A DNA stretch of 33,296 bases. Source: Clostridiales bacterium (GTDB taxonomy: Bacteria > Bacillota > Clostridia > Lachnospirales > CAG-274). The notes beneath the pieces are model-generated. The model was not told where the DNA came from. It was given only the letters and a program-made list of their open reading frames with translations, and made no database searches. Position numbers and translations under genes: made by a program. The DNA lies in contig JAJQFU010000107.1 in assembly GCA_021200955.1 (NCBI GenBank), positions 1 through 33,296 on the forward strand, written 5' to 3'. Position 1 is the stretch's first letter, and every line of letters starts with the position of its first letter. Shown one piece after another: positions 1-33,296 of this stretch.

Positions 1-60
1 CCCCGGGGGTTGTGGGGGGGCGGGGCGATCCGGCTCTCCCGCCTCGCCGAGCCACGCAGC
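1..60. other. GC-rich segment at window edge, no gene recognised
   Basis: By eye count about 49 of these 60 bases are G or C, far above the AT-leaning sequence around it. It holds three G runs (5-9, 14-20 and 22-25), enough for a predicted G-quadruplex on the plus strand, and a GGCTC/GAGCC pair that could form a stem. No reading frame with a start and ribosome-binding site is visible. It could be the edge of a GC-rich repeat or structured RNA, or an assembly-edge artefact. Confidence 0.4.
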
Positions 61-86
61 TCCAAAAGCCTTCGGTTACCCGGAAA

Positions 87-118
87 ATAAAAAAAGACGG
101 TGCAAAAAAAGCACCGCC
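87..118 (-). terminator. Rho-independent terminator of the ferredoxin gene
   Basis: On the minus strand an 8-bp stem (GGCGGTGC with GCACCGTC, one G-T wobble) encloses a 7-T loop and is followed by a run of T. It lies about 20 bases past the ferredoxin stop codon, the expected position for that gene's intrinsic terminator. Confidence 0.85.
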
Positions 119-138
119 AAAAGTAAAATCTGTTTTAA

Positions 139-309
139 TTAAGCCTGAGTAGGAGCACCTACAGGGCAAGCACCTGCGCAAGCACCGCAGTCGAGACAAG
201 CAGCCTCATCGATAACGTACTTACCGTCGCCTTCAGAAATGCAGCCTGCGGGACAACCGTCAGCACAAGCACCGCACATAATACAATCATCAGAAATTAC
301 ATATGCCAT
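139..309 (-). CDS. 2[4Fe-4S] ferredoxin, 56 aa
   Basis: This small acidic protein carries two cluster-binding motifs of the clostridial type, CIMCGACADGCP near the N-terminus and CLDCGACAGACP near the C-terminus. Each supplies three Cys of one [4Fe-4S] cluster plus the distal Cys of the other. Its length (56 residues) is typical of clostridial 2[4Fe-4S] ferredoxins, soluble low-potential electron carriers of anaerobic metabolism. The ATG at 309 is preceded on the minus strand by the strong ribosome-binding site GGAGGTG. The gene is monocistronic, with its own promoter (370-398) and terminator (87-118), and is divergent from tldD. The redox partner cannot be told from the context. Confidence 0.95.
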   Translation of the reverse strand: MAYVISDDCIMCGACADGCPAGCISEGDGKYVIDEAACLDCGACAGACPVGAPTQA

Positions 310-369
310 AATACAGCACCTCCATAAAATTTTATATAACTATAAAGGAATATCAATTGCCTTGACTTT

Positions 370-398
370 ATTCTAATACAAAAGCGGATTAAATGCAA
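370..398 (-). promoter_or_regulatory. Sigma-A-type promoter for the ferredoxin gene
   Basis: On the minus strand, TTGCAT (393-398) is separated by exactly 17 bases from TAGAAT (370-375). The start codon is about 60 bases downstream. Both hexamers are close to consensus, and position and spacing fit a vegetative promoter. Confidence 0.6.
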
Positions 399-485
399 GA
401 GTTTTTTTAATAATTACAAAAAATTAGCCACATCTAACCGAAAAAATTTGCATAAGTTACAAAAAAATGAAAAAGGAGCGAAATT

Positions 486-1868
486 ATGATTAAAGAAAAA
501 ACAGCTTATGAAATGTTGGAAACTGCTCTCGGCTCGGGAGCCGATTTTGCGGAAATTTTCGCCGAAAGAAAGAAAACAACCTCTGTTTCCGCCCTTAACG
601 GAAAAGCCCGATCCGCCAATTCGGGCATAGATATGGGCTTAGGCTTTAGACTTATATACGGAGAAAAAACGGTTTACGCCTATACAAACGACCTGTCCGA
701 AAAAAGTCTTTTAGCCTTGGCTAAGGATATTTCTTCAGCTTCAAAAGAAATATCAACCCTTAAGCCCATACCTTTCAGGGTCAAAGAAGCCGAAGATATC
801 CACAACGCCGTAATTCTGCCCTTTGACATATCAAAGCAGGATATTTTCGACAGGCTCAGAAAAGCCAATGAAACAGCTTTAGGCTATTCAAAGCTTATTT
901 CCGAAGCGGAAGCTTCTTTTTCCGCTTCCGAGCAGGAAATATTGATTTTCAACTCAGAGGGGCTTAAAAAAGAGGATAAAAGAGTAAGGTGCAGAGCCAC
1001 TTTAAACTCTGCCGCAAGCGGCAGCGGCGAAAAGCAAACAGGCTATATTGCTCCCGGAGCTTTAAGCGGCTATGAGTTTTTCGATAGCCTCGATTTAGAA
1101 TACCTTGCCCTAAAAACAGCTGAACAGGCGGCGGTTATGCTCAGCGCCGGCAATGCACCCAGCGGACGTTTACCGGTCGTTATAGGCGACGGCTTCGGCG
1201 GCGTACTTTTCCACGAAGCCTGCGGTCACGGTTTGGAAGCCATTTCCATAGCCAAAAATTCATCTGTTTTTGCCGGTAAGTTAGGTGAAAAAATAGCAAG
1301 CGATAAGGTGACGGCAATTGACGACGGAACAATCAAAAACAGCTGGGGTTCAATTAACATAGATGACGAGGGCACAAAAGCCACAAAAAACATTCTTATA
1401 GAAAAGGGCATTTTAAAAAGCTATATGGTGGATAATTTTTACGGAAAGAAGCTGGGGCTTAAGCCTACAGGTGCCTGCCGCAGACAGTCTTATAAGCTTG
1501 CTCCCGTTCCCAGAATGACAAACACGTATATTGCCGGAGGCAGCGACAGCCCCGACGACATAATTTCGTCAATCGATTTGGGCTTATACTGCAAGAGTAT
1601 GGGCGGCGGCTCGGTTACTCCTGCTACAGCTGAATTTAACTTTGCGGTCAGCGAAGCCTATATGATCAGAAACGGCAAAATTGCCGAGCCCGTCAGAGGG
1701 GCAACCCTCATAGGCAGGGGAGACGAAATTATCAAAAATATTGAAATGGTTGCCCCCAATCCAAAGCTTGCCTGCGGAATGTGCGGTGCGTCATCGGGCT
1801 CAATACCTGTCTGCGTAGGTCAGCCTATGCTTAAGGTCAGTGAAATGACGGTAGGAGGTAAGGCATAA
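486..1868 (+). CDS. tldD: TldD-family metalloprotease subunit, 460 aa
   Basis: The protein belongs to the TldD/PmbA (peptidase U62) family. TldD and TldE form a heterodimeric zinc protease that degrades unfolded peptides and, in some bacteria, trims leader peptides of ribosomally made natural products. The zinc motif HExxxH is visible as HEACGH at residues 243-248, marking this as the catalytic subunit. The C-terminal region keeps the conserved glycine-rich and VGQPM segment. The start follows AAGGAGCG. The stop overlaps the start of the partner gene by one base (TAATG), suggesting coupled translation. The length fits the family. No RiPP precursor or modification gene is nearby, so a general proteolytic role is more likely here. 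Confidence 0.93.
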   Translation: MIKEKTAYEMLETALGSGADFAEIFAERKKTTSVSALNGKARSANSGIDMGLGFRLIYGEKTVYAYTNDLSEKSLLALAKDISSASKEISTLKPIPFRVKEAEDIHNAVILPFDISKQDIFDRLRKANETALGYSKLISEAEASFSASEQEILIFNSEGLKKEDKRVRCRATLNSAASGSGEKQTGYIAPGALSGYEFFDSLDLEYLALKTAEQAAVMLSAGNAPSGRLPVVIGDGFGGVLFHEACGHGLEAISIAKNSSVFAGKLGEKIASDKVTAIDDGTIKNSWGSINIDDEGTKATKNILIEKGILKSYMVDNFYGKKLGLKPTGACRRQSYKLAPVPRMTNTYIAGGSDSPDDIISSIDLGLYCKSMGGGSVTPATAEFNFAVSEAYMIRNGKIAEPVRGATLIGRGDEIIKNIEMVAPNPKLACGMCGASSGSIPVCVGQPMLKVSEMTVGGKA

Positions 1869-3217
1869 TGGACATAAAGGAATTTAAGAATATTTTATTC
1901 AAAAAGGCCGAAAACGCCGGATTTTCGGAATATGAGGCAACAGGAAGCCGCTCCGAAAGCTTCAGTGTGACAATTTTTAAGGGCAATATCGAAAAATACA
2001 GCAAAAACATAACGGCCGGAGTGGGCTTCAGGGGCATAATCGGCGGAAAAACAGGCTATGCATACAGTGAAGATATTTCTGAAGAAGCGGCTGATTTTAT
2101 TGTTAAGGAAGCGGCTCAAAATGCTTATATAATGGACGAGGAGGAAACGGAAGAGGTTTACGAGGGTGAAAAGAAATACCCCGAAACCGACTTTATTTAC
2201 AACCCCGAACTCGAAAGCTTTAAGGACGAAGAAAAAATTGCTCTTGCTAAAAAAATCGAAAAGGCGGCTTACGCCTATTCCCCCAAAATAGAGCTTGTAA
2301 CAGGGGCAACTGTTGCTACAGGCTGTTCCGAAAGCTATATTTCAAATTCAAAGGGCCTTGACCTCTATAAAAAATGCAACAGCTACATCTGCGTTTTAAG
2401 CGTTATTGCTTCAGAGGGCAATAAAAAGAAAACAGGCTCGGAGATATTTTTGGCTAACCGTCTGTCAGAGTTTGACATTAACAAGCTTGTTGAAAGTGCC
2501 TGCGGAAAAGCAATAAATGCCCTTGAAGCCTCCGCAGTAAAAAGCTTTAAGGGCAAGGTCATATTTGAAAACGAAGCCTTTTCAGACATTTTAGAGGTTT
2601 TCAGCCAAAACTTTTTCGGCGAGCTTGCTCAAAAGGGATTTTCGCTTTTGGCTTCAAAAGAGGGTGAAAAAATCGCTTCGGATATTGTTACAATTAAGGA
2701 CGACCCTCTTTTGACCGACGGCTACGGCTCATCGCCTTTTGACGACGAGGGTGTTGCTTCAAGGGTCAAAACTGTTGTTGAGAATGGCGTTTTGAAAACA
2801 CTTCTTTACACCCTTAAATCCGCTAAAAAGGCAAAAGGGGAGGTACTAGCGGGAAACGGCTACAGATCCTCTTACAAGGGCAGAGTTCAGACCTCCACAA
2901 CGAACTTTTATATAGAAAAGGGAGATCTTTCATATAATGAGCTTGTTGAAAAGCTTCAAAAGGTCGTTATAATCACAAAGGTGACGGGGCTTCATGCAGG
3001 AGCAAACCCCGTTTCGGGAGATTTTTCTCTTTTATGCGAGGGCTTTTTGGCTGAAAACGGCAAAATCACAAGACCTGTTGACCAAATTACCTGTGCCGGC
3101 AATTTTTACAGCGTTATGAAGGATATTTTGCTTTTGGGAAATGACCTTAAATTTTCTATAAGCGGCATAGGCTCACCCTCTGTGCTTGTTGATAATATAA
3201 GCATTTCGGGAAGCTGA
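1868..3217 (+). CDS. tldE: TldE/PmbA-family protease subunit, 449 aa
   Basis: This second U62-family protein lies directly after tldD and overlaps it by one base; a GGAGGTAAGG ribosome-binding site lies inside the end of tldD. The N-terminal half is paralogous to TldD (compare GVGFRG here with GLGFRL in TldD), but the HExxxH zinc motif is absent. That is characteristic of the non-catalytic TldE (PmbA) partner, which shapes the central cavity of the heterodimer. Around residue 330 a conserved GNGYR motif is followed by a STTNFYIEKGD stretch, and the C-terminus carries the family's SVLVDNISISG ending. The gene is last in a two-gene operon facing eda. Confidence 0.92.
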   Translation: MDIKEFKNILFKKAENAGFSEYEATGSRSESFSVTIFKGNIEKYSKNITAGVGFRGIIGGKTGYAYSEDISEEAADFIVKEAAQNAYIMDEEETEEVYEGEKKYPETDFIYNPELESFKDEEKIALAKKIEKAAYAYSPKIELVTGATVATGCSESYISNSKGLDLYKKCNSYICVLSVIASEGNKKKTGSEIFLANRLSEFDINKLVESACGKAINALEASAVKSFKGKVIFENEAFSDILEVFSQNFFGELAQKGFSLLASKEGEKIASDIVTIKDDPLLTDGYGSSPFDDEGVASRVKTVVENGVLKTLLYTLKSAKKAKGEVLAGNGYRSSYKGRVQTSTTNFYIEKGDLSYNELVEKLQKVVIITKVTGLHAGANPVSGDFSLLCEGFLAENGKITRPVDQITCAGNFYSVMKDILLLGNDLKFSISGIGSPSVLVDNISISGS

Positions 3218-3261
3218 TTAAAAAGTCAGCTGTTATATATAAAAAAATAACTGATGGTTCA

Positions 3262-3334
3262 GGCTTGCTTACGCATTTTTAAACAATTTGTTTGATTTCA
3301 TAAATTTGTTTGTAATTTTTGCATAAGCAAGCCG
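3262..3334. repeat. Imperfect inverted repeat in the tldE-eda convergent gap
   Basis: The arms GGCTTGCTTACGCA (3262-3275) and TGCATAAGCAAGCC (right end, to about 3332) pair at 13 of 14 positions around an AT-rich centre of about 45 bases. It could form a long hairpin in transcripts of either strand. It shares the words GCTTACGCATTTTT and ATTTTTGCATAAGC with hairpins at 7626-7651 and 20995-21022. No T run follows, so it is not an obvious terminator. Confidence 0.6.
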
Positions 3335-3358
3335 GTTTATATGATATCCTAAAAAAAG

Positions 3359-3392
3359 AAAAACCCTGCAATTAAGAGCATTACAGGGTTTT
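3359..3392 (-). terminator. Rho-independent terminator of eda
   Basis: AAAACCCTG and CAGGGTTTT form a stem around a loop of about 15 bases. On the minus strand it is followed by TTTCTTTTTTT. It lies about 85 bases beyond the eda stop. A shorter T run on the plus strand means it might also stop tldE transcripts. Confidence 0.8.
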
Positions 3393-3422
3393 AAAGAATT
3401 TAAAATATTATTTCTGAAGGAA

Positions 3423-3461
3423 CCCGAAAGATGTCGGGACGTCTTCGGTACTCCGGAGACG
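3423..3461 (-). other. Two GC-rich hairpins in the eda 3' untranslated region
   Basis: Between the eda stop and its terminator are two adjacent stems. CCCGA (3423-3427) pairs with TCGGG (3434-3438). CGTCTTCGG (3440-3448) pairs with CCGGAGACG (3453-3461) with one wobble and a 4-base loop. They are markedly more GC-rich than their surroundings. They may protect the mRNA 3' end or mark a processed 3' RNA; no family was recognised. Confidence 0.55.
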
Positions 3462-3477
3462 GATAATTCTGATTGAA

Positions 3478-4440
3478 TTATTTCTGAACTAAATGGATAG
3501 CGAAGCCGCCGATTTCGTTCTTTAAGTAGATGGCTGTGGTCTGACCGTTCTTAACAACAACGTCGTTGTCGTAGTCGATTTCGCCGCCCATAGCTTCGAT
3601 GTAGCGGATAGCTCTGTTGAGATACTTTGTCTTAATAGCGATATGACCGTTTGTACCTCTGAACATAGACTTTCTTACTTCAATGCCGTCTGATGCGAAA
3701 ACAGCTGAGTTGCCGTTCTTAATGGGGAAGTTGAAAAGCTTGTTGAATTCGCCTGCGATAGCGAGAGCAGCTTCTTCATTTTCAGAGTTGATGCCGATGT
3801 GAGCAACTTCAAGACCGAGCATTGTCTGAACAGCTTCCTTACAAAGAGCAACGATTTCGTCAAATCTGCCTTCGTTTACCATATCGGGTTTAACCATCCA
3901 AGAGCCGCCGCAGCAGATAATCTTGTTGAAGCTTAAGTAGTTGTTAAGGTTTCCGGGGTTTACGCCGCCTGTAGGCATAAACTTCATATTTGTGTAGGGA
4001 CCGCACATAGACTTAATCATGTTGATGCCGCCTGCAGCTTCAGCGGGGAAGAACTTAACAACGTCAAGACCTAACTCAATAGCTGTTTCAACATCTGAGG
4101 GGTTAGCTGTACCGGGAGTGATAAGGTAGCCCTTGTCGATACAGTGCTTAACAACCTTGGGATTAAGACCGGGAGAAACAAGGAATTTAGCTCCGGCAGC
4201 AATAGCGGAGTCAGCCTGTTCGGGAGTTAAGATTGTGCCTGCGCCCACGATACATTCGGGAACCTCGGCAGCCATTCTTCTGATAGATTCTTCAGCCTCA
4301 GCTGTTCTGTATGTAACCTCAGCGCAGGGAAGTCCGCCGGCAACAAGAGCCTTAGCAAGCGGAACAGCCTTTTCAACATCGTTGATAGCGATTACGGGAA
4401 CAATACCGATAGCAGAGAGTTTTTCCAATACTTCGTGCAT
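3478..4440 (-). CDS. eda: KDPG/KHG aldolase with C-terminal VOC-like domain, 320 aa
   Basis: Residues 1-205 are a class I 2-keto-3-deoxy-6-phosphogluconate / 4-hydroxy-2-oxoglutarate aldolase, which splits KDPG to pyruvate and glyceraldehyde 3-phosphate. Visible family features are E41 in CAEVTYRT, VGAGTILT (65-72), the Schiff-base lysine K129 in VVKFFPAE, and the phosphate-binding PTGGVN. Stand-alone Eda is about 210 residues. Here about 110 more follow, starting near LEVAHIGINS and ending GGFAIHLVQK, which look like a vicinal-oxygen-chelate (glyoxalase-like) domain. The same fusion is, from memory, found in other Clostridia; its role is unclear. The ATG at 4440 is chosen because GAGGTG lies six bases upstream; an in-frame GTG at 4449 is part of that ribosome-binding site. 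No KDG kinase or Entner-Doudoroff partner is adjacent. Confidence 0.92.
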   Translation of the reverse strand: MHEVLEKLSAIGIVPVIAINDVEKAVPLAKALVAGGLPCAEVTYRTAEAEESIRRMAAEVPECIVGAGTILTPEQADSAIAAGAKFLVSPGLNPKVVKHCIDKGYLITPGTANPSDVETAIELGLDVVKFFPAEAAGGINMIKSMCGPYTNMKFMPTGGVNPGNLNNYLSFNKIICCGGSWMVKPDMVNEGRFDEIVALCKEAVQTMLGLEVAHIGINSENEEAALAIAGEFNKLFNFPIKNGNSAVFASDGIEVRKSMFRGTNGHIAIKTKYLNRAIRYIEAMGGEIDYDNDVVVKNGQTTAIYLKNEIGGFAIHLVQK

Positions 4441-4486
4441 ATCTTTCACCTCATTATAAATTTATTAGGAAATATACCTTACTATT

Positions 4487-4515
4487 ATATTATCACATTT
4501 GTTAAATAAAGTCAA
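4487..4515 (-). promoter_or_regulatory. Sigma-A-type promoter for eda
   Basis: On the minus strand TTGACT (4510-4515) and TAATAT (4487-4492) are separated by 17 bases. The predicted transcript start is about 40 bases before the eda ATG. Confidence 0.6.
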
Positions 4516-4572
4516 TAAATCATAAAAATATTTTTAATATTTGTACAAAATTTATAGGCACTCGTTTAAGTT

Positions 4573-4615
4573 AGCCTTCAGCTTGTCAAAAACTCCGTAT
4601 TAAGAGGGCTTTTTT
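4573..4615 (+). terminator. Terminator-like hairpin with no obvious gene upstream
   Basis: AGCCTTC (4573-4579) pairs with GAGGGCT (4604-4610), with one wobble and a loop of about 24 bases, and is followed directly by six T. It lies in the 378-base gap between the eda and trkA starts and does not follow any plus-strand gene. It could end an unannotated small RNA or be chance. The rest of this gap is AT-rich, with only the promoters and the trkA leader hairpin recognised. Confidence 0.3.
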
Positions 4616-4727
4616 ACTTTAAAATGTTGTCAACAAGATTTTCAAAAGCCTGTTCAGAGAAAAATTTTAAACGGAGCAGTGAATTTTCATTATTTTTTAA
4701 AAATTACTGTACTAAAGGGAAAATTTG

Positions 4728-4780
4728 TGTTAAAATAGTAATCAGTTGAAGTTTATTTTAAAGCCGAGGGAGGCTTTAAA
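4728..4780 (+). promoter_or_regulatory. Candidate trkA promoter (extended -10) and leader hairpin
   Basis: TGTTAAAAT at 4728-4736 fits an extended -10 element; no good -35 is seen. Downstream, TTTAAAGCC (4757-4765) and GGCTTTAAA (4772-4780) form a perfect 9-bp stem with a GAGGGA loop, about 40 bases before the trkA ATG. The hairpin is directly visible; the promoter is weak. Confidence 0.4.
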
Positions 4781-4818
4781 GGAATTATATATGTTATATA
4801 TGCTTTTCGGAGGTTTTT

Positions 4819-6174
4819 ATGAGGATAGTTATTGTGGGCTGCGGAAAGGTGGGCTATACCTTAGCCGAGGTTTTAAATGAAGAAGGGCACAAGCTGACTG
4901 TTATAGATAATAAGGAAGAAAATCTTTTAAATCTGACCGATAACTTAGACGTTATGGGGCTTACGGGCAACGGCAGCAGCTACAGAGTGCTTACTGAAGC
5001 AGGCATTAAGGATACCGACCTCTTGATTGCGGTGACGAATAAAGACGAAATTAATCTGCTGAGCTGTCTTGTTGCCAAAAAAGCCGGCAACTGCAGAACC
5101 ATAGCAAGGGTGAGACACCCTGAATATTATGATGAAATAAGGTTTATAAGCGAAGAACTGGGTCTTTTTATGGCTATCAACCCGGAGCTTGCTGCGGCAA
5201 CGGATATTTTCAATCTTGTCAGAGCTCCTTCGGCTATGGAAATCGACAGCTTTGCCAAGGGAAAAGCCAATATGGTTAAGCTGACTCTGCCCAACGGCTC
5301 TCCATGGGCAGGAAAAAGGGTTAAGGAGCTTCCCATAAAGGGGCTGCCCTTTTTGGTGAGCATTATTGACAGACAGGGTTCTATTGTTATTCCCAACGGC
5401 GACAGTATGATTAAAGCCGGGGACAACCTCTATGTTGTAACGGCTCCTTCCGATATGGAAAGGCTTTTTACCTCTATAGGCGTAACAACAAAGCCGATTA
5501 AAGACGTTATGATAGCCGGAGGGGGAACTATAAGCTATTATCTTGCAAATATGCTTGTTAAAAACAAGATTAAAACCACTATTATTGTGCCCAGCTTTGA
5601 AAGGTGTCAGGTTTTAAGCGAGCTTTTGCCAAATGCCATAATTATTCACGGCGACCCGACTGATCAAAATATTCTCCTTGAAGAAGGGCTTGCAAATATA
5701 GATGCTTTTATATCTTTGACTGACTATGACGAAGAAAATATTATGCTTGCGCTTTTCGCAGGAAAATATTCTAACGCAAAGCTTATTACAAAGGTTGACA
5801 AAATGAATTTCGAAAAAATGGTGCATAACTTCCCTATAGGCAGTATTATCACTCCCAAGGCTATTACTGCAGAACAGATGATAAGATGCGTCAGGAGTAT
5901 GCAGTCCGCTATGAACAGCAACGTTGAGTCTGTTTATAAATTGGCAGACGGCAGAGTTGAATCATTGGAGTTTATAGTAAACGGCAGCTCAAAGGTTACA
6001 AACAAGCCCATAAGAGATCTTAAGCTTAAAGAGGGAGTATTGATTTCCACAATTATAAGAAACGGCAAAATTGTTATCCCTACGGGAAATGACGAAATTA
6101 AAATAAACGACAGAGTTATAGTTGTTACAACTCAGAAAAAAATCACTGATTTACAGTATATTCTTGAAGGGTGA
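4819..6174 (+). CDS. trkA: Trk potassium uptake regulatory subunit TrkA, 451 aa
   Basis: This is the cytoplasmic nucleotide-binding gating subunit of the Trk potassium transporter. Two tandem RCK units are visible. The first Rossmann fold starts at once with VGCGKVG (residues 6-12), with D30 of VIDNKEE at the end of the second strand as expected for NAD binding. Each Rossmann unit is followed by a TrkA-C domain (around 140-220 and 370-451). The second Rossmann motif, IAGGGTIS near residue 232, lacks the last glycine of GxGxxG, so it may bind nucleotide poorly. Length (about 450) is normal for the duplicated form. The ATG follows CGGAGG. trkH follows directly, with the trkH ribosome-binding site in the last trkA codons. 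Confidence 0.95.
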   Translation: MRIVIVGCGKVGYTLAEVLNEEGHKLTVIDNKEENLLNLTDNLDVMGLTGNGSSYRVLTEAGIKDTDLLIAVTNKDEINLLSCLVAKKAGNCRTIARVRHPEYYDEIRFISEELGLFMAINPELAAATDIFNLVRAPSAMEIDSFAKGKANMVKLTLPNGSPWAGKRVKELPIKGLPFLVSIIDRQGSIVIPNGDSMIKAGDNLYVVTAPSDMERLFTSIGVTTKPIKDVMIAGGGTISYYLANMLVKNKIKTTIIVPSFERCQVLSELLPNAIIIHGDPTDQNILLEEGLANIDAFISLTDYDEENIMLALFAGKYSNAKLITKVDKMNFEKMVHNFPIGSIITPKAITAEQMIRCVRSMQSAMNSNVESVYKLADGRVESLEFIVNGSSKVTNKPIRDLKLKEGVLISTIIRNGKIVIPTGNDEIKINDRVIVVTTQKKITDLQYILEG

Positions 6175-6179
6175 ACAAT

Positions 6180-7619
6180 ATGAATCATAAATCCATTGTT
6201 TTTATACTGGGCTGGATAATTAAAATAGAAGGGCTTTTTATGGCTCTGCCCACACTTGCCGCCATAATTTACAGAGAAAAGGCGGGATGGTGTTTTTTGG
6301 GCGTCGGCGTTTTTGCCTTTGCTTTAGGGTCTGTTTTGACATACTTTAAACCCTACAACAACAAATTTTACGCGAGAGAGGGCTTTGTAACCGTCTCTTT
6401 GGGCTGGATTGTTTTAAGTCTCATAGGGGCTTTGCCCATTTATTTATGCGGAGAGTTTCCCAAATATATTGACGCTGTTTTCGAAATAGTTTCGGGCTTT
6501 ACAACAACCGGCGCAAGCGTCTGCCCCGACGTTGAGGCTTTGAGCCGCTGTGTCAATTTGTGGCGGTGCTTCTCCCACTGGATCGGCGGTATGGGGGTTC
6601 TTGTTTTCGTGCTTGCTATTTTGCCTATGGCGGGAGGAGGACAAAACCTTAAGCTTATGAAGGCTGAAAGCCCGGGGCCCTCTGTCAGCAAGCTTGTTCC
6701 CAAGCTTAAGGACAGCGCCCTTTATCTTTACGGAATTTATATGGCACTGACAATAATTATGTTTGCACTTTTGGTTTTGGCAAAAATGCCTGTTTATGAC
6801 TCACTCTGCACTGCTATCGGCACAGCCGGCACAGGAGGCTACGGCATAAAAGGCGACTCAATAGGCAGCTACAGCCCCTTAATTCAAAACATATGTACTG
6901 TTTTTATGTTTTTGTTCGGCGTAAACTTTAACTTTTACTTCCTTATTCTGATTAAAAGAGTTAAAGACGCTTTTTCAATAGAAGAGGTGCGGTGGTATTT
7001 TATTGTCTATGTTGCGGCTTCTGTTTTGGTGGCTCTTTCTGTCACATCTCAAAGCGGCGGCTTCTTTAACAATCTTCACCACGCCTTTTTCCAGTGCGCA
7101 TCCGTTATGACGACGACGGGCTTTTCCACTGTGGATTTTGACCTGTGGCCTCAGTTTGCAAAAATGATTATGATTGGGCTTATGTTTGTGGGGGCGTGTG
7201 CAGGGTCAACCGGCGGCGGTATGAAGGTTTCCCGTTTTATAATTTATTTCAAGACCGCTAAAAAGGAGCTTTCCTATCTTATTCACCCCAGAAGCGTCAA
7301 AATAGTCAAAATGGAAGGAAAGAAAATTGAACACGAGGTTATACGTTCCGCAAACATTTATCTTATTTGCTACGTAGTTATATTTGCAGTGTCTCTTCTT
7401 CTTCTGAGCCTTGAAAACTATGACTTTACTACGAATTTTACGGCGGTAGCCGCTACATTTAACAATATAGGTCCCGGTTTAAACCTTGTTGGGCCGACCC
7501 AAAATTTTGCTTTTTGGGGATTTTTCTCCAAAATAGTAATTATTTTCGATATGCTTGCGGGAAGGCTTGAAATCTTCCCTATGCTGATACTTTTTTCTCC
7601 CGCAACTTGGAGAAAGTGA
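6180..7619 (+). CDS. trkH: Trk potassium transporter membrane subunit TrkH, 479 aa
   Basis: This is the ion-conducting membrane subunit of the Trk system, predicted to be highly hydrophobic with many membrane segments. The four filter-like loops of the SKT superfamily can be read in order: TTTGASV (near residue 105), GTAGTGGYG (near 215), TTTGFST (near 310) and NNIGPGLN (near 430). A conserved GGGMKVSR follows the third. The last residues, LFSPATWRK, are typical of the family's C-terminus. The ATG at 6180 is chosen over an in-frame GTG at 6171 because AAGGGTGA, which contains that GTG, is a well-placed ribosome-binding site. The gene is paired with trkA. A hairpin element flanked by a direct repeat begins at its stop codon. 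Confidence 0.95.
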   Translation: MNHKSIVFILGWIIKIEGLFMALPTLAAIIYREKAGWCFLGVGVFAFALGSVLTYFKPYNNKFYAREGFVTVSLGWIVLSLIGALPIYLCGEFPKYIDAVFEIVSGFTTTGASVCPDVEALSRCVNLWRCFSHWIGGMGVLVFVLAILPMAGGGQNLKLMKAESPGPSVSKLVPKLKDSALYLYGIYMALTIIMFALLVLAKMPVYDSLCTAIGTAGTGGYGIKGDSIGSYSPLIQNICTVFMFLFGVNFNFYFLILIKRVKDAFSIEEVRWYFIVYVAASVLVALSVTSQSGGFFNNLHHAFFQCASVMTTTGFSTVDFDLWPQFAKMIMIGLMFVGACAGSTGGGMKVSRFIIYFKTAKKELSYLIHPRSVKIVKMEGKKIEHEVIRSANIYLICYVVIFAVSLLLLSLENYDFTTNFTAVAATFNNIGPGLNLVGPTQNFAFWGFFSKIVIIFDMLAGRLEIFPMLILFSPATWRK

Positions 7620-7670
7620 TTTTTCTCGCAAAAATGCATAAACGTTTTTGCATACGGACTTTGGAGAAAG
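7607..7670. repeat. Hairpin element flanked by a 10-bp direct repeat
   Basis: TTGGAGAAAG occurs at 7607-7616 (the last trkH codons) and again at 7661-7670. Between them, GCAAAAATG (7628-7636) and CGTTTTTGC (7643-7651) form a 9-bp stem with one wobble and a 6-base loop. The hairpin is a close relative of the one at 20995-21022. The arrangement resembles a tiny inserted palindromic element with a target duplication, but no other copy with flanking repeats is available to prove it. Confidence 0.5.
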
Positions 7671-7698
7671 AAATAATAAAACATTGTGAGGAATTTTT

Positions 7699-9132
7699 AT
7701 GAACGAAGCTAATTTCATATACAGCGAGGCACCTCAAAGAGAGCCTCAGAGACAGGAGTATTTTATTGAAAAATGCAGTGAAATTTTATCCCTTAAAACA
7801 AGCGAAATCGGCAGAGGGTTTAAGGCGTATGTGGGCACTTATGGCTGTCAGATGAACGCAAGAGACTCAGAAAAGCTTAAGGGAATGCTGCTTAAAATGG
7901 GCTACTCCGAAGCCGAAAACGAAGACAACGCCGATTTTATAATCTACAACACTTGCTGCGTCAGAGAAAATGCAGAAAACAAGGTATACGGCAATTTGGG
8001 GCTTTTAAAGCACCTTAAAAAAGAAAACAAACAGCTTAAAATAGCCCTTTGCGGCTGTATGATGCAGCAGAAGCACGTTGTTGAAACCATAAAGACAAAA
8101 TATCCATACGTCGATTTGGTTTTCGGCACGCACAATCTTTATAAGCTGCCTGAGCTTTTATGCAGCTGCTTAAAAGATGAAAAGCCTGTTTTCGAAATTT
8201 TCGAGGAACACGGTGAAATAGTTGAAAATCTGCCGTCTGTAAGAAATTTCAAGTTTAAGGCGTCTGTTAATATTATGTTCGGCTGCGACAATTTCTGCTC
8301 CTACTGCATAGTGCCTTATGTCAGAGGAAGAGAAAGAAGCCGTAAGCCTGAGGACATTGTAGCTGAGGTTAAGGCTCTTGCGGCGGACGGAGTAAAAGAG
8401 GTTACTCTTTTAGGTCAAAACGTAAACTCCTACGGAAAGGGCTTGCCCGAAAAGGTGACCTTTGCGGAGCTTCTCCGTATGGTAAACGATGTAGAGGGCA
8501 TTGAAAGAATTAGATTTATGACAAGCCACCCAAAGGACTTATCCGATGAGCTTATTTTCGCTATGAGAGATTTGGACAAGGTCTGCTGTCATATTCATCT
8601 GCCCTTCCAAGCCGGAAACGATGCCATACTTAAGGATATGAACAGACACTATACCAAAGAGGGGTATATTGCCCTGACCGAAAAGCTTAAAAAATACGTT
8701 CCGGACGTGGCTATAACAACTGACATAATGGTGGGATTTCCCGGTGAATATGACGTTGACGACACAATAGACATAATTAAAAGAGTGAGATTTTCGGGAG
8801 CATTCACATTCATATATTCAAAAAGAGAGGGTACTCCGGCAGCTAAAAGAGAGGATATGCCCGACCCTAAGCTTGTTAAGGCAAATTTCAACAGGGTTTT
8901 GGAGACATTAAACCCCATAATCTACGAAATAAACACCGAAAAGGTAGGAAAAACCTATAAGGTTTTGGCTGAGGGGCTTTCGGGTCACGATAAAAACCTT
9001 ATGACAGGCAGACTTGAGGACAACACCCTTATTCACTTTAAGGGCAATAAAAACGCGATAGGAAATATAGTAAACGTAAAGGTAACGGAGTGCAAAACAT
9101 TTTATCTTTACGGCGAACAGGAGGATTTATAA
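7699..9132 (+). CDS. miaB: tRNA-2-methylthio-N6-dimethylallyladenosine synthase MiaB, 477 aa
   Basis: This radical-SAM methylthiotransferase converts i6A37 to ms2i6A37 in tRNAs reading UNN codons. After an extension of about 40 residues comes the UPF0004 domain, with cluster cysteines in TYGCQMN, NTCCVREN and LCGCMMQ. The radical-SAM motif CDNFCSYC has C196, C200 and C203. A TRAM-type RNA-binding domain occupies the last 60-70 residues. The overall length and N-terminal extension resemble Firmicutes MiaB rather than MtaB or RimO. The ATG follows GTGAGGAA. It heads the long cluster containing the YlbF/YmcA-like gene and mutSL, the order found in Bacillus subtilis. Confidence 0.95.
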   Translation: MNEANFIYSEAPQREPQRQEYFIEKCSEILSLKTSEIGRGFKAYVGTYGCQMNARDSEKLKGMLLKMGYSEAENEDNADFIIYNTCCVRENAENKVYGNLGLLKHLKKENKQLKIALCGCMMQQKHVVETIKTKYPYVDLVFGTHNLYKLPELLCSCLKDEKPVFEIFEEHGEIVENLPSVRNFKFKASVNIMFGCDNFCSYCIVPYVRGRERSRKPEDIVAEVKALAADGVKEVTLLGQNVNSYGKGLPEKVTFAELLRMVNDVEGIERIRFMTSHPKDLSDELIFAMRDLDKVCCHIHLPFQAGNDAILKDMNRHYTKEGYIALTEKLKKYVPDVAITTDIMVGFPGEYDVDDTIDIIKRVRFSGAFTFIYSKREGTPAAKREDMPDPKLVKANFNRVLETLNPIIYEINTEKVGKTYKVLAEGLSGHDKNLMTGRLEDNTLIHFKGNKNAIGNIVNVKVTECKTFYLYGEQEDL

Positions 9133-9133
9133 A

Positions 9134-9520
9134 ATGGACGAGGCTTTCAGAAAAGCGAGAGAACTGGGAGAAATTATGCTTGCGTCTCCCTTATATGAAA
9201 AGCTTGAACAGGCAAGAAACGCCTTTGACGAGGATATGGAAGCAAGAGAAGCCCTTTTTGACTATAACGCAAAGCACAGACGTGTTGAAGCCCTTATGTC
9301 AAACGGCGATGAAAATATGGAGCTTAAGGAAGCAAACGAAGAGCTTAGAGAAGCGGCAGACAGGCTTGAAAACGACGAAATCATAAAAGAGCTTATAACC
9401 TGCGAAACAAGATTTAACAACTATATGACCCAGGTTATGAACATAATCAAAGCCACTGTTACGGGAGACACTGCCGAGGGCTGCACAGGCAACTGCTCAG
9501 GCTGTTCCGGCTGTCACTAA
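9134..9520 (+). CDS. YlbF/YmcA (Ric) family protein with Cys-rich tail, 128 aa
   Basis: This is a small, highly charged, largely helical protein of the YlbF/YmcA family. Its position between miaB and mutS matches ymcA (ricA) of Bacillus subtilis, where RicA, RicF and RicT form an Fe-S-binding complex affecting RNase Y-dependent RNA maturation, sporulation and competence. Residues 1-110 match the helical family fold. The tail, CTGNCSGCSGCH, places Cys at 117, 121, 124 and 127 in a CX3CX2CX2C pattern suited to metal or Fe-S binding. The start is one base after the miaB stop; a CAGGAGGA ribosome-binding site lies in the end of miaB. Whether it is RicA, RicF or a lineage-specific member cannot be settled from this window. 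Confidence 0.8.
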   Translation: MDEAFRKARELGEIMLASPLYEKLEQARNAFDEDMEAREALFDYNAKHRRVEALMSNGDENMELKEANEELREAADRLENDEIIKELITCETRFNNYMTQVMNIIKATVTGDTAEGCTGNCSGCSGCH

Positions 9521-9534
9521 TCGGAGGTAATATA

Positions 9535-12141
9535 ATGGCAGGCTATACTCCTATGATGGAGCAATATTTAAGCATAAAAAGAAAATATAATGACTGTCTT
9601 TTGTTTTTCAGACTGGGAGATTTTTACGAGCTGTTTTTTGATGACGCAAAGGTCTGCTCTAAGGAGCTGGGGCTTGCCCTGACGGGAAAAAGCTGCGGTG
9701 CGCCTGAGCGTGCGCCTATGTGCGGCGTACCCTTTCACTCGGCGGACGGCTATATTTCAAAGCTTGTTTCAAAGGGCTATAAGGTGGCTATCTGCGAGCA
9801 GACGGAAAACCCGAAAAATGCATCAGGCTCACTTGTTAAAAGAGACGTTATAAGAGTTGTTACACAGGGAACTGTTATCGACGATAAGGCTCTTGACGAG
9901 GGCAAAAACAACTATATAATGTGCCTTTATTTCGCTTCGGACGGCACTGGCTTAGCAGTCTGCGACGTTACAACAGGCGAATTTTTAACAACGGAGTTTA
10001 AGGGAGAGAATGACGGAAAAATTATTGACGAAATAGCTAAGTTTTCTCCCTCTCAGATTATAGTTAATTCGGAAAACGGCTTAACCGAATCCATAAAGGG
10101 TATTTTCGGGCTTAAGTGCGAGGTTTTTTATGAATGGGCTTTTGAAAAGGACGGAGCAGAGCTTAAAATTTGCAGCCATTTCAGAATTTTGGGCTTAAGC
10201 GGCTTAGGTCTTGAAGGTAAGAAACACTCTGTTTCCGCCTGCGGTGCTCTTTTGCAGTATTTGACGGAGACTCAAAAGAATAAATTAAGCAATATAAGAA
10301 GCATTAAGAATTATTCAGACAATAATTATATGGTTTTGGATATTTCTTCCAGAAAGAATTTGGAGCTTACCGCCTCTCTGCGTGACGGAGGTAAAAAAGG
10401 CTCTCTTCTTTGGGTTCTTGACAAAACAAAAACAGCCGTCGGCGCAAGGCTTTTGAGCCGCTGGCTTGAACAGCCCCTTATAGACGCTGAGGAAATTAAA
10501 AAGCGTCAGGACGGGGTTGAAGCCTTTAAAGACAATGTTATTGACAGGGAAGAGCTGAGAGAATATTTAAACACAGTCCACGATATTGAGAGAATTATGG
10601 GGAAGGTGGTTTATTTAAGCGCCAACGCAAAGGACTTAAACGCCCTTAAAGAAAGCCTTCAAAACCTTCCCCATATAAAGAGCCTTTTGGGCGGTTTTCC
10701 CTCTGATTATATAAACAGTTTGGGCGACGACCTTGACGAGCTGACCGATGTTTATATGCTTTTAAGCAGTGCCATAAGCGAGGACGCACCCTTTTCCTTA
10801 AGAGAGGGCGGTCTTATAAGAAAAGGCTATGACCCCGAGGTGGATAAGCTTCGAGAAGCCAAGGACAACGGCACAATGTGGGTTAAGCGTCTTGAAGCCG
10901 AAGAAAAAGAAAAGACGGATATTAAGAACCTGAGAATTAAATTCAACAAGGTTTTCGGCTATTTTATAGAGGTTACAAATTCATATAAGGATTTGGTTCC
11001 CGAAAGGTACATAAGGAAACAGACTTTGGTTGGGGCTGAAAGGTTCATTACCCCTGAGCTTAAGGAGCTTGAAGAAACTATTTTAGGCGCAGAGGAAAAG
11101 GTTATTGACCTTGAATATGATATTTTCTGCTCTGTAAGAGACAAAATAGGCGCAGAAATCGGCAGAATTTCACACACTGCCGAGATTTTGGCGACCATTG
11201 ACGTTCTTTGTGCCTTAGGCGAAGCTGCTGACAAAAACGATTACTGCCGTCCCGTTGTAAATAACGGCGACGAAATCAAAATTATAGGCGGCAGACATCC
11301 CGTTGTGGAACTGACAGGAAAAGAGCCTTTTATACCCAATGACTGTCTCCTTGACGAGAACGAAAACAGACTTCTTATAGTGACAGGCCCAAATATGGCA
11401 GGGAAGTCAACCTATATGCGTCAGACGGCTCTTCTTGTGGTTATGGCTCAAATAGGCAGCTTTGTTCCGGCATCAGTTGCCGAAATAGGTATTTGCGACA
11501 GAATATTTACCCGTGTAGGGGCTTCCGACGATTTGGCAACAGGTCAAAGCACATTTATGATAGAAATGAGTGAGGTTGCCAATATTTTGAATAATGCAAC
11601 GGAAAAATCTCTTCTTATTTTAGACGAAATAGGCAGAGGAACTTCCACCTATGACGGTCTTTCAATAGCATGGGCTGTTCTTGAATACATTGCGGATAAA
11701 AGGGCTTTAGGCTCACGAACTCTTTTCGCCACCCACTATCACGAGCTGACAGAGCTTGAGGGCAGAGTTGAGGGAGTTAAAAACTACTGTGTAGCCGTTG
11801 AAGAAAAGGGCGAGGACGTTATTTTCTTAAGGAAGATAGTCAAAGGCTCAACAGATAAAAGCTACGGTATTCACGTTGCAAGGTTAGCCGGTGTTCCGTC
11901 AGTGGTTATAAAGAGAGCAGGGGATATTTTAAAGCAGCTTGTTAAAAACGCAGCGGCTGACTTCGGCGACACCGAGGACTTCGGCGGCTATGATTTTGAG
12001 CAGCTTTCACCTGTGACCCTTAAGCTTAATGAAGAAAATTTAGGGGTTATTGACGAAATAGCCGGTCTGGATATGGATAATATGACGCCTTTACAGGCGT
12101 ATATGCTGCTTGCGGAGTATAAAAAGAGAGTGAAGAGTTAA
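9535..12141 (+). CDS. mutS: DNA mismatch repair protein MutS, 868 aa
   Basis: MutS recognises mismatches and small loops and recruits MutL. The N-terminal mismatch-binding domain has the Phe-x-Glu motif in GDFYELFF (near residue 28). The connector, lever and clamp domains follow. The ABC-type ATPase has Walker A GPNMAGKST (618-626), Walker B LLILDEIGRGTS, and the ATHYHEL segment. The C-terminus includes the usual helix-turn-helix and a tail after it. Length is typical of MutS1, and there is no Smr domain, so it is not MutS2. The start follows CGGAGGTAATATA. It lies 14 bases after the YlbF-family gene and one base before mutL. Confidence 0.97.
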   Translation: MAGYTPMMEQYLSIKRKYNDCLLFFRLGDFYELFFDDAKVCSKELGLALTGKSCGAPERAPMCGVPFHSADGYISKLVSKGYKVAICEQTENPKNASGSLVKRDVIRVVTQGTVIDDKALDEGKNNYIMCLYFASDGTGLAVCDVTTGEFLTTEFKGENDGKIIDEIAKFSPSQIIVNSENGLTESIKGIFGLKCEVFYEWAFEKDGAELKICSHFRILGLSGLGLEGKKHSVSACGALLQYLTETQKNKLSNIRSIKNYSDNNYMVLDISSRKNLELTASLRDGGKKGSLLWVLDKTKTAVGARLLSRWLEQPLIDAEEIKKRQDGVEAFKDNVIDREELREYLNTVHDIERIMGKVVYLSANAKDLNALKESLQNLPHIKSLLGGFPSDYINSLGDDLDELTDVYMLLSSAISEDAPFSLREGGLIRKGYDPEVDKLREAKDNGTMWVKRLEAEEKEKTDIKNLRIKFNKVFGYFIEVTNSYKDLVPERYIRKQTLVGAERFITPELKELEETILGAEEKVIDLEYDIFCSVRDKIGAEIGRISHTAEILATIDVLCALGEAADKNDYCRPVVNNGDEIKIIGGRHPVVELTGKEPFIPNDCLLDENENRLLIVTGPNMAGKSTYMRQTALLVVMAQIGSFVPASVAEIGICDRIFTRVGASDDLATGQSTFMIEMSEVANILNNATEKSLLILDEIGRGTSTYDGLSIAWAVLEYIADKRALGSRTLFATHYHELTELEGRVEGVKNYCVAVEEKGEDVIFLRKIVKGSTDKSYGIHVARLAGVPSVVIKRAGDILKQLVKNAAADFGDTEDFGGYDFEQLSPVTLKLNEENLGVIDEIAGLDMDNMTPLQAYMLLAEYKKRVKS

Positions 12142-12142
12142 T

Positions 12143-14095
12143 ATGAATAAAATACATTTGCTTGACAACAGCTTAATAAATAAAATTGCGGCTGGAGAGG
12201 TTATAGAGCGTCCGGCTTCCGTTGTAAAGGAGCTTGTGGAAAACTCCGTTGACGCCGGGGCGACCTCGATTACAGTCACAATGAAGGACGGAGGAACAAG
12301 CCTTATTTCCGTTTCAGACAACGGCTGCGGAATAGACAAAGACGACGTTAAACAGGCTTTTCTTCGGCATGCCACAAGTAAGCTTAACGCCTTTGACGAC
12401 CTTTTGGATATTGCCACATTAGGTTTCAGAGGTGAAGCCCTGGCAAGTATCGCAAGCGTTTCTCAGCTTGAAATGTCTACCCGAACAGAAGTCTCCGAAA
12501 TCGGCACTCTAATAAGAATAAACGGCGGTGAAGCTGAGGATATTAAGGAAACGGGCTGTCCCGTCGGCACAACAATTACAGTCAAAAATCTTTTCTACAA
12601 TACTCCTGCAAGGAAAAAGTTTTTGAAGAGAAATTCAGTCGAGGGAACATACATTGCAGAAGCTGTTTCAAGAATTGCCTTAGGGCACCCCGAAATTGCC
12701 TTTAAGCTTATAAACAACGGCACTGCCGTAATTCAGACAAGCGGTCGGGGCGACCTTAAAACAGCGGCTTTTGCCATAATGGGCAGAGACGCCGTCAAAG
12801 CCTTTATTCCCTTAAGCTTTGAAAAAGAGGGCTGGCTGCTTTCCGGCTTTATTGCCGCTCCTCAAATTTCAAGGGGCAACAGAAGCTATGAATATTTTTA
12901 TTTAAACGGAAGATATGTTAAAAGCGAGCCTTTGACAAAGGGGGCTGAAGAGGGCTTTAAGGGCTATATGATGGGCGGAAGATTTCCCGTGTTTATAATG
13001 AATATAAAATCGCCCTCAGGCTGTGTTGACGTAAATGTTCACCCCACAAAGCTTGAAGTCAGGTTTAACAATGACGGCTTTATTTTTGACTTTATCTGCG
13101 AGGGGGTTAAAAATGCCCTTAAGTCTCAAAATCTTATTCCCGAAGAAGGGCTTCAAAAGCCTAATTTTTCACAGGTTACGGGCATAAAATCACCCAAAGC
13201 GGAGGAAATAACCGTTGACCTTGAAGAAATTCTGAGAAAGGCTGAAAGCAAGAACACAGAAGAGGTTAAGACGGAAGAGACGAAGGCGGTCGCTCAAAAG
13301 CCGGAGGTTAAGTCTCCCGAGCCGACCTTTACGGTTCGTGAGCACAAGGCGGAATATGACGTTACTCCCGCCGAACCTATGAAAATGATGCTTAATGAAG
13401 CAGCCCCTGAAAAGGAGTTTAAGCCCTTAAGAGAAATCATAGGAGAAATTAAGGATAAGGAGCTTAAGAGGGGCAATGTTGAAAAGACGACCGCATATCC
13501 CCCCAAAAAGCCCTTTTTCACTAACTATAAAATTATAGGTCAGGTGTTTTATACCTACTGGCTTGTGGAGCAGTCCGACAAGCTTTATATTATAGACCAG
13601 CACGCCGCCCACGAAAAGGTTCTTTATGAGAAATTCACAAAAAGCCTTAAAGAGGGCAAGGCTGCTTCTCAGCTTTTGTTGGAGCCTGTGACTGTAACAC
13701 TGACTATGAAAGAGAAGTATATTATAGAAGAAAACAGAGAGCTTTTTGAAAAAACAGGCTTTGTTTTGGAAATGTCGGGCAAAAACACTGTGTCGATTAA
13801 AGCCGTTCCCTTTATTTTTGACGGAACTTCAAACCCTGTGTTCTTTTTGGATATTGTAGACAGCTTGGGAGAGGGAAGCCTTAAAGACGCCTTTGAGCTT
13901 AAGCGTGACAAGGTGGCTACAATGAGCTGTAAGGCGGCTGTTAAGGGAAACCATGCCTTAAGCTTTGCGGAAGCCTCGTCTCTTATTAAGGATTTGTTGA
14001 AGCTTGAAAACCCCTTTAACTGCCCCCACGGCAGACCTACTGTAATAAAAATATCAAAATATGAAATAGAAAAGATGTTCAAACGGATCATTTAA
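12143..14095 (+). CDS. mutL: DNA mismatch repair endonuclease MutL, 650 aa
   Basis: The N-terminal GHKL ATPase has AAGEVIERPASVVKELVEN (residues 16-34), DNGCGI (58-63) and GFRGEAL (94-100). A low-complexity linker rich in Glu, Lys and Pro (about 345-440) joins the C-terminal dimerisation domain. That domain keeps the endonuclease signature DQHAAHEKVLYE (485-496), matching DQHA(X)2E(X)4E, and the CPHGRP motif (627-632). MutL here is therefore predicted to nick DNA itself, as expected for bacteria lacking MutH. The start lies one base after the mutS stop, with only a weak ribosome-binding site, which suggests translational coupling. Confidence 0.96.
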   Translation: MNKIHLLDNSLINKIAAGEVIERPASVVKELVENSVDAGATSITVTMKDGGTSLISVSDNGCGIDKDDVKQAFLRHATSKLNAFDDLLDIATLGFRGEALASIASVSQLEMSTRTEVSEIGTLIRINGGEAEDIKETGCPVGTTITVKNLFYNTPARKKFLKRNSVEGTYIAEAVSRIALGHPEIAFKLINNGTAVIQTSGRGDLKTAAFAIMGRDAVKAFIPLSFEKEGWLLSGFIAAPQISRGNRSYEYFYLNGRYVKSEPLTKGAEEGFKGYMMGGRFPVFIMNIKSPSGCVDVNVHPTKLEVRFNNDGFIFDFICEGVKNALKSQNLIPEEGLQKPNFSQVTGIKSPKAEEITVDLEEILRKAESKNTEEVKTEETKAVAQKPEVKSPEPTFTVREHKAEYDVTPAEPMKMMLNEAAPEKEFKPLREIIGEIKDKELKRGNVEKTTAYPPKKPFFTNYKIIGQVFYTYWLVEQSDKLYIIDQHAAHEKVLYEKFTKSLKEGKAASQLLLEPVTVTLTMKEKYIIEENRELFEKTGFVLEMSGKNTVSIKAVPFIFDGTSNPVFFLDIVDSLGEGSLKDAFELKRDKVATMSCKAAVKGNHALSFAEASSLIKDLLKLENPFNCPHGRPTVIKISKYEIEKMFKRII

Positions 14096-14108
14096 TGAGG
14101 TGATTTTA

Positions 14109-14738
14109 TTGTTTAATGAGTTGATTTCATTGTATTTCGGCAGCTTACATCCTTTTATTAAGAGAGCAGTTTGCGGAATTATCGTTATAACGGTTCACGG
14201 CTTTTTGACAGCACTTGTGTCAAGCCGTCTCGGCGATGATGTTCCCAAACGTCAGGGAATGGTTACCCTTAACCCCAAAAAGCACTTTGAGCCTTTGGGC
14301 TTTATAATTTACGTTTTGTTCGGTTACGGCTGGGGGCAGCCCGTCAGAACAAGCTCATTCGGCTATAAAAACAAAAAATCAGGCTGCGTTCTGACGGCTC
14401 TTCTGCCTATATTGGCTGATATTGCTTTGGGCTATTTGCTTTTTTTTGTTTTTGATCCGGGTAATTTCGTCAGAACAAATGTGTATTTAAGCGGATTTTT
14501 GAAAAGCTTAGGCTATCACTTCGCCTGTTACGGCATATATAATATTATACCCGTTTATCCTTTAAACGGTCAAAAGCTTCTTTTGGGATTTCTGCCTGCC
14601 AATAAGATTATGAAGTATAACGAAAGCGAAAAAATATTACAGCTTATTCTTGTATTTTTAATCTTTATGAGTATAATTCCCAGGGTTGTGTCGAAGATTT
14701 TCTATCTGCCCGTATTTGCTTTTGTGGTTACGGGGTGA
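14109..14738 (+). CDS. M50 (site-2 protease-like) membrane protein, catalytic motifs degenerate, 209 aa
   Basis: This integral membrane protein resembles the short M50 / YwhC-type site-2 protease family. Several family landmarks are recognisable: RLGDDVPKRQG, LNPKKHFEPLG, GWGQPVR, and NIIPVYPLNG. The zinc and catalytic positions are changed, however. Where the family has HExxH this protein reads HGFLT (residues 30-34), so the Glu and second His are gone. The AGP motif is absent, and PLDG reads PLNG (151-154), removing the third zinc ligand. It is probably a non-proteolytic relative. A TTG start at 14109 is preferred because GAGGTGA lies just upstream; the in-frame GTG at 14100 is part of that site. 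It lies between mutL and scpA. Confidence 0.75.
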   Translation: MFNELISLYFGSLHPFIKRAVCGIIVITVHGFLTALVSSRLGDDVPKRQGMVTLNPKKHFEPLGFIIYVLFGYGWGQPVRTSSFGYKNKKSGCVLTALLPILADIALGYLLFFVFDPGNFVRTNVYLSGFLKSLGYHFACYGIYNIIPVYPLNGQKLLLGFLPANKIMKYNESEKILQLILVFLIFMSIIPRVVSKIFYLPVFAFVVTG

Positions 14739-14742
14739 TTTT

Positions 14743-15525
14743 ATGGACAGTATAACCTTTAAGCTTGAAAATCTTAACTTCGAAGGACCTCTTGACCTAC
14801 TGCTTAAGCTTATCGAAAAGCATAAAATCGACATTTACAATATTCCCATAGCGGAACTGACAGACAGCTATTTACAATATTTGGGGCTTCTGAAAGAGGT
14901 CAACGCCGACAACCTAAGCGAATTTATACTTATGGCGGCGACCCTTCTCGAAATAAAGTCCAGAATGCTGCTGCCTGTTCCCGAGGACGACGAAGAGGGA
15001 GAGGGCGACCCAAGAGAGGAGCTTGTGAGACGGCTTCTTGAATATAAGCAGTTTAAAGAAGCGGCTGAAGAGCTTGACGTAAGGCAAAAAGAGGGGCTTT
15101 TTCCTGTTTTCAAAGCACCTGACAATGATGTAAAGAAGGAAGCTCTTAAGGGAGCGGATGAGGAAAAGGATATTTCCGACATTTTAAACGGAGTTACCGC
15201 CGATATGCTTTACAAAGCCTTTTTAGACGTTATGAAGCGGAAAGAGGTCAGGGTTGACAAAATAAGAAGCTCCTTCGATTCTGTGGTTAAAGACCCCTTT
15301 ACCATAGAAGAAAAAACGGAGCATATTAAAAATGTTTTGAGTGTTAAAAATGAAATAGAATTTACGGAGCTTTTCGGCAAAAGGGCGGGAAAATCCGAAA
15401 CGGTTGTTACATTTATGGCTCTTTTGGAGCTTATAAAGGGAAAATACCTTGAAGCCTTTCAGGACACAATTTTCGGAAGGATTATCATAAGACGAAAGGA
15501 GACGGCGGCAGATGAAGCTCAGTGA
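14743..15525 (+). CDS. scpA: Segregation and condensation protein ScpA, 260 aa
   Basis: ScpA is the kleisin subunit that bridges the SMC heads in the bacterial condensin complex. The N-terminus carries the family signature FEGPLDLLLKLIEKHKIDIYN, followed by AATLLEIKSRMLLP near residue 75. An acidic linker follows, and a C-terminal winged-helix region around 200-255 would bind the SMC head. The length matches the family. The ATG at 14743 is chosen because GGGGTGA lies just before it; reading further upstream would only add residues overlapping the M50-like gene. scpB overlaps its last 14 bases. SMC itself is not in the window. Confidence 0.95.
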   Translation: MDSITFKLENLNFEGPLDLLLKLIEKHKIDIYNIPIAELTDSYLQYLGLLKEVNADNLSEFILMAATLLEIKSRMLLPVPEDDEEGEGDPREELVRRLLEYKQFKEAAEELDVRQKEGLFPVFKAPDNDVKKEALKGADEEKDISDILNGVTADMLYKAFLDVMKRKEVRVDKIRSSFDSVVKDPFTIEEKTEHIKNVLSVKNEIEFTELFGKRAGKSETVVTFMALLELIKGKYLEAFQDTIFGRIIIRRKETAADEAQ

Positions 15526-16078
15526 AAAGGAAGCGGCAGTTGAAGCAATATTGTTTGCCGCAGGGGAGCCTGTTGAAATAGAGTCCATAGCAGCAGTTAT
15601 AGACGAGGACAAGGCAACGGCTGAAAGTCTCTGCGAAAGCCTTGCCATAAAATATAACTGCGAAAAAAGAGGCATTAACATAATTAAGCTTGAAAACAGC
15701 TATCAAATGTGCACAAACAGGCGTTTTTTCGACACTGTCAGCAAGCTTTTCAGACAGCCCAAAAGAAAGAGCCTGTCACAGGCGGTTCTTGAGGTTTTGG
15801 CAATTATTGCCTACAAACAGCCCATAACCAAAACGGAAATTGAAGAAATAAGGGGTATAAACAGCGACCACGCCGTAAACCGCCTTGTTGAATATGACCT
15901 TGTGGAAGAAAAAGGGCGGAAGAGCACTCCAGGCAGACCTATTTTGTTCGGAACAACCGATGAATTTCTGCGTGTGTTCGGCTTTGAGTCCTCGGAAAAG
16001 CTTCCGGAGCTTAAAGCACCGGGGGTTGACGAAATAACCGAAGCGGAAAGGGAAATCGATAGTAAAATTACGGTATAA
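15512..16078 (+). CDS. scpB: Segregation and condensation protein ScpB, 188 aa
   Basis: ScpB dimers bind the ScpA linker in the SMC-ScpAB condensin. Two winged-helix domains can be seen: residues 1-80, with VEAILFAAGEPV, and 85-165, with LAIIAYKQPITKTEIEEIRG and the glycine-containing TPGRPILFGTTDEFL segment. All are hallmarks of the family, and the length is normal. The start overlaps scpA by 14 bases and has AAGGAG about 10 bases upstream. The C-terminal 25 residues are acidic and probably disordered. Confidence 0.95.
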   Translation: MKLSEKEAAVEAILFAAGEPVEIESIAAVIDEDKATAESLCESLAIKYNCEKRGINIIKLENSYQMCTNRRFFDTVSKLFRQPKRKSLSQAVLEVLAIIAYKQPITKTEIEEIRGINSDHAVNRLVEYDLVEEKGRKSTPGRPILFGTTDEFLRVFGFESSEKLPELKAPGVDEITEAEREIDSKITV

Positions 16079-16135
16079 AAATTTATTTTCGGCAGATAAT
16101 AAACGGTAATAAATAACATAAGGTGAATTAATTTT

Positions 16136-17266
16136 ATGAAAATTGTAAAGTTATTTCTTATTGCCGTTTTTATTTTGAATATGTGTGTAATTTCCTTCGC
16201 CGATGAGCTAAAGGTCAAGAGCCGTTCGGCGGTTTTGATTGACGCAGACAGCGGAAGGGTGCTTTGGGGGTTAGACCCAGAAAACCCTATGCCTATGGCA
16301 AGCACAACGAAGATAATGACCTGTATTTACACCATAGAAAACTGTGATTTGGAGGAAGAGGTTGTTGTCAGCAAAAACGCAGCTCAAGCTCCGAAGGTTA
16401 AGCTGTTTTTGTCGGAGGGCGAAAGGGTTCGGCTGAAGGACTTGCTTTATGCCTTAATGCTCCGCTCATCAAATGATGCGGCGGTAGCCATAGCCGAGCA
16501 CGTCAGCGGCACTTCAGAGGAGTTTTGCAAAGCCTTAACAAAAAAAGCCGCTTTAATTGGAGCAAAGGACACTGTTTTCGAAACACCAAACGGCTTAGAC
16601 AGCGGAAACCACCATTCCACAGCCTTGGATATGGCTCTTATTACACGCTATGCCCTTAAAAACGATACCTTCAGAGAGATTATAAAAACTCCTGCTTACA
16701 GCTTTTCCTCTAATAAGAGAAGCTACAGCCTTACGAATGCCGACAGGCTTTTGACCGAATATTCAGGGGCAATAGGTGTTAAAACAGGCTATACGGGGAA
16801 AGCCGGTCACTGCTTTGTAGGGGCTGCGGAAAGAGACGGAATGACCCTAATTTCCGTTGTTTTGGCAAGCGGCTGGGGTGCACAGGGCAAGGCGGCAAAG
16901 TGGAGCGACACAAAGGCAATTTTAAATTACGGCTTTGACAATTTTCATATAGAAGAGGTTGTGAAAAAAGGAGAACCGGCAGGGGAGTTTGAAATATTAA
17001 AGGGCGAAAAGCCCAAAGGAGAAGCTGTTTTCGGCGAGAGTTTAAGCCTTCCTCTTAAAGAGGGAGAAGAGCCTAAGCTTAAAATTAATTTTAAAACCTT
17101 AAATGCACCTGCGGCAGTGGGTGACGAGGTGGGAATCTGCGAGGTTTATTCAAACGGAGAGGTTATTAAAAGAATTAAGCTTTTAAGTGCCGAAAATATA
17201 GAAGAACACAGCTTCGAAAGATTTTTTAATGATATATTTAACAGCTGGCTCAATATGTGTCAGTAG
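16136..17266 (+). CDS. D-alanyl-D-alanine carboxypeptidase, secreted, 376 aa
   Basis: This is a low-molecular-mass penicillin-binding protein of the S11 family, trimming the terminal D-Ala of peptidoglycan pentapeptides outside the membrane. It has an N-terminal signal peptide (about residues 1-22, ending near SFA). The active-site motifs are all present: SxxK as STTK (56-59), SxN as SSN (111-113), and KTG (216-218). A C-terminal beta-rich region of about 110 residues follows, as in PBP5-type enzymes, ending in a possible amphipathic helix (SFERFFNDIFNSWLNM). In Bacillus subtilis the equivalent position near scpAB and rluB is held by sporulation-specific dacB, so a role in cortex synthesis is possible but unproven. 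No sporulation promoter was recognised upstream. Confidence 0.92.
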   Translation: MKIVKLFLIAVFILNMCVISFADELKVKSRSAVLIDADSGRVLWGLDPENPMPMASTTKIMTCIYTIENCDLEEEVVVSKNAAQAPKVKLFLSEGERVRLKDLLYALMLRSSNDAAVAIAEHVSGTSEEFCKALTKKAALIGAKDTVFETPNGLDSGNHHSTALDMALITRYALKNDTFREIIKTPAYSFSSNKRSYSLTNADRLLTEYSGAIGVKTGYTGKAGHCFVGAAERDGMTLISVVLASGWGAQGKAAKWSDTKAILNYGFDNFHIEEVVKKGEPAGEFEILKGEKPKGEAVFGESLSLPLKEGEEPKLKINFKTLNAPAAVGDEVGICEVYSNGEVIKRIKLLSAENIEEHSFERFFNDIFNSWLNMCQ

Positions 17267-17285
17267 AAGAATACCGGGGGATAGT

Positions 17286-17987
17286 ATGGAAAGACTTCAA
17301 AAATTTATGGCTGAATGCGGAGTTTGCTCGCGCAGAAAAGCCGAGGAATATATTAAGGAAGGAAAGGTCACCGTCAACGGCGTTGTCGTTACCGAAATGG
17401 GTACCAAGGTCGGCGACGGCGATGTTGTGAGATTTTTAGGTCGGGTTATAAATAAGGAAGAAAAGAAGGTTTATATCCTTATGAATAAGCCTGAGGGCTG
17501 CGTTACAGCAGTGACCGACGACAGAGGGCGGAATACAGTCGTTGACCTTGTTAAGGGCGTAAGCGAAAGAATTTACCCTGTGGGGCGGCTTGACTATAAC
17601 ACATCGGGACTTTTGATTTTGACGAATGACGGCGATGTTGCCAACAAGCTGACCCACCCCAAAAACAAAATAGACAAGGTTTACGAGGCGAGAATAAAAA
17701 GGATACCTGAGCCTGCGGAGATTTTCTTTTTCGAAAGCGGTATTTTTTTAGACGGAAGAAAGACCGCTCCGGCTAAGCTTGAAATTATAAGCGAAGAGCC
17801 TCCTGTTGTAAACGTAACCATTCACGAGGGCAGAAACAGACAGGTTCGGCGAATGCTTGAAGAAATCGACAACAAGGTTATAAGCCTTAAAAGGGTTAAA
17901 ATAGGCGGCCTTTCTTTGGGCAGCTTAAAAAAAGGCAAATACAGGGAAATGACGGAGGAAGAGGTTAATTACTTGAAAAACTTGTAA
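17286..17987 (+). CDS. rluB: Pseudouridine synthase RluB family, 233 aa
   Basis: This RNA-modifying enzyme of the RsuA/RluB/RluE family in Firmicutes isomerises a uridine in 23S rRNA. An S4 RNA-binding domain fills residues 2-50 (ERLQKFMAECGVCSRRKAEE), followed by the catalytic domain with D103 in GRLDYNTSGLL, the expected catalytic aspartate, and NRQVRRMLEE near the C-terminus. The ATG at 17286 is chosen because a G-rich ribosome-binding site (GGGGGAT) is adjacent and the S4 domain begins immediately. It is the last gene in the run that starts with miaB. No clear terminator follows. Confidence 0.93.
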   Translation: MERLQKFMAECGVCSRRKAEEYIKEGKVTVNGVVVTEMGTKVGDGDVVRFLGRVINKEEKKVYILMNKPEGCVTAVTDDRGRNTVVDLVKGVSERIYPVGRLDYNTSGLLILTNDGDVANKLTHPKNKIDKVYEARIKRIPEPAEIFFFESGIFLDGRKTAPAKLEIISEEPPVVNVTIHEGRNRQVRRMLEEIDNKVISLKRVKIGGLSLGSLKKGKYREMTEEEVNYLKNL

Positions 17988-18021
17988 AATATTTATTGGA
18001 TTTTTAACTATTTATTTCTCG

Positions 18022-18051
18022 GTATAGAGGGATTATACAAAGGGCAAAGTA
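18022..18051 (+). promoter_or_regulatory. Candidate forespore (sigma-F/G-like) promoter for spoIVB
   Basis: GTATA (18022-18026), a 15-base spacer, and GGGCAAAGTA (18042-18051) match the sigma-F pattern GYWTA-N15/16-GGNRANANTW except for one position (C for R). In Bacillus subtilis spoIVB is expressed in the forespore. No sigma-A promoter of equal quality is visible in the 142-base gap after rluB. The consensus is recalled from the literature and not computed. Confidence 0.45.
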
Positions 18052-18129
18052 TAAATATATCTGCGGCGATGGTTCTGTTACAGAGCGAAATATCGGCGTT
18101 TCCTAAAAAATTTGGGGAGGTAGGTTTAT

Positions 18130-19167
18130 GTGCTTTGCCGATTTTTTTTGTTAAAAAAGGGCTTCAAAAAGAGAATTTTTCTTTTTTTATTTATTATTGT
18201 TTCTGTTTTGGGGGCAGTTTATACCGAAAGTTATTTTTCGGTAAGCGCCGCTTATGCCGACAGGCGTGAGCTGATGGTAAGCGGCGAGGTTGTGGGGGTA
18301 AAAATAGATATGGACGGCGTTATGGTTTTGGGGGTAGGGTCTGTTGCCTGTTCGGGCGGCAGCAAAGAGCCTTCCGCCGGGGTTTTCAAAGCCGGGGACT
18401 ATCTGCTATATGCAAATGATGAAAAAATCGAAAACAAAGAGGGGCTTATGAAAGCTGTTGAAGAAAGCTCGGGAGAGGAAATTGCCTTCGGTGTTTTAAG
18501 AGGGGGAAAGGAGCTTAATATTAATGTACCCCCCTGTCTTTCCGCCGAGGGCGACTATAAGCTTGGAATTTGGGTCAGAGACTCAACACAGGGCTTGGGT
18601 ACACTGACCTTTTATGACCCGGAAAGCCAAAGAATAGGGGCTTTGGGTCATGGAATAACGGACGTTGATACGGGAAAGCTTGCCAGCGTAAGCGGCGGTG
18701 AAATCTGTCGGGCGAATATAGGGGCTATAGTCAAGGGCAAAAAGGGAACAGCCGGGGAAATGCTTGGGGACATTGACTTTAACGATAAATTAGGGACTGT
18801 GGAGGAAAACGTAAAAGCCGGAGTTTTCGGCACTGCTCAAAGCAATAAAATTTCGGGAAAAATGTACCCTGTAGGCAGCAAAAACGAAATCCGTATAGGC
18901 GAAGCTGAAATTTTGTCAGGCGTCAGCGGCGAGGTCAGAGAATATTCAGCGGTTATTGAAGGCTTTAACCCCTTTTCGGGCGACAGCTCAAAATGTATGG
19001 TTATAAAAATAACCGATGAAGAGCTGATTAGCAAGACAGGAGGAATAATTCAGGGTATGAGCGGTTCACCGATAATTCAGGACGGCAAAATTATAGGGGC
19101 TGTTACCCACGTTTTTCTCAATAATCCTCAAAAGGGTTACGGTATTTTTATTGAAAATATGCTTTAA
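18130..19167 (+). CDS. spoIVB: SpoIVB signalling serine protease (S55), 345 aa
   Basis: SpoIVB is secreted from the forespore and cleaves SpoIVFA, triggering pro-sigma-K processing in the mother cell. A membrane anchor/signal segment spans about residues 14-42. A PDZ domain follows (roughly 65-135). The S55 protease domain has H174 in GALGHGI and S311 in GMSGSPI as probable catalytic residues, and ends in THVFLNNPQKGYGIFIE. The start is GTG at 18130, eight bases after GGGAGGT. An overlapping ATG at 18128 is in another frame and stops after eight codons. It is shorter than the Bacillus protein (about 425 residues) but complete in its domains. It is followed by spo0A, a widely conserved order. 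Confidence 0.93.
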   Translation: MLCRFFLLKKGFKKRIFLFLFIIVSVLGAVYTESYFSVSAAYADRRELMVSGEVVGVKIDMDGVMVLGVGSVACSGGSKEPSAGVFKAGDYLLYANDEKIENKEGLMKAVEESSGEEIAFGVLRGGKELNINVPPCLSAEGDYKLGIWVRDSTQGLGTLTFYDPESQRIGALGHGITDVDTGKLASVSGGEICRANIGAIVKGKKGTAGEMLGDIDFNDKLGTVEENVKAGVFGTAQSNKISGKMYPVGSKNEIRIGEAEILSGVSGEVREYSAVIEGFNPFSGDSSKCMVIKITDEELISKTGGIIQGMSGSPIIQDGKIIGAVTHVFLNNPQKGYGIFIENML

Positions 19168-19251
19168 AACTGAATTTTTATCGGCTTCTTAAGAAAATCT
19201 GAAAACAATATCAAACTAAAGATTTATTTTGTTAAAATTTGATTAAAGCAC

Positions 19252-19280
19252 TTGAAAATAACGGTTATTTGGTGTATAAT
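19252..19280 (+). promoter_or_regulatory. spo0A: Sigma-A-type promoter for spo0A
   Basis: TTGAAA (19252-19257), 17 bases, TATAAT (19275-19280) is a near-perfect vegetative promoter. It predicts an untranslated leader of about 100 bases before spo0A. No sigma-H promoter or TGTCGAA-type 0A box was recognised nearby. Confidence 0.7.
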
Positions 19281-19315
19281 TAACATAGTTTAAAGTTTTT
19301 TACGGAAAAGTCTGT

Positions 19316-19384
19316 ATGAAAGTGTTGAGAGTTGAAGATTATCCGCTTTTTAAGCCTTTTCCCCTGTATTTAAAGGAGATTTAA
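19316..19384 (+). other. Possible 22-codon leader ORF before spo0A
   Basis: An ATG at 19316 opens a 22-codon frame (peptide MKVLRVEDYPLFKPFPLYLKEI read in two halves: MKVLRVEDYPL and FKPFPLYLKEI) ending in TAA two bases before the spo0A ATG. The weak ribosome-binding site GGAAAAG precedes it, and its last codons contain the AAAGGAG of spo0A. It could couple translation to spo0A or be chance; the peptide has no recognised homology. Confidence 0.3.
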
Positions 19385-19386
19385 CT

Positions 19387-20139
19387 ATGAAGATTTTTAT
19401 TTTGGATTCAAACTTCTCAGAGCTTGAAAGATTTTTTTCATCATCAAACCGTTTTGAAGTTGCAGGCTGTGCAGATAACGGAAATGACGGCTTAAAGGGA
19501 ATTAACGAAACTAAACCCGATGTTGTGGTTATGGATCTTTTCTTAAGCGGTTTAGACGGCTTCGGTGTTTTGAAAAAGCTTGACACAAGCTCCTGTAAAA
19601 TCGTTGTTACTACAGCTAAGTGTTCTGACGAAATTATTTCAAGGTGCTTTTCTATGGGTGCTTCATATGTTCTCATTAAGCCCTACGACTTTGATATTTT
19701 GGCAGAGAGAATCTGCGATATTGCAGATGCAGAAAAGAATGTCGTTAAAGAAAACAAGGGCTTTTCGGCTGCTCCCGTTTCAGGCTTCGCTCCCGTTTCT
19801 TTTGCAGACGCCGGCACAAAGTCAGTCACCACTCTCCTTCGCGACATTGGCATCACCCCCAACCTTAAGGGCTTCAGATATCTGCGCCTTGCTATTTCAA
19901 TGGTTGTTGAAAACGAAGCTGTTATCGAAACCGTAACAAAGGTTATTTACCCCGGTATCGCCAAAGAGTTTAAAACAACTCCCGTAAGAGCCGAAAGAGC
20001 CATAAGACACGCTATCGAAACCGCTTGGGAAAGAGACGGCGGCGAAACCATGAAAAAGGTTTTCAATCTGCCCAACAATATTAAAAGACCCACAAACAGC
20101 GAATTTATAGGTCTTGCTGCAGAATATCTTAAAGCTTAA
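19387..20139 (+). CDS. spo0A: Sporulation master response regulator Spo0A, 250 aa
   Basis: Spo0A is the phosphorylation-controlled transcription factor that commits the cell to sporulation. The receiver domain (1-115) has phosphoacceptor D50 in VVVMDLFLSGLDGFG, T76 and K98 in VLIKPYD. The DNA-binding effector domain (about 143-250) contains the diagnostic TTLLRDIGITPNLKGFRYLR and the recognition-helix region TTPVRAERAIRHAIETAW. One oddity is that the N-terminal acidic pair, DD in Bacillus, reads D7-S8, so the residue that normally contacts Mg2+ is Ser. The ATG follows AAAGGAG, and a sigma-A-type promoter lies at 19252-19280. Identity is certain from the effector domain and the spoIVB neighbour. 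Confidence 0.96.
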   Translation: MKIFILDSNFSELERFFSSSNRFEVAGCADNGNDGLKGINETKPDVVVMDLFLSGLDGFGVLKKLDTSSCKIVVTTAKCSDEIISRCFSMGASYVLIKPYDFDILAERICDIADAEKNVVKENKGFSAAPVSGFAPVSFADAGTKSVTTLLRDIGITPNLKGFRYLRLAISMVVENEAVIETVTKVIYPGIAKEFKTTPVRAERAIRHAIETAWERDGGETMKKVFNLPNNIKRPTNSEFIGLAAEYLKA

Positions 20140-20143
20140 GACT

Positions 20144-20770
20144 ATGAACAAGGTAAACTATCAAAAAAAGATTGATTTAATAATTGAAGAGAACTTAAAT
20201 AAGGGGCGGCTTCCGTCCCTTTTTCTTCATGCCTGCTGTGCGCCCTGCAGCTCATATTGTCTTGAATATTTGTCACGCTTTTTTGATATAACTGTGTTTT
20301 ATTATAACCCCAATATTTTTCCCGAAGAGGAATATGAAAAAAGAGCGGGGGAGATTAAGCGGTTTATAAACGAGTTCCCTGCTGAAAATAAAATTAAGCT
20401 TATTTTGGGAGACTACAAGCCTAAAGTTTTTTTTGAAGCGGCAAAGGGCTTTGAAACCGTTCCCGAAGGGGGCGAAAGGTGTTTTCGCTGTTTCAGGCTC
20501 AGACTTTCAAAGGCTGCCGAAAAGGCGGCAAAGCTGGGATATGAATATTTAACCACAACCCTCACCATAAGCCCCCTAAAAAATGCGGAAAAGCTCAACG
20601 AAATAGGGGAAGAGTGCGCCGAAAATTACGGCATAAAGTGGCTGCCGAGCGATTTTAAAAAGAAAAACGGCTATAAAAGGTCAATTGAGCTTTCGAGAGA
20701 ATATAACCTTTACAGACAGAATTTCTGCGGCTGTGTGTATTCAAAAAGAGAAAGCGAACAAAGAACATAA
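20144..20770 (+). CDS. queH: Epoxyqueuosine reductase QueH, 208 aa
   Basis: QueH (DUF208) carries out the last step of queuosine synthesis in tRNA, reducing epoxyqueuosine, as a non-orthologous replacement for cobalamin-dependent QueG. The family's cysteine motifs are visible: HACCAPCSSY (C31, C32, C35), ERCFRCFRLRL (C113, C116) and FCGC (C195, C197), the set proposed to bind a [4Fe-4S] cluster plus another metal. The ATG at 20144 lies four bases past the spo0A stop; there is no good ribosome-binding site, so it may rely on coupling to spo0A translation. Other queuosine genes are not in the window. Confidence 0.93.
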   Translation: MNKVNYQKKIDLIIEENLNKGRLPSLFLHACCAPCSSYCLEYLSRFFDITVFYYNPNIFPEEEYEKRAGEIKRFINEFPAENKIKLILGDYKPKVFFEAAKGFETVPEGGERCFRCFRLRLSKAAEKAAKLGYEYLTTTLTISPLKNAEKLNEIGEECAENYGIKWLPSDFKKKNGYKRSIELSREYNLYRQNFCGCVYSKRESEQRT

Positions 20771-20777
20771 AAAGAAA

Positions 20778-20813
20778 AAGGGAGCGTTCAAAAATAACGG
20801 ACACTCCCTTTAG
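20778..20813 (-). terminator. Terminator for pfkB, possibly shared with queH
   Basis: AAAGGGAG and CTCCCTTT form a stem extended by a few imperfect pairs around an AT-rich loop. On the minus strand it is followed by TTCTTTTT, fitting the end of the pfkB transcript. On the plus strand it lies just after queH but has a poorer T run. It is therefore likely bidirectional, stronger on the minus strand. Confidence 0.65.
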
Positions 20814-20897
20814 ATTCTTTATAAACTATCTTAATACAATGAACTAAGATTTTGGTAATGACTGATTTTTCGTCAGCGTCGCAGACTTAAATCCACA

Positions 20898-21022
20898 GGG
20901 CGAGCTTTGCCCGCCCGAGGACAGAAACTTTTCTGTGAAGTTGATATGAAATATCAACTTTGCGGAAAACTTGATGGTTTCTACCTTAGACTACTCGCAA
21001 AAATGTGTAAGCATTTTTGCGA
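20898..21022 (-). repeat. Cluster of four hairpins in the pfkB 3' region
   Basis: Read on the plus strand, these are GGGC/GCCC (20898-20912); ACAGAA/TTCTGT (20921-20936); a perfect 10-bp stem AAGTTGATAT/ATATCAACTT with a GAA loop (20938-20960); and a perfect 11-bp stem TCGCAAAAATG/CATTTTTGCGA with a 6-base loop (20995-21022). The last begins 7 bases past the pfkB stop. Together they fill most of the 258-base convergent gap. The modular palindromes look like an intergenic repeat; no coding potential was seen. Confidence 0.65.
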
Positions 21023-21028
21023 AAATCG

Positions 21029-21946
21029 TTAGATTAGACGAATTTTTGGGTAGAGTGCGTCAATTTCTACTTTTGAAGCAAGCCACTGTGAATAAGCCGT
21101 TGCGGAGCCCGCAGCCATTGAATATTTGAAGCATTCAATAGTGGGTCTGCCTTCTTCCATAGCGGCTATATAAGCCCCCAGCATAGCGTCTCCGGCGCCT
21201 ACCGTGTTTTTAACATGACCTGTAGGAGGCATACTCTGGAAAACGTGTTCGTGTTCGTCAAGAAGAATTGCGCCGTCCTTGCCCAAAGAGACAATAACCC
21301 TCTGCGCTCCTCTTGCCTGAAGAAGCCTTGCGTGATAAGTAATTTCACTTGTGGAGTTAAGCTCCTTTGAGAAAATCTGGCAAAGCTCTCTGCGGTTGGG
21401 CTTTATGAGATAAGGACGGTATCTCAGGCTGTCTACAAGAGAAGTGCCGTTTGTATCTATAATAACCGTTATGTTTTTGCCCCTGATTGCTTTAAGAAGC
21501 TTGCTGTGGCAGGTTTCGGGCCAGCCGGGGAAAATTGAGCCTGCGAGAACAAGAGTGTCTCCCGATTTAAGGTTATCACAAAGCTTGGTTACTATTTTAT
21601 CATAAACTTCAAAGGGAATGTGTGAAGGACCCTTCGAGTTGATTTCCGTTTCAACATCTGTCTGAAACTTAACATTAATACGGGTGTTGCCGCCTTCTGT
21701 CATAATAAAGTCTACATTAGAGACCATACCGCTTAAAAGCTTAACAAATTCTGCTCCGGTAAAACCCGACGCTATGCCCATAGCTATGCTTTTGTGACCG
21801 AGACGTTCAAGCATAATCGAAATATTTACGCCCTTGCCGCCGGGACGGATTTCTTCTCTGTTGCTGGTGTTGATTGCTTCAACGGCAAATTTCGGCAGCG
21901 TCAGTGAATAGTCAAGCGACGGATTAAGAGTTAAAGTATAAATCAT
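21029..21946 (-). CDS. pfkB: 1-phosphofructokinase / PfkB-family hexose kinase, 305 aa
   Basis: This is a ribokinase-fold sugar kinase of the LacC/FruK branch. Signatures are the N-terminal TLNPSLDY, the GGKGVN motif (36-41), KPNRREL (182-188), and the catalytic anion-hole motif GAGD with D253 in NTVGAGDAMLGAY. The likely reaction is phosphorylation of fructose 1-phosphate to the 1,6-bisphosphate; tagatose 6-phosphate is an alternative. No fructose PTS gene or DeoR-type regulator is adjacent, which leaves the substrate open. The start follows GGGAGG on the minus strand. A promoter and a structured leader lie upstream (21967-22099), and an unusual hairpin-rich 3' region precedes its terminator. 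Confidence 0.9.
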   Translation of the reverse strand: MIYTLTLNPSLDYSLTLPKFAVEAINTSNREEIRPGGKGVNISIMLERLGHKSIAMGIASGFTGAEFVKLLSGMVSNVDFIMTEGGNTRINVKFQTDVETEINSKGPSHIPFEVYDKIVTKLCDNLKSGDTLVLAGSIFPGWPETCHSKLLKAIRGKNITVIIDTNGTSLVDSLRYRPYLIKPNRRELCQIFSKELNSTSEITYHARLLQARGAQRVIVSLGKDGAILLDEHEHVFQSMPPTGHVKNTVGAGDAMLGAYIAAMEEGRPTIECFKYSMAAGSATAYSQWLASKVEIDALYPKIRLI

Positions 21947-21966
21947 AACAAAACCTCCCTTTTTAT

Positions 21967-22060
21967 AAGCCGTCCGTCAGGTTTGGCAATGTGCTGATAA
22001 TAAAGACAGTCGATAAGGGGTGCGTTCCGTTTTCGCAACGCTTTGGCAAACTGACGGCTT
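21967..22060 (-). promoter_or_regulatory. Structured leader of pfkB with inverted and direct repeats
   Basis: The predicted 5' leader begins with AAGCCGTCAG (22060 down to 22051) and ends, just before the ribosome-binding site, with a segment containing GACGGCTT (to 21967); these can pair over at least 8 bp. TTTGGCAA occurs twice in the plus orientation (21982-21989 and 22042-22049). A GCGTT/AACGC hairpin sits inside. It could be a cis-acting RNA or an operator pair; no known riboswitch family was recognised. Confidence 0.45.
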
Positions 22061-22070
22061 GTTTTAAATT

Positions 22071-22099
22071 ATAATAACACATTTTTTTTTGTTTTGCAA
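22071..22099 (-). promoter_or_regulatory. Sigma-A-type promoter for pfkB
   Basis: On the minus strand TTGCAA (22094-22099), 17 bases, TATTAT (22071-22076). A TATAAT overlaps the -10 but would give a 20-base spacer. It is back to back with the wecB promoter, the two -35 elements being about 20 bases apart. Confidence 0.5.
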
Positions 22100-22118
22100 T
22101 ATAAATCGGAGAGTTTAT

Positions 22119-22147
22119 TTGACAATTTTGATAAAGGGTTATATAAT
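22119..22147 (+). promoter_or_regulatory. Consensus sigma-A promoter for wecB
   Basis: TTGACA (22119-22124), 17 bases, TATAAT (22142-22147): both hexamers match the vegetative consensus exactly. The start codon of wecB is about 60 bases downstream. Confidence 0.8.
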
Positions 22148-22208
22148 ATAGATGTTATGAGACGTACATAATATTTAATGCACAAAATCATATAAGGAGC
22201 AAAAAAGT

Positions 22209-23354
22209 ATGAACAAAATCAAAGTAATGACTATTTTCGGAACAAGACCCGAAGCCACAAAAATGGCGCCGCTTATTAAAGCCCTTGAAGAATGCGAATA
22301 TACCGAGCCTGTTGTCTGCGTAACCGCTCAGCACAGAGAAATGCTTGATCAGGTTTTGGATATTTTTAAAATAAAACCTCAGTATGACCTTAACATTATG
22401 CAGGAAAGACAGACACTTACGGATATAACCGTAAAGGCTCTTGTGGGGCTTGAGGGAGTTATGAAGGAGGCTAAGCCCGACTTGGTTTTGGTTCACGGCG
22501 ACACAACTACTACCTTTGCCGGAGCCTTGGCTGCTTTTTACGGCGGAATAAAGCTTGGTCACGTTGAAGCAGGCTTAAGAACCTATGACAAAACGCAGCC
22601 ATACCCCGAGGAAATGAACAGAGTTTTAACAGGAGACTTGGCAGACCTTCACTTTGCCCCTACGGCTCTTTCGAAGGAACACCTTCTTCTTGAGCATATT
22701 AACCCCGAGGGCATTTTCATTACGGGAAACACCGCAATTGACTGCCTTAAAACAACAATTGAACCCGATTATAAGTTTACAAGAGACTGTCTTAACGATA
22801 TTGACTTTGACAAATACAGAGTTATAACAATGACAGCCCACAGAAGAGAAAACTTAGGCGAGCCCCTTGAAAATATTTGCAGGGCTACCTTAAGGCTTGT
22901 GGAAGAGAACCCCGATGTTTTCGTGGTTTACGCTGTTCATTTTAACCCGGCTGTCAGAGAAACCGCTTATAAAATTTTGGGCGGCAACCCCCGTATTCTT
23001 TTGACCGACCCTGTGGATATGAAGGATATGCATAACCTTATGAACCGCTCCTTCTTTATAATGTCCGATTCAGGCGGACTTCAGGAGGAAGCACCCTCTA
23101 TGCACAAGCCCGTTTTGGTTTTGAGAAACGTTACCGAAAGACCCGAAGGGCTTGAAGCCGGAACCCTCAGACTGGGCGGCAACAACGAGGACGAAATCTT
23201 CAATCAGGCTCAGCTTATTTTAAACGACAAAGAGGTTTATGATTCAATGGCAAACAGCAAAAACCCCTTCGGCGACGGCTATGCGGCGGAAAGAATTGTT
23301 CAGGCTATTCTCTATCATTTCGGCTTCAGAAAGGACCGCCCTGCGGATTACTGA
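22209..23354 (+). CDS. wecB: UDP-N-acetylglucosamine 2-epimerase (non-hydrolysing), 381 aa
   Basis: The enzyme interconverts UDP-GlcNAc and UDP-ManNAc, providing ManNAc for wall teichoic acids or surface polysaccharide. It shows the family start FGTRPEATKMAPL, then LVHGDTTTTFAG, VEAGLRTYDKTQPYPEEMNR, TGNTAIDCL, TAHRREN and SDSGGLQEE, which together form the UDP and active-site binding surface of the GT-B fold. The length is typical. The start follows AAGGAGC. The gene is monocistronic with a perfect consensus promoter, suggesting steady high expression. No other polysaccharide gene is adjacent. Only a weak AT-only hairpin follows. Confidence 0.95.
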   Translation: MNKIKVMTIFGTRPEATKMAPLIKALEECEYTEPVVCVTAQHREMLDQVLDIFKIKPQYDLNIMQERQTLTDITVKALVGLEGVMKEAKPDLVLVHGDTTTTFAGALAAFYGGIKLGHVEAGLRTYDKTQPYPEEMNRVLTGDLADLHFAPTALSKEHLLLEHINPEGIFITGNTAIDCLKTTIEPDYKFTRDCLNDIDFDKYRVITMTAHRRENLGEPLENICRATLRLVEENPDVFVVYAVHFNPAVRETAYKILGGNPRILLTDPVDMKDMHNLMNRSFFIMSDSGGLQEEAPSMHKPVLVLRNVTERPEGLEAGTLRLGGNNEDEIFNQAQLILNDKEVYDSMANSKNPFGDGYAAERIVQAILYHFGFRKDRPADY

Positions 23355-23411
23355 TAAAAGCTGAAATGTTACCAATTTTTTAAAATTTTTGAAAAAATCA
23401 CTGAAAAGGAC

Positions 23412-23440
23412 TTGAAATCCCTTTTGTTTTGTGATATCAT
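23412..23440 (+). promoter_or_regulatory. Sigma-A-type promoter for rpsB-tsf
   Basis: TTGAAA (23412-23417), 17 bases, TATCAT (23435-23440). It implies a leader of about 125 bases before rpsB, which contains the nested hairpin described separately. Confidence 0.6.
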
Positions 23441-23481
23441 AATTTTTGGCGTGTAGATTTGCGCTGAACACTTATTACACA

Positions 23482-23544
23482 CACAGCTTTCGTTTTACGG
23501 CGATGTGCCGAGAAATTGTTTTTCGGTTGCCGTTAAATGCTGTG
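23482..23544 (+). promoter_or_regulatory. Nested hairpin in the rpsB leader, candidate S2 autoregulatory RNA
   Basis: Three nested stems can be read: CACAGC (23482-23487) with GCTGTG (23539-23544); ACGGC (23497-23501) with GCCGT (23529-23533); and CCGA (23508-23511) with TCGG (23523-23526). The outer stem abuts a GGAGG that has no start codon after it; the true ribosome-binding site AAAGGAGG lies 13 bases on. Ribosomal protein operons are often controlled by such leaders; binding by S2 is inferred. Confidence 0.45.
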
Positions 23545-23572
23545 GAGGTTTAACTAAAAGGAGGATTTTAAA

Positions 23573-24301
23573 ATGAGTGTTATTACTATGAAACAGCTTC
23601 TTGAAGCAGGCGTTCACTTCGGTCACCAAACAAGACGCTGGAACCCTAAAATGGCTGATTATATCTTTGCCGAAAGAAACGGCATTTATATTATTGACCT
23701 TCAGAAAACAGTTAAAATGGTTGAAGACGCTTATAACGCTGTCTGCGACATCACAAAGGACGGCGGCGAGCTTCTTTTTGTAGGTACAAAGAAGCAGGCT
23801 CAGGACTCTATCAGAGAAGAAGCACAGCGCTGCGGTATGAACTATGTAAGCGAAAGATGGCCCGGCGGACTTCTTACAAACTTCGAAACAACCAAGACAA
23901 GAATTAAGAGACTTAAAGAGCTTGACACAATGATTGAAGACGGCACAATGGATGTACTTCCCAAGAAGGAAGTTGCAAAGCTTATGCATGAAAAGGAAAA
24001 GCTTGAAAGAAACATCGGCGGTATCAAAGAAATGAAGAGAGTACCCGACGTTATCTTTATTGTTGACCCCAGAAAGGAACACCTTGCCGTTGCCGAGGCT
24101 CACAGCCTTGATATTCCCATTGTTGCCATTGTTGATACAAACTGCGACCCCGAGGAAATCGACTATGTTATCCCCGGAAACGATGACGCTATCCGTGCCG
24201 TAAAGCTTATCTCTTCGAGAATGGCTGACGCAGTTATTGAGAGCCGTCAGGGTGTGGCTGAAAACGCAGCCGAAGCTGACGAAGAAGCAACTGAAGAATA
24301 A
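23573..24301 (+). CDS. rpsB: 30S ribosomal protein S2, 242 aa
   Basis: S2 binds the head-body junction of the small subunit. The sequence starts with the canonical [20 protein letters not shown] and contains [41 protein letters not shown] and [12 protein letters not shown], ending with an acidic tail. Length is typical. The ribosome-binding site AAAGGAGG is optimal. It is the first gene of the conserved rpsB-tsf pair. Confidence 0.98.
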
Positions 24302-24328
24302 TTCAAATTAAACGGAGGTATATATATT

Positions 24329-25261
24329 ATGGCTGTTACTGCTGCTATGATTAAGGAACTCAGAGGGCTTTCGGGCGCAGGTATGAGTGCTTGTAAGAAT
24401 GCTCTTGTAGAGGCTGACGGTGATATGGATGCCGCTTTTGACATTCTCAGAAAGAACGGCGCCGCTACCGCAGAAAAGAAGGCAGGAAGAATTGCTGCCG
24501 AGGGTTTAAGCCTGCCCTATATTTCAGAGGATGGAAAGACTGCTGTTGTTGTTGAGGTAAACTCAGAAACAGACTTCGTAGCTAAAAACGTTAAATTCCA
24601 GGACTATGTTTTGGCTGTTGCAAAGCAGATTGCCGGTTCAAGCGCTTCAAATGTTGAAGAGCTTCTTGAAGACAAGTGGAATGACGATCCTTCAAAGACA
24701 GTTAAGGAAGCTCACGTTGATATGGTTTCCACAATCGGCGAAAACCTTACAATCAGACGTTTCGAAAAGATTGTTGACCAAGGCTCAAGCCTTTTTGTAA
24801 GCTATATTCACGCAGGCGGAAAGGTTGCTGTTCTTCTTGAAATGACAACAGACGTTAAGACAGACGCAGTTGTTGAAGCAGGCAAGAATGTTTGTATGCA
24901 GATTGCCGCTATGAGCCCCAGATTTGTTGACAGAAGCGAAATCTCAGATGAATTTATCGCTAAGGAAAAGGCAATTCTTATCGACCAGGCTAAGAATGAC
25001 CCCAAGAACGCTTCCAAGCCCGAAAACATCATCGAAAAGATGATTACAGGCCGTCTTAATAAGGAATTTAAGGAAATGTGTCTTGTAGATCAGGAATATG
25101 TTAAAGACGACAGCTTAACAGTAGGCAAGTATATCCAGTCAGTTGCTAAGGCTGAAAACGGAAATATTGAGCTTAAGAAGTTTGTTCGTTTCGAAACAGG
25201 CCAGGGTCTTGAAAAGAAGAACGAAGACTTTGCGGCTGAAGTTGCAAAGGCTATGGCTTAA
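24329..25261 (+). CDS. tsf: Elongation factor Ts, 310 aa
   Basis: EF-Ts regenerates EF-Tu-GTP by displacing GDP. The N-terminal UBA-like domain is seen in IKELRGLSGAGMSACKNALVEADGDMDAA, here cited in parts: IKELRGLSGAGM and CKNALVEADGDM. The key Tu-contacting segment TDFVAKN is near residue 75. The dimerisation-type C-terminal half is complete, giving about the usual length (310 residues). The gene follows rpsB by 27 bases with a GGAGG ribosome-binding site. A terminator comes right after it, so pyrH and frr, which often follow tsf, are not linked here. Confidence 0.97.
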   Translation: MAVTAAMIKELRGLSGAGMSACKNALVEADGDMDAAFDILRKNGAATAEKKAGRIAAEGLSLPYISEDGKTAVVVEVNSETDFVAKNVKFQDYVLAVAKQIAGSSASNVEELLEDKWNDDPSKTVKEAHVDMVSTIGENLTIRRFEKIVDQGSSLFVSYIHAGGKVAVLLEMTTDVKTDAVVEAGKNVCMQIAAMSPRFVDRSEISDEFIAKEKAILIDQAKNDPKNASKPENIIEKMITGRLNKEFKEMCLVDQEYVKDDSLTVGKYIQSVAKAENGNIELKKFVRFETGQGLEKKNEDFAAEVAKAMA

Positions 25262-25283
25262 TAAAATAATATAAAGAATTACG

Positions 25284-25317
25284 GGAGCTTGCTTATATTG
25301 GTAAGCTTCCTTTTTTT
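25284..25317 (+). terminator. Terminator of rpsB-tsf
   Basis: GGA...GCTTA and TAAGC...TCC form a stem with an asymmetric internal loop, followed by seven T (25311-25317), about 20 bases after the tsf stop. Confidence 0.75.
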
Positions 25318-25349
25318 GGGTTTCTCAACCCGATTATTTCCATTAAATA

Positions 25350-25378
25350 TTGACAAAACCCTTAAGAGATAATATAAT
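25350..25378 (+). promoter_or_regulatory. Consensus sigma-A promoter of the his operon
   Basis: TTGACA (25350-25355), 17 bases, TATAAT (25373-25378), matching consensus at all positions. The leader of about 105 bases holds the palindrome AGAAGCTTCT and an 8-bp hairpin CGCTTTGC/GCAAAGCG (25439-25464) about 25 bases before the hisZ start. No His-rich leader peptide or intrinsic terminator is seen. Confidence 0.8.
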
Positions 25379-25487
25379 AGTGATTAACGAAATGCTGATG
25401 TAAGAAGCTTCTGCCTTATGTTTTCGGCTTTTATTCACCGCTTTGCTTATGTTACCGCAAAGCGAAACTGTGAAAGGGAGATTAATT

Positions 25488-26741
25488 ATGATTAATAAAA
25501 AACTGCATACCCCCGAGGGTGTTAAGGATTTTAACCCCGAAGAGTTTGCCTATAAAAGAGGTATTGAAAAAATTGCAGAAACTGCCTTTTTAAGCAACGG
25601 ATACAGACGTGTCAGCACGCCGACCCTTGAATATTCCGAGGTGTTTAAAACGACCTCTGAGGCTGACACCGAAAAATACAGATTTTTATCCCGTGAGGGT
25701 GATATTTTGGTTTTGCGTTCCGATATGACCCCGCCTATCTGCCGTATGGCGGCAACGGGCTATTCCGACAGCGACCTGCCTTTGAGATTTTATTATGTTG
25801 AAAATATGTTCAGATATAATGAAAAAAATCAGGGAAAGCTTAGGGAAATGACCCAAGCCGGAATCGAGCTTTTGGGCATTGAGGGCATTGACGGCGACTG
25901 TGAGGTTTTAATCTGCGCAATTTCGGCTCTTTTGAATTTGGGCTTAGATGATTTTAAAATCGATATAGGTCATTCGGAATTTTTGGAGGGCGCACTTTCA
26001 GAAGCAGGGGTTTTCGGCGAGACAGCGGAAAAAATTAAGTCTGCCGTTGCCGATAAAAATTATGTAGGGGTTTCTGAAATTATAGAAAACATAGACGCAG
26101 AAGGGGAAATTAAGGAATTTTTGTGTTCACTGCCTTTATATTTGGGCGGTGTTGAGGTTCTTGAAAAGGCCGAGAAAATTTTTAAGACCGAAAAGCCCCT
26201 TAATGCGGTCAGATATATGAAGAAGCTCTATGACGCATTGAAGGACTGCGGCTTCGACAAATATATATGCTTTGATTTGGGCATCGTTCCCCAGCTTGAC
26301 TATTATACAGGCATAATTTTCAGGGGCTACGCTTTGGGCTCCGGTTATTCGATTTTAAGCGGCGGCCGTTATGACAGGCTTTCCGCAAGCTTCGGCAGAG
26401 ATTTTCAGGCAATAGGCTTTATTCTTAAAATAAACGAGCTTATTTCCGTTTTAAAGGCTAACGGCATAACCTTTAAAGATAAAAAAGCCGACACTCTTCT
26501 TGTTTTTGAAGAAAAGGCTAAGGGCGCGGCTCTTTCAGCCGGTATTGCCTTAAGAAAAAACGGAATGAATATAGAGAATTTTTACGGAAGTATAGACGAA
26601 GGGCTTAAATATGCCGAGAAAAAGGGCTTTGTAGGGGTTTTGTATTTTAAAGACAGCGAAAGTGTTAAAATATATAATGTGAGCGAAGGGGAAGAAACGG
26701 TTGTGGGTCTTTCCGAACTCTTGAAAGCGGAGGAAAATTAA
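25488..26741 (+). CDS. hisZ: ATP phosphoribosyltransferase regulatory subunit HisZ, 417 aa
   Basis: HisZ is a class II histidyl-tRNA synthetase paralogue without aminoacylation activity; with short-form HisG it forms the first enzyme of histidine synthesis. HisRS-like motifs are visible: TPEGVKDF near the start, LRSDMTPPICR (motif 2 region), DYYTGIIFRGY, and GGRYDRL (motif 3 region). A C-terminal anticodon-domain-like part (about 330-417) is retained. Position before a 211-residue HisG decides against a true HisRS. ATG 25488 is chosen because AAAGGGAG lies just upstream; an in-frame extension upstream overlaps the leader hairpin. Confidence 0.93.
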   Translation: MINKKLHTPEGVKDFNPEEFAYKRGIEKIAETAFLSNGYRRVSTPTLEYSEVFKTTSEADTEKYRFLSREGDILVLRSDMTPPICRMAATGYSDSDLPLRFYYVENMFRYNEKNQGKLREMTQAGIELLGIEGIDGDCEVLICAISALLNLGLDDFKIDIGHSEFLEGALSEAGVFGETAEKIKSAVADKNYVGVSEIIENIDAEGEIKEFLCSLPLYLGGVEVLEKAEKIFKTEKPLNAVRYMKKLYDALKDCGFDKYICFDLGIVPQLDYYTGIIFRGYALGSGYSILSGGRYDRLSASFGRDFQAIGFILKINELISVLKANGITFKDKKADTLLVFEEKAKGAALSAGIALRKNGMNIENFYGSIDEGLKYAEKKGFVGVLYFKDSESVKIYNVSEGEETVVGLSELLKAEEN

Positions 26742-27377
26742 ATGGAATATCTGACATTTGCTCTTGCCAAAGGGCGTTTGGCTGAAAAGGCTATGGAGGC
26801 TTTGGGCAAAACAGGCATACACTGCGAAGAAATGAAAGAGGACAGCCGTAAGCTGATTTTTGTAAATGAAGATATTAAGTGCCGTTTTTTCCTTGCCAAG
26901 GCTCAGGACGTGCCTACATATGTGGAACACGGCGCAGCTGATATAGGTATAGTTGGGCTTGACACTCTTTTGGAGGAAAACAGAAATTTATATCAGGTTT
27001 TGGATTTGGGCTTCGGAAAGTGCCGCTTTGCGGTAGCCGGAAAGCCCGAAGCAAGAGAAATTTTGGATAAGCAGGATCTGAGAGTTGCCACAAAATATTT
27101 AAACATAGCCAAAGACTATTATTATAATAAGAAGCACCAGACTGTGGAGCTTATAAAGCTTAACGGCTCTGTGGAGCTTGCACCTGTTGTGGGGCTTTCG
27201 GACGTAATTCTTGACATTGTAGAAACAGGCTCAACCCTTAAAGCCAACGGACTTGAGGTTTTGGAGGAGGTTTGTCCTCTTTCAGCAAGACTTGCCGTAA
27301 ACAGAGTTAGTATGAAGCTTAAGCATGACAGAATTACGGAAATCATAAAAGGTTTGAAAGAGTTAGAACTTAAATAA
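26742..27377 (+). CDS. hisG: ATP phosphoribosyltransferase catalytic subunit HisG (short form), 211 aa
   Basis: HisG condenses ATP and PRPP to phosphoribosyl-ATP, the committed step of histidine synthesis. At 211 residues it lacks the C-terminal regulatory domain of long HisG and so needs HisZ, encoded just upstream (the start abuts the hisZ stop). Visible motifs are the N-terminal LTFALAKGRL, GAADIGIVGLDTL, and the PRPP-binding DIVETGSTLKANGL. A GGAGG ribosome-binding site lies within the end of hisZ. Confidence 0.96.
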   Translation: MEYLTFALAKGRLAEKAMEALGKTGIHCEEMKEDSRKLIFVNEDIKCRFFLAKAQDVPTYVEHGAADIGIVGLDTLLEENRNLYQVLDLGFGKCRFAVAGKPEAREILDKQDLRVATKYLNIAKDYYYNKKHQTVELIKLNGSVELAPVVGLSDVILDIVETGSTLKANGLEVLEEVCPLSARLAVNRVSMKLKHDRITEIIKGLKELELK

Positions 27378-27392
27378 TGAGGTGGGCAGTAT

Positions 27393-28688
27393 ATGGAAAT
27401 TATAAAATATGACAGTGAACAGGGAAAACAGCTTTTTAACAGGCTTTTGAACCGCAGTAAGCAGAACGAAGGCAAATTTCAGGAAACTGTTGACGAAATT
27501 TTGAAAAACATAAAGCAGAACGGAAACAAGGCTGTTTTTGAATACACAAAAAAATTTGACGGTTTTGATGTAAATGAAAATAATTTCAAGGTAACAAGAG
27601 CCGAAATCAAAAAAGCCTATGCCGAAATTGACCCGGAGCTTGTAGAGGTAATGGAGCATTCGGCAGAAAGAATTTCAGCCTATCACCAAAAGCAGAAGCT
27701 TAACAGCTGGCTTGAACCAAACGAAAAGGGCGAAATGCTGGGTCAGCTTATAAGACCTCTGGAAAGAGTGGGAGTTTATGTGCCCGGGGGAAAGGCGGCT
27801 TACCCTTCAAGCGTACTTATGAACATAATTCCGGCAAAGGTAGCAGGGGTTAAAAAGATAATTATGACAACTCCGGCAGATAAAAACGGAAATGTAAACC
27901 CCAACACCCTTGCAGCTGCGGATATAGCCGGAGCCGATGAGATTTACAAGGTTGGCGGCGCACAGGCTATAGGCGCCCTTGCCTACGGAACGGAAACAAT
28001 AGGCGCAGTAGACAAAATAGTGGGTCCGGGTAATATTTTCGTTGCCCTTGCAAAAAAAAGCGTCTACGGCAGCGTTAATATAGACTCAGTAGCAGGGCCA
28101 AGTGAAATTTTGGTTATTGCGGATGAAAGCGCAGACCCTGTTTTTGTTTCGGCGGATCTTTTGTCTCAGGCAGAGCACGACGAGCTTGCCAGCGCAATTC
28201 TTATAACCACAGACATAAGCTTAGCCGAAAAGGTAAACAAAGAGATTTATAAACAGGCTGAAAGATTAGAACGTAAGGAAATTATACTTAAGTCCTTAGA
28301 GGGCTACGGGGGAATTGTTGTTGCTCCCGATATAAAGACCGCCTGTGAGCTTTCGAATAAGATTGCCCCGGAGCATTTGGAGGTATCGATTAAAGAGCCT
28401 TTTTCCGCATTGAGATATATCAAAAACGCCGGTGCGGTGTTCTTAGGTCACTACAGCCCTGAGCCTTTGGGCGACTATATGGCAGGGCCTAACCACGTTT
28501 TGCCCACAGGGGGAACAGCGAGATTTTTCTCGCCCCTTTCAATAGATGATTATATTAAAAAGTCAAGCATTATTTCATTCTCAAAGGAAGCCCTTTTTGA
28601 TTTGGGCGACGATATTATAACCTTTGCTGAGGCTGAGGGCTTGACAGCACACGCAAATTCAGTTAAAGTCAGAATGAACAAGGGCTGA
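27393..28688 (+). CDS. hisD: Histidinol dehydrogenase HisD, 431 aa
   Basis: HisD is the zinc-dependent NAD-linked enzyme making the last two oxidations, histidinol to histidine. Family motifs are VYVPGGKAAYPSSVLMN, GPGNIFVALAK, VDSVAGPSE-like DSVAGPSEILVI, zinc-binding SQAEHDELASA, APEHLEV, and GPNHVLPTGGTARFFSPL. The length is normal. The start follows GAGGTG with the usual spacing, 15 bases after hisG. Confidence 0.97.
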   Translation: MEIIKYDSEQGKQLFNRLLNRSKQNEGKFQETVDEILKNIKQNGNKAVFEYTKKFDGFDVNENNFKVTRAEIKKAYAEIDPELVEVMEHSAERISAYHQKQKLNSWLEPNEKGEMLGQLIRPLERVGVYVPGGKAAYPSSVLMNIIPAKVAGVKKIIMTTPADKNGNVNPNTLAAADIAGADEIYKVGGAQAIGALAYGTETIGAVDKIVGPGNIFVALAKKSVYGSVNIDSVAGPSEILVIADESADPVFVSADLLSQAEHDELASAILITTDISLAEKVNKEIYKQAERLERKEIILKSLEGYGGIVVAPDIKTACELSNKIAPEHLEVSIKEPFSALRYIKNAGAVFLGHYSPEPLGDYMAGPNHVLPTGGTARFFSPLSIDDYIKKSSIISFSKEALFDLGDDIITFAEAEGLTAHANSVKVRMNKG

Positions 28689-28700
28689 AAGGAGAATATT

Positions 28701-29291
28701 ATGCCGAGAAGCGCAGACCTGAGCAGAAGCACCTATGAAACAAAAATAGACATTAGCGTAAACATTGACGGCAGAGGCGTCTCAAACATTGACACAGGCA
28801 TAGGCTTTTTTGACCATATGCTGACACATATAGCAAAGCACGGCTTTATTGATTTGGACGTAAGCTGTGAGGGAGATTTAGAGGTTGACTGCCACCACAC
28901 CGTTGAGGACGTAGGCATTGTTTTGGGAAAGGCGCTTGCCCTTGCTTTAGGCGATAAAATAGGCATAAAGCGCTACGGCTGGGCGGTTATACCTATGGAC
29001 GAAACACTGGTTCTCTGCTCCTTAGACCTTTCGGGACGTGACGTTTTTGTGTATGACGCAAAATTTACTGTTCCCAAATTAGGCGAGTTTGACACTGAAA
29101 TGGTTGAAGAATTTTTCAGAGCCTTAAGCCAAAACTGCGGTATAAACCTGCATATAAAGGTTCTTGCAGGCAGCAACAACCACCACATTGCAGAGGGCAT
29201 TTTTAAGGCTTTCGGCAAAGCCTTGGATATGGCTTGCACAGTTGACGAACGTATTGAGGGAACACTTTCTACAAAAGGAATGTTGGAATAA
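28701..29291 (+). CDS. hisB: Imidazoleglycerol-phosphate dehydratase HisB, 196 aa
   Basis: This is the monofunctional manganese-dependent dehydratase that makes imidazole-acetol phosphate. Metal-binding motifs are GFFDHMLTHIAKHG, CHHTVEDVG, and HHIAEGIFKAFGKAL. It lacks the phosphatase domain of E. coli HisB, so histidinol-phosphate phosphatase must be encoded elsewhere. The start follows AAAGGAG. The stop overlaps the hisH start (TAATG). Confidence 0.97.
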   Translation: MPRSADLSRSTYETKIDISVNIDGRGVSNIDTGIGFFDHMLTHIAKHGFIDLDVSCEGDLEVDCHHTVEDVGIVLGKALALALGDKIGIKRYGWAVIPMDETLVLCSLDLSGRDVFVYDAKFTVPKLGEFDTEMVEEFFRALSQNCGINLHIKVLAGSNNHHIAEGIFKAFGKALDMACTVDERIEGTLSTKGMLE

Positions 29292-29890
29292 TGATTGGAA
29301 TTATCGATTACAAAATGGGAAATTTAAGAAGCGTTCAAAAGGCGTTTCAGTTTATAGGTCAGGACGCCTTGATTGCCGAGACGCCTAAGGAGCTTGAGGC
29401 TTGCGACAAAATTGTTTTGCCGGGGGTAGGGGCTTTTGAGGACGCAATGAACACAATTAAAAAGCTGGGCTTTGACGAAGCGGTCTATAAGGCAATCGAC
29501 AGCGGAAAATATTTTCTGGGTATTTGTCTCGGTATGCAGATGGTTTTTGACAAAAGCTACGAAAACGGAGAGTTTGAAGGGCTTAAGCTTATTAAAGGCG
29601 AGGTTGTGAAGCTGCCCGATACTGTGAAAATCCCTCAGATAGGGTGGAACAACTTGAATATTAAGATGAGAGAGCCTCTTTTTGAGGGCTTGGGGGAAAG
29701 CCCTTACGTTTATTTTGTCCATTCCTATCACTTAAAAACAGATATGCCCGTTGTCAGCGCAACAACAGACTACGGCGGAGAAATTCAGGTAGCGGTTCAG
29801 AAGGACAATATTTTCGCTCTTCAGTTTCATCCCGAAAAAAGCGGAAATACGGGGCTTCAAATACTTAAAAACTTTTCTTCGCTTAAATAA
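29291..29890 (+). CDS. hisH: Imidazole glycerol phosphate synthase glutaminase subunit HisH, 199 aa
   Basis: HisH releases ammonia from glutamine and channels it to HisF. It is a class I glutamine amidotransferase: the nucleophile Cys is in LGICLGMQM (near residue 80), and the His-Glu of the triad are in LQFHPEKSG near the C-terminus. The start, DYKMGNLRSVQKAF, is typical. It overlaps hisB by one base; the partner hisF lies after hisA. Confidence 0.96.
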   Translation: MIGIIDYKMGNLRSVQKAFQFIGQDALIAETPKELEACDKIVLPGVGAFEDAMNTIKKLGFDEAVYKAIDSGKYFLGICLGMQMVFDKSYENGEFEGLKLIKGEVVKLPDTVKIPQIGWNNLNIKMREPLFEGLGESPYVYFVHSYHLKTDMPVVSATTDYGGEIQVAVQKDNIFALQFHPEKSGNTGLQILKNFSSLK

Positions 29891-29907
29891 AGAAAGGGGC
29901 GTTTGCT

Positions 29908-30624
29908 ATGAAAATTTATCCGGCGGTTGATGTTTTGGGGGGAAAGGCTGTCAGGCTTTTACAGGGAGACTATAACAAGGCAACTGTTTTTAACGAAAGC
30001 CCTTTAAAGGCGGCTGAAGAATGGGTGAAGTGCGGAAGCAAAAATCTTCACATAGTTGACCTTGACGGCGCAAGATACGGCAAAAGCTGTATAAACGACA
30101 TTTTAAAGGAAATAAAGATTAATTTTAATATATTCGTTCAGACAGGGGGAGGAGTCAGAACCCTGAAGGACGTTGAGGAAAGGCTTAACGCCGGAGCCGA
30201 CAGAGTAATTATAGGCACAGCGGCGGTTAAAAATCCAAAGCTTGTGGAAGAAGCGGTTAAAGCCTTCGGCGATAAAATAGCGGTGGGAATTGACGCCAAA
30301 GACGGCTATGTTGCAGTAACAGGCTGGCAGGAGGTTTCCCAAATTAAGGCTGTTGATTTGGGGCTTAATATGAAAAGTCTCGGTGTTAAAACCGTAATTT
30401 ACACCGACATTTCAAAGGACGGTATGATGCAGGGCTTTAACGCCGTTGAAACAAGCGAAATGATTAACAAAACAGGGCTTAACATAATCGCTTCGGGGGG
30501 AATTTCCTCAATGAGCGACTTAGAGGGAGCGGCTCAGGTCGGCTCCTACGGCGCAATTATAGGCAAGGCGCTTTACAACGGCGCACTGAGCCTTAAAGAT
30601 ATATTAAAACGGTTCGAGGTATAA
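29908..30624 (+). CDS. hisA: ProFAR isomerase HisA, 238 aa
   Basis: HisA is the (beta-alpha)8 isomerase that opens the ProFAR ribose in an Amadori rearrangement. Its catalytic aspartates are D8 in PAVDVLGGKAVRL and the Asp in IYTDISKDGMMQG. Phosphate-binding glycine motifs are QTGGGVRT and ASGGISS. The length is typical. The start follows AAAGGGGCG, 17 bases after hisH. Confidence 0.96.
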   Translation: MKIYPAVDVLGGKAVRLLQGDYNKATVFNESPLKAAEEWVKCGSKNLHIVDLDGARYGKSCINDILKEIKINFNIFVQTGGGVRTLKDVEERLNAGADRVIIGTAAVKNPKLVEEAVKAFGDKIAVGIDAKDGYVAVTGWQEVSQIKAVDLGLNMKSLGVKTVIYTDISKDGMMQGFNAVETSEMINKTGLNIIASGGISSMSDLEGAAQVGSYGAIIGKALYNGALSLKDILKRFEV

Positions 30625-30627
30625 ACA

Positions 30628-31395
30628 ATGCTGACTAAAAGAATTATACCCTGTCTCGATGTAAACCGAGGCAGAGTTGTTAAAGGCGTTAATTTTGTAA
30701 ATTTAAGAGATGCGGGAGATCCTGTTGAGGTTGCGGCAATGTATAACAAAAGCCTTGCGGACGAAATCGTATTTTTGGATATAACGGCTTCCTCCGACGC
30801 AAGAGCCATTATGACCGACGTTGTGGCGAGAACTGCGGAACAGGTGTTCATTCCCCTGACAGTAGGCGGAGGTATCAGAACAGTTGAGGACTTCAGAGAA
30901 ATTCTCTCAGCCGGAGCAGATAAAATTTCAGTGAACTCTGCGGCTTTGAAGCGTCCCGAGCTTATTACCGAAGCGGCTTTGAAATTCGGCAGCCAGTGCG
31001 TGGTTGTTGCCATTGACGCAAAAAGACGTGAAGGCGGCGGCTTTGACGTATATTTAAACGGCGGCAGAGTGAACACAGGCAGAGACGCCGTTGAATGGGC
31101 GGCTCTTTGTGAAAAGCTTGGGGCAGGGGAGATACTGCTTACAAGTATGGACTGCGACGGAACTAAAGCAGGCTATGACATAGAGCTTACTAGAGCCATT
31201 TCCTCAGAGGTGAAAATTCCCGTAATTGCTTCGGGAGGGGCGGGGGTTAAATCCCATTTTTACGACGCACTGACAGAGGGCGGCGCAGAAGCGGCGTTGG
31301 CGGCTTCGCTTTTCCACTATCGTGAGCTTGATATTAAAGATCTGAAGGAATATTTGAGAGACAGGGGCTTGCCTGTCAGACTGGAAACAAGGTGA
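30628..31395 (+). CDS. hisF: Imidazole glycerol phosphate synthase cyclase subunit HisF, 255 aa
   Basis: HisF uses ammonia from HisH to form imidazole glycerol phosphate and AICAR. D11 in [15 protein letters not shown] and the Asp in [13 protein letters not shown] are the catalytic pair. Phosphate loops are VGGGIRT and ASGGAG. It starts three bases after hisA with GAGGT at the end of that gene. HisH and HisF are both intact, so the complex is expected to work. Confidence 0.97.
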
Positions 31396-31399
31396 CACA

Positions 31400-31780
31400 A
31401 TGAAAACTGAAATTAAAGACGTTAAACTCAGCGACGTTAAGCTTAAATTTGACGAGAAGGGGCTTATTCCGGCAATAGCTCAGGATTTTAATACAGGCGA
31501 GGTTTTAATGCTTGCTTATATGAATGAGGAGTCCTTTAATTTGACCCTTAAAACAGGCAAAGCCACCTATTTCAGCCGTTCAAGACAGAGCCTTTGGCTT
31601 AAGGGTGAAACCTCAGGTCATTTTCAGCACGTTAAGGAAATTCGCTTTGACTGTGACAGCGACACACTGCTTTTGCTTATAGAGCAGGACGGGGCGGCTT
31701 GCCACACAGGCAGCTACAGCTGCTTTTTCAGAAGAATTGAGGATATTGATGACATAAAGGAGACAAATTCCAATGAGTGA
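31400..31780 (+). CDS. hisI: Phosphoribosyl-AMP cyclohydrolase HisI, 126 aa
   Basis: This zinc-dependent enzyme opens the adenine ring of phosphoribosyl-AMP. Motifs are [27 protein letters not shown], the metal-binding DCDSDTLL, and the cysteines of [13 protein letters not shown]. It is a single-domain form; the pyrophosphohydrolase activity lies in the separate downstream gene, which overlaps its last 8 bases. Confidence 0.96.
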
Positions 31781-32135
31781 TTTAGGCAATATTTTAACCG
31801 AAGAATTTGAGGTTATAAAGGGACGTAAGGAAAACCCCGAAGAGGGCTCATACACAAGCTATCTCTTAAAAAAAGGCGAGGACAAAATCCTTAAGAAAAT
31901 TGGTGAAGAGGCTTCAGAGGTCATTATTGCGTCAAAGGGCGGAAATAACGAGGAGCTTATAGGTGAAATCTGCGACGTTCTTTTCCATATAGAGGTGCTT
32001 TTGGCTCAGAAGGGCTTAAGCTGGGATGACGTGGAAGGGGAGCTTGTAAACCGCCGAAGCAAAACCCATATGAACGTAGAAAAGGAAGCTAAAAGAGCTG
32101 CCGAAAACCGCACCGACGAAACAAAAATAAACTGA
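31773..32135 (+). CDS. hisE: Phosphoribosyl-ATP diphosphatase HisE, 120 aa
   Basis: HisE hydrolyses phosphoribosyl-ATP to phosphoribosyl-AMP. It has the all-alpha MazG-like fold; the acidic metal site is seen in [13 protein letters not shown] and the [13 protein letters not shown] helix. It also has the typical [20 protein letters not shown] segment, here cited as [15 protein letters not shown]. It starts 8 bases inside hisI, with AAAGGAG upstream. It is the last gene of the operon and is followed by a hairpin. Confidence 0.95.
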
Positions 32136-32160
32136 AAAAATTGAGTAATATTTAAAAATT

Positions 32161-32194
32161 AAAGCGGCTGACCATATGAAGGTGAGCCGCTTTT
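32161..32194 (+). terminator. Terminator of the his operon, possibly bidirectional
   Basis: AAAGCGGCTGACC (32161-32173) pairs with GGTGAGCCGCTTT (32181-32193) with one mismatch and a 7-base loop. Only a short T run follows on the plus strand. On the minus strand TTTAATTTTTAAA follows, so it may also serve the LRR gene. Confidence 0.75.
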
Positions 32195-32277
32195 GAATGA
32201 AAGAAAAACACAATAAATTATGCTTCTCATTAGTTATTAATATTTTATAACGGTTTTAAAACCCAATAATGCAAAAA

Positions 32278-33296
32278 TTAACTGTTATTTGTTATCAGCT
32301 GTTTCAAAACAAGCGCTGCATCTTTTTCATCAACACAGCCGTCGCCGTTTATGTCAGCAGCTTCACACTCTGCTTCTGTCAGTGTTTCCAAACCTTCAAT
32401 ATGTCTTAAAATTCTTATAGCGTCAGTAAGATCGGTAAACTCCAAATCGTTGCCGTCTAAATAAATAATTGCCGTATTGTCAGGATAGAGACTTGAATCG
32501 TCAGCCGCCGAACCCTCATAACAATAAACCTTTGTTAAACCGCTTCTGCCGAAAGCATTGCTGCTTATGCTTGTTACGCTGTCGGGTATGATTACCGAAG
32601 TCAGAGATGTACAGTTATAAAATGCACAATCACTTATAGTTGTTACCCCTTCCGATATTGTAAGCTTCTTAAGAGATGTGCAGCTGTCAAAGGCATAACT
32701 GCTTATAGTTGTTACACCGCCGGGTATTGTAACCTCCGTCAGAGATTCACATTCTTTGAATGCACGGACACCTAAGTTTGTGAGACCGCTCGGAAGTGTT
32801 ATTTCCGACAATGATTTACAGGCTCTGAATGCCCATAGCTCTATGTTTGTTACGCTTTCGGGCAAAGTTACTTTCGTCAGTGCGCTGCAGCCGTAAAATG
32901 AGACACCGCTTATAGTAGTGACACCTTCAGATACAGTTACCTCCTGCAATGAGTTACAGTTGGAAAATACATAATAACCCATACTTTCCACACTGCCCGG
33001 TATGGTTATAGACGTAAGTGCAGGGCTATAGTAAAATGCATAGCCGCCTATGTTTTTTACGCCTTCGGATATTGTTATATCAGCCAGACGATTGCAGCTT
33101 GAAAATGCATACTTGCCGATACTTTCAACGCTGCCAGGTATAGTAACCTCCGTCAGTGAGGGACAGGAATAAAATGTATAATCACCTATGCTCGTTACAC
33201 TGTCAGATATAACTATATCAGCCAGACGAGTGCAGTTTGAAAATGCATAATTACCTATGCTTATTACGCTGTCGGGTATGGATATTGACGTCAGAT
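32278..33296 (-). CDS. BspA-like leucine-rich-repeat protein with C-terminal dockerin (5' end outside window)
   Basis: The frame is open from the right edge to the stop at 32278, giving 338 visible residues; the N-terminus, any signal peptide and the start lie beyond the window. Eleven LRR_5 (BspA-type) repeats of 23 residues can be aligned, with the pattern LTxVTIPxSVxSIGxYAFxxC, whose unit consensus alternates between IPxSV and ISEGV. After a short linker, the last 60 residues form a dockerin-like domain: a good calcium-loop repeat ADINGDGCVDEKDAALVLKQ preceded by a more degenerate copy (EFTDLTDAIRILRHIEG). It is therefore probably an exported protein attached to a cohesin-bearing scaffold. 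An internal GTG at 32991 is not the true start because the repeats continue upstream. Confidence 0.9.
   Translation of the reverse strand, partial: LTSISIPDSVISIGNYAFSNCTRLADIVISDSVTSIGDYTFYSCPSLTEVTIPGSVESIGKYAFSSCNRLADITISEGVKNIGGYAFYYSPALTSITIPGSVESMGYYVFSNCNSLQEVTVSEGVTTISGVSFYGCSALTKVTLPESVTNIELWAFRACKSLSEITLPSGLTNLGVRAFKECESLTEVTIPGGVTTISSYAFDSCTSLKKLTISEGVTTISDCAFYNCTSLTSVIIPDSVTSISSNAFGRSGLTKVYCYEGSAADDSSLYPDNTAIIYLDGNDLEFTDLTDAIRILRHIEGLETLTEAECEAADINGDGCVDEKDAALVLKQLITNNS

Follow-up and report, generated by a model that had tools for sequence, protein, structure and literature searches.

A putative S2P-family (M50) pseudoprotease maintained directly upstream of scpA in a Clostridiales bacterium and its relatives

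The gene at positions 14109..14738 of the window (the whole 33,296-nt stretch of DNA that was analysed) encodes what is by homology a divergent relative of the S2P (M50) proteases. Its catalytic residues are lost and the gene is under selection, the combination by which a pseudoprotease is recognized. As an earlier, sequence-only reading of this DNA had proposed, it is, to judge from its sequence, maintained and not decaying, given that 45 of 48 family genomes conserve it, that there are signs of purifying selection, and that the scaffold is retained. It probably has a job that needs no cutting. We think it likely that it is kept for a non-hydrolytic function and descends from an active M50 protease that already lay directly upstream of scpA, with a product that folds as an S2P core and holds a transmembrane client, uncut, by means of a beta-loop.

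The gene starts with TTG and encodes 209 amino acids (an in-frame GTG at 14100 is an alternative start); its frame is open throughout, to a TGA at 14736-14738. A ribosome-binding-like GAGGTGA, read from the sequence at 14097..14103, falls between the stop of the immediate upstream neighbor mutL (12143..14095) and the start codon, the GAGG (14097-14100) being 8 nt 5′ of the TTG. The immediate downstream neighbor, scpA (14743..15525), begins with an ATG 4 nt after the pseudo-S2P stop and is followed by scpB (15512..16078); all of these features are on the forward strand. The description of an intact gene with normal ribosome binding and tight spacing thus stands. Pfam identifies MutS, MutL, ScpA, ScpB, and a D-Ala-D-Ala carboxypeptidase among the neighbors, while promoter and terminator scans of the region gave no usable signal. 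The 4-nt spacing, together with a ribosome-binding-like GGGGTGA for scpA that overlaps the 3′ end of the pseudo-S2P gene, might suggest that the gene persists solely as a leader that couples translation of scpA. The 3′ end would suffice for that, however, and amino-acid constraint spans the whole protein; the chance that this is the explanation seems next to negligible.

S2Ps carry HExxH and LDG motifs, mutations in which are described as reducing activity (PMC10202637). The window protein keeps the family framework (RLGDDVPKRQG, LNPKKHFEPLG, NIIPVYPLNG), but has neither HExxH nor the aspartate of LDG/PDG: in an alignment with 19 active relatives, all with HExxH, that position is taken by HGFLT (residues 30-34; 14196..14210), and PLNG (residues 151-154; 14559..14570) replaces PLDG, the profile aligning this motif with the P-M-D-G of mjS2P (3b4r). 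In the AGP loop, P-I (residues 100-101; 14406..14411) replaces the G-P; G100 and P101 are found in 19/19 active relatives and P100 in all 58 rows of the dead clade described below. GMVTLNP (residues 50-56; 14256..14276) is retained, and by position would be the membrane-reentrant beta-loop. These motifs read as first reported. The further statement that all zinc-ligand motifs are altered holds for the motifs but not for every ligand: one of three, the first histidine (His30), is kept, while the second His has become Thr34 and the Asp has become Asn153; the catalytic Glu (residue 31) is also gone. An HGF[LF]T form recurs in 9/9 genomes of the genus, so HGFLT is not a chance feature of one sequence.

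Single-sequence Pfam comparison places the window protein below threshold for PF02163 (Peptidase_M50; E 0.0015, 18.4 bits, cut-off 27.2), and its assignment to M50 is therefore based on profile comparison with the 19 active relatives (hhalign probability 100, E 3.5e-57). PF02163 is matched at E<=0.01 by 28 of 33 dead-clade members (best 5.7e-9), and a dead-clade profile finds 3b4r (E 1.4e-6) and SpoIVFB (E 0.018), with similarity over the C-terminal half. NCBIfam has no family for the window protein and only scattered single matches for the dead clade, and a phmmer search of PDB with the single window sequence gave a chance-level match only. An AlphaFold2 model from four sequences has a mean pLDDT of 37.7; the beta-loop motif is retained in the sequence.

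A single-protein search found a homologue in 80 of 97 related genomes. Within the window's own GTDB-type family (f1), none of the 45 copies has HExxH, 31 lack all three zinc ligands, and 18 lack the Glu; the same search found no active second copy in this family. Its genera differ in how far the motifs have changed: the window's genus (g1) has HGFLT or HGFFT with PLNG/PLSG; g6 has MGFxK/R or TGFTK with PLFG and similar; g4, g5, g7, g9, and g10 have FExxK; and g11, g3, and g8 have HEFTK with PLCG, CEFTK, and HSLIK, respectively. The three family genomes without the gene (G009, G027, and G031) also lack a ScpA match, a joint absence that may reflect an assembly gap covering neighboring genes.

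In an 82-row alignment (from which L032-L035 were omitted, their genomes being already represented by L003, L004, and L006; L099 and L100 repeat known genes), 19 rows have H-E-x-x-H plus the Asp and are here called active; 63 do not. Of the latter, 58, from 8 families of the order, form a single group, the dead clade, in trees from which the four catalytic columns had been removed (SH-aLRT 90, 85, and 88 in three trees). No member has the second His (43 Lys, 5 Arg, 9 Thr, 1 Val); the first His is kept in 23, the Glu in 38, and the Asp in 8, leaving no zinc ligand in 33 rows, one in 19, and two in 6. A second dead group (SH-aLRT 98), whose 7 rows come from f14, from f22, and from scpA loci in f21 and f4, has HExxK throughout, and there are single or small losses in f7 (HGFFQ), f29 (REFVR), and f36/f69 (RGFxx, RGYAQ). 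Over 153 rows the active/dead label changes at least 4 times, with 3 changes forced by strongly supported branches; these are “quick” trees with several long branches, which makes the exact number unsure. Given an active ancestral state, suggested by the motif common to RseP and mjS2P, such changes would be losses of catalysis.

A class-wide search gave 135 matches in 131 of 147 genomes, from which 68 loci were read (28 best new, 20 low-scoring, and 20 mid-scoring); outside the order, therefore, the balance of active to dead and of linked to unlinked loci does not reflect random sampling. Four of its loci in f36 and f69 (L129, L130, L131, L139) show RGFFQ, RGFCE, RGFCQ, and RGYAQ at the HExxH position, keep the LDG/FDG Asp, and have no same-strand scpA alongside. 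Family f29 has one dead (REFVR) and one active (HEFSH) copy, L157 and L168, both at the scpA position. Two genomes, G064 (f18) and G065 (f19), each have a dead scpA-linked copy (L065; L060) and an active copy away from scpA (L084; L077), perhaps a sign that the scpA-linked copy was free to change while an active paralogue stood in reserve.

Several dead-clade members have Lys or Arg for the second His but are otherwise unchanged at the H, the E, and sometimes the D (HEFTR/MDC, HEASK/PLDG), which raises the question of whether these proteins are still proteases with an altered metal site or other ligands; His59 and Glu61 of the window protein are conserved as well. Against this, 31 of the 45 copies in the window's family lack every ligand and 18 lack the Glu. 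His59 and the acidic residue at 61 are conserved to an equal degree in active members, and so do not constitute a new metal site; nor was any newly conserved set of His, Cys, Asp, or Glu giving three ligands found in the dead clade. An altered but working protease is very unlikely.

What is conserved in the dead clade is the scaffold, whose residues are invariant or nearly so over the 58 rows. In a comparison of column entropies, uncorrected for the breadth of the two sets and using one row per genus (23 dead and 63 active genera, the active set being the broader), the catalytic columns average 1.66 bits in the dead set vs. 0.00 in the active, and the AGP/N columns 1.74 vs. 0.38; columns 50-56, equivalent to the beta-loop, have 0.80 vs. 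0.44, and columns 59-64 have 0.87 vs. 0.86. G42-D43 is invariant in both sets. P164, E174, K175, and Q178 are more highly conserved in the dead clade than in the actives, part of which may be explained by sampling. Pairwise dN/dS (Nei-Gojobori) is 0.06-0.36 in 15 dead pairs, with a median (0.136) that agrees with the 0.105-0.154 of 4 active pairs; these are rough values, since dS exceeds 1 in many pairs and some pairs share rows. For the window gene, dN/dS is 0.097 against its nearest relative (L032) and 0.343 against L033, the second value indicating looser constraint than on scpA or mutL.

Could this be a protease gene on its way out, its frame open by chance? The catalytic columns are indeed free to drift, scpA is mostly the slower-evolving of the two genes (its dN/dS is the lower in nearly all pairs), and the pseudo-S2P gene is absent together with scpA from 3 of 48 family genomes. 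Yet the frame is open in all sampled genera of the family (in-frame stops in the G016, G038, and G057 matches are at the match ends, outside the ORF), and dN/dS is well below 1. With no broken copies and a conserved scaffold, decay was rejected as extremely unlikely, leaving a maintained pseudoprotease as the preferred reading.

Counting a row as linked when a same-strand scpA starts no more than 400 nt downstream, 52 of the 58 dead-clade rows are scpA-linked, with a median gap of 7 nt (13 and 9 nt in the linked active rows). Of the exceptions, one is at a contig end, in two from the window's family the gap widens to 790 and 975 nt, and the remaining three, from f11, f16, and f19, have no scpA nearby. 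In the window's family scpA is directly downstream in 42 of 45 loci and mutL is present in 44 of 45, in agreement with the proposal that the gene is fixed between the two; no mutL was found in the loci of other families within the stretch examined. No copy with intact HExxH, which would have spoken against a fixed loss here, occurs at this locus in the genus or family. Farther out, such copies do occur: active rows with HExxH and the Asp ligand are directly upstream of scpA in 10 of 19 cases in the same order (f3, f8, f13, f20, and f24), as are 40 of 63 active rows from other orders, a set partly chosen by score. With intact S2Ps at the same spot in five other families and in other orders, the scpA-S2P neighborhood predates the catalytic loss, and has outlived it.

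Gene order raises the possibility that the protein works with SMC-ScpAB at the membrane, perhaps anchoring or regulating condensin there. More broadly, the order-wide clade, arising by one or more catalytic losses at an ancient scpA-linked locus, might be a membrane-embedded, non-proteolytic partner of SMC-ScpAB or of its synthesis. Counting dead-clade and active rows separately, relatives are directly 5′ of scpA in 52/58 and 50/82; and among 17 genomes without a single-protein match, 11 have ScpA, 3 of them with a highly diverged dead homologue directly upstream (L088, L090, and L092, from f4 and f21). This evidence is all of one kind, gene order. Moreover, no relative was detected upstream of scpA in 8 genomes (f2, f6, and f9) that have it, the joint loss of the gene and scpA from three family genomes may come from an assembly gap spanning neighboring genes, and no paper linking S2P and condensin was found in the open-access literature. 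A special role beside condensin and mismatch-repair genes, as envisaged in the sequence-only reading, is not borne out: the scpA linkage predates the loss and the mutL linkage was seen only in the window's family, which leaves a condensin role unproven. We regard it as unlikely; if true, it would connect chromosome segregation with the scaffold of an intramembrane protease. The three diverged copies were missed by the single-sequence search and have HELPK/FDI (L088), HEVPK/FNI (L090), and HELIK/FDL (L092).

Other neighbors suggest sporulation, with the protein in the place of SpoIVFB: SpoIVB (18130-19167) and Spo0A (19387-20139) are in the window, and a PF02163 search of this 99% complete genome finds RseP as its sole M50, with no SpoIVFB-type member. 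Among the 97 genomes, though, G000, G001, and G007, all of one genus, are the only ones with SpoIVB close to the gene; f22 includes genomes (G068, G081, and G092) that retain a dead copy but have no SpoIVB match; and a dead protease cannot process pro-sigma-K. A sporulation link, unsupported beyond this genus, was rejected as highly improbable. G000 has a sigma-K-like match (C155; 274 bits, below cut-off), along with SpoIVB and no SpoIVFB-type M50.

Returning to a pseudo-S2P with a non-hydrolytic function, its ancestor would have been an active M50 protease already directly 5′ of scpA, the adjacency to scpAB being simply inherited. The S2P core may still fold in the membrane. The membrane-reentrant beta-loop of RseP is described as binding substrate directly and as a conserved feature of S2P groups I and III (PMC4597795); the retained stretch (GxLTLNP...KHFEPIG), which by position and motif would be its equivalent, might grip a transmembrane client in an extended state and leave it uncut, and the protein could then serve a membrane partner as holdase, decoy, or regulator. 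More speculatively, the Lys or Arg found at the second-His position in 48 of 58 rows could supply the positive charge that zinc would have provided opposite the remaining Glu; the window's genus is further along, having lost both Glu and Lys.

Pseudoproteases of the S2P family are already known, from plants: EGY3 has been called the only pseudoenzyme of the family (PMC9355673). Neither a bacterial example nor an scpA-S2P link was found in the open-access literature searched, and a 2024 review of metallopeptidase pseudoenzymes does not mention M50, S2P, or site-2 (PMC11266112). Homology-based annotation could easily call such genes proteases, which would mislead. At this one locus related bacteria have either an active or a dead S2P, and intermediate forms run from HExxK/PLDG to HGFLT/PLNG. 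This offers a direct test of which parts of an S2P matter beyond catalysis, and of whether its long-standing linkage to scpA has any significance.

Among known systems, the window protein resembles those of the mjS2P (MJ0392, 3b4r) and SpoIVFB type in profile over the C-terminal half, but has lost their HExxH, AGP, and LDG. Its close active relatives have the GD, NP, and P-x-x-G framework in common with it and, in other families, the locus as well. The genome's own RseP (L001; so identified by TIGR00054) is also an M50, but a larger, active-type protein with intact HEGGH and LDG, encoded at another locus. The iRhoms, which are rhomboid pseudoproteases, are unrelated to S2Ps in fold and family. 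They nevertheless offer a parallel, as intramembrane proteases turned non-cutting regulators (PMC3149277), and as pseudoenzymes that have shown what such scaffolds do without cutting; for S2Ps, a 2022 paper names just one, from a plant. That protein, the chloroplast EGY3, is confined to plants (PMC9355673), but by its description, as distinct from direct sequence comparison, it is like the clade reported here an S2P homologue without an active site that is conserved over a large clade.
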